Below are positions 1 to 64,000 of a stretch of 64,000 bases of DNA, in pieces. The first letter of the stretch is position 1. Every line of letters begins with the position of its first letter. This stretch comes from Lachnospiraceae bacterium (GTDB lineage Bacteria; Bacillota; Clostridia; Lachnospirales; Lachnospiraceae), in the NCBI GenBank assembly GCA_029067085.1, contig JAIEFE010000008.1:1-64000 (forward strand), written 5' to 3'. The notes beneath the pieces were generated by a model. That model saw only the letters and a program-made list of their open reading frames with translations. It was not told the DNA's origin and ran no database searches. Position numbers and translations under genes: made by a program.

Positions 1-27
1 GAGGTTAATCTCATAGAGATTTACCTC
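1..27. repeat. Short intergenic hairpin repeat, copy A
   Basis: A 12-bp inverted repeat with a 3-nt ATA loop. The left arm reads GAGGTTAATCTC and the right arm GAGATTTACCTC. The arms pair except for one T-T mismatch inside a GTTAAT/ATTTAC core. The same core with different flanking stems occurs at 124-150 and 60192-60218, so this looks like a member of a small intergenic repeat family. The element may extend beyond the left window edge. Confidence 0.6.
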
Positions 28-101
28 GGTTCTTTATGGAATCTTTCAGGGTTGCATTACTGTTTATTTGTCAAGGTTCATAGAGTAAATCTCATCCACG
101 C

Positions 102-150
102 CGAGGATACGAAGTATCCTCGTAGAGTTAATTCCGAAGGAATTTACTCT
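102..150. repeat. Tandem double-hairpin intergenic repeat, copy B
   Basis: Two adjacent hairpins, each with a GAA loop. The first (102-122) has 9-bp arms CGAGGATAC/GTATCCTCG. The second (124-150) has 12-nt arms AGAGTTAATTCC/GGAATTTACTCT with one T-T mismatch. The arrangement matches copy C at 60169-60218, where the stems differ by compensating changes. The rest of 1-248 shows no gene on either strand. Confidence 0.7.
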
Positions 151-248
151 TTGCGCAACAGGTTGATACTACCACACCCATTCTGCATCGTCAAGTCCTT
201 TTTTTGAAATTTTTACAAATTTCTCAAAGCGTTGGAAATATCCTCTGT

Positions 249-977
249 CTACTGCAAATGCAAAGTACCGTCCGTCTCACCGCCGCGAAGAATGAAGTCT
301 ATCGTGCCAGGAGTGGTCCCCTGCGGTATTTCCACAATGCTGACCAGTTCCACCGAAGAGCTTGCCGGAATTACTGAATTATAAGTCTGCATATCGTTCA
401 CCAGCATAGTGGCTAATGCGCCCTTACTAGGTTCACCGTTGACAGATACACGGAATGTCGCGCCATATCCAAGCATATTCATCGTCTGATCCTCTTCGGT
501 CAGATTCTGTGCGATAAACTTTAGCACCAGAAGCTGCTGCCCCTGCGTTGCATCCATAGAAAAGAACAGTGTATCTCCCTCTCCCGCAGGCGGATAGGAA
601 TCTGCTGTCTCACACCCCTGATAGGTGATCATGATATTTGGAATGCCGTAATACTGTTCCACTGAAGAAGCAGTCGGCTGTGTCTCCTCCTCATCCTGAC
701 TCACATCCACCACCACGGGCTCCTCGATTTCCGGTTCCGGCTCCTCCTGAATCGGCTCCTCCACAGGCTCTTCCGGAGCAGGTTCCTCCGTCACCAGTTC
801 ATAACCCGAAGTATCTACCAGACGTCTGCCGTGCGCCGTGTCATATTTTAACAGTACACCCACTGCATACTCCGATATTAATTCTGTCTCATCCTGCGTC
901 AGATTCGGCATTGCCCCGCAGCCTGTCATCAGAAGCGCCGCTGCCATAATTTTCAAAAGAACACTCACCTTTTTCAC
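249..977 (-). CDS. Putative lipoprotein with Pro/Glu-rich linker
   Basis: This 242-residue protein begins with a lipoprotein signal peptide (lipobox LMTGC, lipidated Cys about residue 20), so it should be anchored on the outer face of the membrane. A strongly acidic, proline-rich linker (about residues 64-95) separates a short N-terminal segment from a beta-rich C-terminal domain (about 105-242). The C-terminal domain resembles Ig-like DUF4352-type domains in layout only. The start is GTG, preceded by GGGAG at 7 nt. A promoter-like pair lies at 1084-1112. No function is assigned; it could be a cell-envelope accessory or binding protein. Confidence 0.75.
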   Translation of the reverse strand: MKKVSVLLKIMAAALLMTGCGAMPNLTQDETELISEYAVGVLLKYDTAHGRRLVDTSGYELVTEEPAPEEPVEEPIQEEPEPEIEEPVVVDVSQDEEETQPTASSVEQYYGIPNIMITYQGCETADSYPPAGEGDTLFFSMDATQGQQLLVLKFIAQNLTEEDQTMNMLGYGATFRVSVNGEPSKGALATMLVNDMQTYNSVIPASSSVELVSIVEIPQGTTPGTIDFILRGGETDGTLHLQ

Positions 978-1083
978 GATTTATCTCCCTGTTAATGATG
1001 TTTTTGCCAAATATAGTTTATGAATTTGCAAAACCACATTCACGTGTTTTTCGTCTGATCGTACCGTAAAGTCATGCTCTTAC

Positions 1084-1112
1084 ATTATACCCTACTATTT
1101 TTATTCTTACAA
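1084..1112 (-). promoter_or_regulatory. Sigma-A type promoter for the lipoprotein gene
   Basis: On the minus strand a TTGTAA -35 box is followed after 17 bp by a perfect TATAAT -10 box. It lies about 110 nt upstream of the GTG start at 977, giving a roughly 100-nt leader. Confidence 0.55.
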
Positions 1113-1163
1113 GTCAAAACCCGCTCTCTATATCCAAAATTTTGCTCAAATTAAGTTCATCGA

Positions 1164-2642
1164 CTAAATCTCATGAGGCTGCGCCGGATCCAATTCGAAC
1201 CAGAATTCCACGCCGTTGTCATAATTGATGACTCCGTATTTCTGATTCATGGATTCCATGATGGCTTTCACAATAGAAAGACCAATGCCGCTGCCGCCAT
1301 ATTCTCTGGTTCTCGCCTTATCTACCTTATAAAATTTTTCCCACAAATGCGCTACGCTCTCCTGCGGAATAGGGGTTCCCGTGTTAAATACAGATACCCT
1401 CACCCTATCCTGTATCTCGAGAATCTTGACGTCAATGATCTTTTCGCCCTGTGCATGATTGATGGCGTTGGAAAAATAATTCATAAAGACCTCCTCTGTC
1501 CGGAACTCATCACCCCAGACATAGATTGGTCCATAGTCCTCCATGCGGACAGATATCTCCTTTTGCTTCAGCAGGATATCGGAAGCAGCAATGTGATTCA
1601 TCACGAGGGTCGTTACATCAAAGCGCTCCATGCTCACAATCTCATTTCCTGCCTCCAGCTGATTGAGAGTGAGAAGATTTTTTACCATTGCGTTCATCTT
1701 TGCTGCCTCGTCCATAATGACATCACAATAAAATTCCCTGCTCTCCGCGTCATCGTTGATCCCTTCCTTCAATCCTTCCGCATAGCCCTGGATCAACGCA
1801 AGGGGCGTTTTCAACTCATGAGAGACATTTGAGAGAAATTCCCGCCGTCTTTCATCCACCCTGTCCTTTCTCTCAATATCTTTAAGCAGCTCATTATTAG
1901 CTGTCTTCAGCTCGGAAATGGTCTCCTCCAGCGCCTCGGAAAGTTCGTTGATATTATTTCCCAGAATCGCGATTTCCGTCTTGTCTTCCCCTGTATACTT
2001 CGCCTCAAAATCCAGATGCTTCATCCGCTCCGATATCTCTGCAAGTTTCAGGATCGGCTTCGTGACGCGGTTGGAAAGCCAAACAGCCAGAAGCACGCTG
2101 ACAAGAATCGCACACACACCCACATAGGCAAGAAAATGGTTGGATATGGACACGCTTTCCCTGATTCCCTCCATAGCGCTTCGCAGTATGAAAAGATAAG
2201 CGTTGTCCAGCATTCCCCACATTTCGATATACTCAGTCTGGGTTTTGTTATCCCGCACCAGCCGCATTTTATAACTTGCTGTATTCTGTAATAAGCGCTC
2301 CTCGTCCACACCCAGAAAAATATTGTCAAAGAGCTGTCTTAACACCACCTGGGGATCATTCATGGAATACTTTACAATCTCCGACTTCCCATCCGCCACC
2401 AATACCTGAATATCATACTTCTCGCAGATCTTCTTCAACTCAATATCATACTCCTCCGTGGCGATATCGCCTGCACTGGAAGCCTCGTTGATACTGTGAT
2501 ATGCACTCACAAGCGCATTCTGTTTCTTGTTGAGATAATAAGTGCCAAGAAGCGTCGAGTTTAGAAGCAGACACAACAGGATCGTGCCCGTAATCAGGAT
2601 TATAAACAGAAAAGCGAATTGTCTTTTCATGGAATATTTCAT
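1164..2642 (-). CDS. Membrane sensor histidine kinase (HAMP-HisKA-HATPase)
   Basis: A 492-residue classical two-component kinase. It has an N-terminal membrane segment (about residues 9-28), an extracytoplasmic sensor of about 140 residues, a second membrane segment (about 170-190) and a HAMP linker. The HisKA box SHELKTP carries the phosphoacceptor His, and the C-terminal ATPase carries the GGSGIGLSIVK G2-box. It resembles VanS/ResE-type kinases. No response regulator is adjacent; the only OmpR-type regulator in the window lies 9 kb away (11500-12177). The gene is divergent from the diguanylate cyclase at 2813, and the 170-bp gap holds promoters for both. The ligand is unknown. Start choice is open: an ATG four codons downstream also exists and neither has a strong Shine-Dalgarno. 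Confidence 0.9.
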   Translation of the reverse strand: MKYSMKRQFAFLFIILITGTILLCLLLNSTLLGTYYLNKKQNALVSAYHSINEASSAGDIATEEYDIELKKICEKYDIQVLVADGKSEIVKYSMNDPQVVLRQLFDNIFLGVDEERLLQNTASYKMRLVRDNKTQTEYIEMWGMLDNAYLFILRSAMEGIRESVSISNHFLAYVGVCAILVSVLLAVWLSNRVTKPILKLAEISERMKHLDFEAKYTGEDKTEIAILGNNINELSEALEETISELKTANNELLKDIERKDRVDERRREFLSNVSHELKTPLALIQGYAEGLKEGINDDAESREFYCDVIMDEAAKMNAMVKNLLTLNQLEAGNEIVSMERFDVTTLVMNHIAASDILLKQKEISVRMEDYGPIYVWGDEFRTEEVFMNYFSNAINHAQGEKIIDVKILEIQDRVRVSVFNTGTPIPQESVAHLWEKFYKVDKARTREYGGSGIGLSIVKAIMESMNQKYGVINYDNGVEFWFELDPAQPHEI

Positions 2643-2690
2643 AGTGATATAGACCGTGTCCTTTTTCTTTCCGGTTATCGTTTCGCCACA

Positions 2691-2719
2691 ACGTTAGCAT
2701 TTTAGCGTACATTTGTCAA
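2691..2719 (-). promoter_or_regulatory. Candidate promoter for the histidine kinase
   Basis: A perfect TTGACA -35 is followed after 17 bp by TAACGT as a weak -10. It faces the kinase gene and lies back to back with the + strand promoter at 2733-2760. Confidence 0.4.
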
Positions 2720-2732
2720 TAGAGCGGTCGGG

Positions 2733-2760
2733 TTGACTTTATTCCCGTATATGTTAAGAT
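2733..2760 (+). promoter_or_regulatory. Promoter for the dCache diguanylate cyclase
   Basis: TTGACT and TAAGAT are separated by 16 bp. The -10 box overlaps the first ATG of the ORF track (2759), so that ATG cannot be the translation start. This supports the downstream TTG at 2813. Confidence 0.55.
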
Positions 2761-2812
2761 GATAGCAGTTATTTTATTGCTGATAAGCTATCTACAAAAC
2801 GGGAGGAGACCA

Positions 2813-4231
2813 TTGAAAGCAAAGCGTCGCTATATCTGGGCCAATATAAAGTTGGTCGGCACCATAGTCCCCGTCGTTCTCATTATGATCGTCATCTATT
2901 TTATGCTCGTTCGCAGAGAAGTTCTGACGCTCGCCAGGGAGAAGCTTGCTCTGAGATCCCAATATTATGCGGAAGAAATCAGTACCTGGGCAAGATCGGT
3001 CTTAAATGAGGTGACGATCTACAAGACTATGATCGAACAGCTCGGTCTGGAAAACGAGACCACCTATACACTGATGGCTGCCAGCGCCGGCTCACACGAT
3101 GCCTATCCTTACGGATTGTATATGGGGGACGACCTTGGAAATTACTTTGACTCTTCCGGCTGGGTGCCTGAAGAAGACTATGTCGTATCGGAAAGAGACT
3201 GGTACATAGAAGGGCTGACTCATGACCAATTTGCTTTCGGAGAGCCCTATGTAGACGCCATGACCGGAGGTACCTGCGTGAGTGTAACCTGTCGTCTGAA
3301 CACAGCCCCCGCCGTGACGGTGCTATCCACAGATGTCTATCTTGACTATGCCTCCCAGCTTGCCAATGCCGTCACATCCGACAATATTGAACACGCTTTT
3401 TTTGTCACCAGAGAAAGCAGACTCATTGTAGCCGACTCAGACGCCGCCATGGTAGGACTCTCCCTGAACAGCCAGAGCGATTCCCTTCTCTACCTGAATA
3501 TCAGCCGTCTTCTGGATGCTGAAACAATAGGTCAAAGTGCGATTTTGGGCGATGAGAGTGTCTTTTTCGTAGATATCAACGTGATCCCCGATACCGATTG
3601 GTATTTTATTACCTGTATGAACCGTAATGAGGTGTTAAAAGATCTGTGGCGGATAGAATTTCCCATGCTGCTTTTGGCTGTGATTGCCTGCGCTGTGCTC
3701 TTTATACTGACCTCCCTCTTCTCCAGAGAGATGATCTCGATCCGCACCAAGGCGCAGCTTGACCCGCTTACCAAACTGCTCAACAGAGAGGGATTCGAAG
3801 AACTCGTGCATCTTTCACTGGAAGATCGCCCGGGACAGGGATTCCTGATGATCATTGACCTGGATAATTTTAAGCTGATCAACGATCAGCTCGGACATCC
3901 CGTGGGTGATCAGGTCCTGAAGGATTTTGCCTCTATTCTGGAAAACTACTTTAACCGAAACAAGGACATTGTATCCCGCCTTGCAGGCGATGAATTTGCT
4001 GTGTTCGTTGGTCGGGATATCACTGCAGCCGAAACAGAAAGTATGTTGAACAAATTTATATCCATCGTCCATCAGACCTTCGACTATAAGTTTCCTCATC
4101 AGAAACTTTCAGCCAGTATCGGTGCCGGTGCCGCATCCCACTGCGAATCCTATGAAGCGCTCTATCAGGCCGCTGACAAGGCGCTCTATGAAGCCAAATG
4201 GAATGGAAAGGACCGATTCCAGATCCACTAG
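2813..4231 (+). CDS. Membrane diguanylate cyclase, dCache sensor plus GGDEF
   Basis: The TTG at 2813 is preferred as start because GGGAGGAG lies 4 nt upstream and the promoter covers the earlier ATG. The 472-residue product has a membrane segment at about 14-34, a dCache-like extracytoplasmic sensor (about 40-280), a second membrane segment (about 285-308) and a C-terminal GGDEF domain. The active-site loop reads RLAGDEF, an A-G-D-E-F variant that is usually still catalytic. RNKD lies exactly five residues before it, an RxxD inhibitory site. It should therefore make c-di-GMP from GTP with product feedback, in response to an extracellular ligand. Its stop codon overlaps the stop of the convergent RND gene in a shared CTAG. 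Confidence 0.9.
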   Translation: MKAKRRYIWANIKLVGTIVPVVLIMIVIYFMLVRREVLTLAREKLALRSQYYAEEISTWARSVLNEVTIYKTMIEQLGLENETTYTLMAASAGSHDAYPYGLYMGDDLGNYFDSSGWVPEEDYVVSERDWYIEGLTHDQFAFGEPYVDAMTGGTCVSVTCRLNTAPAVTVLSTDVYLDYASQLANAVTSDNIEHAFFVTRESRLIVADSDAAMVGLSLNSQSDSLLYLNISRLLDAETIGQSAILGDESVFFVDINVIPDTDWYFITCMNRNEVLKDLWRIEFPMLLLAVIACAVLFILTSLFSREMISIRTKAQLDPLTKLLNREGFEELVHLSLEDRPGQGFLMIIDLDNFKLINDQLGHPVGDQVLKDFASILENYFNRNKDIVSRLAGDEFAVFVGRDITAAETESMLNKFISIVHQTFDYKFPHQKLSASIGAGAASHCESYEALYQAADKALYEAKWNGKDRFQIH

Positions 4232-7200
4232 GATCCGGAACCGGTCTTCTTTTCTCTTCTCTTCTGTTTCCTCAACAGTCTCTTCTCTCTTCTGCTCCGC
4301 TTATCAATGATGAGATAAAAAGTAGGCATGAGCAGCAAAATCAATATTGTGGAAGCTACCAGACCACCGATGATGACCATGGCCATACCCTCCATCATCA
4401 CGGAACCGTCACCGATTCCCAAAGACATAGGCACCATAGAGAGAATCGTCGTCAATGTGGTCATCAGGATCGGTCTGAGACGAATCTGTCCGCTCTGGAT
4501 GAGCGCCTCTTCTAAAGACATCTCCTCCCGCAGGCGGTTTGCCGTATCCACATACAGAATTCCGTTATTCACGACAATACCCACAAGCATCAGAACCCCC
4601 ATTAGGGATACCATGCTCAGCGTGGTTCCCGTCATGTACAAGAGTCCGAAGGAACCGATCAACGCGAAAGGAATACTCATCATGACCATAATCGAAAAGC
4701 GCGGAGACTCAAACTGCATGGCCATCACGAGAAAGATCAGAAATACCGCCACAAAAATAGCCACGATGATCGCCTTAAACTCATCCATGATCATATCATC
4801 CATCATGCTTGACGCCCGCGAGACACCTCTCGGAAATACCATCTGATCCACAGCCTTATCTGCTGCCTCCTGCGCGGTAAATCTGGCATCTTCCGTAGTG
4901 CTGGCCGTCACTGCCGCCTGATAGATGCCGTCCACACGAGTCAGCGTCACCGGTGCATCCTGATACTCCACCGCAGCAATCTCCGAAAGAGGAATCTGCG
5001 TACCATAAGGCGTAGAAAGCATCATATTTAGCAGTTCGTTCATTCCCGCATACTCACCTTCGGGATATTCCAGTCTCACACTGAGTTCTTTACCGCTTCT
5101 CTTAAGCTTCACCGCCTCTATACCACTCAGGGTATTGTACATCTCTCCGGCCACCTGAACCGGAGCAATTCCTGCCGCCATGCTCTTTAACGGATCAATA
5201 ATAATCTTTGCCTGCGTGGAGGCTTCCGAAAGATTGGAGGAGGTTTGCAAAATACCGGGGATACCCTGCAGCATATCCTGAACCTGCTTTGCCGCCACGC
5301 GAAGATCATCCAGATCACGACCCACCAGATCAATCTCGATGCCGCTGCTCATCATGCTGGTCATACTGGCACCGCTGGCACTGATGCTGATATCCATATT
5401 CGTCAAATCGGAAAGCGCCCTCGTATACTGCTCGATAGCTTCCCCCGTAGACAACTCACAACCTTTCACAAGATATGCCGTCAGAGTGGCAGAGTCGCCG
5501 GAAACACTATAAGAATAATGATCTATATTCTCATCCGCCTCGGCCATATCCTCAAGGAAGCGTGTCTGCTCCTCAATCCGTTCCATCTTCGTGCCTGAAC
5601 GAAAACTTGCCGTTATGGCAAAAGCATGCTCGTCCATGGTAGGCATCAGCTCCGTGTGGATATGGCTTACCAGCATGAAGGCGGCCACCAGAAGAAGCAC
5701 CGACACCACCAGCACAAAAACCTTCTTTGGCAGAAGCTTACGCAGAAGTTTATCATAACCGCTGTTGATCTTACGAAGCACCTTGTTGATCGGCAGTTCC
5801 TTTTTCTCTACAGGCTTAAATTTTGCAAAGAGCAGCGGAATAATAGTCATTGCCATGATCAGGGAAGCGAGCATCGCCATGATAATAGTCACGCCAAGCT
5901 GGGAGAACAGCTGCCCGGAAAGGCCCTTCATCAAACTCAGCGGAGCATACACTACCACCGTAGTGATCGTGGAGGCAATAATGGACGCCGTCACAACTCC
6001 TGTCCCCTGAAGCGCTGCCTCATGATACTCCCCTGTTTCGTCTTTTAGGCGAAAACAACTCTCCAGCACCACGATAGAGCTGTCCACCATCATACCGATA
6101 GCGATGACAAGCGCGCCCATAGTCACCACATTAAAGGAAAACCCCAGGAGGTTCATCCCGATCATTGTGGCAAACAATGAGATCGGCATAGCGCTTCCCA
6201 CGATCAAGCTGGCACGAATATCTCCGAAAAAGAGAAAGAGCACCAGCATAGACAACAGTACACCCAGAGCCAAAGTACTGCCTACAGAGGTCAGGGATGA
6301 GATGATCATATCGCTGGCATTGTAGATCGTCTTGATCTCCACTACATCATTATCCGCCTGCAGACGCGCCAACATCCTGTCCACAGCTCTGGTCACATCC
6401 ACAGTACCATAGCTTTTCTTCTTTGTGATCGCCACAGTGACATTCTCCTGCGCGTTATAACGGCTGATACTGGATGCGTCCCGCTGGCTCTCGCTCACAT
6501 TGGCAAGTTCCGAGAGGGGAATGACCTGCCCCCTGGCCGTGGCAATCGGTATATTCTGGATCTGTACCACACCGGAAATATCCGCGCTGCTGGATACCGC
6601 AATATCCTGCGACCCCTGACTCACGGCTCCCACAGGCACTGTAAAATCCATGGCACCGATGGTCTGCGCGATACCGCTCATAGTCACTCCATACTCTTTC
6701 ATGGCCTGAGAGTCGAGCAATACACGGATATAATTCTCCCTGCCGCCGTACACTTCTACATTCGCTACGCCGGAAATGGTTTCCAGCTCCGTCACCATCG
6801 TGTCGTTTACATAACTCAAAACATCACTGTCACCCACAGCAGTCACGGAAATATCCATGGTCTCCATCTGATCCATGGCCATCTCTATAACTGTCGGTTC
6901 ATGCACATCTTCCGGCATGGAAGCCTTTGCAGCATCAAGCGCTGTCCTCAGATCCATATAGGCATCATCTAAATCCGTCCCGTAGTCATACTGAAACATG
7001 ACCATTGACATATTTTCCGCCGACTGGGAGGTGTATGTGGACACACCGTTCTGCTCGGAACCAGCTGCTTCCACCTGCTTCGTCACCAGCTCTTCCACAC
7101 TCTCCGGATCCGCTCCCGGATAAATCGTATAAACCAGGAGCATGGGAAGCTCAATATCCGGCGTCAGCTCCAGCTGAAAGCCCGGTATCGAAGAGATTCC

Positions 7201-7272
7201 AAACACCACCAGAGCAAGGATGATCATAGCAATGGAAACGGGGCGCCTTAAAGATAATTTTGTTAAACTCAT
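4228..7272 (-). CDS. RND-family efflux permease (HAE1/AcrB-like)
   Basis: A 1014-residue polytopic protein with the duplicated RND plan: TM1 near the N terminus, a large external loop, a block of membrane helices, then a second loop and block. The N terminus (SLRRPVSIAMI) and the TM4 motif GMMVDSSIVVLE match HAE1 transporters. AcrB has two aspartates at the TM4 relay; here the second is Ser. In TM10 the AcrB lysine region reads GIVVNNGIL. Both changes are common in Gram-positive members as I recall them. It is translated 9 nt after its adaptor, with an SD overlapping the adaptor stop. Substrate is unknown: drugs, lipids or peptides are all possible. It probably works with the lipoprotein adaptor across one membrane. 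Confidence 0.9.
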   Translation of the reverse strand: MSLTKLSLRRPVSIAMIILALVVFGISSIPGFQLELTPDIELPMLLVYTIYPGADPESVEELVTKQVEAAGSEQNGVSTYTSQSAENMSMVMFQYDYGTDLDDAYMDLRTALDAAKASMPEDVHEPTVIEMAMDQMETMDISVTAVGDSDVLSYVNDTMVTELETISGVANVEVYGGRENYIRVLLDSQAMKEYGVTMSGIAQTIGAMDFTVPVGAVSQGSQDIAVSSSADISGVVQIQNIPIATARGQVIPLSELANVSESQRDASSISRYNAQENVTVAITKKKSYGTVDVTRAVDRMLARLQADNDVVEIKTIYNASDMIISSLTSVGSTLALGVLLSMLVLFLFFGDIRASLIVGSAMPISLFATMIGMNLLGFSFNVVTMGALVIAIGMMVDSSIVVLESCFRLKDETGEYHEAALQGTGVVTASIIASTITTVVVYAPLSLMKGLSGQLFSQLGVTIIMAMLASLIMAMTIIPLLFAKFKPVEKKELPINKVLRKINSGYDKLLRKLLPKKVFVLVVSVLLLVAAFMLVSHIHTELMPTMDEHAFAITASFRSGTKMERIEEQTRFLEDMAEADENIDHYSYSVSGDSATLTAYLVKGCELSTGEAIEQYTRALSDLTNMDISISASGASMTSMMSSGIEIDLVGRDLDDLRVAAKQVQDMLQGIPGILQTSSNLSEASTQAKIIIDPLKSMAAGIAPVQVAGEMYNTLSGIEAVKLKRSGKELSVRLEYPEGEYAGMNELLNMMLSTPYGTQIPLSEIAAVEYQDAPVTLTRVDGIYQAAVTASTTEDARFTAQEAADKAVDQMVFPRGVSRASSMMDDMIMDEFKAIIVAIFVAVFLIFLVMAMQFESPRFSIMVMMSIPFALIGSFGLLYMTGTTLSMVSLMGVLMLVGIVVNNGILYVDTANRLREEMSLEEALIQSGQIRLRPILMTTLTTILSMVPMSLGIGDGSVMMEGMAMVIIGGLVASTILILLLMPTFYLIIDKRSRREKRLLRKQKRREKKTGSGS

Positions 7273-7281
7273 CGCAATCTC

Positions 7282-9003
7282 CTACTCTTCACCCGCTGTT
7301 TCTCCGGCATCTTCTTTCTCATCACGCTTCATCTGCACGGAAACCTCCGCTCCCTCCCGCAGATTTGCAGACCAGCTCGTGATCAGCACATCCTCCGTAG
7401 AAAGACCGTCAAGCACTGTGATCATCTCCTCATCAAAAATCCCTGTTTCAACGTCCTTTCTCTTAGCAAATCCATCCTGCACCACATAGACGTAGGGCTG
7501 ACTGTTGTCGTAGTACACGGCGTCATAGGGAATCAGAATGGCATCCGCCTGACTGTATGTCTGCGCTGTCACCTTCACACTGCTGCCCGTGAGCAAGCTG
7601 TCATCCGGCGTACTCACACAGGATTTTATCATAAACAATCCCGTAGACTGATCGATCATACTCCCGATCTCGGTAATGACCGCATCATAAAACTTTCCGT
7701 TCCTGTCCACTTCTATTTTCTGTCCCACCCGCAGTGTAGACCGAATGCCCTCGCTGACGCCAAAGGTGACGGTCATGGTATTTTTATTGGAAATCACGAA
7801 AGCCGGCGTCTGCGGGGATGCAAAATCGTGCTCCTTCACATTCACTGCTTCAATAATGCCGTCAATGGGCGCCGTCAGCGTATACATGTCAAGCTGGTAC
7901 TCCGCGCTCTCAATTCCAATCTTCGCTCCCGCTGCGCCGACTTTAGCACTGTTGACCTGTGCCGCTGCAGAATCCACGCCCAGTGCAGCCGTTCTCTTTC
8001 CGATATCCTGCACCTTATCGGAGTTGATGTTCAGCTGCGCCTCCGTCAGGTTTTTTATGGTTTCCGTCTGTTCCTTGCTCGTGTAGGTGTCAGAGAGCGC
8101 ATCTCTAAGCTGCTCTTCACCGTCCTCGATAGAGTCGATGCCCGCGTTCACCTGCTCGTAAGCGGAACTGGCCTGAGCAGCCATCGCCTGTGCCTGTTCA
8201 TAAGCTGCCTTTGCTGCCTCAAGCTGTTCCTTTGCTTGTTTTAACGCATACTCATAAGCTTCTTCACTTCCATTAAAAGGCGGCAGAGAAATCAATGTCA
8301 GTTTATCTTGATAATTCGCCGGTTCCAGAGCTGTCACCGCTGCCAACGCCGCCTGATACGCCGCCTGCGCCTGTTTCACATATTCATTTGCATTTTTCTT
8401 AGCCTTGCTCAAATTATCCCGCTGCTTCTTGGCATCTTTCTTATTCTCCTCCAGATCCGCGAGCTGCTCATTGATATCATCTATACCGCTGTTGATGCCG
8501 TCAATCTGCATCTGCATCTGGTACATGGTCAGATCCTTCTGCCTCTGGGTCTGCTCATTCTGTATGTCCAGCTGCGCCACCGTGCTGTCATACTGCGCCT
8601 GGGCGATCTCATAACCCACCTCAGCTGCCTTCACGCCTGCTGCCGCACTGTTATACTGTGCCTCGGCGCTGGCAAGCTGCAGTTCCGCCGCCTCCGCATT
8701 AAGTTTACATAACTCTTGTCCGGCAGTGACGGTATCTCCCACACTGATCTCTGCGCTCAATACCTCCGCTGTCACCATAGGAATCACATACACTGCTTCC
8801 TCCGGACTGACCGTGCCTACAAATTGATTTTCCAGCGTGAGCGTTCCGGCCACAGGCATCTGCGCCTCCACCGGAATCACTTCGCTCAATGTCTCCTCTT
8901 CTTCCGCTGCCTGTCCACATCCCGCAAGCGATACCAAAAGACACGCTCCCGTAAGAAAAGCCGCCATCCTCCCCCAGCCGTATTTTATGTAATGCCTTTT
9001 CAT
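7282..9003 (-). CDS. Lipoprotein adaptor (membrane fusion protein) of the RND system
   Basis: The ATG at 9003 is preferred over the track start at 9027 because AAGGAGG precedes it by 5 nt. The 573-residue product starts with a lipoprotein signal peptide (LVSLAGCG). It has the HlyD/AcrA plan: a split lipoyl-like domain (about 55-100 and 375-400) flanking a very long Ala/Gln/Glu-rich coiled-coil hairpin (about 100-370), then beta-barrel and membrane-proximal domains. The C terminus is acidic. Such a long hairpin is unusual in an organism presumed to lack an outer membrane; it might span the cell wall or self-assemble into a tube. It forms an operon with the downstream RND permease. Confidence 0.88.
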   Translation of the reverse strand: MKRHYIKYGWGRMAAFLTGACLLVSLAGCGQAAEEEETLSEVIPVEAQMPVAGTLTLENQFVGTVSPEEAVYVIPMVTAEVLSAEISVGDTVTAGQELCKLNAEAAELQLASAEAQYNSAAAGVKAAEVGYEIAQAQYDSTVAQLDIQNEQTQRQKDLTMYQMQMQIDGINSGIDDINEQLADLEENKKDAKKQRDNLSKAKKNANEYVKQAQAAYQAALAAVTALEPANYQDKLTLISLPPFNGSEEAYEYALKQAKEQLEAAKAAYEQAQAMAAQASSAYEQVNAGIDSIEDGEEQLRDALSDTYTSKEQTETIKNLTEAQLNINSDKVQDIGKRTAALGVDSAAAQVNSAKVGAAGAKIGIESAEYQLDMYTLTAPIDGIIEAVNVKEHDFASPQTPAFVISNKNTMTVTFGVSEGIRSTLRVGQKIEVDRNGKFYDAVITEIGSMIDQSTGLFMIKSCVSTPDDSLLTGSSVKVTAQTYSQADAILIPYDAVYYDNSQPYVYVVQDGFAKRKDVETGIFDEEMITVLDGLSTEDVLITSWSANLREGAEVSVQMKRDEKEDAGETAGEE

Positions 9004-9124
9004 ATAGCCTCCTTGCAATCTTGTCAACTATTTGCATGTTTTATCATGTATCAAAATTATGTAAATGTAAAGTAGATTTCCACACATTTAACACTTTTTT
9101 TATCTTTTCCACCTATCTCTTTCC

Positions 9125-9157
9125 AAGAAAATCGGCTCCCCCGAAGGGAAACCGATT
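9125..9157 (-). terminator. Intrinsic terminator of the hybrid-kinase operon
   Basis: On the minus strand the arms AATCGGTTTCCC and GGGGAGCCGATT pair fully (with G-U pairs) around a TTCG loop, followed by TTCTT. It starts 5 nt after the stop codon of the hybrid kinase. Confidence 0.8.
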
Positions 9158-9161
9158 CGTT

Positions 9162-11453
9162 TTACCTGTCCTTTTTCTTACCCAGCCATCTGGCTAACAT
9201 CTGATGCAGCTGCTCAATGTCCAAGGGCTTCGCCATGTGTTCGTTCATGCCGCAGGCCTTAGACTTCTGCACATCTTCCAGAAAGGCGTTAGCCGTCATC
9301 GCTATGATGGGAATGTCCCTGATATCCTTCCGTTCCATCGCCCGCAGTGCGCTGGTCGCCTCGTATCCGTTCATCACCGGCATCTGCAGATCCATCAGAA
9401 TCAGATCATAATAATCTTTCTCTGAGGCCTCCACCATCTCCACAGCTTCTTTCCCGTTTTCAGCCGCTTCCACCATGGCGCCCGTCATGGAGAGAATCTC
9501 CATAGCGATCTCCCGATTCAGATCATTATCTTCCACCACCAGAATCCGTCTGCTGCTATAGTCTGCTTCCTCAATCTGCTCCAGCGTGCGCTCCGGAGCA
9601 GGCGTGCTTTCTCTGTTATCCGGCTCAGGCTCCTGATATTTTAAAGGAATGGTGATCGTAACGATCGTTCCCTCTCCTGGCTCACTCTCAATCTCAATAT
9701 CTCCGCCCATCATCTGAATGATATTCCGACTGATCGTCATGCCAAGTCCGGTACCCTGAACCTTGCTGATCCGCACATCCTCTGCCCGCTCAAACGGATC
9801 ATAAATATGCTGCAGAAATTCCTCCTCCATACCGATGCCGTTATCCTTGAACACAAATTCATAACAGCCGATCTGCTCCTGCGTGGAGGGCTTCTCCGTG
9901 ATATGTATACTGATCGCGCCACCCTCCTGGGTATATTTTACAGAATTGCTCATCACGTTCGAGAACACTTGTTGCAGCCGCAGCACATCGCCCCGCACAT
10001 TGGTATTTTGAATGTCCTTCACGTGAAATTCTATCTTTTGTTTTTTCTCGCGGGCAGTCGCAGACAGCTTTTTCACCATATTCTCAACAAAATCAAGAAT
10101 ATTAAAATCCACTTCCTCCAAAGTCAGAGTACCCGACTCGATCCTGCTCATATCAAGCACTTCATTGATCAGGGAAAGGAGGTGTTTGCTTGCAGCCGAA
10201 ACTTTAGCCAGACATTCTTCCATCCCGTCAGGATCACGGAGTTTTGTGCCTGCAATGGCAGTCATACCTATGATCGCATTCATGGGTGTTCGAATATCAT
10301 GCGACATTTTGGATAGAAACTCCGTCTTTGCGAAACTCGCCCTGTCTGCTGCCTCATAAGCTTCCAGAAGCGCTTTTTTTGTTTCTCTGTCCTTTCTGCG
10401 AATATCTGTGATATCCTTGGCATTGTTGAGGGCCAATATATCGCCGCTGACACCGTCCTTGGTAAGCAGGATCGTGTGTCTTAAAACCTCAGGCTGTCCG
10501 TCTGAGCCCGAAGCTTCGATCTCCATGATCAGTTCGTTCTCTCCCCGCTCATAGGCCTCCAGCAGATGCCTCGTATTGATCGTCTGCACATAGACCTCCC
10601 TGTCCTCGGGGAAGACACGTTCCTTACTCCATTGCAGGAAAAAATCATCCGCATTGCAGGGAGCCTGCATTCCCATCCGGCCCAGCACCGGTTCCATCTG
10701 ACCGTCTATCATCTCATAAAACTCTTCCTCGATCAGATTTTTCGATACATTTACATTAAAAACAAAAACCGCTTCGGAAACGATTGCCTGTCTGTACTGC
10801 TCCTCCGCACTCAGCGTCCGGCGCAGCATATGATTTGATTTCCGAATCTTTGCGTTGGCTTCCTCCAGCTCTTTTTTGGCCTGAACCAGCTCCGCGTTTG
10901 TACGAAGCAGTCGATCCGTCATCTCCGTTTCCTTTGATTTTTCCTCGGAAATATTTTTCACATACCACATGACTCTGGCATTTTCCGCGCTGAAGTTCTC
11001 TACGGGCACTAACTCTGTCCGCGCCCACTTCCACTCACCGCCCAGAAAACGCAGATAATTGAAGTGCAGAGAGGGACATCCGTCCAGAAAGATCTGTTTT
11101 AAGTTTTCCGCTGCCATGATCTTCTTGAAATTTTCCCGATCATCTTCCGCAACATGGTTGTCCGCACAGGAGAGGATCGTCATGCGGTAATCACCATGAA
11201 ACCGCTCCACCTCCAAGGCTTCACTCTCCATAAACTTCAGATTCACGATTGTATTTTTTTCAAGATCGATGGCGCTGATTCTGAAATAAGCGTCCTGAAG
11301 CATCCGAATCGCTTCTTCATAGAAGCCGCCGACCACGCTCTCATCCACATTCCTGCTGCGCATGTCCACGACCTTATCCTGATTATCTTCTAAAAGATTC
11401 TCTTCGTTCTGAGCAAAATCGAGTTTCTCCCGGCAAAACGAGCGTTTGGACAT
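9162..11453 (-). CDS. Cytoplasmic hybrid sensor kinase with C-terminal receiver
   Basis: A 763-residue protein without membrane segments. Two PAS-like sensory regions (about 45-180 and 230-365) are joined by a coiled coil (about 180-225). A HisKA box (SKMSHDIRTPMNAIIGM, about residue 390), a HATPase domain and a receiver (about 640-760; acceptor Asp in LILMDLQMP) follow. The order matches hybrid kinases that normally pass phosphate to an HPt protein; none is seen nearby. It starts 46 nt after the OmpR-type regulator with a strong AGGAGG SD, so both are probably co-transcribed with the chemoreceptor and the 185-residue membrane protein. It ends in a clear terminator. Confidence 0.9.
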   Translation of the reverse strand: MSKRSFCREKLDFAQNEENLLEDNQDKVVDMRSRNVDESVVGGFYEEAIRMLQDAYFRISAIDLEKNTIVNLKFMESEALEVERFHGDYRMTILSCADNHVAEDDRENFKKIMAAENLKQIFLDGCPSLHFNYLRFLGGEWKWARTELVPVENFSAENARVMWYVKNISEEKSKETEMTDRLLRTNAELVQAKKELEEANAKIRKSNHMLRRTLSAEEQYRQAIVSEAVFVFNVNVSKNLIEEEFYEMIDGQMEPVLGRMGMQAPCNADDFFLQWSKERVFPEDREVYVQTINTRHLLEAYERGENELIMEIEASGSDGQPEVLRHTILLTKDGVSGDILALNNAKDITDIRRKDRETKKALLEAYEAADRASFAKTEFLSKMSHDIRTPMNAIIGMTAIAGTKLRDPDGMEECLAKVSAASKHLLSLINEVLDMSRIESGTLTLEEVDFNILDFVENMVKKLSATAREKKQKIEFHVKDIQNTNVRGDVLRLQQVFSNVMSNSVKYTQEGGAISIHITEKPSTQEQIGCYEFVFKDNGIGMEEEFLQHIYDPFERAEDVRISKVQGTGLGMTISRNIIQMMGGDIEIESEPGEGTIVTITIPLKYQEPEPDNRESTPAPERTLEQIEEADYSSRRILVVEDNDLNREIAMEILSMTGAMVEAAENGKEAVEMVEASEKDYYDLILMDLQMPVMNGYEATSALRAMERKDIRDIPIIAMTANAFLEDVQKSKACGMNEHMAKPLDIEQLHQMLARWLGKKKDR

Positions 11454-11499
11454 CCTTTACCTCCTGCCATACGAGTCAGTCCACCTGAACCCTTATGAC

Positions 11500-12177
11500 C
11501 TACTCTTCCTCAAACTTATATCCCATTCCCCAGATGGTCTTGATCAGGTTGCCCTTTTCTCCCATCTTGTTTCTGAGTTTTTTCACATGCGTATCTATCG
11601 TTCTGGCATCCCCAAAATAATCATAATTCCATACACTGTTCAATATCTTTTCCCGGGACAGAGCAATCCCTTTATTCTCCATGAAATAGGCAAGCAGTTC
11701 GAATTCCTTATAGCTCAGATCGACGGCCTGTCCCTCTATGGTGACACTGTGCGCCTGCTTGTCAAGGCAGATCCCGCCGGCCTCCACGATCGTCTCCACA
11801 GCCGCCTGACCGCTCCTGCGCAGGATCGCCTCCACCCGCGCCACCAAAATCTTAGGGCTGAATGGCTTCGAGATGTATTCGTCAACGCCCAGTTCAAAGC
11901 CCATGAGCTCATCCCGCTCGTCCGCTCTGGCAGTCAGCATGATAATGGGTACTCCGGAGTATGCGCGGATTTCCCGACATACCTGCCACCCATCCATCTT
12001 CGGCATCATCACATCCAGGATTACCAGATCGATATCATTCTTTTCAAAAAAGAGGTCAAGTGCCTCTGCGCCATCCGCCGCCTCCACAACCTCATAATGG
12101 CTCTTCACCAAAAAATCCCGGACCAGCTTGCGCATACGACTCTCATCATCCACTACCAGGACCTTTGATTTCTCCAT
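11500..12177 (-). CDS. OmpR/PhoB-family response regulator
   Basis: The start at 12177 (MEKSKVLVVDDE) is preferred because the receiver begins there and AAGGA precedes it; the track start adds 22 unlikely residues. The 225-residue protein has a receiver domain (Asp in LVILDVMMP, Lys in YISKPFSP) and a C-terminal winged helix (about 130-225, with the typical RTIDTHVKKLR recognition region). It should bind DNA when phosphorylated. Its neighbours are a hybrid kinase and a chemoreceptor rather than a classical membrane kinase. The VanS-like kinase at 1164-2642 is the only stand-alone candidate partner in the window, so pairing is uncertain. Confidence 0.92.
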   Translation of the reverse strand: MEKSKVLVVDDESRMRKLVRDFLVKSHYEVVEAADGAEALDLFFEKNDIDLVILDVMMPKMDGWQVCREIRAYSGVPIIMLTARADERDELMGFELGVDEYISKPFSPKILVARVEAILRRSGQAAVETIVEAGGICLDKQAHSVTIEGQAVDLSYKEFELLAYFMENKGIALSREKILNSVWNYDYFGDARTIDTHVKKLRNKMGEKGNLIKTIWGMGYKFEEE

Positions 12178-12196
12178 ACGCTGTCCTTGCCTTTCC

Positions 12197-12754
12197 TCAT
12201 TGTAACCCTTGCGCGTCAAGCTTTCGTTTCGCGTCCCGCACATCCTGCTCTCTCTGGATCAGTTCCTGTTCCCACTCCGAATACTCGTTCTCTATAGCCT
12301 GTCTGTAATTGATGATATTCGGTATATCGGTATTCCAGGCAAACAAAACCATGAGCGCCACCAGAGCGACCAGCACAATATTGACTAAGAGCGAGGCCAG
12401 AAAACGCCCCTGATATTCCGGGTGTCTCTGCGCAACGCTCAGTCTGATCGAGCGGCTGTTCGCCGTCTTGTTACTAAAAGTCGCGTAGAGCGGCACCGGA
12501 CGCACCTTATCCGCCGGCACGCCCCACTTTAACAGTTCCCGCTGCATCTTCTGCAGATAGCTGAAGCCGATAGGTGTCAAAAAAACCCGGTTATCCACCG
12601 CCCGATTATAGACAAGCAACACGTTCTGCGGGCGTCGATAATCCAGATTCTGTTCCAGATTCTCGATTTTTTTCAGTTCCATTCTGGCTGTCTCGGCATC
12701 AGCCACCGTAGCAAACCGATACCCCTCAACAACCAGATCATCCTGCTTCTCCAT
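12197..12754 (-). CDS. Uncharacterised single-pass membrane protein
   Basis: A 185-residue protein that I do not recognise. The N-terminal 110 residues are soluble and mixed alpha/beta. One hydrophobic segment (about residues 121-143) follows, then a highly charged helix (about 155-185) that looks like a short coiled coil. It lies 20 nt after the chemoreceptor and 19 nt before the response regulator, so it is likely co-expressed with them and may be an accessory to that signalling set. No signal peptide or enzyme motif is visible. Confidence 0.7.
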   Translation of the reverse strand: MEKQDDLVVEGYRFATVADAETARMELKKIENLEQNLDYRRPQNVLLVYNRAVDNRVFLTPIGFSYLQKMQRELLKWGVPADKVRPVPLYATFSNKTANSRSIRLSVAQRHPEYQGRFLASLLVNIVLVALVALMVLFAWNTDIPNIINYRQAIENEYSEWEQELIQREQDVRDAKRKLDAQGLQ

Positions 12755-12774
12755 AACATCTCTCCAAAAATCTG

Positions 12775-14478
12775 TCAGATCTTGAAAATTTCCATATTTT
12801 TCTCAAGATTGTTTGCAACATCCCTGAGACTGTTTGCATTCTCGGAAATATTACCTACAATGTTGCTTACCTCCGTGACGGAAGCGGATGTCTCCTCCGT
12901 ACTTGCCGCATTCTCCTCGGCTATCGCCGTCAGGTTCTGTACCACGTCCACAACGTTAACTCTGGCCTCGTCCAGCTTTCTCGTCTTATCCGAAATTCTC
13001 TTCACGCTCTCAATAGAGGAACGAATCCCCTCGCCGACCTGAAGAAATCTCTCGTTGGTGTGTCCCACACTCTCGTTCTGACTCTCCATGATCCGCTTCA
13101 CATCTTCCATCGTCTCCACGGATTTCTGTGAATCCTCAATCAGGGAGTCTATGATATTCTCTATCTGACGGGCAGAGTCATTCGACTGCTCCGCAAGCTT
13201 CTGAATCTGACCGGCTACCACCGCAAAACCTCTGCCCTGCTCGCCTGCTCTTGCTGCCTCAATGCTTGCATTTAACGAGAGAAGATTTGTCTCTTCCGCA
13301 ATGGAGGTAATGAGCGACGTTGCCTCTCTGATCTTCATGGCAGATTCGTTTGTTGTGTTAGTCTGTTCATAGATCACATCGATGGCACCCCTGGCCTCAT
13401 CGTTTATCTTCGCGAGATTTTGCAAAGTAGCAAAAGCTTCCTCGCTGTAGCGCTGCATAGAGTTGGCGTTATCGATCATCTCCGTTACTTCTCTCGTCGT
13501 CTCCTCCACCATATTGCCCATCAGGATCACATTTTCCTTGGCTTTCTGGGTCTCATCCGCCTGCGAGGATGCGCCGTCGGAGATGTCCGACACGGCTTTC
13601 TCCACCTGTTCCACCGTGGTAGCGGTCTCAGTAGCATTGGTATTCAAGGTGTCAGAGGCCGCAAAAAGCTGCTGACTCTGCTCCCGTAATTCGGAGACCA
13701 CATCCGCAAGCTGTCCCCGAAGCTCTGCTACCGCCCGGCTCATCTGTCCCGTCTCATCGTTACGGGCAGTCAGTCTATCCTGTCCTTCAATCTCCGAAAA
13801 ATCCATGTGCGCCAGACGGCCCACAATATTCGTCACCTCCAGAATGGGCTTCACGATCTTGTTCACAATAAAAAATCCTATGATACTGGCAATGATCACT
13901 AAAAAGATCGTACAGAACACCCCTATGATCGTCACACGACGCACTGTGCTCATCAGGTCGTCCTGATCTGCAGACACCACCAGAATACAGTGTCCCTTCT
14001 CTGTCACATAGTAAGCCGCATACTTCATCGCGCCCTTAAACTCGTACTCTACCACCTCGGGTTCCGGCACTTTCCCCGCCTGCAGCTGCCCCACTACATT
14101 TTTTACCACCGCATTCTCAACAGGCTGTCCCACCTTTTCCTTTGTGGGATGGTAAAGCATAGTACCGTCTTCCGATACCAGATAAGCGTAGCTGGACGCC
14201 ACGCCTTCCAACCCTACATCCCCGATGACATCACTCAGACTGGAGTAGCTCGTTGCCGTGTTATAGCCTATCATATCTAACTGATCCTGAACCTGTTCTC
14301 CATAAGCCAGCGCGAGATCATAAAGATAATTTTTGTTAAGATCGATCAACGGAATTCTCAGATTTCTTATTAAAACGATGGACAAACAAACGGCTAAGAT
14401 CGTCATCGAAATCACCAACACTCCGACTATCTTAGTCCTCACAGACTGAAACAGATTCTTTCCCTCATTTTTCTTCAT
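12775..14478 (-). CDS. Methyl-accepting chemotaxis protein
   Basis: The ATG at 14478 has GGGGAGG 7 nt upstream and is preferred to the track start 13 codons earlier. The 567-residue receptor has a membrane helix (about 13-38), an sCache-like extracytoplasmic sensor (about 40-180), a second membrane helix (about 183-208), a HAMP domain and a long cytoplasmic signalling coiled coil. The hairpin tip reads [19 protein letters not shown], which contacts CheA/CheW in this family. No che genes are near, so it must feed a chemosensory array encoded elsewhere. The following genes encode a membrane protein, a regulator and a hybrid kinase. Confidence 0.93.
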
Positions 14479-14577
14479 ATTTTTTCCTCCCCGGGCAGCG
14501 TTTACTGTCCACGGCAACCATATCTTTGGCTACAATACATTTCCTTTATTTTACCACCAAAAGAAAACTCTGTACAG

Positions 14578-14611
14578 AAAAAAATACCGCATTTGAAATC
14601 ATCAAATGCGG
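14578..14611 (-). terminator. Intrinsic terminator of ssrA
   Basis: On the minus strand a perfect 10-bp stem (CCGCATTTGA/TCAAATGCGG) with a 5-nt loop is followed by TATTTTTTT. It lies about 30 nt after the mature 3' end of tmRNA. Confidence 0.9.
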
Positions 14612-14643
14612 ATTTGAACGGTGTTCGACCGTTTTGATTACAG

Positions 14644-14989
14644 TGGACCAGACGGGAGTCGAACCCGTGTCCAAAAGCCCATTCCCTGTCCTTCTACTAT
14701 CATAGTCCGTCATTTCGGATCACTCCACATTCCCTCACCCGGCAGGAGACAGACACCCCACCGCGCTCAGTAGCCTCTGATACGCCCGCGGGTTAGAGGC
14801 GTCACCCGCGTCGTTTCCTACAAAGTCGATGCCCGGATCTTAATGTGTAGGTGCACTAAGGCGGACAGCTGCCCTTAGGCAGCGAATGCTAAATTATCTT
14901 CAGCGTTTATATTTAGGTTTGCGATTTGACGCATCGCCTGCGGATAGCTTCTCCAGCTGCAAGACCCCTGTCGAAACCTTGACTGGCCC
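14644..14989 (-). ncRNA. ssrA: Transfer-messenger RNA (tmRNA)
   Basis: The 5' end GGGCCAG pairs with CTGGTCC at the 3' end to form the acceptor stem, and the 3' part contains the T-arm GGTTCGACTCCCGTC typical of tmRNA. The early segment AAGGTTTCGAC is the conserved 5' tmRNA motif. The internal tag frame (14875-14922) encodes ANLNINAEDNLAFAA followed by TAA. The final AFAA is compatible with ClpXP/ClpA-type degradation signals. CCA is not encoded after the discriminator A. It lies 45 nt after smpB, its protein partner, and has its own TATAAT box. tmRNA and SmpB rescue ribosomes stalled on broken mRNAs. Confidence 0.95.
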
Positions 14990-14995
14990 TTATTA

Positions 14996-15001
14996 ATTAT
15001 A
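14996..15001 (-). promoter_or_regulatory. -10 box of ssrA
   Basis: A perfect TATAAT on the minus strand ends 6 nt before the predicted tmRNA 5' G. No good -35 hexamer is seen at 16-18 bp; TGGGAC is the closest. ssrA can therefore be transcribed independently of smpB. Confidence 0.5.
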
Positions 15002-15034
15002 ATATAGCACAGGTATATGTCCCATGCAATCTTT

Positions 15035-15499
15035 CTATAAATTTTTGATCTTAAACTCCCTCTCATGCTCTCTGCGGATATCCTTCTTCGCAATATCCTG
15101 GCGTTTGTCGTAGAGTTTTTTACCCTTTGCCAGACCGATCTCTATCTTTGCTCTGCCATCCTTAAAATAAACCTGCAGCGGAACGATCGTGTAGCCCTGC
15201 CCGCTCATATCGCCTGCAAGCTTCCTGATCTCCTGCTTATGCAGAAGAAGCTTTCTGGGACGCAGGGGATCCTTATTAAAGATGTTGCCCTTCTCATAGG
15301 GGCTGACATTCATGCCGTAGACATAAGCCTCCCCGTTTTCAATTCTCACAAAAGCCTCCTTAATACTGCACTTCCCAAGGCGCAGAGACTTTACCTCCGT
15401 GCCGTGAAGCGCAAGGCCTGCCTCGTACTTTTCCTCTATAAAATAATCATGGTAAGCCTTTTTATTGTTGGCCACCAGTTTCATGGCTTCCTTTGCCAC
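15035..15499 (-). CDS. smpB: SsrA-binding protein SmpB
   Basis: A 154-residue protein of normal SmpB length. The conserved [20 protein letters not shown] segment, the GTEVKSLR motif and the basic C-terminal tail ([19 protein letters not shown]) are all present. It binds tmRNA and occupies the decoding centre during trans-translation. Two starts compete: GTG at 15499 (SD GAGGG) and ATG at 15484 (SD AAAGGA); both leave the core intact. The order secG-smpB-ssrA is normal for Firmicutes, but rnr (RNase R), often found between secG and smpB, is absent here. Confidence 0.96.
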
Positions 15500-15550
15500 C
15501 CTCTCACCCTCTTTCCAACCTGTTATCCTGCATCGGGCGCAAGTTCACAT

Positions 15551-15585
15551 AAAGAAAGCACCCTTACCTGTGCAAGAGTGCCTTT
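15551..15585 (-). terminator. Hairpin terminator between secG and smpB
   Basis: On the minus strand AAAGGCACTCTT pairs with AAGGGTGCTTT (one bulged G), followed by CTTT. It is a moderate terminator that could reduce readthrough from secG into smpB. Confidence 0.55.
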
Positions 15586-15597
15586 CTCTTCAGAATC

Positions 15598-15837
15598 CTA
15601 GAACAGTGTCAGGTTTAAGACGACTGCCAAAACCATGAACCCGACTGCAAGTCCCGTTGTGATCTTTACAAGCTTTCCCTCCATGGAGCGTCCTTTATTC
15701 TTGCCCCAGTAGGTTTCCGCCGCACCGCTGATCGCTCCCAGACCTGCTGCCTTTCCCTCCTGCATCAGTACCAGTATGACCAAAGCCACACAGATTAAAA
15801 TATAAACGATTGTCAATATAATCCGCAATGCTCCCAT
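15598..15837 (-). CDS. secG: Preprotein translocase subunit SecG
   Basis: A 79-residue protein with two membrane helices (about 5-27 and 57-77) joined by the conserved LMQEGKAAGLGAISGA loop and a YWGKNKGRSMEG segment. This is the standard SecG layout. SecG is the small accessory subunit of the SecYEG channel. A hairpin terminator follows, then smpB. Confidence 0.95.
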   Translation of the reverse strand: MGALRIILTIVYILICVALVILVLMQEGKAAGLGAISGAAETYWGKNKGRSMEGKLVKITTGLAVGFMVLAVVLNLTLF

Positions 15838-15941
15838 GTTATCCTGTTTCCTCCTGAATGTGCATCACACAAAATTCCAAACAAACCACATGATACCACA
15901 ATCTTTCTCATTGTGCAATACCCAAAATCCGTGTATGATCC

Positions 15942-17453
15942 TCACTCGTTCCGTCCTGAGATGGCTTCTTTTTGATAATATTTCGCCATACTCTTATTCT
16001 TCCAATCTCCCTGATCCTCTTCGATATCGCTAAAGAACAACAGATACGGTTGCGTGCGCAGCCTCGGAAGTGTGATCTCATCCGCCTTTGCTTCCCGCAC
16101 CATTCTTTCTCTCCCTCTCGTTTCCTCCCCATAGGCGGCAGCTTCACCGCTTACAAGGGAGCAGATAGCAGACGTGCTTGTAAAATAATCAGGATTTACC
16201 TTGGTATACATAGCTCCAATCACAACGCCGAAAAGGAGAATCCCAACCAGATACTGCAAGGTTTCTTTTCTTTCCAGACAGCTTACGCCGTTTTCTTTCC
16301 CCTCTGCTGCGCCTCCGTACCATGCTTGCCACTTTCTGAACATCCATCCCATGCAGTAAAACAGATTTCCTGCCAGAAGAAGCAGTGAATCTAAAAAAAT
16401 GATATTAAAGACCCTGCCACCGCCCGGTATCCCTGTCGCAAAAAGACTGGGCGTAAACATGGCCGATAAGATGCCGTAAGAATAAAAGACGACGAGCAGC
16501 GGCGCCGGATAAGAAAAACGCTTCCCGACCGCTTTGACAGCCTCCCACAAAAAGGGCACGAGCGCCAGCGCAAAAAGTAGATGAGTCCATTGAAACCAGC
16601 TGTGCAGAAGATATTCCGTACAATAATAGAACGACCGAAGAATGGATTTTATAACGCCGGGGCGCATCAACATCTCCTCTTGCCTGACAGCATTCCCCGG
16701 AGCAAGTGTATTCACAAGAAAGGCCGCCGTAAAAAACAGAAAGGGAACAAGAAGGCGCACGACTTTTCTTTTCTGCCCTGCCGCTGCCAACAGCACAAGC
16801 GCCGTCACAAACAAAATTCCCGTGATCAATGCCGTAATATAGTTGCTGCCGCCTGTAAAAACTGCGAGCAGGCAGGATAACACCATCCTTCTTTTCCTCT
16901 TTTCCTCCTCTTTCAAAAGCAGGACGAGCAGTCCGCACAGAAACAGCGCCATACAATGCGACAGCATATATTGAACTGCTCCGTTATACCAAAAAAATCC
17001 CTGAACCTTATCGATCATACACTGCACTGCAAAAAGAAGATACAGCATGGATACACATAGAAATACCGACTTGCGTGCATGGATCACCCTTACCATGACC
17101 GTATATAACAAAAATAGAGTGGAAGCACAGAGCATTCCGATCATAATAAACGGAACAACAGCATACAACCCCCATATTCCGGGCTGCAGCGCCATGAAAA
17201 AATTCGTGAAAAAAGTCCCCTGCCAAGTCTGCCATCGATCCGCAACGGTAACGCATGCACCTTCTATCACACGGAACACAGAATGTGTCTTTTCCCACAC
17301 AACATGACAGTAAGCACTGTAACCATAATCGTCCGCCGCCGGATAATCATAAACACCCACCCCCAGAATGGGAATCATGCTCAGCACAAAACAAAGGACA
17401 AGCAACGCCGCTATCTTTGTTTCCCAACTGTACTTTTTCAAATCTATTCTCAT
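15942..17453 (-). CDS. Polytopic membrane protein, DUF6056-like
   Basis: A 503-residue protein with about ten to twelve predicted membrane helices. The first external loop carries YPAADDYGYS and WQGTFFTNFF, which fit the DUF6056 family as I recall it; these proteins resemble membrane glycosyltransferases with an acidic motif after TM1. The C-terminal 90 residues are soluble. RBS is AAGGAGGT. The function is not known; a role in cell-surface polysaccharide or teichoic acid decoration is only a guess from topology. It appears to be transcribed alone or after the LRR gene 85 bp upstream. Confidence 0.7.
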   Translation of the reverse strand: MRIDLKKYSWETKIAALLVLCFVLSMIPILGVGVYDYPAADDYGYSAYCHVVWEKTHSVFRVIEGACVTVADRWQTWQGTFFTNFFMALQPGIWGLYAVVPFIMIGMLCASTLFLLYTVMVRVIHARKSVFLCVSMLYLLFAVQCMIDKVQGFFWYNGAVQYMLSHCMALFLCGLLVLLLKEEEKRKRRMVLSCLLAVFTGGSNYITALITGILFVTALVLLAAAGQKRKVVRLLVPFLFFTAAFLVNTLAPGNAVRQEEMLMRPGVIKSILRSFYYCTEYLLHSWFQWTHLLFALALVPFLWEAVKAVGKRFSYPAPLLVVFYSYGILSAMFTPSLFATGIPGGGRVFNIIFLDSLLLLAGNLFYCMGWMFRKWQAWYGGAAEGKENGVSCLERKETLQYLVGILLFGVVIGAMYTKVNPDYFTSTSAICSLVSGEAAAYGEETRGRERMVREAKADEITLPRLRTQPYLLFFSDIEEDQGDWKNKSMAKYYQKEAISGRNE

Positions 17454-17538
17454 CCTGAAATTACCTCCTTACAAATCTGTGATAAATCTATCCGGAAATC
17501 CGTGCAGCCAATCAGTTTCTCCTTGCAGTGTCACTTTG

Positions 17539-18453
17539 CTACAACGCAAACGCTGCAAAAGCATCCTCTGTTTTCCGCTGACTGTCATGATACCGCATCA
17601 GGTATGCTTTCATCTCCGCATGCCGCTCTCCCATATCCTCCATCATGCCCGGAAAATTCTCCTCCGTGACTCCGCCCAGCTGCGTCAACAGCTCATAAAA
17701 CTGCCGTTCATCCCCGTGTTCCTCCAGGATCACACGCCAAGTCTCCTCACTCTCACACCCTTTCACATGGGATAACAGGTAGGCCGCAAGCTCCTCTCGA
17801 AAATCCTCTTTCAGTCCGTGATCGCGGAAAAGCCGCAGCATTGCCAGCCTTACCTTCTCCCGTCTCTTCTGCTCCATGTAATAGCCGATGTCAGTGTCCC
17901 TGCTGCCGCAGTCCTCCTCGCCGCACAGGAGCATTTTGGAAAAGCCGTCGTTGTCCGCCAGCGCCATCCGTGTCTTCACTCTGGCATCAAAGGCAGTCAG
18001 CCAGTTCTCGCTCCCTGCATTCTCCAGATCAAACAGATAGGCGGCATCCAGAAGCCCCACAGTCGCTGCCAGCAGATAAGAAACGTCATCCTGCGTACCC
18101 TCCCTGTCTGCGATCTGTGAGAGAGCCGGGCATTCCCGGAACACCCCCTGTCCGATCTCCAGTCGCTTGTAAGGCAGCGTCACCTTCTCCAGTCTCCCGC
18201 AGTGTGCAAAGGCCCAGTCCCCGATTCCCGCAAGCGTTTCCGGCAGTACGATCTCTCGCAGCGTCTTATTGCTCAAAAAGGCTTTCTTGCCGATCCAGAC
18301 CACCGGAAAGCCCTCTACCTGCTCCGGGATCACAAGCTCGGCGTCCCGACCGCTGTAGGCAGCAACCACTGCGATACCTTCCAGAATATCATACCGTATG
18401 CTGCCCTGCGCTGTGCTCTGTTCTCTTGTCTCCATAACAGTCTCCGTTTCCAA
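17539..18453 (-). CDS. Leucine-rich repeat (BspA/LRR_5-type) protein
   Basis: A 304-residue protein without a signal peptide. Residues about 20-115 contain LRR_5-like repeats of the BspA type (IPEQVEGFPVVWIGKKAF, IVLPETLAGIGDWAFAHC). The remainder is helical, charged and of unknown fold. It follows the MoxR ATPase/VWA pair by 62 bp on the same strand and so may belong to that unit, perhaps as a protein-binding subunit. A second in-frame ATG six codons downstream is also possible. Confidence 0.7.
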   Translation of the reverse strand: METETVMETREQSTAQGSIRYDILEGIAVVAAYSGRDAELVIPEQVEGFPVVWIGKKAFLSNKTLREIVLPETLAGIGDWAFAHCGRLEKVTLPYKRLEIGQGVFRECPALSQIADREGTQDDVSYLLAATVGLLDAAYLFDLENAGSENWLTAFDARVKTRMALADNDGFSKMLLCGEEDCGSRDTDIGYYMEQKRREKVRLAMLRLFRDHGLKEDFREELAAYLLSHVKGCESEETWRVILEEHGDERQFYELLTQLGGVTEENFPGMMEDMGERHAEMKAYLMRYHDSQRKTEDAFAAFAL

Positions 18454-18515
18454 ATCATTCCATCACAAATGTTATTTTTTCAGACACGATGTTCCTGTTC
18501 CAAAACCGATGTCTG

Positions 18516-20033
18516 TTACAAGGCAAGTTCCTTAATTTCCTCTAAAAGCACATCGCCCCGCTCCGTCAGCATCAGTTCCTCATTGTGTCTGGCATAATCC
18601 TCGCAGCCGTAGGCATTGATAAAGGCGGCGCAGTCCGTCTGTACCGTGCACTCCGTCAGCAGAATCAGCATCTCATTGCCTTCCCCGAAGGTATCCTCCA
18701 CAAAGGTGAACAGATAATGCAGCCGCTCCTGTTCCCGGCCCGTCTCCTCCTTGTAGTTCTCCACCAGCCCATCGTAGCGTTCCTTGATCAGTGCAAATGC
18801 CGTCTGGCCATCCTGCACGCCTGCCGTCAGGATCTCCCGCACGCACTCCCGCAAAAATTTGACAACCGCTCTGCCCGCCTGCTTCTCCTGCGCCGACAAG
18901 GCGCCTGCACTGGCAAGAGAGGCCATCGCCTGTTCCCGGCCGTCCGCCTGTTTTTTCATAACATCCGTTATTTCGTCTGTGGTACTTCCAGCCGCGGCCC
19001 GCTCTTTTAAAGCCCGCAAAGGATTTAACATATCCTTTAACCGCCGGGCGGTCTGCCCGTTCTCCTTAAGCTCCTGCCGCAGCTTATCTAACAGCATGCC
19101 CATCAGCGACAGTCTCTCGTCAAAGCCTGCTTTTCTGGCTCTGTCCTTCACCTGCTCGCTGACTTTGCCGGCAAAAATATCTTCCACCCGGTAATCGTTC
19201 TGATACTTCCTGTACAGGTCGTAGTATGCCGTAAACTCTCTCGCTACCCGGTCATTTTTCAGGTACTGTCCCACCAGAGACTCCTCCACGGTCAATCCCT
19301 CCTCCTCATAGAGGGAAAGCATTTGGGACAGATCCTCCCAGCCTCTGGCGGTGACATAGTTCTTGCCCCGCACCGTGTTCTCCACCAGATAGAAATCCTC
19401 TTTTTTCATATCCAGATAGTTCAGCACCGCCGTGTGAAGGCTCTGCTCTCTGGCATACTCCCGCCAGCTTTCATAATCAGCCTCCACCTCCAAGATCTTC
19501 ATGCGGTCTAACGTCACCACATCAAACTCCCGCACGGATTTATTGTACTCCGGCGGGTTGCCCGCCGTAACGATGATCCATCCCTCCGGCACCTGATGCC
19601 TGCCGAACACCTTATACTGTAAAAACTGCAGCATGGAAGGCGCCAGCGTCTCGGAGACACAGTTGATCTCATCCAGAAACAGGATTCCCTCCTGAATACC
19701 GCTTGTCTCCATCACCTCATAGACCGAAGCGATGATCTCACTCATAGTGTACTCCGACACGTCATAGGACACGCCCCCGTACTCTTTATGCACGATAAAG
19801 GGAAGCCCCAGCGCCGACTGCCTGGTATGATGGGTCATGGAATAGGACACCAGCGCGATCCCAAGCTCCTGCGCGATCTGCTCCATAATGGCGGTCTTAC
19901 CGATCCCCGGCGCACCGAGCAGAAAAACAGGGCGCTGTCTGACCAGAGGGATCCGGTATTCCCCTTCCTCGTCTTTTTTCAGATAAAGCCTGACGGAATC
20001 CTTGATATATTCTTTTGCTTCCTTGATATTCAT
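18516..20033 (-). CDS. MoxR-type AAA+ ATPase
   Basis: A 505-residue AAA+ protein. Walker A is GAPGIGKTA (about residues 40-48), Walker B is GILFLDEINCV (about 118), and sensor 1 lies in VTAGNPPEYN. This arrangement fits MoxR/RavA-like ATPases that load or activate a VWA partner. The C-terminal 250 residues are helical and family-specific. Its ATG overlaps the stop of the VWA gene by 4 nt (ATGA), showing translational coupling with that partner. The client is unknown. Confidence 0.88.
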   Translation of the reverse strand: MNIKEAKEYIKDSVRLYLKKDEEGEYRIPLVRQRPVFLLGAPGIGKTAIMEQIAQELGIALVSYSMTHHTRQSALGLPFIVHKEYGGVSYDVSEYTMSEIIASVYEVMETSGIQEGILFLDEINCVSETLAPSMLQFLQYKVFGRHQVPEGWIIVTAGNPPEYNKSVREFDVVTLDRMKILEVEADYESWREYAREQSLHTAVLNYLDMKKEDFYLVENTVRGKNYVTARGWEDLSQMLSLYEEEGLTVEESLVGQYLKNDRVAREFTAYYDLYRKYQNDYRVEDIFAGKVSEQVKDRARKAGFDERLSLMGMLLDKLRQELKENGQTARRLKDMLNPLRALKERAAAGSTTDEITDVMKKQADGREQAMASLASAGALSAQEKQAGRAVVKFLRECVREILTAGVQDGQTAFALIKERYDGLVENYKEETGREQERLHYLFTFVEDTFGEGNEMLILLTECTVQTDCAAFINAYGCEDYARHNEELMLTERGDVLLEEIKELAL

Positions 20034-21328
20034 GCCTCGATCTCCTCCTCGCTAAGCACCAGCCGTATCGCCCAGGGCGGCGTCTTTGGCCTGTTGTCAT
20101 CTTCCTGCAAAAAGATAAAAGCCACCTCATAGTCCGGCATTCTCTCCGGATAGATCCCATAACCGTCCGTGAAATAGAGCACCCCTTTCAGATCCTCAAA
20201 CTCGCCCGCCTCCCGCAGCGTATCCACATACTCAAATACCGGCCTGAAATCGGTGGAACCAAAGCCCGTAAGTTTCCCGTTTTTTAAAAAGGCGTCAAAC
20301 TCCGCCCGCTCTGTGACCTTCACATCCTGCTGTACTTCACTATCGCATTGGATGATATGGACATTAATCTTAGAGAAAAAGTTCTCGCTCTCCTGCATGA
20401 TATTGTAGGTCTTTCGCAAAAACGCCTGTACTGTGGCACCTCTGCAGGAAGCCGAGGTGTCTATGGCAATAACGAAATCCCGGATCTTATGGTTTTCGCG
20501 GTACTCCAAAGGCTCCACCAGCGGCATATTCCCGTAGGTCTGTAACCCATAGGTATAAAAAATATGATCGAACTCCTCGTCATTCACCTGCATGGACTCC
20601 CCGAGCGCCATGAACCTTCTCAAAAACGCCGTGTAATCATAGCGCTCCCTGACCGCCTCCTGCAGATTCTCCGCCATGCTCTCGGTATTATTCTTATCCT
20701 TGCTGAAGCTCTTTAAATCCGCCCGGATCCGCTCGCTGATCTTGCGCCACTCCGCCTGGGAAAGTTCCAGTTCTTCCTTTCTGTCCCAGTAGACATGCTC
20801 ATCCCGCCTGCAAAGCCTTCGCCACTGCTCCATCGCCTTCTTGGACGGCTCCTCAATCCGGAAATGCCGATAGAGTTTCTCCGCACTCAATCCGCCTGCC
20901 TGCTTTTTTAACAGTGCCAGGCGGCTTTGCAGCTCCTCGTCGTCAGATACTCTGGTCAGATGCAGATCCAGCTCCAGAATTGTTGCCTCCACCGCGATAT
21001 CCGTAGCCAGATCCCAGTAAACAGCATACTGCTTATCGCTCTGAAAACCATGATAAAACACGGTGTGCAGAAGGGTATGCAGATAGAGCCTTGCCGCGGC
21101 AGCGGGCTCTCTTTCATACTGCCTGATCAAAAGAACCGGATCACAAAAAAGACGCGCACCGTCAAAAAGATGCACCCCCATTCCCATCCGGCACTCCACA
21201 GGCAGCCTGGAGAGCGCCACATCCAGAAACCTCATGTTGACTAAAAGTCCGTCATGGGAAAGGCGCAGGATCTTATCCGCCAGATCCTGGATCTTCTGTT
21301 GTCTGTCGGCGTTTTGTGCTGTCTCCAT
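20030..21328 (-). CDS. VWA-like protein with degenerate metallopeptidase-like N-terminal domain
   Basis: A 432-residue protein of the COG3864/DUF2201 type. The N-terminal part (about 30-250) resembles the putative metallopeptidase domain, but the motif reads LLHTVFYH, so the catalytic Glu of an HExxH site is missing. The C-terminal VWA-like domain (about 285-430) keeps a MIDAS: DTSAS, a GSTDF threonine and FTDGYG. It is translationally coupled to the MoxR ATPase, as in other MoxR-VWA pairs that assemble or remodel metal-dependent complexes. The partner protein is not known. Confidence 0.82.
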   Translation of the reverse strand: METAQNADRQQKIQDLADKILRLSHDGLLVNMRFLDVALSRLPVECRMGMGVHLFDGARLFCDPVLLIRQYEREPAAAARLYLHTLLHTVFYHGFQSDKQYAVYWDLATDIAVEATILELDLHLTRVSDDEELQSRLALLKKQAGGLSAEKLYRHFRIEEPSKKAMEQWRRLCRRDEHVYWDRKEELELSQAEWRKISERIRADLKSFSKDKNNTESMAENLQEAVRERYDYTAFLRRFMALGESMQVNDEEFDHIFYTYGLQTYGNMPLVEPLEYRENHKIRDFVIAIDTSASCRGATVQAFLRKTYNIMQESENFFSKINVHIIQCDSEVQQDVKVTERAEFDAFLKNGKLTGFGSTDFRPVFEYVDTLREAGEFEDLKGVLYFTDGYGIYPERMPDYEVAFIFLQEDDNRPKTPPWAIRLVLSEEEIEA

Positions 21329-21395
21329 CCCGCCCTTTTACTCCTTTCTCCATACCCTGTCAGTTCCCGGATTCAAAAACAAAATCTATCGTCTC

Positions 21396-22121
21396 TTATA
21401 TGTTATGTAAACTTATTTTGATCAAATACAGAATAAAAAGATGTCCCGGATAAAAGAAATAGAAAAACCACTTGGAGAAGGTCTGTCCTCTTTTTGCCCG
21501 CTGCCCGTTATAAAGCACAAGCACGGCCGCTCCCGCGGCAAGGATCCCAATGCCGGAAAAGAGCGCACGGCACACTGTCAAAACGGACAGACCGGCCGGC
21601 TGTCTGACCAGATAATCCATCACATTAAGCGCTGCAAAGAGCAGGGCGCTCCCCACATAGCTTGCCCACATCCGCCCTTTATCTTCCCAGTTTTTTGCCA
21701 GCAGAAGCGTCAAAAGCGGCGCAATTACCGCCCAGTCGCCTATCACTGTGGCAAGGATCAGCAAGACAAAAAGGATATTTTGAAGCAGATAACTGTCCAC
21801 CCGTTCCAGAACGACCAAAATCAGGAAGGAGCAAAACAGGGTAAAAAACATGTTCAGATTACCAAAATGAAAAGCGAGCAGATAGGGCCATTGAGATAAA
21901 ATGGCAAAGAAAAAGAGCCTGCAGCCGTACTTAAATTTGGAGCGGGTATGGAGATATCCCTCCACCAGAAAAAAGCACATCACCGGGGCCGTAAAATAGC
22001 CGATATCTTCCAAAAGTTCATAGGCAAGCGTTCCCCTTGTCAGAAACACATGCGCGATATGGTTTAACAGCATGGTAAACATGGCTATGTATTTTATCGC
22101 ATCTCTGCTTAAAGTCTTCAT
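21396..22121 (-). CDS. TraX-family membrane acyltransferase-like protein
   Basis: A 241-residue membrane protein with seven to eight helices. The N terminus (SRDAIKYIAMFTMLLNHIAHVF) and GYFTAPVMCFFLVEGYLHT are typical of the TraX family, named after the F-plasmid pilin N-acetylation protein. Chromosomal members in Firmicutes have no known substrate and are probably acetyltransferases for envelope components. Its ATG overlaps the stop of the MBL hydrolase by 4 nt, so the two are coupled. There is no conjugation gene nearby. Confidence 0.82.
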   Translation of the reverse strand: MKTLSRDAIKYIAMFTMLLNHIAHVFLTRGTLAYELLEDIGYFTAPVMCFFLVEGYLHTRSKFKYGCRLFFFAILSQWPYLLAFHFGNLNMFFTLFCSFLILVVLERVDSYLLQNILFVLLILATVIGDWAVIAPLLTLLLAKNWEDKGRMWASYVGSALLFAALNVMDYLVRQPAGLSVLTVCRALFSGIGILAAGAAVLVLYNGQRAKRGQTFSKWFFYFFYPGHLFILYLIKISLHNI

Positions 22122-22750
22122 TGCACAAAAGGATTATAGGCCTTCTCATGACCTATGGTCGTGCTGTCTCCGTGACCGGGATATACCTTTGTCTCATCAG
22201 GCAGCGTAAAAAGCTTTTCTTTGACTGATCTAGTCAACGCGCTCATGCTTCCCGTTGCCAGATCCGTTCTTCCCACCGATTCCTGAAAGAGCGTGTCTCC
22301 TGCGATCAGGATGCCGTCCTCCTCAAAATAGTAGCAGCAGCTCCCCACCGTATGACCGGGCGTCGCGATCAGCTTACAGGTCATATCCGCAATCGTGATC
22401 TCCTCCCCATCCTTTAAGTAACGGTCAGGGATCACCGTGTAGGGCCTGCCCACCTGGTCGGAGACATTGGTGACCGCATCTTCACAGAGCACCTGTTCCG
22501 CCTCATAAGCATACAAAGGGCAGCCCGAGAGCTCACGCAGCCGATTCGAGCCCCAGATATGGTCAAAATGTGCGTGGGTCAGTAGAATCCCTTTCACCGC
22601 AAAACCTTTCTCACGCAGAGTCTCGTAGATGTAGTCACCTTTGTCCGCAGGATCGAAGAAGATCACATCCTTCGTGCCTTCCCTGTATACAAAATAGCAG
22701 TTTGTCTGGCAGATACCGAGCATTAATCTGCCTATCTTCAAATCTGACAT
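22118..22750 (-). CDS. MBL-fold hydrolase, glyoxalase II-like
   Basis: A 210-residue metallo-beta-lactamase fold enzyme. The binuclear metal site is complete: THAHFDH (about residues 56-62), a GHTVGS histidine, the bridging Asp in GDTLFQESVGRTD and a C-terminal YPGHGDST histidine. The family includes hydroxyacylglutathione hydrolase-like thioesterases; the true substrate is unknown. It follows relA/spoT by 32 bp, a common Firmicutes arrangement, although the dtd gene often present between them is missing. Confidence 0.9.
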   Translation of the reverse strand: MSDLKIGRLMLGICQTNCYFVYREGTKDVIFFDPADKGDYIYETLREKGFAVKGILLTHAHFDHIWGSNRLRELSGCPLYAYEAEQVLCEDAVTNVSDQVGRPYTVIPDRYLKDGEEITIADMTCKLIATPGHTVGSCCYYFEEDGILIAGDTLFQESVGRTDLATGSMSALTRSVKEKLFTLPDETKVYPGHGDSTTIGHEKAYNPFVQ

Positions 22751-22782
22751 CGTTTTTCTCTCTTTCTCTATTCCACATTATG

Positions 22783-25095
22783 TTAACCGGTCGTTCTCTC
22801 TATCTCGATGATGCTTTCAATGGTTCTGAGCTTATCCATGATACGCTGCAGCTCTTCTCTTCCGCTGATCTCAAAATTGGTCATGATCGTCGCTGTCCCC
22901 TGTTTGCTCACGCGGGTGTTAAGCGCCAGAATATCAATATTCTTCTCCGTAAGCGCTCTGGAAACATCGGCCAGCAGCCCGTTTCTGTTGTTGGCGTAGA
23001 TAGTGATCTCCACCAGATATTTTCCGTTCTCCGCCGTTTCCTCCGGCTGCCATTCCGCGTCGATCAGACGGTTTCTGTCGATCTCCGGCAGATTCATAAT
23101 GTTCATACAGTCTGTCCTGTGAATGGAGATGCCTCTGCCCCTCGTCACAAACCCAACGATCTCATCACCCGGCACAGGGCTGCAACACTTGGAGAAGCGC
23201 ACGGCCACATCGTGAATTCCCTTCACCACGATACCGCTCGCACTCTTCTGTATCCTGCTGCGGTTTATCTGGACGCTGTTTTCCACTTCCGCCATAACTT
23301 CCGCGTCGGTCATCTCCCGCTTGTGGTCGTTCTCATACATCTCCAGCATACGGTTTAAGACCTGCCCCTCCTTGAGAGCGCCATGTCCCACCGCAGCCAG
23401 AACCGATTCCCAATCCTGAAAGCCGTATTTTTTCATAACAGCTTCCTGATATTTGGGTATGATCACCTCCTGCATGTTGATGGTCTTCGCCTTGCAGTAG
23501 CTCGCGATCAGTTCCTTGCCTTTTACAATGTTCTCTTCCTTCAGTTCATGTTTAAACCACTGGTTGATCTTATTTTTCGCCTGCGTGCTCTTGACCACAT
23601 TGATCCAGTCACGGCTGGGTCCCTTTGAATTCTGGGAAGTCATGATTTCCACCCGGTCGCCGTTTTTGATCTCATAGTCGATATTGACAAGCTTACCGTT
23701 CACTCGGGCGCCGATCATCTGATTCCCCACCGCACTGTGCACGCTGTAGGCAAAATCGATGGGCGTGGAACCCGCCGGCAGACTCTTTACATCTCCCGTT
23801 GGCGTGAAGCAGTACACATTGTCGGCAAAGAGGTTTAAGTCGTCCTTTAAAAGGTTCAAAAACTCCTTGTTATCCGATAAGTCCTGCTGCCATTCCAGGA
23901 TCTGGCGCAGCCAGACCAGTTTCTCCTCCTCCTGCGTCTCCACTTTCTTCCCGTCGGAAGCCTCCTTGTATTTCCAGTGAGCAGCGATACCGTACTCCGC
24001 CGCCTTGTGCATCTCGTAGGTGCGGATCTGGATCTCGAAAGGCTGGCCGCTCGCGCCGATCAGCGTCGTGTGGAGAGACTGATACATATTCGACTTCGGC
24101 ATGGCAATATAATCCTTGAAACGGCCGGGAATCGGCTTATACATCTCATGGATCACCCCCAGCGCCGCATAGCAGTCCTTCACCGTGTCCACGATGATGC
24201 GCACCGCAAACAGATCATAGATCTGGTCAATGGACTTATTCTGGTTTTTCATCTTCTTGTAAATGCTGAAAAAATGCTTGATACGGCCGTCGATCTGGGC
24301 CTTGATGCCCGCATTTTTGATATGGACGCTCACTTCGTCCACAATGGTCTGAATATAACGTTCCCGCTCGCTCTTTCTGATAGCGATCTTATCCACCAGA
24401 TCGTAATAGTCGTCCGGCTGCAAATATTTTAACGACAAGTCGTCTAATTCTACTTTAATCTTCGAAATCCCCAGACGCTGGGCAATGGGAGAATAGATAT
24501 CCAAAGTCTCCCTGGCAATCTCCTGCTGTTTTTCCGGACGCATATGCTGGAGCGTGCGCATATTGTGCAGACGATCCGCCAGCTTGATCAGAATGACACG
24601 GATATCCTTTGCCATGGCAAGAAACATTTTGCGCAGATTTTCCGCCTGTCTCTCCAGCTTCTCCGCATCTTTGTCGTGAGTTCCGTGTTCCCCGTGAAAA
24701 CTCAGTTTATCGAGCTTCGTGACGCCATCCACCAAAAGCGCAACGTCCTTTCCGAACTGCTCTTGTATCTCCTCGTCCGTCATGATGGTGTCTTCTACCA
24801 CATCATGCAAAAGACCCGCAACTATGGTTTCCTTATCCATCTCCAGATCTGCCAGAATAATGGAAACATAAAGCGGGTGAATGATATAAGGCTCTCCGGA
24901 TTTACGAACCTGGCCTTTATGGGCGTCGAAGGCAACCTGATAGGCCTTGCTGATCAGACTGATATCCGCAGAAGGATGGTATTTGCGCACACGAAGAATC
25001 AGCTCTTCATAGAGCTGTTCCGGAGTCTGAAATTCTTCAATTGATTCGATTCTGCCGTCGTCAATGATCAGCTCGCTCTTTTCTTCTGTCGTCAT
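22783..25095 (-). CDS. rel: Bifunctional (p)ppGpp synthetase/hydrolase (Rel/SpoT)
   Basis: A 770-residue long RSH enzyme with all expected domains: HD hydrolase (about 45-200, with GLLHDVVEDT), synthetase (about 235-345, RFKDYIAMPKSNMYQSLHTT), TGS (about 400-460), a helical/zinc-finger-like region (CCSPVPGDEIVGF) and a C-terminal ACT domain (about 690-770). Both catalytic halves look intact, so it should make and degrade the stringent-response alarmone. The SD is weak. It heads a run with the MBL hydrolase and TraX-like genes and is divergent from the DUF2339-like gene. Confidence 0.96.
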   Translation of the reverse strand: MTTEEKSELIIDDGRIESIEEFQTPEQLYEELILRVRKYHPSADISLISKAYQVAFDAHKGQVRKSGEPYIIHPLYVSIILADLEMDKETIVAGLLHDVVEDTIMTDEEIQEQFGKDVALLVDGVTKLDKLSFHGEHGTHDKDAEKLERQAENLRKMFLAMAKDIRVILIKLADRLHNMRTLQHMRPEKQQEIARETLDIYSPIAQRLGISKIKVELDDLSLKYLQPDDYYDLVDKIAIRKSERERYIQTIVDEVSVHIKNAGIKAQIDGRIKHFFSIYKKMKNQNKSIDQIYDLFAVRIIVDTVKDCYAALGVIHEMYKPIPGRFKDYIAMPKSNMYQSLHTTLIGASGQPFEIQIRTYEMHKAAEYGIAAHWKYKEASDGKKVETQEEEKLVWLRQILEWQQDLSDNKEFLNLLKDDLNLFADNVYCFTPTGDVKSLPAGSTPIDFAYSVHSAVGNQMIGARVNGKLVNIDYEIKNGDRVEIMTSQNSKGPSRDWINVVKSTQAKNKINQWFKHELKEENIVKGKELIASYCKAKTINMQEVIIPKYQEAVMKKYGFQDWESVLAAVGHGALKEGQVLNRMLEMYENDHKREMTDAEVMAEVENSVQINRSRIQKSASGIVVKGIHDVAVRFSKCCSPVPGDEIVGFVTRGRGISIHRTDCMNIMNLPEIDRNRLIDAEWQPEETAENGKYLVEITIYANNRNGLLADVSRALTEKNIDILALNTRVSKQGTATIMTNFEISGREELQRIMDKLRTIESIIEIERTTG

Positions 25096-25216
25096 ACGCT
25101 CACCGGGATTCTGTTGGATTACATAAAGTTTATTTTACGCCATTATAATATTATTTGCAAGACCAGTCAAAATATTTATTACTTTTGAGGAGACAGGAGG
25201 GAAAACAATAAATAAG

Positions 25217-25245
25217 TTAAAATCCTGAAAACTATATGATATAAT
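25217..25245 (+). promoter_or_regulatory. Promoter of the DUF2339-like gene
   Basis: TTAAAA and a perfect TATAAT are separated by 17 bp. A small hairpin (TGTCC/GGACA) lies in the 45-nt leader just after it. Confidence 0.55.
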
Positions 25246-25295
25246 GTCCGCAAAGGACAGTTTCGGGACTCTGCCCGGAATTCGAGGAGATAAAT

Positions 25296-27488
25296 ATGAA
25301 TCAAAGAGAAATTGATTTATTAAATTTTGAGAACCAACTTCTGAATACAAGGAAAAAACTAAATGATCTGATCTATCAATGTGCCAACGAACAACCCGGT
25401 TACGAAGAGAAAGCGCTGTATCAGGAAAAGATACAGCATCTGGAAACAGAGCTCACCTATTTGAACAGGCAGTTTCAACTCTTAAAACAAGTTGAACAAC
25501 CCGTATATGCGAAGGTCGAGAATAACGCTTCCCAGACCTACGGACAGCCTGCAACTGCACCTGCATGGAACCCTGCCGACAGGAGACCTGTCAATGTTCA
25601 GGCATGGATTCAGACCCCAAAACGGGCAGCGCATAAGGATTATGAAAAAATCTTCGGCAAAAATTTCATGGGCATTTTTGCATCTGTACTGATTTTTATC
25701 AGCCTGATCATTTTTGCCACGCTTCTTTTGCCGTATCTGACCGATACCATGAAACTAATCGGGCTCTACATCATCAGTTTTGGGCTGATCGCCGCCGGAT
25801 TCGTGTTGGTAAACAGAAACAGCAGCAACAAATTTTACGTCGCGCTCATCGGCTGCGGCGTCGGCTCGCTGTATATCACGCTGCTGTTGAGCAATCTGTA
25901 TTTTAAAGTATTCGGGGATATTTTACTATATACATTTATTTTAGTCTGGGCTGTTTTCGTTAAATATTTAACCAGACTGAAAAGCCTGATCTTCCATATC
26001 ATCGGACAGCTGGGTATCTTGATCGCATCGATTCTGGGCGTCCTTCTCTGTGTTCATGATTCGGATGCGCAGAAATTTCTGGTATTGACCGTCTTTTACT
26101 TTATTGCTTCGATTGTCTTCGCCGTCAGAGATAAGCGTTCCGGTAATGCCGATTCAGACGAAGCAGAAACAGATGACAGTATCACGTATGAACAGAATCT
26201 ATGCCTTCACCTCTTCAAATCCCTGAATTTAATCGCCTTTCTGTTCGGCCTCATCTTCATGGATTCCTCGACGCTCAAGACTGTAAACATTCTTCTGATC
26301 ATGGCTTATATCCTGTTTGAATTTTATTTTTCTTTCAAGGAAAAATGCACCCATGGCCTTGCCTTTCAGCTATTGACAGTGGTCAATTCTATTGTTTTCA
26401 TCCTCTTATTCCATGCAATGGATATCATTGCGGAAGAGCGTTCTTTCGCTTTTATGTACCTTGTTGCTGTCGCCGTTCTATTTTATGTAAACCTTAAGAA
26501 TGCAGAATATAAGATTATCTCGGAGATATGCTGCTTTACTCTGATCTATCTGGGCTGTTACAATTATCCCTTAATAAGTAAGCACCTCTTTGCCTATCTC
26601 ACTGTCATCCCATTTATGCTCTATGGTAAATGGAAAGGAAAAGAGCTCTATCTGTATACAGGCCTTGCTTATCTGGCGGGATTTTTCTTCATACTTGAAA
26701 AATTCTCTTCTTCCAGCACTCAAATAATAGAGTATCTGATCATGCTCATTGCCATGTATGCGGTCTTTTTATATGTATGCAGAACCGAGGAGCTGATCGC
26801 CTATAAAATAGTCGGCTACGTGATTCTCTGTCTGCTCACTATGATAAGCGTACGGGATACTGCTACCGCTTTCCTTTCCCTGCCCTTCTGCGCGACCGGG
26901 TTCTCGACAGAGATAGCCCTTACTCCTATAAAGGCTTCCCTGATCACTTTCTTCACAGTCGCAGCGATCCATCTGATCCTGAATCAACTGGAATATTTCG
27001 GCAAAGAAAAACCGGTCGAAATAATGATGTATGCAGTCAACGGATGCTTGATGGCCGCGGGCTGCAGGGAACTATATCAATCGGTATGGCAGATTCCCGT
27101 CATCCTGGTCACGGTATTGTTATTCCTGACGAATTCCAAAAGGCTCCTTCAGAAATACAGTTATGCCGGATATTATGTTATGTTCAAATATACCGTATTA
27201 CTGTTCTGCATTCTGAATTCCTACGATGTCATTAACTATCTCATAAGCATCTGTCTGCTCGTGTTTGCTATCCTAAGCATTGTGATCGGATTTTATAAGG
27301 ATACCAAATCCTTCCGGCTATATGGCCTGCTCCTGTCTATGATAAGCATCTTTAAACTGATCATGATCGATATCCAGTACGACAGCACCATGGAAAATGC
27401 CGTCAGTTTCTTTGTCAGCGGCGTGCTGTGCTTTATCATCAGCTTTATTTATAACAGGATTGATCGTAGTTTTCAGAAAACGGAGTAA
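25296..27488 (+). CDS. Large polytopic membrane protein, DUF2339-like
   Basis: A 730-residue protein. An N-terminal coiled coil (about 1-68) and a Pro/Gln-rich linker precede about twenty closely packed membrane helices (about 125-725). The layout and the GKNFMGIFASVLIFISLIIF start of the membrane part fit DUF2339-type predicted membrane proteins. RBS is GAGGAG. Function is unknown. The gene is a single + strand unit ending in the bidirectional terminator shared with groEL. Its codon use is more AT-rich than that of the flanking genes. Confidence 0.72.
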   Translation: MNQREIDLLNFENQLLNTRKKLNDLIYQCANEQPGYEEKALYQEKIQHLETELTYLNRQFQLLKQVEQPVYAKVENNASQTYGQPATAPAWNPADRRPVNVQAWIQTPKRAAHKDYEKIFGKNFMGIFASVLIFISLIIFATLLLPYLTDTMKLIGLYIISFGLIAAGFVLVNRNSSNKFYVALIGCGVGSLYITLLLSNLYFKVFGDILLYTFILVWAVFVKYLTRLKSLIFHIIGQLGILIASILGVLLCVHDSDAQKFLVLTVFYFIASIVFAVRDKRSGNADSDEAETDDSITYEQNLCLHLFKSLNLIAFLFGLIFMDSSTLKTVNILLIMAYILFEFYFSFKEKCTHGLAFQLLTVVNSIVFILLFHAMDIIAEERSFAFMYLVAVAVLFYVNLKNAEYKIISEICCFTLIYLGCYNYPLISKHLFAYLTVIPFMLYGKWKGKELYLYTGLAYLAGFFFILEKFSSSSTQIIEYLIMLIAMYAVFLYVCRTEELIAYKIVGYVILCLLTMISVRDTATAFLSLPFCATGFSTEIALTPIKASLITFFTVAAIHLILNQLEYFGKEKPVEIMMYAVNGCLMAAGCRELYQSVWQIPVILVTVLLFLTNSKRLLQKYSYAGYYVMFKYTVLLFCILNSYDVINYLISICLLVFAILSIVIGFYKDTKSFRLYGLLLSMISIFKLIMIDIQYDSTMENAVSFFVSGVLCFIISFIYNRIDRSFQKTE

Positions 27489-27516
27489 AATCAGCCATCT
27501 TCGACGCTAACGGCGC

Positions 27517-27551
27517 AACGATAGCTCGAGGCAAAGCCTCTCGCTATCGTT
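27517..27551. repeat. Large imperfect palindrome downstream of the DUF2339-like gene
   Basis: The arms AACGATAGC/GCTATCGTT (9 bp) enclose a TC/TC internal loop and an inner GAGGC-AAA-GCCTC stem. The outer flanks GGCG and CGCC could extend it. It precedes the terminator by 25 nt and may be a REP-like intergenic element or an extra 3' stabilising structure. Confidence 0.6.
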
Positions 27552-27576
27552 TGGCTTCGCCATACCGTCCACTCAT

Positions 27577-27615
27577 AAAAAGCCCGTCCTCAAGCAAGCT
27601 TGGGACAGGCTTTTT
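27577..27615. terminator. Bidirectional intrinsic terminator (DUF2339-like gene and groEL)
   Basis: AAAAAGCC pairs with GGCTTTTT, followed inward by GTCC/GGAC and CAAGC/GCTTG. A-run and T-run flank the hairpin on both sides, so it can stop both the + strand gene and the minus-strand groESL operon. Confidence 0.9.
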
Positions 27616-27646
27616 CTTCGTGTTCGTTGCGCCGCAGCTTATTACG

Positions 27647-29613
<1,967 letters not shown>

Positions 29614-29665
29614 AATGAATGCCTCCTTTTTATAATGTAGTTACTTCCGATTTCTCATAGGCTTG

Positions 29666-29692
29666 TTAGCACTCGTTATCATCGAGTGCTAA
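29666..29692 (-). promoter_or_regulatory. CIRCE operator (HrcA binding site) of groESL
   Basis: A perfect TTAGCACTC - 9 bp - GAGTGCTAA inverted repeat, identical to the classical CIRCE consensus. It lies a few bases after the predicted transcription start and about 50 bp before groES. HrcA repression relieved on heat shock is expected. hrcA itself is not in the window. Confidence 0.97.
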
Positions 29693-29703
29693 CGCTAGAA
29701 CAT

Positions 29704-29732
29704 ATATTAGTCATATATGCAGGGGTTTGCAA
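29704..29732 (-). promoter_or_regulatory. Vegetative promoter of groESL
   Basis: TTGCAA (29727-29732) and TAATAT (29704-29709) are spaced by 17 bp on the minus strand. The start point would fall just before the CIRCE element, as expected for HrcA control. Confidence 0.8.
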
Positions 29733-29758
29733 ATTGTTTCACAGCTGCATATATGACT
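29709..29758. repeat. Perfect 14-bp inverted repeat around the groES -35 box
   Basis: AGTCATATATGCAG (29709-29722) and CTGCATATATGACT (29745-29758) are exact inverted copies with a 22-bp spacer holding the -35 box. On the + strand the right arm is followed by TTTTTC. It may be an operator for a second regulator or a structured element; no + strand gene reads into it. Confidence 0.75.
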
Positions 29759-29853
29759 TTTTCTTTTGTTTCCTCTTATTTTCTTTAGTTTTCTCTCATT
29801 ATCTCGTTTCTATCCACAAAAAGTAATTTTATACTTATTTTAGAATTGGAGAA

Positions 29854-30795
29854 TCAAGACTTCAGTCCGCGTTCCAGCCTTTCCCGATACCCCGGCGCGT
29901 TCTTTAACTCAAACTTATTGTTAAACATCTCGTACTCTGCATCCGGGAGCTTATCGGCAAGCTTCTCCTCCACATTGCTCTTATAGACCAGACCGCATGC
30001 CACGGAGGGCGCAAGGATCTCATCTTCAAAGGTCTGGCAGGCCCGTTTTACCCGCCAGCAGTAATCCTCCGCCTCGCCGTCCTCCGCCATGGGAATCAGC
30101 ACAATGAAAACGTCACCGTCCACACGGCCAATCACGTAATCAGGCTTCTTCTCCTGTTTCAAAATATCAGCGATCGTACGGATCAGGCGGTCACTCTCCT
30201 CGTCACCAAAGTGATCGTTGACAAATTTCCAGTCATTGATATTGAAGTTGATGACTGCCACGGGCACCACCTCTGCCCGATCGATCACCCTCATACGTTC
30301 CTCAAAATAAACCTTGTTGTACACGCCCGTGAGGGCATCCTCATTCTCCCCTCTGGCAGTCCGGACATGCTGTACGCCCAGCTTCTCCTCCAGTTCATCC
30401 ACATAAATGGCTGACTCCCTGTGGAGATAGGCCTCCTCTCCCCAATGGGAAAGCATATGGGAAAATGTGTCGAGGAGTTTCTCTGCCTCCTCTTTCTTTT
30501 CCGAAGCGACCCCGCCTGTCTTTGCATAGAGATGGGCGATCGTGCGCCCGTAGACTCTGATCTTTCTGCCCGGCTCCCCTACCACATCCGGCGTAAAGCC
30601 TGCAAAATTTCCCACACAGACCACCTTCTCGCCGTGTCTTTCCGTCAGGAGCACCTCCAGTCCGCTCACGGCGCAAAGCGCTTTCATGTACTCCGAAATG
30701 GCGTCGATTTGGTAGAGATGATCCAAGCCGTAATTCTTTACGTTATCCTTGATCCGCTGCTCAAAAGGAACCGCCTTATAGTTCATGCCCATCAT
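29854..30795 (-). CDS. Cytoplasmic protein with degenerate GGDEF domain
   Basis: A 313-residue soluble protein. The N-terminal region (about 20-120) looks like a small-molecule sensor, perhaps PocR- or GAF-like, but I cannot assign it firmly. A helix (about 125-150) leads into a GGDEF-fold domain (DALTGVYNKVYFEERM onward). The signature loop reads RVDGDVF instead of GGDEF, lacking the catalytic Glu, and no RxxD site precedes it. It is probably not a cyclase and may act as a nucleotide sensor. The start could be the first or second Met; both follow AGGAG. A good promoter is at 30834-30862. Confidence 0.8.
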   Translation of the reverse strand: MMGMNYKAVPFEQRIKDNVKNYGLDHLYQIDAISEYMKALCAVSGLEVLLTERHGEKVVCVGNFAGFTPDVVGEPGRKIRVYGRTIAHLYAKTGGVASEKKEEAEKLLDTFSHMLSHWGEEAYLHRESAIYVDELEEKLGVQHVRTARGENEDALTGVYNKVYFEERMRVIDRAEVVPVAVINFNINDWKFVNDHFGDEESDRLIRTIADILKQEKKPDYVIGRVDGDVFIVLIPMAEDGEAEDYCWRVKRACQTFEDEILAPSVACGLVYKSNVEEKLADKLPDAEYEMFNNKFELKNAPGYRERLERGLKS

Positions 30796-30833
30796 TTCTC
30801 CTATCCCCGATTTTAAGAACGAAATACATATTC

Positions 30834-30862
30834 AGTATACCTTTTTTCACAGGGTTTGTCTA
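30834..30862 (-). promoter_or_regulatory. Promoter of the degenerate GGDEF gene
   Basis: TAGACA and TATACT are spaced by 17 bp on the minus strand, about 40 bp upstream of the start codon. Confidence 0.65.
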
Positions 30863-30885
30863 GGGATAGGATGGCTTGTCTTTCG

Positions 30886-32034
30886 TTATCTTTTCGCAAG
30901 CGCAGCTGCCAGATCCGCGATCAGATCCTCCGCATCCTCAATCCCCACGGATAATCGCAGCGTGCTTTCGGTAATGCCGTTTTGCAGGCGTATCTCCTCC
31001 GGGACATCGGCATGCGTCTGCGTGGTCGGATAGGTGATCAGTGTCTCCACCCCGCCCAGACTCTCCGCATAACGGATCAGCCGCACATTCTCCAGAATGG
31101 AAAGGGCCAGTTCCTTGCTCTCTACTCGAAAGGTCAGCATCGCTCCAAAACCTCTGGTCTGTCGCTTCATAATCTCGTAGCCGGGATGTTCAGGGAGGCC
31201 CGGATAGAGCACTTCCGTCACGCCGCTCTGCCCTTTCAGCCATGCCGCAATGCGCAGAGCGTTCTCCTGCGCCCTTTCCATGCGAATGCCGAGGGTCTTG
31301 ATCCCCCGCAGGATGAGCCAGCTGTCAAAGGGTGCAAGTCCGGCTCCCGTAGTTTTTATAAGAAAGCGAAACCTCTCGCTGATATCCTCCCTGTTCGTCA
31401 CAAGAAATCCCGCCAGCGTATCGTTATGACCGCCCAGATACTTGGTTCCGCTGTGGACTACGATATCTGCTCCCAGTTCCAGCGGATTCTGAAAATAGGG
31501 TGAAAGAAAGGTGTTGTCCACGATGAGAAGCAGGTTATGACGGCGTGCGGTTTCAGAAAGCGCCGCAATGTCCGTCACGTGCATCATGGGGTTGGTGGGC
31601 GTCTCAATATAAATCGCCTTCGTGTTCTCCCTGATGTGTACCTCCACATCCTCCCTGCAGCAGTCAATGCTGGTAAAGGTAATACCGTTCTTTTCCGACA
31701 CATTCCGAAAGAGACGGATGCTGCCGCCGTAGAGATCCGCATCTGCAATAATATGATCGCCGGGCCGAAACAGCTCCATCAGCAGGGTGATCGCCGCCAT
31801 ACCGGAGGACAGCGCCAGCGCATCGATCCCTTTCTCCAGTGAAGCTACCACCTTTTCAAGCTGCTCTCTGGTCGGGTTCTGCAGCCTGCTGTAGTCATAA
31901 CCCGTGCTCTTTCCCACTCCCGGATGGGCATAAGTGGCGGTCTGGTAGATGGGGAAGCTGATCGCGCCGTAATTGTCAAAGCCTTCCTCCTCCAGATGCA
32001 GACATTTTGTGCCGATTCCTCTCTCGTTAGCCAT
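30886..32034 (-). CDS. PLP-dependent Cys/Met metabolism enzyme (cystathionine gamma-synthase/lyase type)
   Basis: A 382-residue fold-type I PLP enzyme. The PLP lysine is in HSGTKYLGGHND (about residue 199), preceded by VDNTFLSPY and ETPTNPMMHV, all diagnostic of the trans-sulfuration family. It keeps YDYSRLQNPTR near the N terminus. Cystathionine gamma-synthase, O-acetylhomoserine sulfhydrylase, cystathionine beta-lyase and methionine gamma-lyase cannot be separated with confidence by eye. It lies downstream of the B12 operon but has its own promoter. Confidence 0.88.
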   Translation of the reverse strand: MANERGIGTKCLHLEEEGFDNYGAISFPIYQTATYAHPGVGKSTGYDYSRLQNPTREQLEKVVASLEKGIDALALSSGMAAITLLMELFRPGDHIIADADLYGGSIRLFRNVSEKNGITFTSIDCCREDVEVHIRENTKAIYIETPTNPMMHVTDIAALSETARRHNLLLIVDNTFLSPYFQNPLELGADIVVHSGTKYLGGHNDTLAGFLVTNREDISERFRFLIKTTGAGLAPFDSWLILRGIKTLGIRMERAQENALRIAAWLKGQSGVTEVLYPGLPEHPGYEIMKRQTRGFGAMLTFRVESKELALSILENVRLIRYAESLGGVETLITYPTTQTHADVPEEIRLQNGITESTLRLSVGIEDAEDLIADLAAALAKR

Positions 32035-32080
32035 GTTGAACCTCTTTTCTATATTATTCCTATTTGTTTAGTATGAATTT

Positions 32081-32109
32081 ATAATACAACTTAAACATAT
32101 CTATGTCAA
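32081..32109 (-). promoter_or_regulatory. Promoter of the PLP enzyme gene
   Basis: A perfect TTGACA and TATTAT are spaced by 17 bp, in the 105-bp gap after cbiA. There is no room for a SAM riboswitch or T-box, and none is seen. No clear terminator for the B12 operon is visible in this gap, so some readthrough is possible. Confidence 0.75.
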
Positions 32110-32139
32110 GAAGTTTTCTCATGCCTTTTTGATCATGAC

Positions 32140-33594
32140 TTAGCAGTAATTACGGCTGCGATAACTGTCTTCCTGATATTTCTTTGCTTTCTCAATAAAT
32201 GCTCTGGCAAACACAGGATTTGACGGATAATATAAATGCGGGAATCCCATCCACTGCCTCTTATTTTCTATGATACAAGCATATTCTTTCCCTGTCACCG
32301 GCTTGGCTGCTATTACGTCCGCTCCATTATAGGTACTGTCATAGTAATGGAATTCATGTCCTTTTATCCCCTCACCATTCAGCCAAAAATTCTTTTGTGT
32401 TTCCCGAAGCTCTATGTAACCGAAACGAACCAGTTTTCCGGTATAAAAGCAGGTCGCAGGAATAACACCTGCCATATCATAACAAAGTCCTTCTTTATCT
32501 TTCAAGGAAGAATGCAGATACATAAAACCACCGCACTCTGCCACGATCGGCATTTCATTATCCACCGCGTTTTTGACTGCCTCACACATTTTCCTATTTG
32601 CGCTAAGCTGTTTTGCATACAGCTCCGGATATCCGCCGCCGATTAGCAGAGCATGGCATTTTTCCGGCAGTTTTTCGTCATGCAACGGGGAAAAATAGGT
32701 TATCCTTGCGCCATATTCCTCCAACAGGCGAATATTATCCGCATAATAGAAACAAAAGGCCTCATCCTTTGCAACTGCAATCGTGGGACGACCATCCTGG
32801 GCAACAACTCCTTCCATTAAGCCGCCGGTTGCTTTTTCATGATCTGCTTCCCCATATTCTTCGGTCACCGTTACTTTCACTATTGTTTCATCAACTTCCA
32901 GTTCTTCTGCATTTTCTGCTACTTCTTTGATACATTCTATGGAAACGGTATTTGAGATCAATTCCGAAGCAGCCTGTAGTCTCTCTTTGATATGATTCAC
33001 TTCTTCCGGCAGAAAAAGTCCCAAGTGCCTGCTCTCAAAATGCAGTTCCTCCTTTTCCGGCAGAAATCCGATTACTTTGGTTTTCAGTTCTTCCTCTATC
33101 AACGTTTTTACTGTTTCATAGTATCCTTTTGATATCCTGTTCAGTATGATACCCTTTATTAAATGTTTCTTATCATAAGCAAGAAACCCTGCTATCAATG
33201 GTATCACGGAGCGTCCCATGCCCTTCGCTTCAACAACAAGCACGATCGGTGTTTTTGTCACTTCTGCAAGATGGTAGGAAGAACCTTCTTTCCTGACTCC
33301 GCCTAAACCATCATATAATCCCATAACACCCTCAAAAACTGCAAAGTCCCGGTTTTTTGCACTGTTTAGGAAAAGTTCTCTTGTTCTTTCTTCCTCTGTA
33401 AAGAAGGTGTCCAGGTTTTTTGACGGAACATCTATTATCTTTTCATGAAACATCGGATCAATATAATCCGGTCCGCATTTATAGGAAGCCACCTTCCACC
33501 CATGATCCTTTAGCACCTGAAGCAAGGCGCAGGTGACTACTGTTTTTCCGCTTCCGCTTTTAGGTGCGGCAATCATAACTCTTTTCATTTTCAT
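32140..33594 (-). CDS. cbiA: Cobyrinate a,c-diamide synthase
   Basis: The ATG at 33594 (MKMKRVMIAAPKSGSGKT) has GGAGG upstream; the track's 18 extra residues run through a hairpin and are excluded. The 484-residue enzyme has an N-terminal dethiobiotin-synthetase-like ATPase (Walker A PKSGSGKT) and a C-terminal class I glutamine amidotransferase (nucleophile Cys in VAECGGFMYL, His in GHEFHYYD). It amidates cobyrinic acid at positions a and c using ATP and glutamine. An acidic insert (about 240-285) lies between the domains. It is the last gene of the cobalamin operon. Confidence 0.95.
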   Translation of the reverse strand: MKMKRVMIAAPKSGSGKTVVTCALLQVLKDHGWKVASYKCGPDYIDPMFHEKIIDVPSKNLDTFFTEEERTRELFLNSAKNRDFAVFEGVMGLYDGLGGVRKEGSSYHLAEVTKTPIVLVVEAKGMGRSVIPLIAGFLAYDKKHLIKGIILNRISKGYYETVKTLIEEELKTKVIGFLPEKEELHFESRHLGLFLPEEVNHIKERLQAASELISNTVSIECIKEVAENAEELEVDETIVKVTVTEEYGEADHEKATGGLMEGVVAQDGRPTIAVAKDEAFCFYYADNIRLLEEYGARITYFSPLHDEKLPEKCHALLIGGGYPELYAKQLSANRKMCEAVKNAVDNEMPIVAECGGFMYLHSSLKDKEGLCYDMAGVIPATCFYTGKLVRFGYIELRETQKNFWLNGEGIKGHEFHYYDSTYNGADVIAAKPVTGKEYACIIENKRQWMGFPHLYYPSNPVFARAFIEKAKKYQEDSYRSRNYC

Positions 33595-33603
33595 GCTACC
33601 TCC

Positions 33604-33626
33604 ATGATTCCGCATAGCGGAATCAT
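33604..33626 (-). promoter_or_regulatory. Hairpin abutting the cbiA ribosome binding site
   Basis: A perfect 10-bp stem (ATGATTCCGC/GCGGAATCAT) with a 3-nt loop ends immediately before the GGAGG (33599-33603) of cbiA. It may insulate or tune translation of cbiA within the long mRNA, or slow upstream exonucleases. No T-run follows. Confidence 0.6.
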
Positions 33627-33651
33627 AAATTCGTGCGGAGAAAGCCATACT

Positions 33652-35712
33652 TCAGACCTTCTCCCGAAACTCAAATACACAGATCCAAACCGGATTCTCA
33701 GACTGCATCAGATGATGGTTTCCTGCTTTTTTTGCTCTGCTTACCTGTAATTGTACGACTTCCTCCTCTTTTATCATATTACGCATTGATAGAATTTCAT
33801 TTATTTCACAGATTGTCTCCATACTGACGGCATTTACCACAACCCTCATCTTCGGATTAATCTGTCGGAGTGAGGCTAGTATTTCCTTTAATCTGCCACT
33901 GCTTCCTCCTATGAATGCATGTGTCGCCATCGGAAGTCCGGCCAATCCCTCCGGGGCTCTCGATTCTACCACTGTTACATTTTGCAGTTCAAACTTCTTT
34001 TGATTCTTTTTGATCAATGAAACTGCTTCGTGATCCTGTTCCACTGCATACACTTGTATACTGTCAGAAATGCCCGCTATTTCTATCGCGACAGAACCGG
34101 TTCCGCTGCCAATGTCATAGACTACCGCCTCTTCTCTTAATCGCAGCTTACAGATACTAACCTCTCGTATCTCTTCTTTTGTCATGGGAACGCTGTCTCG
34201 AATAAAATCTCCATCTGCAATACCATGTGTCAGTCTTCTTTTCATGGCATATGGATTTTTGATAAAACAGGTATATAAACCTTCTTCATCCAATTCCGTA
34301 CATTCCAGTGGCGTATGCCGCTCTATCCGCTGTCCCTCATAGGATAATTGATATCCTGTTATGATTTCGCATTCCGGCATACCGGCATCTGTCAGCAATT
34401 CTCCTAACTGATTTATATCTTTCACACCGGAGGTGAGCAGAAATGTTTTAGGACTGTTTTTGATCCGGCGTGCAAGGTTGCATAATGTTTTCCCATGTAT
34501 ACTGCAGACAGCCGCATCGTGATAGCTTTCTCCGATGCAGGAAGCCAGATAAGCCACGGAAGAAATACCCGGAAGAATGCGCAAAGATGCTTTTAAACGT
34601 TCTTTTGACACTTCTTTTTCCAGTTTCGCATACAGAGACTGACATCCGCTGTAAAATCCGCTGTCTCCCGAAAAAAGAATCACAACTTTTTTATTTCCCT
34701 TTAAATCATTTTCACGCTGTTTATCATACAGGTAAGGAATGATCTGTTCTGCCTGATAAAAAGGGTGTTTTTCTGCTTTAGAGCAGGCAGTCTTAATCAT
34801 TCTCTCTGCCCCTAATAAAATATCTGCATCTCCGATCACCCTCTCAACTTCTTTTGTCAGGCAGTTCGCATGTCCCATACCAATGCCTGCCAGAATGATT
34901 TCCATATTTCCTTTGATCTGATTCTTTGTTTGGAATTCTTCTCCTCCCATAGCTTCGAGTTTATGGCATATTTCAGAAAAAGAATACCCTTCACCCTCTT
35001 CGGAACAGCCTATAACAAATACCTTCGCTCCTGTTCTTTTTGCAGCGTCTATTTTTTCCTGATAACCACCGGGGAGACCGCTTTCTTTTGTTACCAGACA
35101 GGTTATTTCATACTGGCGGATGATCGCTTCATTCATCTCTGTCGTAAACGGCCCCTGCATCGCAATAACCTGTTTCCCATGGATGCCCTGTTCTATGCAA
35201 AGAGATAGACTTTCCATACTTGGAAGCACTCTTACATACAATCTATTTTTTATTCCTTCAGAAACGCAATATTTGTGCAATTCCTTGCTGCCGGTAGTCA
35301 GGAGAATGTTTCCTTCCGTATCTTCCAACGCATTCACACAAGCTTCGTTTGTTTCAAAATAGGTAATGCCGCTTTCCCTTTCGGCAATGCCATCTCGTTT
35401 CAAACGTAAATACGATATTGACATTCCCGCCTGCCTCATTTCTTTTATTGCCGCCTGAATATTATAAGTAATTTCCTTGGCAAAAGGATGGGTTGCGTCT
35501 ACCACAACATCAAATCTTCCATTGCTCAGGAAGCTTTCTATCTGTTCCGGATTCATTCTTCCCTGATGTACTTTTACAAGGTGATGCTGTTTTAAGACAA
35601 TCTCGCCATACTCTGTTGCCACACAGATCGTATGTCTCATTTCATTCTCTGCAAGAAATTCCGATAATTTTCTTCCTTCAGTTGTCCCTGCAAATATCAA
35701 TATTTCTTTCAA
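33652..35712 (-). CDS. cbiJET: CbiJ-CbiE-CbiT triple fusion (precorrin-6A reductase / C5,15-methyltransferase / decarboxylase)
   Basis: A 686-residue fusion. Residues about 1-250 are CbiJ/CobK (ILIFAGTTEGRKL start, VVDATHPFAKEI), reducing cobalt-precorrin-6A. Residues about 270-480 are CbiE (IILAGIGMGHANCLT; LFSGDSGFYSG), a tetrapyrrole methylase. Residues about 490-686 are CbiT with a SAM-binding DIGSGTGSVAIE loop, doing C15 methylation and C12 decarboxylation. E-T fusion (CobL-like) is common; addition of CbiJ at the front is less so. The start is TTG with GAGG at 8 nt, and it overlaps the end of cbiH by 35 nt, implying coupling. Confidence 0.93.
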   Translation of the reverse strand: MKEILIFAGTTEGRKLSEFLAENEMRHTICVATEYGEIVLKQHHLVKVHQGRMNPEQIESFLSNGRFDVVVDATHPFAKEITYNIQAAIKEMRQAGMSISYLRLKRDGIAERESGITYFETNEACVNALEDTEGNILLTTGSKELHKYCVSEGIKNRLYVRVLPSMESLSLCIEQGIHGKQVIAMQGPFTTEMNEAIIRQYEITCLVTKESGLPGGYQEKIDAAKRTGAKVFVIGCSEEGEGYSFSEICHKLEAMGGEEFQTKNQIKGNMEIILAGIGMGHANCLTKEVERVIGDADILLGAERMIKTACSKAEKHPFYQAEQIIPYLYDKQRENDLKGNKKVVILFSGDSGFYSGCQSLYAKLEKEVSKERLKASLRILPGISSVAYLASCIGESYHDAAVCSIHGKTLCNLARRIKNSPKTFLLTSGVKDINQLGELLTDAGMPECEIITGYQLSYEGQRIERHTPLECTELDEEGLYTCFIKNPYAMKRRLTHGIADGDFIRDSVPMTKEEIREVSICKLRLREEAVVYDIGSGTGSVAIEIAGISDSIQVYAVEQDHEAVSLIKKNQKKFELQNVTVVESRAPEGLAGLPMATHAFIGGSSGRLKEILASLRQINPKMRVVVNAVSMETICEINEILSMRNMIKEEEVVQLQVSRAKKAGNHHLMQSENPVWICVFEFREKV

Positions 35713-36439
35713 TTTGATATCCTCGTTTCGTGACTAGTTTCCCGTTTATAATTTCTGTTCCCAAACTCCCGATAAATACTGTGGTAAACATATTGACCTC
35801 CCTGTTTCTTAATTCCTTTAAGGTACAGGTCTCCGCTTTTGTTCCGTCCCTTCCTATATTTTCCACATAGCCGCAGACTCGATCTCCTTCTATATAGCAT
35901 AGCAAAATATCACATGCCCTCATCAGATGATCTTTTCTCTTATGACTGGAGGGATTATACAGAGCAATGACAAAATCACCTTCTGCGGCTGCACTTAATC
36001 TTTTTTCAATGATATCCCATGGTGTCAACAGATCACTCAGGCTTATAACACAGAAATCATGGTTCAGAGGCGCTCCCAGAACTGCTGCCCCACTGCTCGC
36101 CGCCGTAATCCCTGCGATAACATGCAGCTCTGTTTCCGGATATGCCTTCCCTATCTCATACATCAAAGATGCCATCCCGTAAATTCCCGCATCGCCGCTG
36201 CATACAAGTGCTACTTTTTTCCCTTTTTCAGCCTCTTCAAAACACAGCTTGCATCGTTCTTCCTCCCGACGCATCGGTGTGGATAAAAGTTCCTTCCCCT
36301 GAAAGCGCCCGCCAAGCAGCTTTAAATATAATGTATATCCAATGATCACATCCGACTGGTCCAACACTTGCAATGCTTCTTCTGTCATCATTTCTTCCTT
36401 GCCGGGTCCCATTCCCACGATATAAATTCTATTTGCCAT
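35678..36439 (-). CDS. cbiH: Cobalt-precorrin-3 C17-methyltransferase
   Basis: The start MANRIYIVGMGPG at 36439 is preferred; it overlaps the end of the cbiF-cbiG gene by 11 nt. The 253-residue protein has the tetrapyrrole-methylase N-terminal GMGPG loop, the VCSGDAGIYGMAS SAM-site motif and the conserved ALYNPSSHKRKDHL segment typical of CobJ/CbiH. It methylates C17 and contracts the ring. It lacks the C-terminal Fe-S extension seen in some homologues. Confidence 0.95.
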   Translation of the reverse strand: MANRIYIVGMGPGKEEMMTEEALQVLDQSDVIIGYTLYLKLLGGRFQGKELLSTPMRREEERCKLCFEEAEKGKKVALVCSGDAGIYGMASLMYEIGKAYPETELHVIAGITAASSGAAVLGAPLNHDFCVISLSDLLTPWDIIEKRLSAAAEGDFVIALYNPSSHKRKDHLMRACDILLCYIEGDRVCGYVENIGRDGTKAETCTLKELRNREVNMFTTVFIGSLGTEIINGKLVTKRGYQIERNIDICRDN

Positions 36440-38273
36440 CAAAACATACCTTCCATTCTCTCCTCGCGACCGCAATTGTCATACCATTTTCAGCGATTTT
36501 AGGAAAAATCAGTTTACCGTCTTCTCCGCAGGCTTTCACTGCCGCCCTCTCACAAACATTGTCAACTCCCACCTGCTCTTTGACAAACAATGACTCTTTA
36601 AAACTTCCGCTTACTTCCTGCAATTCTTCCGCTGTATAGGTAAAGAATGGTATCCCCTCCTTTCGGCACCATTCCACGATTCCCTGTTCTTCCCGCTTTA
36701 GAGAAATAGAAGAAAGCGCAAAAATCTGCGTGACAGATATTCCCATTTCATTTATTGTTTTTGTAACAAGTTGATCAATTTCATTTACTTTTTTTCCTCT
36801 TTTGCACCCGATTCCTATGACATACTCCCTCGGTTTCAACAGAATAGAGGTATCAAACACATCCTCTTTGGAAGTGACCACAACATCTACAAATCCGTCC
36901 GGCGGATATGGAACAATCTGCACGGCTGTTTCTTCGCCAGTGATCTTATGATCCGATTCTATGGATATGGTAATTTCTTGTCCGGCTAATACCTTTGATG
37001 ATACTTTGGCAATCCCGTCTTTATTTGCAATATATAGATTATTTCTCCTTGCGAACAGATCAATCGCAAATTTTTTATTGATATCTGTCGCCGTGGTAAT
37101 CACAGGTTCCGCTCCGATTTTCTCTGCTATATGATTTGCCAGATCGTTTGCACCGCCCACATGTCCTGATAGGATCGGAATGATATATTTTCCTTTTTCA
37201 TCCATTACAAGCACCGGCACATCATGCAGTTTATCCGTAAGAAAGGGAGCAACTGCCCTGACTGCAATTCCAGATGCTCCGATAAACAGCAGAGCATTGC
37301 TTTCCTGCATCCGCTCCTTCGCCCACTCTCCAATGGATGTTTTTACAGATACAATGTGCGAATGAGCAGCGTCATTTATATGTGCCTCACATTTTGTATA
37401 TAATGCAACGTCTATTTCTTTCTCTATCAGTCTTACTATATGCTCTGAAAGCCGTTCTCCGTTTTCCGTAAAGCTGATAATACTTAATCTCTTATCTTTC
37501 CTCTCCGGAAAAGCACTGTCTTTACGCTTTCGATACGCAGTCGAAAAATCCGGCGCATATAACCTCGATTTACTGTAGTGCTGATGAGCGATCGCATCTC
37601 CGACCAATATCAAAGCCGTTTTCGTAATCCCATGCTCTACAGATACATCATATAATGTCTCAATCGTACACAGATATGCTTCCTCCTCAGCCCAAGTTGC
37701 TTTATAAACAAGTGCTGACGGTGTGCTTCCCGCATATCCCCCCTCTATCAGCCGTCTGCTTAATTCCTGAATCATTCCGGCACTTAAATAAATTGCCATA
37801 GATGCCCTATGTGCTGCAAAGCCCTCGATGCTTTCTCTATCCGGCACTTTGGTTCTGCCTTCCATTCTTGTGATGATCAGGGATTGTGAAATTCCCGGCA
37901 AAGTATATTCAAGATTCAGGGAAGCAGCCGCGCCGAAACAGGCGCTTACCCCCGGACAGCTTTCATAAGAAATGCCAAGCGCATCCAATTCATCCATCTG
38001 TTCCCTGACAGCCCCATAGATACTCGGGTCTCCCGTGTGCAGGCGTACAGTTGTTTTCCCTTCGGTTTCCGCAGCGGAAATAAGCTGTAACACTTCGTCC
38101 AATGTCAGTTTCGCACTGTTATGTATCTCGCAGTCTTTTTTTGCATAGGAAAGCAGCTCCGGATTCACCAAAGAACCGGCATAAATAATCACATCTGCCT
38201 GTTCCAACAGGCGCATTCCTCTAACAGTTATCAAATCTACTGCGCCTGTTCCTGCCCCAACAAAATAAACCAT
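36429..38273 (-). CDS. cbiFG: CbiF-CbiG fusion (precorrin-4 C11-methyltransferase / cobalt-precorrin-5A hydrolase)
   Basis: A 614-residue fusion. Residues about 1-250 are CbiF (YFVGAGTGAVDLITVRG; VRLHTGDPSIYGA; ITRMEGRTKVP), the C11 methyltransferase. Residues about 275-614 are CbiG: an N-terminal region, a GHVGGANDLANHIA core and a C-terminal CbiG domain (VIGIGCKRGKKV), which opens the delta-lactone and releases acetaldehyde. The reactions are consecutive, so fusion could channel an unstable intermediate. It overlaps cbiD by 37 nt. RBS is GGGGGCAGAGGA. Confidence 0.94.
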   Translation of the reverse strand: MVYFVGAGTGAVDLITVRGMRLLEQADVIIYAGSLVNPELLSYAKKDCEIHNSAKLTLDEVLQLISAAETEGKTTVRLHTGDPSIYGAVREQMDELDALGISYESCPGVSACFGAAASLNLEYTLPGISQSLIITRMEGRTKVPDRESIEGFAAHRASMAIYLSAGMIQELSRRLIEGGYAGSTPSALVYKATWAEEEAYLCTIETLYDVSVEHGITKTALILVGDAIAHQHYSKSRLYAPDFSTAYRKRKDSAFPERKDKRLSIISFTENGERLSEHIVRLIEKEIDVALYTKCEAHINDAAHSHIVSVKTSIGEWAKERMQESNALLFIGASGIAVRAVAPFLTDKLHDVPVLVMDEKGKYIIPILSGHVGGANDLANHIAEKIGAEPVITTATDINKKFAIDLFARRNNLYIANKDGIAKVSSKVLAGQEITISIESDHKITGEETAVQIVPYPPDGFVDVVVTSKEDVFDTSILLKPREYVIGIGCKRGKKVNEIDQLVTKTINEMGISVTQIFALSSISLKREEQGIVEWCRKEGIPFFTYTAEELQEVSGSFKESLFVKEQVGVDNVCERAAVKACGEDGKLIFPKIAENGMTIAVARREWKVCFDGK

Positions 38274-39352
38274 TCCTCTGCCCCCTTGCTTTTAGCCAGT
38301 TCTCCATATTCATTGGAAAACAGAATACAATCTGTTTTCATTTTTCCTCCGGCGCGGTTTTCCATATAATAACAGATACGCTCTGCAATCTCTTCCATGA
38401 TCTGCTGCAATTTCCCGCTTTTCTCTAAAAAAGGGATTGCTTCCTCCGTAGTCACACAATCCAGTATTTTCCGTATCTGTAAAAGTTCAACATTCTCCTT
38501 TACTGAAAATGCTACAAGAAGCTCCATCCTGCAATCAGCTTCTTTGGAATGCGTATTCATGATCCCACCGGCAACCTTGATCAGCTTTCCTATATGACCG
38601 GTCAGGAGCATTTTCTGAAACCCCAATTCTACTGCCATATCAATAGTCGCTCCGATAAAATTACTGCATTTTACACTTTTGTCCAGATCATATCCATACG
38701 TCTTTCGCATAAAATCCAAACCGTAATTTCCCGGCGAAACGGCCACATAATCAAATCCCAAAGCCCTTCTCTGGCGTAATTCTACCCGAATGGTATCAAG
38801 TAAGGCCTGACTGCTCATAGGTTCCACAATGCCGCTCGTCCCTAAGATGGAAATGCCTCCCACAATGCCAAGCCTTGGGTTAAAAGTATGTACGCACAGC
38901 TTTTCCCCTTCCGGCACTGAGATCTCAACTCGCAGACTGCCCTTATAGTCCGTCATCCTACAGATTTCCAATACCTCTTTTTTAATCATTTCCCTCGGAA
39001 CGCGGTTGATCGCCGCATTTCCTACAGGCTGGTCAAGTCCCGGCTTAGTTACTCTCCCCACACCCGTTCCGCCCTCAATGATGATTTCTTCTTTCATCCT
39101 TTCTTCTGCATACGAAACTTTCGCATAAATCCATGTGCCTGTCGTAATATCCGGGTCATCCCCGCCGTCTTTTTCTACCGCGCAGCTTACTTCCTTTTCG
39201 CTGCACTTGATATCCAGAAGCTTTGCATCGTACCGTATTCCCTTTGGCGTTTCTATACTGATCTCTTTCTTCTTTAATCCTGTCAGCAGCATATAAGCCG
39301 CAGCTTTTGCCGCTGCAGCCGCACAGCTTCCGGTCGTAAAACCATATCGCAT
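38237..39352 (-). CDS. cbiD: Cobalt-precorrin-5B C1-methyltransferase
   Basis: The ATG at 39352 (MRYGFTTGSCAAAA) has AGGAAGGA upstream; the track's 18 extra residues are out of family. The 371-residue protein carries the CbiD hallmarks: YGFTTGSCAAAAAKAA, a DGGDDPDITTG motif and GEGGTGVGRVTKPGL-like sequence. It methylates C1 of the ring using SAM. It starts 13 nt after cbiC. Confidence 0.96.
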   Translation of the reverse strand: MRYGFTTGSCAAAAAKAAAYMLLTGLKKKEISIETPKGIRYDAKLLDIKCSEKEVSCAVEKDGGDDPDITTGTWIYAKVSYAEERMKEEIIIEGGTGVGRVTKPGLDQPVGNAAINRVPREMIKKEVLEICRMTDYKGSLRVEISVPEGEKLCVHTFNPRLGIVGGISILGTSGIVEPMSSQALLDTIRVELRQRRALGFDYVAVSPGNYGLDFMRKTYGYDLDKSVKCSNFIGATIDMAVELGFQKMLLTGHIGKLIKVAGGIMNTHSKEADCRMELLVAFSVKENVELLQIRKILDCVTTEEAIPFLEKSGKLQQIMEEIAERICYYMENRAGGKMKTDCILFSNEYGELAKSKGAEEWFILLGQEQAQ

Positions 39353-39365
39353 ATATATTTCCTTC

Positions 39366-40001
39366 CTACATCTGATACAACACGGCATTGCAAATTGCCG
39401 CAGCAATGTTGCTTCCGCCTTTTCGTCCTCTGTTTATGATATATGGAATATCCGATTCCAATATAAGCTCCTTGGCTGCTTCCACATTGACGAATCCCAC
39501 CGGAACACCAATGATAAAGGCCGGCTTCCAATCTGTTTTTTCCGCCATTTCATACAGCTTGATCAGAGCCGTCGGTGCATTGCCGATTGCAAAAACAACG
39601 GGCTTTTCAATCGCTGCCGCCTTTTCCATACTGATTGACGCCCGTGTCACATTCCTTTGCTTTGCCAAAAGCGCAATCTCTTCATCTGCCATAAAACAAT
39701 GCGCTTCTCCTCCAAACTTTGCAAGAGCCTTTTTATTGATTCCTGCCAATGCCATATTGGTATCCGTTACGATGTCGGCTCCGTTTTTTATCAGTTCTTT
39801 TAAAATTTCCACTGCCCCATCGGAATAGCAAAGCGTTTCTGCATACTCAAAGTCTGCGCTGGTATGTATGACCCGTTTTGTGATCAATTCTTCCTCTTCC
39901 GGAAGACTGATACCTCTTTTTATAAGCTCTTCTGTAATGATCTCAAAGCTTCTCTTTTCAATTCCTTCCGGCGGCAGATATTCTATTTTAGAATGTGCCA
40001 T
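39366..40001 (-). CDS. cbiC: Cobalt-precorrin-8 methylmutase
   Basis: The start MAHSKIEYLPPEGIE at 40001 is preferred (SD AAGGA). The 211-residue enzyme has the catalytic His in VIHTSADFE, the VTDTNMALAGI segment and the PVGFVNVEAAKE motif of CbiC/CobH. It shifts the C11 methyl to C12 to give cobyrinic acid. It lies 55 nt after cobD. Confidence 0.95.
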   Translation of the reverse strand: MAHSKIEYLPPEGIEKRSFEIITEELIKRGISLPEEEELITKRVIHTSADFEYAETLCYSDGAVEILKELIKNGADIVTDTNMALAGINKKALAKFGGEAHCFMADEEIALLAKQRNVTRASISMEKAAAIEKPVVFAIGNAPTALIKLYEMAEKTDWKPAFIIGVPVGFVNVEAAKELILESDIPYIINRGRKGGSNIAAAICNAVLYQM

Positions 40002-40056
40002 TTTATATCCTTGTCCCTTTCTCAATCTGCGGATTTTCTGCGATACAAACTGTACT

Positions 40057-41079
40057 TCACAAAGTTTCCAATTCCCTTAATAAAAGCTCATTTTCCTCCC
40101 TGCTCTTTACCGCAATACGATAAAACCCTTTTCCTAATCCTTTGAAATTACTGCAATCCCTGATCAAAATTCCTCTTTTCAACAGCTTCTCATATAAAGG
40201 TTTCTCACTGTAGAGCATGATAAAATTTGACACAGACGAAAATGTCTTACATCCTAACTGCAAGAGTCTTTCTGCCAAAAACTGTCGTTCTTTTTCAATA
40301 TAGTTTTTTGTTTCCTCTATAAACGCAGTCTGCTTAGCGCATATACATCCCGCTTCCTGCGCAAAACAGGAAAGATTCCATTCAGGAAGTTGTCCGGCTA
40401 TTTTAGTATGTACCTCCTTATTTTTACACACCAGATACCCTAAACGCACTCCCGGGATCGCAAATATCTTTGTAAACGCCCTCACAAGTATCAGATGTTC
40501 ATATTTCCGTATCTCAGGTAGTAAAGAAAACTGATTTCCGCAAAATTCAATAAAACATTCATCTGCAACCACATAAATCCCTTTTTCCTTACAATGCAGC
40601 AACAGCTTTTTTATCATCTCTATCTCTAAAAGATTCCCAATCGGATTGTTAGGATTGGCAAGAAAGAGAAGATCCACATCTTCTGTCAGGACACGGATCA
40701 AATCCTCTGTCATGCAGAAATTGTTTTCCCGATTCATCTCATAATAAATGATCTCGCTGTCCACTGCTTTTGCCGCATATTCATAACCGTAAAAGGAAGG
40801 CAACGGTATCACGACCTTTTTGGGATTTATACCATGAACGATTGCCATGAAAAGCTCTGAAGCTCCATTTCCGAATAACAAATATTCCTTTGGCATTCCA
40901 AGAAATGTACTGACTGCCTCTCCGAGTCTTTCCGCTTCCATATCCGGATATTTCCCACACATATCAACTGCCCTGTGAAGTGCCTCTTTTACGCATTCCG
41001 GCGCCCCAAGCGGATTTACATTAACGGAAAAATCAATATCCACATGATTTCTATAAACATCGCCTCCATGAATGCTCAT
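40057..41079 (-). CDS. cobD: L-threonine-O-3-phosphate decarboxylase
   Basis: A fold-type I PLP protein of 340 residues from the ATG at 41079 (SD GGAGGAG); a second ATG seven codons earlier, just after the cbiB stop, is also possible. It has the N-terminal HGGDVYR motif, NPNNPIGN, and the PLP lysine region RAFTKIFAIPGVRLGY of CobD/HisC-like enzymes. It makes (R)-1-amino-2-propanol O-2-phosphate, joined to cobyric acid by CbiB, its immediate upstream neighbour. Note that Salmonella cobD naming is used here. Confidence 0.93.
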   Translation of the reverse strand: MSIHGGDVYRNHVDIDFSVNVNPLGAPECVKEALHRAVDMCGKYPDMEAERLGEAVSTFLGMPKEYLLFGNGASELFMAIVHGINPKKVVIPLPSFYGYEYAAKAVDSEIIYYEMNRENNFCMTEDLIRVLTEDVDLLFLANPNNPIGNLLEIEMIKKLLLHCKEKGIYVVADECFIEFCGNQFSLLPEIRKYEHLILVRAFTKIFAIPGVRLGYLVCKNKEVHTKIAGQLPEWNLSCFAQEAGCICAKQTAFIEETKNYIEKERQFLAERLLQLGCKTFSSVSNFIMLYSEKPLYEKLLKRGILIRDCSNFKGLGKGFYRIAVKSREENELLLRELETL

Positions 41080-41104
41080 CCATGCTCCTCCGTTTATCAT
41101 TTTA

Positions 41105-42106
41105 TCAGCTCCGCAGTGCGTACATTACCAACAGACATAACCCCTCACATATCCATGCAGTCATGTACATCAAACGATTCGCCCGTTTTATATCCTCGTA
41201 TTCTACCTCTCGCACCGCATCACCGATATACGGTTTCTTTACTGTCTTTCCAAAATAACTGGCATCACCGGCAAGTCTTATGGAAAGTGCTCCGGCACAT
41301 ACTGCTTCCGTCTGACCTGAATTAGGACTGGCATGATTTCTGCGGTCTCTTTTATAGATTTGCCATGCACTTTTCCCGGAAAAATCACCTCCCGCAAGAA
41401 AGGATGCTGCAATCATAAGTCCGGCGCTTATTCTAGCCGGAAGGAAATTCACAAAATCATCCAGCTTCGCCGCTGCTTTTCCGAAGTAAAGATACTTTTC
41501 ATTTTTATATCCGACCATGGAATCCATCGTATTTACGGCTTTATATAAGAATCCAAGCACCGGACCGCCAAGTGCCAGATACAGCATCGGCGCGATCACA
41601 CCGTCAGAAGTATTCTCCGCCACTGTCTCTATCGCTGCTTTCGCAACGCCTTCTTCATCCAGAGCTTCCGTGTCTCTGCCTACGATCATGGAAACACTTT
41701 CCCTTGCCTGTTCCAAGTTGCCGTCTTTCAGGCATCGGTAGACTTTCATGCTCTCCACCTTCAGACATTTTACCGCAAGTATCTGATAGGTCATAATGCA
41801 CTCCACCACCACTCCCAGAATCGGATGCACCCGATATGACATAAACAGCAAAAATGATGTGACTGCCACCACGCTGACACTCACAAGGAACACCAGCCCT
41901 AATCCCAGCAAAAGTTCCTTTCCATTATGATTTGTCTTTTTTTCTTTTCCTTTTATCCCTATTCCACGAAGTATTGTTTCTGTTTCTGTTATCAGTTTTC
42001 CAATCAGGCGAATCGGATGAGGAAAACAATAGGGATCACCTAAAACCAAATCCAACAGAAATCCCATAAAAAAGGCGATCATGTGACAGCTCATATAAAA
42101 TCTCAT
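41105..42106 (-). CDS. cbiB: Adenosylcobinamide-phosphate synthase
   Basis: A 333-residue membrane protein with five or so helices. The start region LLDLVLGDPYCFPHPIRLIGK and the internal VAKAAIETVAENTSDGVIAP and SIRLAGDASYFG motifs are classical CbiB. It attaches the aminopropanol phosphate made by CobD to cobyric acid. Its ATG overlaps the stop of the cobC-like gene by 4 nt (ATGA). Confidence 0.96.
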   Translation of the reverse strand: MRFYMSCHMIAFFMGFLLDLVLGDPYCFPHPIRLIGKLITETETILRGIGIKGKEKKTNHNGKELLLGLGLVFLVSVSVVAVTSFLLFMSYRVHPILGVVVECIMTYQILAVKCLKVESMKVYRCLKDGNLEQARESVSMIVGRDTEALDEEGVAKAAIETVAENTSDGVIAPMLYLALGGPVLGFLYKAVNTMDSMVGYKNEKYLYFGKAAAKLDDFVNFLPARISAGLMIAASFLAGGDFSGKSAWQIYKRDRRNHASPNSGQTEAVCAGALSIRLAGDASYFGKTVKKPYIGDAVREVEYEDIKRANRLMYMTAWICEGLCLLVMYALRS

Positions 42107-42720
42107 ATTTCCGCTTCCACCTTTATCTGTATTTGATCTTCTTGTGTCGTCACGTCATTCACACCTGTCAGTCTGCATAGATAGCCTCTTCCGTTTGATA
42201 CCTGATAATCAAAATAATCATTTCCACCATATAAACTCAACAATGACATAATCGTTCCGCCATGAACAATCATTCCTGCAAAAACCGGTTTCTTTGCATT
42301 TCCTCCTACAACCTTCCTCAATTCATGACACATTCTTATAAAACCGCTTTTGCATCGCAAAGCAAAATCATTTCTGGTTTCTCCCTCTGGGAAATCCAGT
42401 ATACCTCCACTGTCGATCCATTCCTGATATTCTGCAACATCCTTCAACTCTTCATAATTTCTATATTCAAACCGTCCGAAATCAATCTCTTCCCATTCCG
42501 GAATCACGATCGGGCGTAAGGTGGGATAAATGATCTTAGCAGTTTCCCTGCATCTTTTCATGGGACTGGTAAACAGATACTCCACATCCGGATATAATTT
42601 CTGCATTTTATAGGATTCCAATCGTTCTATCCCTTCTTCCGACAGGGATTCATCCGTTTTTCCCAGATATCTTCGTTCTTTATTTGCCTGCGTTTCACCA
42701 TGACGGATGAATACCAGCAT
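42103..42720 (-). CDS. cobC: Histidine phosphatase, probable alpha-ribazole phosphatase
   Basis: The start at 42720 (MLVFIRHGETQANKE) overlaps the preceding stop by one base (TAATG), so it is likely translated by coupling; no SD is evident. The 205-residue protein has the RHG catalytic motif at residue 6, TSPMKRCRETA, and a second His in VHGGTIM. In this operon the natural role is removal of the 5' phosphate from alpha-ribazole phosphate, the CobC step. The general phosphoglycerate-mutase-like fold means another phosphatase role cannot be ruled out. Confidence 0.85.
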   Translation of the reverse strand: MLVFIRHGETQANKERRYLGKTDESLSEEGIERLESYKMQKLYPDVEYLFTSPMKRCRETAKIIYPTLRPIVIPEWEEIDFGRFEYRNYEELKDVAEYQEWIDSGGILDFPEGETRNDFALRCKSGFIRMCHELRKVVGGNAKKPVFAGMIVHGGTIMSLLSLYGGNDYFDYQVSNGRGYLCRLTGVNDVTTQEDQIQIKVEAEI

Positions 42721-43112
42721 TATTTGATTTTCTGCCCGATCCCACATATGATACGCTCTACCTCATCTGCTCTCTTTGCAAGCTGCACAAGAATCCTTCC
42801 CACACGTTCCCTGTATTCTCTTTCAAACGGATCTATCGGAACGATCCCATTTCCAACCTCATCGCATATAAGAATACAGTCCTCGTTGCAATCCAAAAAT
42901 GACATAATTTCATCTTCCGGGCATCCCCCGCTTATCATACAGTTTTTGATCCACTGATGAAGGTGATTAATGATGATTGGATTTCTTTTTCGTTCTATGT
43001 CATTTATTTCATTTGGCAGGCTTCCATCCCACACCATATTTTCTTGCAAACCATACTTTTGAAGTACATAAACCAGCTTTCCCTGCGCTGTTCCGCCTAT
43101 TATCAATTTCAT
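42720..43112 (-). CDS. Short CobU-like protein (adenosylcobinamide kinase/guanylyltransferase homologue)
   Basis: A 130-residue protein, well below the usual 170-190 for CobU. The P-loop reads GGTAQGKL, lacking the Ser/Thr after Lys. The central part with the guanylylated His is missing. The C-terminal CobU signature is well kept: DEVGNGIVPIDPFEREYRERVG. The full-length paralogue at 44706-45293 shows the opposite pattern. It may be a partner subunit, a single-function relic or a regulatory protein. RBS is GGGAG. It is followed by cobC with a TAATG overlap. Confidence 0.8.
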   Translation of the reverse strand: MKLIIGGTAQGKLVYVLQKYGLQENMVWDGSLPNEINDIERKRNPIIINHLHQWIKNCMISGGCPEDEIMSFLDCNEDCILICDEVGNGIVPIDPFEREYRERVGRILVQLAKRADEVERIICGIGQKIK

Positions 43113-43152
43113 ATTTACTCCCGTCTTTCCTCACATAAGCCATTTCATCTTT

Positions 43153-43926
43153 TTACGTTCTCCATATAAAAACATCAATCATTGCCGCAGCAACCACAAT
43201 ACAACCTTCACAGAGAAGGACAAAATATCCCGCCGTATCGCCGGTAATCCCCCCAAATTCTTTCCTGCTCTTATAAAAATAATAAACAAACGCTGACACA
43301 GCCGTCGCCGCCACAATCAAACCTGCCGGAAATGACCAAAAACACATTAGTCCGATGCATAACGCGCTTTGTATCAACAACGACCCTTTCACGATTTTTT
43401 TATGGGAACTGTCCACGAAGGTATAAAGCATCCCATCCTTTTTCGCCAAAGGAAAGGACACGGCGCTGATACCGCATAAACAGCGTGACAGGAAAAACCC
43501 GCAGCATACAATCTTTAACAGTGCCGCATCTGCTATCTCTAAAAATGCTCCCAAAAATACCAATCCATAGACAGCAAGCATGATAACTGCAAACGCCCCG
43601 ATATGGGAATCCTTTAGAATTTCCAATTTTTTTTCTTTGGAGCTGTAAGAATGTATGGCATCCATTGTATCCATGAATCCATCAACATGAATCCCACCTG
43701 TAATAAAGATCGGAACAGCCATTGTTACCGCAGTTCTGCACAAATCTCCAATAGGATATGCGCCAAAAAAACAGTTCCAGAAATAAATACAACCGCCGAC
43801 CAGTGCACCAATCCATGGAAAAAAACAAAAGACATATTTCATATCATCTTCTTTCCAGTCAAAAACCGGAACAGGAATTTTAGAATACATGGATACTGCT
43901 ATAAAAAAAGACTTTATCACCTGCAT
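43153..43926 (-). CDS. cobS: Adenosylcobinamide-GDP ribazoletransferase (cobalamin synthase)
   Basis: A 257-residue membrane protein with about seven helices. The acidic family motif GGIHVDGFMDTMDAIHS and the following KEILKDSHIGAFA-like sequence are diagnostic. It joins GDP-cobinamide with alpha-ribazole in the membrane to give cobalamin. RBS is GAGAGG. It follows the Fe-S protein gene by 87 bp and precedes the short CobU homologue. Confidence 0.96.
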   Translation of the reverse strand: MQVIKSFFIAVSMYSKIPVPVFDWKEDDMKYVFCFFPWIGALVGGCIYFWNCFFGAYPIGDLCRTAVTMAVPIFITGGIHVDGFMDTMDAIHSYSSKEKKLEILKDSHIGAFAVIMLAVYGLVFLGAFLEIADAALLKIVCCGFFLSRCLCGISAVSFPLAKKDGMLYTFVDSSHKKIVKGSLLIQSALCIGLMCFWSFPAGLIVAATAVSAFVYYFYKSRKEFGGITGDTAGYFVLLCEGCIVVAAAMIDVFIWRT

Positions 43927-44012
43927 ATCTGTTTCCTCTCGCCGCTATTATTTTATAACTCCCTTTTCGGAAAAATGTTCCCATAAGCTATTCTACAAAT
44001 AGAAAGTTGTTG

Positions 44013-44666
44013 TTACGTTCCGATCGGGCAAGCAACCATACAAAGGCCGCAGGCATTTTTTCTTCCATGTGTTTTAATATATAAACTTCTTTTTTCGTTA
44101 CATAACCTATAATCTATTATATCACTTCTTAAGGAGTTGATATCCCATTGCACATCATGCAACGCTTTGTGTGGACAAACATCAACACATTTTTTACAAT
44201 TTTCAGGACAATTACTCTTTAAGATTTTATTACCATAAATAAATTTCTCATCTATTAAGATTACAGATAGTCTTACTCTTGGTCCATATTCTTTTGTAAT
44301 AACAACATCGTTTTTCCCAATCCAACCTAATCCAGCATTTACTGCCGCAAACTTGAAAGAAAAAGGGGCTATCAAATCCGTCTCGTTGTTTTGTGCTATA
44401 GGTGGAATATAATATTTCACTTTATATTCATCAAGCGCATTTTGCAGTTGTGTTAAAATTTTTTCCAGTACTTTTTTTGCATCTTGAATACCCTTTTCAA
44501 ACTTTTCTTCAGAATATGTTTCGATTGTAAGTTGTTCCCCGTAAGGTACTGCAAATACTAAAGCAGATTTATATGTACTTGCATATTCACTGTACGCAAT
44601 ATTTGTAAATCCATAAATAACTTCGGGATATTCTAAAAATATATTGCGAATATTCTTTTCAACCAT
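44013..44666 (-). CDS. QueG-like protein with two [4Fe-4S] clusters
   Basis: The ATG at 44666 has GGAGG 9 nt upstream. The 217-residue protein has an N-terminal alpha/beta part with GLGWIGKND, like the cobalamin-binding half of epoxyqueuosine reductase. Two C-terminal cysteine motifs, CPENCKKCVDVCP and CGLCMVACP, should bind two [4Fe-4S] clusters. It lacks the C-terminal HEAT repeats of QueG. The gene is clearly more AT-rich than the cob genes around it and splits cobU from cobS, which suggests later insertion. It could act as a corrinoid reductase or a tRNA enzyme relative; neither is shown. Confidence 0.78.
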   Translation of the reverse strand: MVEKNIRNIFLEYPEVIYGFTNIAYSEYASTYKSALVFAVPYGEQLTIETYSEEKFEKGIQDAKKVLEKILTQLQNALDEYKVKYYIPPIAQNNETDLIAPFSFKFAAVNAGLGWIGKNDVVITKEYGPRVRLSVILIDEKFIYGNKILKSNCPENCKKCVDVCPHKALHDVQWDINSLRSDIIDYRLCNEKRSLYIKTHGRKNACGLCMVACPIGT

Positions 44667-44705
44667 ACTAACTTCCTCCAATTCAACTATCGATTGTTAG
44701 TATAA

Positions 44706-45293
44706 TCATAACCTGTTTTTAATGAGTACACTATTCCGATAAGGGAGTTTTAAAATCACCGGAATCCCTGCTACCACTTCCACTACCTGATCAGCCAATG
44801 CCGCAAGTTTTTGATTGATCATTCCCATTGCATGTATATACTCCGTTGTCGTTTCATCATAGGTATTTCCATCTTCAAATACGTTATTGCTTACCACAAC
44901 CAAATGATTCGTCTGTTCTTTCAACATCTTTATATCTTGTGTTATATTTTCCGCAACCTGCATTTTTGTTTTAGCATTTTCCTCTGAAAACATTTCATTT
45001 GCTGTCAAGTTAGAGATACATTCTAACAAAGCAAGGCTGTCTCCATCCCCCATTTTTTCTAGTGCATCAGAAATCCGTGTCGGCTGTTCTATCGTGAAAA
45101 AACCTTTTCCCTTTCTGAGATTCCTGTGTCGTTCAACCTTATCTCGCCCTTCTTCATCAAAAACCTGCATCGTTGCAAGATAATATTTTTTCATTGCGAT
45201 TTCTCCTACACTTTCCTTTGCAAGAGAAACAGCCACCTCTTCCGCATAAGAGGATTTACCGCTTCCACTTCCCCCAACAACCAAAACCATCAT
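44706..45293 (-). CDS. cobU: CobU-type adenosylcobinamide kinase / guanylyltransferase
   Basis: A 195-residue P-loop protein. GGSGSGKSSYAEE is an intact Walker A, and the RDKVERHRNLR segment holds the His that is guanylylated in CobU. The C terminus (MINQKLAALADQVVEVVAGIPVILK) is typical. The usual EVGxGIVP motif is replaced by NNVFEDGNTYDETTTEY, while the short paralogue at 42720-43112 keeps it. It should phosphorylate adenosylcobinamide and add GMP, alone or with the paralogue. It starts 2 nt after the cobT stop. Confidence 0.9.
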   Translation of the reverse strand: MMVLVVGGSGSGKSSYAEEVAVSLAKESVGEIAMKKYYLATMQVFDEEGRDKVERHRNLRKGKGFFTIEQPTRISDALEKMGDGDSLALLECISNLTANEMFSEENAKTKMQVAENITQDIKMLKEQTNHLVVVSNNVFEDGNTYDETTTEYIHAMGMINQKLAALADQVVEVVAGIPVILKLPYRNSVLIKNRL

Positions 45294-45295
45294 AT

Positions 45296-46390
45296 TTAGG
45301 AATACCTTTCATATTGTTCCACGTTAATATCCGAAAACAGAGTTCTTTTATGATAAACACACAATGCCATTTCCAACAGCGAAAACATCATCACGGCGCC
45401 TGTCCCTTCTCCCAATGCCATCCTGCCGTCTATCACAGGCTCTAACTTCAGTGCGTTCATCAATTTCTCCACTGCCGGTTCCTTTCCCTTATGTGATGGA
45501 ATCAGATACCGTATTGTTCCCTGTACCATTCTTTCTGAGAGCAGTGCCGCAACCATACTAATCACACCGTCAAGCACGATCGGTATATGAAACACGCCGC
45601 CGCCAATACAGACTCCCACAAGCCCGGCAATATCCAATCCTCCGACTGTCTCCAACACAGTGAGAGGATCTGTTTTATAAAGATCATACTTTTTGACTGC
45701 CTCTATGATCATTCTTTTTTTTCGCTGTAATTTTTCATCGCAAAGTCCTGCTCCTCTCCCGGTCACTTCATCCGGCTCGCATCTTAACAATGCTGCTGCA
45801 ACCGCACTGCTCGTTGTCGTATTTCCAATCCCCATCTCCCCAGTTGCAAGGATTTGATACCCCTTCTTTTTGCACTCTTCCACAAGTTCTATACCGGTAA
45901 AAATCGCCCTGACAGCTTCTTCTCTGGTCATAGCGGGTTCCTTATTAAAATTTCCGGTGCCGCAGCGGATTTTTCTGTCAAGCACGCCTGCGATCTGCTC
46001 TTTTCCATTGATTCCAATATCTACAGGAATTGTATCCGCCCCTGCCTTTGCGGCCATTTTCCCCACAGACGACGCGCCCTTTCCCATCTGCGCCGCTACT
46101 GCCGCTGTAACTTCTTGACCGGACTGGCTGATGCCCTCCTCTACAATTCCGTTATCCGCGCACATGATGATGACAGCTTTTTTTGAAATATCAATTTCAT
46201 CCGTACCTAAAATCGCACCAATCTGTGCAATGATCGTTTCGAATCTTCCCATCCCGTCAAGAGGTTTGGCTATGGAATCCCAATTTTTTAATATCTTTTC
46301 GTATATTGTACGGTCCGGTTCTTCCAATTTCAGTTTTTCCAAGTCTTCCTCTGTACGTTTATCTAATATGTGCCTCTCTGAGCATTCCAT
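45296..46390 (-). CDS. cobT: Nicotinate-nucleotide-dimethylbenzimidazole phosphoribosyltransferase
   Basis: A 364-residue CobT. The conserved [23 protein letters not shown] and [13 protein letters not shown] motifs and the catalytic Glu in [10 protein letters not shown] are present. It activates the lower ligand base to alpha-ribazole phosphate. No dimethylbenzimidazole synthesis genes (bza, bluB) are in the window, so the native lower ligand is unknown. The ATG lies within the end of cbiP (32-nt overlap) and has GGAGG upstream. Confidence 0.97.
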
Positions 46391-47837
46391 ATATTTCCTC
46401 CATGTTCAGATACTCCGATAAGATATCTGCCAGCTTATCATACTGTTTCTCTTTAAAATCCTTATAATCAATGCAGGATTCAGATTCGACGGATACTCCC
46501 TGCTTCTTGGCCAATGCCTCCACAAGAGTGGTCGCAATCACGGCCTTGTCAAATATCCCATGGATATACGTTCCGCATACATTTTTATTTTTTCCGGTTA
46601 TAAATGCCGTTTCTGTATGAGATTCAGTACTTCTTGCACTATCTCCTATATGTATCTCATATCCTTCAAACGCCAGTCCCGAAAGTGCAGAAAAAAAGCC
46701 TTCCGTTTTATTCACTGTACCTTGTACCTGACGGCGCACTTTTTGACGTTTCAGCGTTGTCATGACAGGCAATAATCCCATCCCTTTCATAGTTCCGCCA
46801 TTTTCCATTCCATCCGGATCGGAAATCTGTTCTCCCAGCATCTGATATCCTCCACAGATGCCACAAATCGGTGTCTTTTCTGCTATTTTTTTTACTGCAG
46901 CTTCCAGTCCGTTCCGCCGCATCCAATCAAGGTCACTCATTGTATTCTTGCTGCCCGGCAAAAAAATCATGTCCGGAGAACCCAATTTCTCTGCAGAAGC
47001 AACATAGCGCACTGACACCTCCGGTATTTGCTCAAAAACATTAAAATCCGTAAAATTGGAAATTCTGGGATACCTGACAACCGCTATATCAATCTTTCCC
47101 TTTTCTTTTTTTTCAAAGCGCTCTGTCAGACTGTCCTCATCCTCCAATTGTATATCCATATAAGGAACTACCCCTGTTACCGGAATACCTCCCTTTTCTT
47201 CCAATATCTCAATACCGGAGTCAAGCAGGGAGATATCTCCCCTGAATTTATTAATGATCAATCCTTTTACCCGCTTTCTTTCCTCTTCGGAAAGCAGCAT
47301 CAATGTTCCCAGAAGCTGTGCAAATACACCGCCTCTGTCTATATCGCCTGCCAACAACACCGGCGCATCCACAAGTTCCGCCATTCCCATGTTGACGATA
47401 TCATTTTCACGTAAGTTTATCTCCGCCGGACTTCCTGCCCCTTCTATCACAATAATATCCGCCAGTTCTTCCAATTTCCGAAAGGCTCTCTTAATATCCG
47501 GAATCAGCATGCGCTTGTAAGAAAAATATTCCCTCGCACTCATATTCCCAAGAACCTGTCCATTTACGATCACCTGCGAGCCTGTATGGTCTGTCGGTTT
47601 TAGTAAGATTGGATTCATGCAGACCAGTGGAGCAATGCCCGCCGCTTCCGCCTGCATGACCTGAGCCCTTCCCATTTCAAGTCCTTCCTCTGTCACAAAG
47701 GAATTGAGCGCCATATTTTGGGATTTAAAAGGAGCCACCCTGTGGCCGTCCCGCTTCATGATCCTGCATAGTCCCGCTGTCAAAAGACTCTTTCCTGCAC
47801 CGGACATAGTTCCCTGAATCATAATAACTTTTGCCAT
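46359..47837 (-). CDS. cbiP: Cobyric acid synthase
   Basis: A 492-residue amidotransferase. The N-terminal ATPase ([24 protein letters not shown]) is followed by a class I glutaminase with Cys in ICGGYQMLG and His in GTYIHGIFD. It amidates positions b, d, e and g of adenosylcobyrinate diamide. Same family as cbiA but with the long CobQ N-terminal domain. RBS is GAGAGGT; it follows the ABC ATPase by 2 nt. Confidence 0.97.
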
Positions 47838-47839
47838 AA

Positions 47840-48634
47840 TTACCTCTCATATTTTGCAATCTGCTTCATATACGCAAGGAGTTTTTCATTCCCTAAAAAG
47901 TTTTTATCATTGATATCAAATAATCGTTCCATAAAATCCCCTTCAAATATCTCTTCCGGCGTCCCGTATCGTTCCACATACTCTCCTTTCAGGCAGAGTA
48001 TTTTATCGGAAATGATCTTTGCCAGTTCCAGTTCGTGTAAGGACATGATAACCGTCAGTCCTCTTTTCTCCCTCATTTCCTGTAATAACAACAAAAATTC
48101 AAGCTTATATTTGATATCCAGATAGGATGTCGGTTCATCCAGGATCACGATCTCCGGCTCCTGACAGATTGCTCTGGCTAACATCACCCGCTGCTTCTGC
48201 CCGTCACTGATCTTGTCAAAATCATTTTCACTGATATCCGTTATATGAGTAAGCTCCATCACTTCATCTACAATCCGCTCATCCTCTTCTGATAAAATGC
48301 CAAACCATCCGGTATATGGATAGCGTCCGGTTGCAACCATGTCTCTGCAGCTCCTCAGTTCTACCTTTACCCTCTCCGTGAACACTACAGACATTCTCTT
48401 TGCTAGTTCCTCTGCCTTCATTTCAGATAAATCATCTTCTCCAAGATATACCGTACCGCCAAGCAATTCAAGCTGCCCCGCAATACTTTTTAAAACGGTA
48501 GATTTACCCGCACCGTTTGGTCCGATCAGACACAGGATTTCTCCCCTTGGCAAATCAATTTCCATATCCTTTATCAGCGGTTTATTATCATAACCCACGC
48601 ACATCTTTTTCGTCGAAAAATAGTATTTCTTCAT
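47840..48634 (-). CDS. ABC transporter ATPase, FecE/BtuD-like
   Basis: The ATG at 48634 overlaps the permease stop by 4 nt (ATGA). The 264-residue ATPase has Walker [10 protein letters not shown], signature ISDGQKQR (Asp instead of the usual second Gly), Walker [12 protein letters not shown] and the switch His in SLHELE. It energises the adjacent FecCD-type permease. The cargo is probably cobalamin, cobinamide, another metal-tetrapyrrole or a siderophore; riboswitch control favours a corrinoid-related cargo. Confidence 0.92.
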
Positions 48635-49644
48635 GCCTTTTTCCCTTTTATGATGCAAAGTACCACCGGTGCGCCGAAAATAGCCGTCACGGTACTGATA
48701 CTCAGTTCTGTCGGCGCAAGTATTGTTTTTGCAAGCAGATCACAAAACAGACAGAAAGCGCTTCCCCCAACAAAGCAGGCAGGTATCATCCATATCGGTT
48801 CTGTTGTAATCAGCAATTTTTTAACCAAATGCGGCACTGCAATTCCAACAAAGGAAATCGGTCCCGCAAATGCCACAATACACGCAGATAAAATACTGGA
48901 AAAAATTACGATACACACACGCAAAAGCTGTAAATTAACACCCACATTCCGCGCATAGGCATCTCCCAACTGATATGCGCCAAGCGGCTTTGATATCAGA
49001 AAAATTGCAAGAAACACTAAGAACACCACCACTGTCATAACCTTTACGTTTTCCCATGTCATTCCCGAAAAACTCCCTCGTGACCAGTTATGGAGATTTA
49101 CAATATCTGCGTCATTGGCAAAGGTAACAACCAATTCCGTGACCGCCGAACAAATGTAGCCGATCATAACACCGCTGACTACCAGCATTGACATATTATG
49201 GATTCTGCGGGACATCAAAAGTACAAACCCCATAGACAGCATAGCACCAATAAACGCAGCAAATATCATGGCTGGCGATGTCACCCTGATTCCCTTTCCC
49301 ATAAGAAATACCATCACAAACGCTACCAGCATTTTCGCCCCGGAGGATATTCCTAAAACAAACGGCCCAGCAATCGGGTTATGGAAAAATGTCTGTAGCA
49401 AATATCCCGCAAGTGACAGCGCCCCGCCTAAGATCAGCACAGCTGTAGCCCTTGGGAGCCTGATATCCCACAGAATCCTTGCTGTCGTTTCATTGCTTAC
49501 CTGCCCGCCAAACGCTCTTGCCACTTCAGGTAATGCAATCCTGACACTTCCAATACAAATATTCAGTATATAAAAAACGAAAACACAGGCTCCAAGCAAA
49601 AGGAAAGCCGTTATGCTTCTGCTTTTTCTGTTCTTATACATCAT
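48631..49644 (-). CDS. ABC transporter permease, FecCD/BtuC-like
   Basis: A 337-residue permease with about ten membrane helices. The RLPRATAVLILGGALSLAGY and FVLGISSGAK motifs and the GPISFVGIAVPHLVK cytoplasmic loop are typical of the FecCD family. It probably forms a homodimer with two ATPases. It sits between the binding lipoprotein and the ATPase genes. Cobalamin and heme/siderophore permeases share this fold. Confidence 0.94.
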   Translation of the reverse strand: MMYKNRKSRSITAFLLLGACVFVFYILNICIGSVRIALPEVARAFGGQVSNETTARILWDIRLPRATAVLILGGALSLAGYLLQTFFHNPIAGPFVLGISSGAKMLVAFVMVFLMGKGIRVTSPAMIFAAFIGAMLSMGFVLLMSRRIHNMSMLVVSGVMIGYICSAVTELVVTFANDADIVNLHNWSRGSFSGMTWENVKVMTVVVFLVFLAIFLISKPLGAYQLGDAYARNVGVNLQLLRVCIVIFSSILSACIVAFAGPISFVGIAVPHLVKKLLITTEPIWMIPACFVGGSAFCLFCDLLAKTILAPTELSISTVTAIFGAPVVLCIIKGKKA

Positions 49645-49656
49645 AATCGCAGCCTT

Positions 49657-50853
49657 TCACTTATGATCATCTAAATGATAGAGATAGTGCATATCACCCT
49701 TCTCTCCCTGAAGCATCCTATGGATATCTTCCATAAAATATCCGATTGCAAGAGACTGCTGATACATATCGTTTGTGGTACACCACACATTCCCTTCCTT
49801 CACAGCCTTAAAATCCGCAAGAAGCTCACATTTATCAAGCAGCTCCTCAACACCGGAAACGCCGCCGTCAATGGAACTGTTATAGATCAAAAAATCCGCA
49901 TCTTTCGCTCCGGCATAAAATTCCTCTACCTGCATATTCATAGTAGATCGTTTTGTTTCGGAATCTCCTAAATCTTGAAAGACATAACTGCCCCCTGCAA
50001 ATTCTATCATCTTCGGAACATAATCAGAGGACTGGCGTACCTGTACCAGGCCATTAGAAGTAATAAAAAAGAACGCTACTGTTTTATCTGTTCTTTCAGA
50101 TGCACATACTCTCTCAAGGATTGCCGCCTGATCCGTAAATATTCTCTCTGCTTCCTCTTCCTTTCCAAGCAGCGCCCCATAAAATTTCACCCACTCCACT
50201 CTTCCAAGGGGATGCGACTCATAGCTGGAATAGTCTATCATAACAGGAATTCCAAAGTTCTTGAGATTTTCCACCACTTCAGGGGAGTGTGAAATCATCG
50301 TGTTTTCTATGGCAAGCGCACAGTGGTTTGAAACAAGCCGTTCATAATCCGGCTTACTGTATTTTCCTGCATAAAGGATATTCCCCTTACGCATTTCCTC
50401 TCTGGCCGATTCAATAAACCAGCCGTCCTCCTTTTGTCCCGAAAAAGAAATGGAAGCCAGTCCATCCAACTCACTAAAAATATCCATTGCCGAAGATGCC
50501 ACCAAATAGATGTCTTTGATCGGTTGTCTAAGTACCGCAATTTCTTTATCTAAAGCTTGCGGCACCTCTCTGTTTTCCGGTACGATCAAAAACTGTGTGC
50601 CATCCATTGTTATCGTAAGCAGGGTGTAGCCACCCTCGTAATGATCAATTTTAAAATTTTCCGCATACTGTAACTCTATGCTTCTATCATAAACCAGTTC
50701 AACTCCTACATCAACATCTGCTGTATCCGAATCTGACTCTGATTTTTTCTCTATATCCGACATTATTCCGGAATCAGGATAAGGACTGCCACAGCCATAC
50801 AGCCATAGCAGTCCCATAAGAAGCAAAACAAGCGCCTTTTTTCTTTTTCGCAT
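49657..50853 (-). CDS. Solute-binding lipoprotein, FecB/BtuF-like
   Basis: A 398-residue class III binding protein with a lipoprotein signal peptide (LLWLYGCGS, Cys about 21), an acidic Ser/Asp linker, and two Rossmann-like lobes joined by a helix. The second half (TDKTVAFFFITSNGLVQVR onward; AGGSYVF) fits the family. It delivers the ligand to the FecCD-type permease 12 nt downstream. Riboswitch control suggests a corrinoid or precursor. Confidence 0.9.
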   Translation of the reverse strand: MRKRKKALVLLLMGLLWLYGCGSPYPDSGIMSDIEKKSESDSDTADVDVGVELVYDRSIELQYAENFKIDHYEGGYTLLTITMDGTQFLIVPENREVPQALDKEIAVLRQPIKDIYLVASSAMDIFSELDGLASISFSGQKEDGWFIESAREEMRKGNILYAGKYSKPDYERLVSNHCALAIENTMISHSPEVVENLKNFGIPVMIDYSSYESHPLGRVEWVKFYGALLGKEEEAERIFTDQAAILERVCASERTDKTVAFFFITSNGLVQVRQSSDYVPKMIEFAGGSYVFQDLGDSETKRSTMNMQVEEFYAGAKDADFLIYNSSIDGGVSGVEELLDKCELLADFKAVKEGNVWCTTNDMYQQSLAIGYFMEDIHRMLQGEKGDMHYLYHLDDHK

Positions 50854-50897
50854 CTTATTCCCACCTTCTCAGACAACTTAGAATATCTTTTCACCTA

Positions 50898-51845
50898 CTA
50901 CTCTTTAACTGCCGTATCCAGATGGAATGTAAGTGTATACTCTATTTCGTGAGGTTTGCTCATCGCCACAGTATCCCCGATCACCTCTATTGGTTCATCA
51001 AATTTCAGAACAGGTATCTCAAATACAGAATCACCTTCCGTATTTACCGGCAGATATTTTTCTCCATCCACTATCATGTAATCATAATTAGGACTGTTCC
51101 ACTGTACGGTCGCTGTAATTTTTCCATCTTCAAGCGTTACCTTTGCAGGAGATAAAATCTCTGCTTTACCGCTTCCTCCTGCAAAGGTAATCTCCATGCT
51201 GTAAGTACCTTCTTCCAAAGAGACCGCAGCTTTTACCTGTTCATCAATCTCAAGCGGAACCGGATCGGAAACGCTGACCTTATGATCATACCACTTTCCC
51301 TTGGTACCAATCAAGGCCAGATCAAATTCTGTTTCCAACACGGGAACCGGCACATCAAAGCCATAGACTTCCTCTATCATGCCGTCAGAGTATGTGACTG
51401 TGTCCTCAGTAGGAAAAAGCAGCTCGGCTCCTTCTTTTTCCGCATCCTCAACCAGTCCGGGATAAAGATTTATAATCTTCTTGGAACCAAGGGTAATGTG
51501 GATTGTCATTACCCCATTCTCTACTGTCAGCGTTCCCCTGCCCTCACAGGTTTCATTGACACGGAACATACTGCTGTCTGTCGTAAACTCTGCCGTATAA
51601 ATCCCATCCGGCAATTCCACTGTCTCCTGAGTCTGCTCAGCCGTTTTCTCACTTTCAGTACTATCTTCCACCGGCTCTTCAGCTGCTTCTTCCTGCACAG
51701 ATTCTGTCGATAGCTCTGTGCTTTCTTCCGTTGCAGCGTCAGCAATGACAGTATGATCAGACTCTTGTATGGCATTGCTGTTTCCACAGCCGCCAAGCAA
51801 AGAAACTGTGAGAAGCGCACTGACGATCATTATGTTTTTTTTCAT
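50898..51845 (-). CDS. Lipoprotein with duplicated beta domain, candidate metal/tetrapyrrole-binding protein
   Basis: The start at 51845 has AGAGG upstream. The 315-residue protein has a lipobox (LLGGCG), a long Glu/Thr-rich linker (about 25-78), then two related beta domains. The first begins DGIYTAEFTTDSSMF (about 79) and the second EGTYSMEITFAGGSG (about 207), each followed by an LTVENG/VTLEDG-type strand. The domains recall iron-transport-associated NEAT-like folds, but I cannot assign the family firmly. The position between an exported chelatase and a FecB-type protein suggests it hands a ligand between them. No enzyme motif is seen. Confidence 0.72.
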   Translation of the reverse strand: MKKNIMIVSALLTVSLLGGCGNSNAIQESDHTVIADAATEESTELSTESVQEEAAEEPVEDSTESEKTAEQTQETVELPDGIYTAEFTTDSSMFRVNETCEGRGTLTVENGVMTIHITLGSKKIINLYPGLVEDAEKEGAELLFPTEDTVTYSDGMIEEVYGFDVPVPVLETEFDLALIGTKGKWYDHKVSVSDPVPLEIDEQVKAAVSLEEGTYSMEITFAGGSGKAEILSPAKVTLEDGKITATVQWNSPNYDYMIVDGEKYLPVNTEGDSVFEIPVLKFDEPIEVIGDTVAMSKPHEIEYTLTFHLDTAVKE

Positions 51846-51917
51846 ACTTCGTACCTCTTCCAATTCGTCCATATTATCGTAATTTTCGCAGTATACTCAA
51901 ATCTGCCAGAACCGTTA

Positions 51918-53192
51918 CTAATCATTCATTACATCTGCTGTATGCTCTACATAAAGTTGCCGGATTGCTTCAATGGAACCAAGACCTGTAATCTGTGCAT
52001 CCACGCTCTCAAAATTTCCGGAAGCCTTGAACATACTGAGCCACGAATCCTCATCTTCTCCCGCCATATCATTGTGAGCGTGGTCACCTGCTACCACCAT
52101 CAACGGACGAAGTATTACCTTTGTATAACCTGCCCGCGTCACAGCATCTATCACTGCCTCACAAGCTGTTTCCTCCGGATCGCCTTCTACTGTTCCAACA
52201 AATGCATTGACACAGCCGATGTCCGTGAATTGTGTCTGCATCTGGCTGTAACTCACCTTTGCCGTATGGTAAGTACCATGTCCCAGAAATACAAATGCCG
52301 TGCCGTCTTCCTGTGCTTCCGCCAGACTTCCATAGCCTGCGTCCGCCACGGCTGCCGCAAGAATCGCATCCGCTACCCTTGCCTTGTCCTCATTGACGAC
52401 CGATGCATCTGCGCCGACCTCGCCAAGAAGCGGCTCCGCAACCTTTACTGTTTCAAACTGGTCCCTGTATGCTTCCACTGCCTCCATCAATTCATCATAC
52501 TCTGCTCCATGCATCAGATGAGTAGGCTGCAATACCAGATTTTTCACTCCGTTTGCCACTGCACGATCCAATGCCTGATCCATGTTATCGATGAACTCAC
52601 CGTCGCGCGCCTGCACATGGTTGATGATAATCTGTGCCGTAAAAGCTCTTCTTACAGACCAGTCAGGATTTGCCGCCTGTATTGCATCCTCAATTCCTTT
52701 GATATCGTCAACACGGCTGCCGTTAAAGGAAGTACCGAAGCTGACTACCAGAATCTCATTTTCTCCGATATCATCCTGATTTCTCGGATCATCTTTGGAA
52801 GCGTCGCCTGTATCCCTGCCAAAATAATCGGGATCAGCCTCTTCTCCTTCCACCAATTCTTTCTGGGCATCCGTCAGCGCATCCCATGCCGCTTTTGCTT
52901 GCGCACACTGCGCATCGGTATCTTCTGTTCTCTGCTGCACATAGATTGCATCAATCAATGCGGCAACTTCATCCGCCGCTGCCTGATCAGAAACAGTATC
53001 ATCTTCCACTATCGGTTCGTCCGCCTGTTCCTGGTTTTCCATCTCTACTTCCGATTTTGCAATCTCCGAACTTTGCGGTTCCGTCTGAACGGTATTTTCC
53101 GCCGACGTCGGAGTATCCTTTGAGCATCCCGTCAATGCCAGTGAACTGATCATGACACCAGTCAATAAAGCTGCTAATAATTTCTTTTTCAT
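51918..53192 (-). CDS. cbiK: Exported CbiK-type sirohydrochlorin cobaltochelatase lipoprotein
   Basis: The start at 53192 has GAGGAG upstream. Unlike cytoplasmic CbiK (about 260-300 residues), this 424-residue form starts with a lipoprotein signal peptide (LALTGCSK), an acidic linker, and a helical module (about 75-120, AAWDALTDAQKELV). The chelatase fold follows (about 145-424). Candidate metal-binding His residues are in FLGHGTYH and GDHAHNDM. Classical role: insertion of cobalt into sirohydrochlorin. Outside the cell that substrate would not be expected, so metal removal from, or capture of, external tetrapyrroles is an alternative. First gene after the cobalamin riboswitch. Confidence 0.88.
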   Translation of the reverse strand: MKKKLLAALLTGVMISSLALTGCSKDTPTSAENTVQTEPQSSEIAKSEVEMENQEQADEPIVEDDTVSDQAAADEVAALIDAIYVQQRTEDTDAQCAQAKAAWDALTDAQKELVEGEEADPDYFGRDTGDASKDDPRNQDDIGENEILVVSFGTSFNGSRVDDIKGIEDAIQAANPDWSVRRAFTAQIIINHVQARDGEFIDNMDQALDRAVANGVKNLVLQPTHLMHGAEYDELMEAVEAYRDQFETVKVAEPLLGEVGADASVVNEDKARVADAILAAAVADAGYGSLAEAQEDGTAFVFLGHGTYHTAKVSYSQMQTQFTDIGCVNAFVGTVEGDPEETACEAVIDAVTRAGYTKVILRPLMVVAGDHAHNDMAGEDEDSWLSMFKASGNFESVDAQITGLGSIEAIRQLYVEHTADVMND

Positions 53193-53246
53193 CTTTTTCT
53201 CCTCTTCTTTCCCTGTCATGATACAAGGAATTTTTATATTTGTATC

Positions 53247-53282
53247 AAAAAATCCTCTACCGAAACATAACTACGGTAAAGG
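53247..53282 (-). terminator. Intrinsic terminator (attenuator) between riboswitch and cbiK
   Basis: On the minus strand CCTTTACCG pairs with CGGTAGAGG (one mismatch), followed by ATTTTTT. It lies about 118 nt after the aptamer and 55 nt before the cbiK start, so it is the likely expression platform: with cobalamin bound, transcription would stop here. An inverted repeat TGATACAA/TTGTATCA (53219-53247) follows directly. Confidence 0.78.
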
Positions 53283-53399
53283 ATTCGTACACAAAATAAG
53301 CCTGCCGAATACGCAGATGCAAACAATAGTCCATCGTATCTTCAGCAAGTTTAAAACGTACAACCAGTTACTCGTGGTTTGAAACAAATGTTTCCGTAC

Positions 53400-53578
53400 A
53401 GCATGCAGGCAGGTCTCCCGGCTTAAAGATCATCACATCGGCCGTCTTCCCAGTTTCCCAGTGACATATCGGCTTCTACTCCCTAATTACGGTGACGAGT
53501 TCGTACAGGATTTGCACCTGTTTCCCTTTTCACCAAAACCAATGCTCATTTCACGCATTGTTTTGACACCTGTATGCT
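53400..53578 (-). promoter_or_regulatory. Cobalamin riboswitch (aptamer)
   Basis: On the minus strand the conserved order is present: GGTGAAAAGGGAAACAGGTG, then AATCCTGTACGA, then a GTCACTGGGAAACTGGGAAG segment, and the B12 box AGCCGGGAGACCTGCC. Flanks AGCATACAG and CTGCATGCT can form the closing P1 stem with one mismatch. It leads the entire cbiK-to-cbiA operon. The 474-nt gap 53193-53666 contains only this leader, its terminator and its promoter. Confidence 0.95.
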
Positions 53579-53595
53579 ATTATTCAATTGAACAA

Positions 53596-53624
53596 AGTAT
53601 AACTATATTTTTTCTTTCTGTCAA
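53596..53624 (-). promoter_or_regulatory. Promoter of the cobalamin operon
   Basis: A consensus TTGACA and TATACT spaced by 17 bp, with an A/T-rich spacer. Predicted start is about 10 nt before the riboswitch P1 stem, giving a leader of about 400 nt. Confidence 0.85.
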
Positions 53625-53666
53625 TACGGGTAAAATATCTCTATCAGATAATCCGGCTTCTCTATC

Positions 53667-54359
53667 TTATAGTTCTCCTGTCTCTTTGCTAATAATCAGC
53701 GAATAATATCCCGCCGCATCCGGCATATCGGCAACCTGAAAATAAACCTGTTCTTCCTTCATTCCGCAATTTTCAACCATAACCGCAGAACGTCCGCTCT
53801 TCTTTATGAGTTCCTTGATTTCTTTCATTTTGCTTCCCGCTTTCATTAAAACATAGGTTCCTGAATCCGAAAAGGATTCTTTCATACCTTGCACAGCCGG
53901 AACAATATGAATCTGTTCATTTCCCACGGCCAGCGGCACATCTACTGTTGCTGCTGCCGCACAAAAAGACGGTACTCCGCTAATCAATTGTGTCCGAAAT
54001 CCATCTTTTTCCACAATCTGCTGAATGTAGGTAAAGGTAGAATAGATTGCAGGGTCTCCCAGTGTAAGAAATATAATATTATTTCCTTCTTTCAAAAGTA
54101 TTTCTAGCATTTCTGCATTTTCCCTATGACATTTCCCTTGTACTTCCTTATCTCGTGTCATAGGCATATGGACAGGAATCAACTGCTTGTCCGCAAGCTC
54201 CGGAACTGCTGCAACGGCGATTCTATATGCAGTTGTTTCCCTTGGTCTTTCTCCCGGAAAAGCAACTATATTATTTTCTTTGATCAACCTGACAGCCTTT
54301 AATGTCATAAGCTCCGGATCTCCCGGGCCGACTCCCACTCCATACAATATTCCACTCAT
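53667..54359 (-). CDS. cbiL: Cobalt-precorrin-2 C20-methyltransferase
   Basis: A 230-residue tetrapyrrole methylase with the LYGVGVGPGDPELMTLKAV start, FLTLGDPAIYST SAM motif and ISGVPSFCAAAA. It adds the C20 methyl using SAM, the first ring methylation after cobalt insertion. RBS is GGGGAGG. It lies on the same strand as the B12 operon but ends 43 nt before the riboswitch promoter, so it is not under the riboswitch attenuator unless another promoter setup exists. It could be co-transcribed with the EAL gene upstream, although a UUCG-type hairpin separates them. Confidence 0.96.
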   Translation of the reverse strand: MSGILYGVGVGPGDPELMTLKAVRLIKENNIVAFPGERPRETTAYRIAVAAVPELADKQLIPVHMPMTRDKEVQGKCHRENAEMLEILLKEGNNIIFLTLGDPAIYSTFTYIQQIVEKDGFRTQLISGVPSFCAAAATVDVPLAVGNEQIHIVPAVQGMKESFSDSGTYVLMKAGSKMKEIKELIKKSGRSAVMVENCGMKEEQVYFQVADMPDAAGYYSLIISKETGEL

Positions 54360-54426
54360 ATATCAACAACCTCCCCGCCCAACCGTTTTCTCTGTCATAC
54401 TTCCCACTGCGGTCCACATAAGCAGA

Positions 54427-54452
54427 AAGTTCCGCGCCGAAGCGTGGAACTT
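54427..54452 (-). terminator. UUCG-capped hairpin between the EAL gene and cbiL
   Basis: On the minus strand AAGTTCCACGC and GCGCGGAACTT form an 11-nt stem with one mismatch and a stable C(UUCG)G loop, 17 nt after the EAL stop. Only a weak T-rich stretch follows, so it may be a weak terminator or an mRNA-stabilising structure. Confidence 0.5.
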
Positions 54453-54469
54453 AAAACAGCATAACCTAC

Positions 54470-56212
54470 CTAATTTTTCTCTTTTAACAGCGCAAAGACT
54501 TCCTCCGCAGGCATGGGCTTTGCATAGTAATATCCCTGCACCTGATCGCAGCCGATGCTTCGCAGAAGATCCACCTGCTCCTTTGTCTCCACGCCTTCTG
54601 CCAAAAGCTCCAGTCCCAGCTTGTTGGACATGGCGACCACCTGCTCTAATATGAGTTTCCCTTTATCGGAGACCATCATGTTTTCCATGAACCGCTTATC
54701 CAGCTTGATCACATCGAAGGGCGTTTCCAAAAGAATGTTCAGAGAGGAATAGCCGCTTCCGAAGTCGTCCATCAGAAGTTTAAACCCTTCCTCCTTGAGT
54801 TGGAGCGCTTTCTGACTCACCTGCCGGTCGTCCACCGTCTCCGTGATCTCCAGTTCCAGAAGTTGTCTGGAAATCCCGGTTCTTGTGATCATATCATCCA
54901 GTACCAGAATGCATTCATCATCTCTCAGATGGGTTCTGGAGACATTCACAGAGATTGGACAAGGATCCATGTTTTCCTCCTCACACCGTTTAATAAAACG
55001 GCATGCCTCCTCCCATATATAATAATCCACCTTGCGGATAAACCCATTCTCCTCCAGGATCGGAATAAACTGATTCGGATAGATCATGCCACGTTCCGGA
55101 TGCTTCCATCTCACCAGAGCCTCCGCGCCAATGATCTCATTTTGAGCAATGCTGTACTTGGGCTGCAGATACATCTGGAACTGCCGCTCCGTGATCGCCG
55201 CCTGCATATTTTCCTCAATAAACCTTCTATTATACAGAGAATCCTTAAACTGCTCCTTATAAAAGATGATATTGCCCATCATACTGGCTTTCGCCGTTTT
55301 TCTTGCCATAGCGGCGCGGTCTTCCATCTGCCGCAGTTCCATCTGCCTGTCCTCCACCGTATACACACCGTAGGACATCTGCAGCTTTACATCCTTGAAA
55401 ATATTGATCCTGCCATTCAGCTCCTGTATAAGAGCCACCAGTTCCTCTTCCCTGTCATACTCTGTTACCACGATAAATACGTCGCTGTTTAGGTTTACAT
55501 AAAATTGTCTCTCGTTACAGAGCTCCTGAAGCTGCTTCAGGATGAAATCCAAAACCTCATCACCAAATTTCTCTCCATAAAGGTCATTAATGATCTTAAA
55601 TTTGCGAATATCAAACTGAATAAACCCGATATTCCTCTTTGATTCCAGCAGAAGATCATTGACATTCCTCCGAAAACGGCGCACTCTGCCAATTCTTTTG
55701 AGAACCACCTGCATCTCGTCATTATGCGGGATATCCTCCGGTGCGATATTGCTTTCCGACATATCTTTCAGATATTCTGCCAGCATATCCTCCAGAATCT
55801 CAATGCTGACATTGAGCGCTCTGGGGCATCTTTGCAGGATCAACCCTTCCTTACGGATGACAGCCATCTCCTCCGGAATGGAAATATCCTTACCAAGAAT
55901 CTCCCTGCACTCCGTTACGCCTTCCATCCGCTCCGTAAAGCGTCTGATAAACTCCTCTGTTTTTTTATTGCCATAGACCTCCCGTTCCGTATCCTGGGAA
56001 TCATAAAAGCCAAGTGCCATGCCAAGCACCAGCAGGGACCCGGTAATACAGCCGCAGACGCCGCCCTGTCGCATGCCACCGCCAAAGCAGGTGCTGATCT
56101 TAAACGCCGTCTTCAGATCCAACCCGAAATCCGATGCAAAAGCACCGAACAATGCCTGAGAACAATGGTATTTCTGATGTAAAAGCTTCTCCGCCTTCTC
56201 TCTATGCGTCAT
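54470..56212 (-). CDS. Redox-domain / degenerate GGDEF / EAL fusion, probable c-di-GMP phosphodiesterase
   Basis: A 580-residue soluble protein with three parts. Residues about 1-130 resemble the C_GCAxxG_C_C putative redox-active family: Cys in YHCSQALF, STCFGGGMRQGGVCGCITG, and later Cys in TECREILG and QRCPRA. Residues about 165-310 are a GGDEF fold whose loop reads LNSDVF, so no cyclase activity is expected. Residues about 330-580 are an EAL domain with EALVRW, the DDFGSGYSSL loop, KLDKRFM and LLAEGVET, matching active phosphodiesterases. The natural reading is redox- or metal-dependent c-di-GMP hydrolysis. It lies just upstream of cbiL. Confidence 0.88.
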   Translation of the reverse strand: MTHREKAEKLLHQKYHCSQALFGAFASDFGLDLKTAFKISTCFGGGMRQGGVCGCITGSLLVLGMALGFYDSQDTEREVYGNKKTEEFIRRFTERMEGVTECREILGKDISIPEEMAVIRKEGLILQRCPRALNVSIEILEDMLAEYLKDMSESNIAPEDIPHNDEMQVVLKRIGRVRRFRRNVNDLLLESKRNIGFIQFDIRKFKIINDLYGEKFGDEVLDFILKQLQELCNERQFYVNLNSDVFIVVTEYDREEELVALIQELNGRINIFKDVKLQMSYGVYTVEDRQMELRQMEDRAAMARKTAKASMMGNIIFYKEQFKDSLYNRRFIEENMQAAITERQFQMYLQPKYSIAQNEIIGAEALVRWKHPERGMIYPNQFIPILEENGFIRKVDYYIWEEACRFIKRCEEENMDPCPISVNVSRTHLRDDECILVLDDMITRTGISRQLLELEITETVDDRQVSQKALQLKEEGFKLLMDDFGSGYSSLNILLETPFDVIKLDKRFMENMMVSDKGKLILEQVVAMSNKLGLELLAEGVETKEQVDLLRSIGCDQVQGYYYAKPMPAEEVFALLKEKN

Positions 56213-56337
56213 ATTTTAACCCATCCCACTTTATTTCTATAAGCTCTTCCCTATATTTTTTATTTTACCAAATAAAAACTTTATTGTGAAGTTCAAGCTC
56301 TGTTTTTGTCAAAATCATCGCAAAACTGCCTTTCTTT

Positions 56338-56346
56338 TGCTATAAT
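56338..56346 (+). promoter_or_regulatory. Extended -10 promoter of the GH29 gene
   Basis: TGCTATAAT is an extended -10 box (TG-n-TATAAT) about 60 bp upstream of the start codon. No clear -35 is seen, as is usual for this promoter class. Confidence 0.5.
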
Positions 56347-56408
56347 CATACTATCAGATAATTAAGCTGCACGCCAGCGCAGGAAACCACCCTGACACGG
56401 AGGTAACT

Positions 56409-57896
56409 ATGTTTCAAATAACTGACAAAGCAAGCTATCTATCGGAGATTGACCGGGTGATCGCACAAGGACCCTACCGGGACGACTGGGCATCCCTGAC
56501 AGCCTTTCAGACTCCCCTTTGGTTTCAAGAAGCTAAATTCGGCATCTTTATTCACTGGGGTCTCTACAGTGTGCCGGCCTATAACAATGAATGGTATTCC
56601 CGTAATATGTATGTTCAGGGATCTCCCGAATACGAGCATCATATCAAAACCTACGGTCCTCATAAGGACTTTGGCTACAAAGATTTTATTCCCCTTTTTA
56701 AAGCCGAAAAATTTGACCCTGATCACTGGGCGGAAACCTTTTCGAAGGCGGGCGCAAACTATGTGATCCCCGTGGCGGAACATCACGACGGCTTCCAGAT
56801 GTATCAGAGCAGCCTTTCCAAATACAATGCTGCGCAAATGGGACCGAAACGGGATATCCTGGGCGAATTGAAGACTGCCTGCGAAAAGCGGGGAATGCTC
56901 TTCGGTGCCTCCAGTCACCGGGCGGAGCATCACTGGTTTATGGGAAGAGGTAAAGACTTCGACAGTGACATCAAAGAGCCCCTCTCCTGCGGCGATTTCT
57001 ACTGGCCCTCGGAGCAGACTCAGCCCGATCATCAAGATCTATTCGCAAAGCCCTACCCTGACAGGGAATTTCTGGAGGACTGGCTTTGCCGCACTTGCGA
57101 GATCATCGACCGCTATGAGCCAAAGCTCCTCTATTTCGACTGGTGGATCCAGCATGAAGCTTACAAACCCTATCTGAAAAAGATTACGGCTTACTGCTAT
57201 AATCGGGCAGCCGAAAATGGGTACCAGGCCGCTGTCTGCTACAAACACGATGCTATGGCATTTGGCAGCGGTATTGTGGATGTGGAGCGCGGAAAGTTTG
57301 CGGACGCAAAGCCCTACCCCTGGCAGACCGACACCGCCATCGCCAGAAATTCCTGGTGTCACACCACCACCCTTGACTACAAGAGCAGTAATGAGATCCT
57401 CTGCTATCTTCTGGATGTTGTCAGCAAAAACGGCAATCTCTTGCTCAACGTTGGCCCGAAAGCGGACGGCAGCTTTGCTGATGAGGATGCCGCTATCCTA
57501 CAGGATATCGGCGCGTGGCTGTCTGTAAACGAGGAGGCCATCTATCGGGCAAAGCCCTGGCGTCACGCGGCGGAAGGCCCGACGAAAGAGACGGAAGGGC
57601 AGTTTTCTGACGCCACAGCCACAAGCTACACCGAAGAGGATTTCCGTTTTACAGCAGGAAACGGCTGTATCTACGCCGCCTGCCTGCGATGTCCCAAGGA
57701 CGGGAATTTCCTGATCCGCTCCCTCGGACGTTCTGCGGATCCCAACAAACCGAATTTCCACGGCATCATCCGTGATGTGGAGTTTTTAGGCTTTCCCGAA
57801 AAGCCGCAGTTTGCCATTGACGATGCAGGGCTGCATCTTACTGCTCGCAGCGTAAAGAGCGACTTCCCCGTGGTGTGCAAGATTTTTGTGGAATAG
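56409..57896 (+). CDS. GH29 alpha-L-fucosidase, cytoplasmic
   Basis: A 495-residue enzyme. The family's N-terminal motif WFQEAKFGIFIHWGLYSVPAYNNEWYS, the EHHDGFQMY segment and the nucleophile Asp in LLYFDWW place it in GH29. A C-terminal beta domain (about 400-495) follows the barrel. There is no signal peptide, so it should act on imported fucosylated glycans. It is a lone + strand gene without transporter or fucose catabolism genes nearby. RBS is GGAGGT. A hairpin lies 38 nt after its stop. Confidence 0.92.
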   Translation: MFQITDKASYLSEIDRVIAQGPYRDDWASLTAFQTPLWFQEAKFGIFIHWGLYSVPAYNNEWYSRNMYVQGSPEYEHHIKTYGPHKDFGYKDFIPLFKAEKFDPDHWAETFSKAGANYVIPVAEHHDGFQMYQSSLSKYNAAQMGPKRDILGELKTACEKRGMLFGASSHRAEHHWFMGRGKDFDSDIKEPLSCGDFYWPSEQTQPDHQDLFAKPYPDREFLEDWLCRTCEIIDRYEPKLLYFDWWIQHEAYKPYLKKITAYCYNRAAENGYQAAVCYKHDAMAFGSGIVDVERGKFADAKPYPWQTDTAIARNSWCHTTTLDYKSSNEILCYLLDVVSKNGNLLLNVGPKADGSFADEDAAILQDIGAWLSVNEEAIYRAKPWRHAAEGPTKETEGQFSDATATSYTEEDFRFTAGNGCIYAACLRCPKDGNFLIRSLGRSADPNKPNFHGIIRDVEFLGFPEKPQFAIDDAGLHLTARSVKSDFPVVCKIFVE

Positions 57897-57931
57897 AAAG
57901 TCATAAACAAAAGATACAGTCTGCCATATAG

Positions 57932-57961
57932 AAAAGGCGCCGATCAAAGGATCGACGCCTT
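57932..57961. terminator. Terminator between GH29 gene and tpiA
   Basis: AAGGCGCCGATC and GATCGACGCCTT form a 12-nt stem with one mismatch and an AAAG loop. On the minus strand it is followed by TTC after the TT of the stem, fitting the end of tpiA; on the + strand the tail is weak. Confidence 0.75.
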
Positions 57962-57980
57962 AATCATTACATTATGGATA

Positions 57981-58727
57981 TTAAGCGTTTACGATCTGAC
58001 CAAAGTCAGGCTTCAAGGAAGCGCCGCCGATCAGGCCGCCGTCAATATCGGGCTTGGATAACAGCTCCGCCGCATTGGAAGCGTTCATGGAACCGCCATA
58101 CTGGATGCGTACAGCCTCTGCGGTAGCCGCGTCATACATCTCAGCGATACAGTCACGGATGCCCTTGCAGACTTCCTGCGCCTGATCGGAAGTAGCGGTC
58201 TTGCCGGTTCCGATCGCCCAGATAGGCTCATATGCGATGACCATGCCCTTTACCTGGTCAGCGGTAACGCCTGCCAGATCGGACTTGATCTGCAATCTGA
58301 TCCAATCCATGGTAACGTTCATCTCTCTCTGCTCTAAGGACTCGCCGCAGCAGAGGATCGGGGTAATACCTGCCTCTAATGCCTTTAACACCTTCTTGTT
58401 CAGGAAAGCGTCGTCCTCCTTAAAGTACTCTCTTCTCTCGGAATGGCCGATGATCACATACTCGACGCCCGCATCCTTCAACATGGGAGCGGAAATCTCG
58501 CCCGTATATGCGCCCTTATCCTCAATATAGAAGTTCTCAGCACCTACATGCACGTTGGTACCCTTCACAGCCTCAGCCACGGGTACAATGTCGATAGCAG
58601 GTACACAGTAAACGACGTCAACCGCATCATTCACTACCAGATCCTTTAAAGTCGCGCAGAGCGCTACAGCCTCGCTGGGAGTCATGTTCATCTTCCAGTT
58701 TCCGGCAATAATTCTTCTTCTAGCCAT
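57981..58727 (-). CDS. tpiA: Triose-phosphate isomerase
   Basis: The ATG at 58727 ([14 protein letters not shown]) has AAGGAG upstream; the 19 extra track residues are excluded. The 248-residue enzyme has the active-site Lys in GNWKMN, His in [10 protein letters not shown], Glu in [14 protein letters not shown] and the phosphate-binding GGSMNASN. It interconverts DHAP and glyceraldehyde 3-phosphate. It lies 60 bp after pgk as the last gene of the gap-pgk-tpiA cluster. Confidence 0.98.
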
Positions 58728-58787
58728 GATTCTATTCTCCTTATTTTTCTCTATTATGCGCAGAGCCTCGAAATTGCTGCGCAATTC

Positions 58788-60020
58788 CTACTTATCGTCT
58801 GCTGCAACAACGCCGGGAAGCTCTTTGCCCTCAAGGAACTCAAGGGAAGCGCCGCCGCCTGTGGAGATGTGGGACATCTTATCTGCAAAGCCAAGCTGGT
58901 TACAAGCAGCCGCAGAATCGCCGCCGCCGATGATGGTGGTAGCGTCCGTCTCAGCCAGCGCCTTTGCTACAGCGATGGTACCCTTTGCCAGAGTCGGGTT
59001 CTCAAACACGCCCATAGGCCCATTCCATACAACGGTCTTTGCGGATTTCACTGCATCTGCAAACAGCTCCTGCGTCTTAGGACCGATATCAAGACCTTCC
59101 TTGTCAGCGGGAATCTTGTCGGAGTCTACATACTCAACATCAACAGGGCCGTCGATGGGATTCGGGAAGCCGGATGCCACGCCGGTGTCGATGGGAAGCA
59201 GCAGCTTTTTGCCGAGCTTCTCAGCCTTAGCCATCATTTCCTTACAGTAGTCAAGCTTCTCCTCGTCTACCAGAGAGTTACCGATCTCATAACCCTGCGC
59301 TTTTAAGAAGGTGAATGCCATACCGCCGCCGATGATCAGGGTGTCGCATTTCTCAAGCAGGTTGTTGATCACGTTCAGCTTGTCGGCAACCTTTGCGCCG
59401 CCCAGGATCGCCACGAAAGGACGTACAGGATTCTCTACGGCATTGCCCAGGAAGTCGATTTCCTTCTGCATCAGATAACCAACCGCATTCTCGCCGCCTT
59501 TTTCAGAGATATACTTGGTGACAACCGCAACGGAAGCGTGCGCTCTGTGTGCGGAACCGAAAGCATCACATACATAAACGTCAGCCAGATCAGCCAGCTC
59601 CTTTGCAAAAGCCTCGCCTGCATCACCGGGCTTGGTCTCCTCTTTGCCACGGAAACGGGTATTCTGTAAAAGCACCACGTCGCCCTCATTCATAGCCGCT
59701 ACAGCCGCCGTAGCTGCCTCGCCGGTCACGTTGTCGTCCTTTACGAAGTTAACAGGCTTGCCAAGCTTCTCGGAAAGTCTCTCCGCCACAGGTGCCAGAG
59801 ACTCGCCCTCGTTGGGGCCGTTCTTTACCTTGCCCAGGTGGGAGCAAAGAATCACCTTGCCGCCGTCAGCAAGTAATTTCTTAATGGTAGGCAGTGCAGC
59901 CACGATACGGGTCTCGTCCGTGATCTTGCCCTCCTTTAAGGGTACGTTAAAGTCACATCTTACCAGGACGCGCTTGCCCTTAACATTGATATCATCTACA
60001 GATTTCTTATTCAATGACAT
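58788..60020 (-). CDS. pgk: Phosphoglycerate kinase
   Basis: A 410-residue enzyme with the N-terminal [19 protein letters not shown] substrate site, the [16 protein letters not shown] hinge region and the nucleotide-binding [11 protein letters not shown] near the C terminus. It makes ATP from 1,3-bisphosphoglycerate. RBS is GAGG. The 197-bp gap to gap contains a strong hairpin and repeat copy C, so expression from the gap promoter may be partly reduced. Confidence 0.98.
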
Positions 60021-60078
60021 TTGTGTTTCCTCCTAATTTTTATTTTATTTCCATATGCGGCCTTAACCGTATATGAGA

Positions 60079-60106
60079 AGAGACCCGGCCCAGCGGCCGA
60101 GCCTCT
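60079..60106 (-). terminator. Strong GC-rich hairpin between gap and pgk
   Basis: On the minus strand AGAGGCTCGGCC and GGCCGGGTCTCT pair over 12 bp with two G-U pairs and a GCTG loop. The following bases (TCTCATAT) are only slightly T-rich, so it may be a partial terminator or an mRNA processing/stability element. Confidence 0.55.
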
Positions 60107-60168
60107 AAAATCTTCATTACATTTCATTTTTCATGCACAGGTTTGTGCTTTTTCAAACCCATTCGTGC

Positions 60169-60219
60169 CGAGCCTGCGAAGCAGCGCTCGTGAAGTTAAT
60201 TCCGAAGGAATTTACTTCT
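60169..60219. repeat. Tandem double-hairpin intergenic repeat, copy C
   Basis: First hairpin CGAGC-CTGC-GAA-GCAG-C-GCTCG (60169-60190, one bulged base). Second hairpin GAAGTTAATTCC-GAA-GGAATTTACTTC (60192-60218) with the same internal T-T mismatch as copies A and B. It overlaps the stop codon of gap. Compared with copy B, stem changes are compensated on both sides. Confidence 0.72.
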
Positions 60220-61219
60220 ATGCTAACTCAGAGAAGTACTTGATGGTACGAACCATCTGAGAGGTGTAGCTGTTCTCATTGTCATACCAGGAAACAACCT
60301 GAACCAGATTGTCCTCGCCTACCATGGTCTGGGTAGCATCGAAGATGGAACCATAGGTGCTGCCGATGATATCGGAAGAAACGATCTCATCCTCGTTGTA
60401 ACCGAAGGACTCGGTAGCTGCTGCCTTCATAGCTGCATTGATCTCTTCCTTGGTAACAGACTTCTCTACGGTTGCAACCAGAATGGTGGTGGAACCTGTA
60501 GGAGTGGGAACACGCTGTGCGGAACCGATCAGCTTGCCGTTCAGCTCAGGGATAACAAGACCGATAGCCTTAGCTGCGCCTGTGCTGTTGGGAACGATGT
60601 TCACTGCGCCTGCGCGGGATCTTCTCAGGTCACCCTTTCTCTGAGGACCGTCAAGGATCATCTGATCACCTGTGTAAGCATGGATGGTGCTCATGATACC
60701 GGACTTGATGGTAGCCAGATCATTCAGAGCCTTAGCCATGGGTGCCAGGCAGTTTGTGGTACAGGAAGCTGCGGAAATGATGGTATCCGAAGCCTTCAGT
60801 GTCTCGTGGTTTACATTGTATACGATAGTAGGAAGATCGTTTCCTGCGGGAGCAGAGATAACAACCTTTCTTGCGCCTGCATTGATGTGTGCCTGAGCCT
60901 TCTCCTTGCTGGTGTAGAAACCGGAGCACTCCAACACAACGTCAACCTTGAGCTCACCCCAAGGACAGTTGTTTGCATCGGGCTCTTTGTAGATCTTTAA
61001 TGTCTTACCGTCAACCGTGATGGAATCCTCGCCTGCGGATACGGTATCAGCCAGAGCGTATTTACCCTGAGAAGAATCGTACTTTAACAGATGTGCCAGC
61101 ATCTTCGGGCTTGTCAGATCGTTGATCGCTACAACCTCATAACCCGCTGCACCAAACATCTGTCTGAATGCAAGACGACCGATACGGCCAAAACCATTGA
61201 TTGCTACTCTTACTGCCAT
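60218..61219 (-). CDS. gap: Glyceraldehyde-3-phosphate dehydrogenase
   Basis: A 333-residue enzyme with the NAD-binding [16 protein letters not shown] start, the catalytic Cys in [12 protein letters not shown], and the conserved [14 protein letters not shown] and [14 protein letters not shown] segments. It carries out the oxidative phosphorylation step of glycolysis. RBS is AGGAGG. The promoter region has overlapping TTGACAA/TTGTCAA half-sites, see 61268-61307. It heads the gap-pgk-tpiA cluster. Confidence 0.98.
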
Positions 61220-61244
61220 TTTTCGTTCCTCCTAATATTGATTT

Positions 61245-61274
61245 TTTATAGCTTTTACTATATAATCTTGTCAA
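61245..61274 (-). promoter_or_regulatory. Candidate promoter of gap
   Basis: TTGACA (61269-61274) and TATAAA (61245-61250) are spaced by 18 bp on the minus strand, just before the AGGAGG of gap. The -35 lies inside the leftmost palindrome half-site. Confidence 0.6.
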
Positions 61275-61307
61275 TCTGATTGGGAAAGATTGACAAAATT
61301 TTGTCAA
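61268..61307. promoter_or_regulatory. Overlapping palindromic operator-like sites upstream of gap
   Basis: TTGTCAATCT and AGATTGACAA form a perfect 10-bp inverted repeat with a 9-bp spacer, and the right arm is shared with a perfect 18-bp palindrome TTGACAAAATTTTGTCAA (61290-61307). Three TTGACAA-type half-sites therefore lie between gap and the divergent PHP gene, one overlapping the gap -35 box. A dimeric repressor or activator is likely; its identity is unknown. Confidence 0.65.
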
Positions 61308-61391
61308 CGATTTCATTTTACCCAATTTGTCCCAAAAATTCAAGACGTAAATCTAAAAATATTTCAGATTTGCGGGGAAAGAGACAACACT

Positions 61392-62210
61392 ATGGCAATC
61401 ACAGCAGATTTTCACTTACATTCTTCATTCTCGGGGGATTCCGACACTCCAATGGAGGCTATGATCCTTAAGGGAATCGAACTGGGACTTACCGAGATGT
61501 GCTTTACAGAACACAACGACTTTGACTATACGGTGACCGACAGCCATCCCTCCGGTTTTTGGGAGGTAAACCCGGACGCCTATCTCTATGATTTTCTAAA
61601 GCTCCGTGAAAAGTACGCGGATAGAATAACGCTCCTTTTCGGCGTGGAGCTGGGCTTGCAGCCTCATCTCTCCAAAAGGAATGCGGCGTTTGCCAAAGCC
61701 CATGATTATGACTTCATTATCGGCTCTTCCCACCTGTGTAACGGACAGGATCCCTATTACGCATCTTTCTACGAGGGGCGGCCTCAGGAGGAGGCCTATC
61801 GGGAGTACTTCGAATCCATCCTTGAAAATTTGAAGGTTTACAGCAATTTTGATGTTTACGGGCATTTGGACTATGTGGTGCGTTACGGCCCGCAAAAAGA
61901 CGAAGGATACTCCTATGAACTGTACCGCGAGCTGTTTGACAAAATATTGACAAAACTCATAGATATGGAGAAAGGTGTTGAGGTGAACACGGGCGGACTC
62001 GCCAAGGGCATGCGCGATGCGCACCCCTGCAGCGGCATCCTGAAGCGCTACCGGGAGCTTGGCGGCGAGATCGTCACCGTAGGCTCGGACGCCCACGTGC
62101 CGGAATTGATCACCCATGCCTTTGACCGGGCAGGTGAGATTCTAAAGGACTGCGGCTTCCGCTACTATGCTGTCTATGAGAAACGCCAGCCCGTCTTCCA
62201 CAGATTATAG
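61392..62210 (+). CDS. PHP-domain phosphatase, histidinol-phosphatase (HisK/HisJ) type
   Basis: The Met at 61392 (MAITADFHLHSSFSGDSD) matches the start of the PHP fold; the track's 34 extra residues lie in the promoter region. The 272-residue enzyme has the metal ligands HLH, a Glu/His pair in TEHNDFD, the Glu in GVELGLQP, GSSHLCN, GHLDYVVR and GSDAH. It closely fits PHP histidinol phosphatases, but no his genes are nearby, so another phosphoester substrate is possible. The SD is weak (GGGGAAAGAG). The 7TM GGDEF gene follows after 13 nt. Confidence 0.87.
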   Translation: MAITADFHLHSSFSGDSDTPMEAMILKGIELGLTEMCFTEHNDFDYTVTDSHPSGFWEVNPDAYLYDFLKLREKYADRITLLFGVELGLQPHLSKRNAAFAKAHDYDFIIGSSHLCNGQDPYYASFYEGRPQEEAYREYFESILENLKVYSNFDVYGHLDYVVRYGPQKDEGYSYELYRELFDKILTKLIDMEKGVEVNTGGLAKGMRDAHPCSGILKRYRELGGEIVTVGSDAHVPELITHAFDRAGEILKDCGFRYYAVYEKRQPVFHRL

Positions 62211-62223
62211 AGGAATGATGCTA

Positions 62224-63933
62224 ATGAAAAACAAGAGAAAAATCACCCGTAGGACTATCTTAAAGGTGTTGCTTACCGTCTATGCTTTTGTGAGTGTCTG
62301 TTTCACTGCGTCGGCGATCGACCATCTGCTCTCAAAAGAATATCCTGACATCTCCCACTGCATTACACTGAACGACTCCTGGGATATCATGATCAACAAC
62401 ACCCCCTATCCTGATGTCTCTCTGGATGATTTTCAGTTTGGCAACGTAAACAAAGGCGATACCATCACCATGACGACTGCCCTTCCCGAAAGTCTGACCC
62501 GCTCGGAGAATGCACTTTTGCTGCACACCAGACAGTGTGCTGTCAACGTATATGTGGACACCGATCAGATCTATCAGTACGGTTTGGATCGAATCGACCA
62601 AAATAAAACTGTGGGAAGCGGCTATCTGGCCGTGCAGCTTCCCCAAAATTACATAGGAAAAACGCTGAAGATCACTCTGACGGCTTCCGAAGACAAAGCC
62701 TTTACCCGCTTTGACCCGCTTCGAATCTATGAGTGGGAAAATATTTACCGCGTGCTTCTGACTGAGAACCGCCTGCCCCTGTTCTTAGGCTGCTTTCTGA
62801 TGGTCTTCGGGCTGGTGGTCTGCTGCATCACAGTTTTTGCACTGTTGTTTTCCGGAAAATTTCTGCGCATACTGTGCATTTCTGTGTTTTCCATCTGCAT
62901 CGGACTATGGACACTATGCTACTACAATGTCCTCATGATCTTCTCCATTCCACTGTACACGACCTGCCTTTTGGAATATATCTCGCTCTATCTTGCCCCG
63001 ATCCCCATGGTCCTTTATATGAGGGAGGATGTCCGCGCTCTGAACCAGCCCTTTATGTATACAATATACAAACTACTGTTTGTTCTCCAGATCGCAGCCA
63101 CCACCGGTACCATCTTTCTGCACAGCGTAAATGTGGTACACTGCGCGGCATCACTGAAATACATGCAGGCCCTGATCGTCTGCCATCTGCTCTACTCTAT
63201 CATCGTAGAGTTTATGAATCTGCGGCGCAGCCATCAACTCGTCCACAGACTGTTTCTGCTGGGTGTTCTGATACTTTTCGCCTGCGTCTCCTATGACCTG
63301 CTCTACTATAATCTGGAGCGTTATGGCGGCATGAGCATTCTCCCGACAAAGGGTATCGCTTCCTTCGGTCTGGTCCTTTTTATCTTTTTCCTGATCGTAT
63401 CCTTCTATATTAATCTGACACAGAAGATGATGCAGGAGACGGAGCGCAATTCTCTGATTAAAAGCGCCTACACCGACGAACTGACCAAGCTTCACAACAG
63501 GCGCTACTGCATGGAATACATGGACCGCATTATGGAAATGGAAAATCCGGACTATACGGTTTTCTGCTTTGACTTAAACAACCTGAAAGTTACGAATGAC
63601 ACCTACGGACACGCCAAAGGCGATCTTTTGATCAAAAGCGCCGCTGAGGTCATCGACAAGGCTTTCAGTCCTTACGGTATCGTGGCGAGGATGGGTGGTG
63701 ACGAATTCATTGCCATTGCAGAAACAGGGGACTCTCAAAAAATCTCTACCATAATAGGAGAGTTTCAGATGTGTATTGACGAAAAGAATGTGGCGATTCC
63801 CGACCTGCATCTGTCCATTGCCTACGGCCATGCCTCATGCAGTCCGAAAGAATATAATTTTGAGAAAATCTATCAGATGGCAGACAACCGCATGTATGAA
63901 AATAAGCAGGCCATAAAGCGATTGAGCGTATAA
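62224..63933 (+). CDS. 7TM (DISM-like) membrane diguanylate cyclase
   Basis: The ATG at 62224 (MKNKRKITRRTI) has AGAGGA 9 nt upstream and follows the PHP stop by 13 nt. The 569-residue protein has an N-terminal membrane anchor (about 10-32), an extracytoplasmic beta-rich domain (about 33-180), about seven membrane helices (about 185-400) and a C-terminal GGDEF domain with intact RMGGDEF. No RxxD inhibitory site precedes it. The layout resembles 7TMR-DISM receptors. It should make c-di-GMP in response to an external signal, without classic product inhibition. Confidence 0.9.
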   Translation: MKNKRKITRRTILKVLLTVYAFVSVCFTASAIDHLLSKEYPDISHCITLNDSWDIMINNTPYPDVSLDDFQFGNVNKGDTITMTTALPESLTRSENALLLHTRQCAVNVYVDTDQIYQYGLDRIDQNKTVGSGYLAVQLPQNYIGKTLKITLTASEDKAFTRFDPLRIYEWENIYRVLLTENRLPLFLGCFLMVFGLVVCCITVFALLFSGKFLRILCISVFSICIGLWTLCYYNVLMIFSIPLYTTCLLEYISLYLAPIPMVLYMREDVRALNQPFMYTIYKLLFVLQIAATTGTIFLHSVNVVHCAASLKYMQALIVCHLLYSIIVEFMNLRRSHQLVHRLFLLGVLILFACVSYDLLYYNLERYGGMSILPTKGIASFGLVLFIFFLIVSFYINLTQKMMQETERNSLIKSAYTDELTKLHNRRYCMEYMDRIMEMENPDYTVFCFDLNNLKVTNDTYGHAKGDLLIKSAAEVIDKAFSPYGIVARMGGDEFIAIAETGDSQKISTIIGEFQMCIDEKNVAIPDLHLSIAYGHASCSPKEYNFEKIYQMADNRMYENKQAIKRLSV

Positions 63934-63943
63934 ACGCTCAATC
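63920..63943 (+). terminator. Hairpin overlapping the stop of the 7TM GGDEF gene
   Basis: GATTGAGCGT and ACGCTCAATC are perfect 10-bp arms around ATAA, overlapping the TAA stop. No T-run follows, so termination efficiency is uncertain. The last 57 bases of the window show no clear gene. Confidence 0.5.
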
Positions 63944-64000
63944 AATTCTCTCGCAGCTGTCAGGTTGCCGGCCCAATGATGGTTCCCCCTCCGAGCACAT

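Follow-up and report, generated by a model that had tools for sequence, protein, structure and literature searches.

Several cyclic di-GMP phosphodiesterases combine a sensor, a degenerate or regulatory GGDEF domain and an active EAL domain in one chain. DosP/PdeO does so with a haem PAS domain, RmcA/PA0575 and CdgF with a flavin PAS domain, and CC3396/PdeA belongs to the same class. In CC3396 of Caulobacter, the degenerate GGDEF domain binds GTP and thereby activates the EAL domain (PMC4823724). Redox inputs other than haem or flavin also occur on such enzymes. Escherichia coli PdeC carries a cysteine-containing redox input, the CSS domain, on an EAL phosphodiesterase, and Bhr-HD-GYP joins a non-haem iron redox sensor to a c-di-GMP phosphodiesterase (PMC9388753). 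Inputs through haem, flavin, globin, haemerythrin and disulfides are listed in a 2022 census of c-di-GMP sensors, from which the term iron–sulfur is absent (PMC8846402).

Stand-alone members of the C_GCAxxG_C_C family (PF09719/TIGR01909) are proteins of about 140–160 amino acids. Of 391 Clostridia genomes sampled, 221 contain the domain. Its redox activity is called putative in all sources found, and a search of the open-access literature returned no biochemical data on any stand-alone or fused member. In Clostridium ljungdahlii, family genes lie beside iron–sulfur oxidoreductase genes (PMC5640608).

In the window analysed here, a stretch of 64,000 nucleotides from a Lachnospiraceae bacterium, these two protein families meet in a single gene. 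The minus-strand open reading frame begins with ATG and encodes 580 amino acids; its start is nearly fixed since a stop codon lies immediately 5′ of the ATG (open frame 581). The N-terminal domain scores 82.2 bits against Pfam PF09719 (cut-off 27, E 3.9e-23) and 61.5 bits against NCBIfam TIGR01909 (cut-off 47.4). The original prediction had read the protein as a C_GCAxxG_C_C domain followed by a degenerate GGDEF and an intact EAL domain, and these scores, far above the curated cut-offs, bear it out (Table 1). A lack of any significant family match at the N-terminus, which was to have refuted that prediction, clearly does not apply. No obvious membrane segment is apparent. A cysteine domain thus stands where DosP, RmcA and CdgF have PAS, haem or flavin sensors. 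The periplasmic sensing of PdeC through membrane segments and its CSS motif are both missing from the fusion protein, while Bhr-HD-GYP differs by its di-iron haemerythrin fold and its HD-GYP catalytic domain. Targeted searches of the open-access literature found no paper on the C_GCAxxG_C_C–GGDEF–EAL architecture. The sensor architecture is new; the sensor–GGDEF–EAL class is already known.

Table 1. Position of the fusion gene, its parts and its neighbours within the window
Feature	Positions	Strand	Evidence or remark
C_GCAxxG_C_C–GGDEF–EAL protein, 580 aa	54470..56212	-	ORF, profile matches, orthologs
C_GCAxxG_C_C domain (PF09719), residues 15-143	55784..56170	-	E 3.9e-23
C17	56162-56164	-	
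C42	56087-56089	-	
C53	56054-56056	-	
C55	56048-56050	-	
C102	55907-55909	-	
C129	55826-55828	-	
Linker, residues 145-182	55667..55780	-	5% of columns invariant
Degenerate GGDEF domain, residues 183-311	55280..55666	-	Pfam E 1.7e-14
NSDVF replacing the GGDEF signature (mostly RSDVF in orthologs)	55475..55489	-	
EAL phosphodiesterase domain, residues 334-566	54515..55213	-	Pfam E 8.3e-65
Promoter-like element TTCACA-N17-TAAAAT with TG extension	56262..56290	-	49 nt 5′ of ATG
cbiL	53667-54359	-	110 bp 3′ of fusion gene, same strand
Cobalamin riboswitch	53391-53588	-	between cbiL and cbiK

The fusion is not unique to this genome. A genome scan with residues 1–237 confirmed 123 loci, and the analysis used the best 80 of them. 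These belong mostly to Lachnospiraceae or other uncultured gut Clostridia, apart from a few odd MAG labels. Nearly all of them encode the full-length fusion at 68–93% identity; the exceptions are two loci which run off their contigs (L041, L063) and one which is split over two frames (L096). A search for other proteins of the same architecture, as had been proposed, therefore yields about 80 full-length Lachnospiraceae orthologs. Within the family, 6 of 299 genomes, the window's own included, carry the fusion at an identity of at least 70%. Below these orthologs the next relatives in the same draw drop to about 45% identity and are mostly stand-alone domains, and a genome of the same genus as the window genome (G060) gave no match. 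Among the matches listed for a draw of 391 genomes of the class, no such fusion lies outside Lachnospiraceae. The distribution looks like that of a single fusion event within Lachnospiraceae which was patchily retained.

Selection has kept the protein as a unit. The dN/dS ratio lies between 0.027 and 0.116 across the three domains, where dS is measurable. A chance fusion or an assembly artefact is ruled out by these low values together with the full-length orthologs. In the alignment of 81 orthologs, the share of columns with an identity of 97% or more is 45% in the cysteine domain, 5% in the linker, 31% in the GGDEF domain and 49% in the EAL domain. The cysteine domain is constrained as strongly as the EAL domain.

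All six cysteines of the N-terminal domain are found in every ortholog resolved there, two cells of the 81-sequence alignment being X. C17, C53, C102 and C129, together with G46, are invariant in 40 diverse family members (window protein included), and G54 and G64 are nearly invariant across the family. The two later cysteines had been expected at about residues 105 and 125; they are in fact C102 and C129. The core motif reads C-G-C in the window protein and in all 81 fusions instead of C-G-A: position 55 is Cys in 81/81 fusions and Ala in most stand-alone relatives. CGC also occurs in two stand-alone relatives (L029 and L126), while others have CGS, CGT or CSA. Ala after CG is common, rather than defining, in this family. 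C42 is constant in the fusions and common among the stand-alone relatives from Lachnospiraceae. The stand-alone proteins thus share the four invariant cysteines and the full domain length with the fusion, to whose domain the closest of them are 42–45% identical, whereas C55, a constant C42 and the GGDEF–EAL module are additions of the fusion. An AlphaFold2 model of the domain is compact and all-helical (pLDDT 96.8). In the linker, residues 161–172 are modelled with a pLDDT below 50, and a helix spanning residues 165–190 runs into the GGDEF domain.

The structures closest to the GGDEF–EAL module are those of PA0575/RmcA, MorA and DosP. In the EAL domain, E364, N423, E455, D482, D483, K503, E539 and Q559 are conserved in 79–81 of 81 orthologs, the rest being X or gap. 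The GGDEF signature has decayed: both glycines are replaced (by Arg or Asn, and by Ser), and the fourth position, which is acidic and catalytic in the signature, is Val in 81/81. The NSDVF reading holds for the window protein and fails as a general signature, as 79 of the 81 sequences have Arg at position 242 and most orthologs read R-S-D-V-F. An RxxD inhibitory site, frequent in diguanylate cyclases and not required, is absent: the window protein has Asn at position 233 and Gln at 236, the latter shared by 80/81 sequences. D201, N209, D210 and D218 are conserved in the GGDEF domain, with the guanine-recognition positions N209 and D218 kept in 80–81 of 81. Because the catalytic EAL residues are kept and the cyclase residue is lost, established knowledge of both families predicts that the EAL domain is very likely an active c-di-GMP phosphodiesterase and that the GGDEF domain is a catalytically dead cyclase. 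Its nucleotide pocket is possibly regulatory, by analogy with Caulobacter CC3396. Four further cysteines in the EAL domain (C404, C410, C418 and C434, at about 54911-55003 on the minus strand) are 96–99% conserved in the orthologs and may indicate a second site, of thiol or metal type.

Sequence profiles connect the N-terminal domain with a protein of known structure. Residues 51–105 of PDB 1h21, a 55-residue piece of split-Soret cytochrome c of Desulfovibrio desulfuricans, match PF09719 with 28.3 bits (gathering cut-off 27, E 2e-6), and a profile of the divergent subgroup L141/L144/L145/L146 reaches the same entry at E 4e-4. A second block of this match is weak and collinear and holds the later cysteines. 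The columns of C53, C102 and C129 align with cysteines of 1h21, whose remote PF09719 stretch has the CGAxxG motif and the two later Cys columns. The L144-type subgroup was the only one to reach 1h21; searches by sequence with the window domain alone or with the A1 and A3 profiles found no solved structure, and a Foldseek search of the domain model against the PDB returned nothing similar (best E 7). Judged by sequence profiles alone, PF09719 appears remotely homologous to split-Soret cytochrome c.

Split-Soret cytochrome c is an exported dihaem protein and, to our knowledge, the sole PF09719 relative with a reported cofactor in its protein. The fusion protein, unlike it, has no CxxCH haem motif anywhere in its 580 residues and no export signal. 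The additional centre of the cytochrome was reportedly recognized by EPR as an iron–sulfur centre, possibly [2Fe-2S], which is missing from the crystal. A 'novel iron centre' in this cytochrome is announced by the title of Abreu et al. 2003 (cited in PMC5701242). A Geoglobus protein annotated as C_GCAxxG_C_C also has two haem motifs (PMC4600277), which fits the link between PF09719 and the cytochrome.

In the reading we favour, the protein is a soluble c-di-GMP phosphodiesterase of the cytoplasm, the N-terminal C_GCAxxG_C_C domain controls its activity and the GGDEF domain serves as a relay; we give this composite reading even chances. The cysteine domain would most likely hold a redox-labile site, iron–sulfur or another metal, on four to six of its cysteines, and O2, NO, iron supply or the redox state of an electron carrier would alter this site. 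The change would then pass through the variable linker and the helix to the dead GGDEF domain and from there to the EAL domain, whose c-di-GMP hydrolysis may be either raised or lowered. Gating by the cysteine domain is fairly probable and gains weight from the invariance of the cysteines in about 80 orthologs and from the profile link to split-Soret cytochrome c. For a metal or Fe–S site as such, the odds appear about even. Invariance across one clade is on its own no proof of a cofactor, because the cysteines of the EAL domain are nearly as conserved. The broader proposal, that C_GCAxxG_C_C is a general iron–sulfur (possibly [2Fe-2S]) sensor module and the fusion family an Fe–S-gated c-di-GMP phosphodiesterase, is tentative and somewhat doubtful.

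The same cysteines could act without any metal. Pairs such as C53/C55 with C42 would form reversible disulfides in the cytoplasm under oxidative stress and thereby change phosphodiesterase activity; C55 and C42 are indeed additional to the four family-invariant cysteines, C55 is nearly fusion-specific, and disulfide gating of an EAL enzyme has a precedent in E. coli PdeC (PMC8846402). Such a switch nevertheless seems unlikely, given that disulfides are rarely used in the reducing cytoplasm of anaerobes and that the title of the work on split-Soret cytochrome c reports an iron centre. As PF09719 reaches 1h21, for which this iron centre is reported, a plain thiol switch is no likelier than an Fe–S or other metal site. 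A cysteine-rich site might also report the supply of iron, zinc or another metal rather than a redox state. The family member BT0631 of Bacteroides thetaiotaomicron belongs, with an Nramp transporter gene, to an iron-responsive set (PMC10434189), whose response may go in either direction. However, no metal-uptake gene is consistently found near the fusion and its neighbourhood is unconserved, and we regard a metal sensor as decidedly improbable.

The N-terminal domain may, on the other hand, be a structural or localization module for dimerization or docking to a redox partner, which does no gating, while GTP binding by the GGDEF domain regulates the enzyme. N209 and D218 are retained in 80–81 of 81 orthologs though the catalytic residue is gone, CC3396 offers a precedent (PMC4823724), and PF09719 is found fused to unrelated enzymes. 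Mere docking accounts poorly for six invariant cysteines, and the loss of both signature glycines may weaken triphosphate binding, which makes this explanation improbable too. Other C_GCAxxG_C_C fusions involve GNAT, MarR-GNAT, DUF402, an AadA-type nucleotidyltransferase and ketopantoate reductase (loci L015, L019, L120, L121, L124, L125 and L127); at L127 the domain is joined to what is, by eye, an apparent NifX-type domain. Considering this variety, C_GCAxxG_C_C is a mobile, promiscuous accessory domain and not always obviously a sensor. PF09719 need not be one, since GNAT, ketopantoate reductase and the nucleotidyltransferase are enzymes without evident sensing role.

With regard to the output of the gated phosphodiesterase, the genome encodes 8 EAL domains, 23 GGDEF domains, one PilZ protein and five flagellin-type matches. 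This inventory makes flagellar motility or adhesion the probable output. If the favoured reading is true, a cytoplasmic cysteine or Fe–S input would place the motility and adhesion of anaerobic gut bacteria under the influence of oxygen, NO or iron. Should C_GCAxxG_C_C be a general iron–sulfur sensor module that gates this enzyme, c-di-GMP signalling would gain a class of cofactor new to it, and a widespread orphan domain would have its first function. The phosphodiesterase readout would be a convenient assay for the orphan C_GCAxxG_C_C family. Three more GGDEF genes lie in the window, at 3752-4216 (plus strand), 29914-30342 (minus strand) and 63466-63912 (plus strand).

Upstream of the fusion gene, the search used detects the promoter-like element in 48 of 81 orthologs, with a spacer of 17 in 45 of these 48. 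The −35 box is TTCACA in 38 of the 48 sites and TTGACA in only two; its non-consensus C is retained across genera, and the sequence around the element has mostly diverged between orthologs. CTTCACAA occurs in 32 upstream regions against 0.2 expected from base composition, counts which are inflated by relatedness. From this conserved element, the fusion gene is probably expressed as its own transcription unit. The form CTTCACAA-N13-TG-N-TA(A/G)AAT also occurs upstream of loci L005, L006, L035–L042 and others. The pattern has one further occurrence in the genome, and no regulon was found. A Rex operator was considered for the upstream TTCACAA and rejected, as the aligned sites show, on inspection by eye, no recurring left half-site.

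The original prediction had left open whether the position next to cbiL is accidental or ties the protein to corrinoid metabolism. No cbiL was found near any of the 80 other loci, and no cluster of shared neighbours extends beyond about 10 of 76 loci. The cobalamin riboswitch lies downstream of cbiL, ahead of cbiK and transporter genes. A link to cobalamin metabolism via cbiL is rejected on account of both the singleton status of cbiL among the neighbours and this riboswitch position, and the adjacency appears accidental. Beyond the riboswitch, 51918-53219 (minus strand) encodes a CbiK-family cobaltochelatase whose lipoprotein signal has the lipobox ALTGC. Next come genes for a lipoprotein with weak NEAT similarity, for a substrate-binding protein, for FecCD and for an ATPase, all downstream of the riboswitch. 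The CbiK-family protein would be an extracytoplasmic CbiK encoded within an operon for B12- or haem-type uptake. Elsewhere in the same genome (contig C9:169000-174500), two stand-alone C_GCAxxG_C_C genes stand in tandem, one of them with extra cysteines. By eye, they adjoin a MATE-type transporter gene, with an AraC-type regulator and an iron-type alcohol dehydrogenase nearby.
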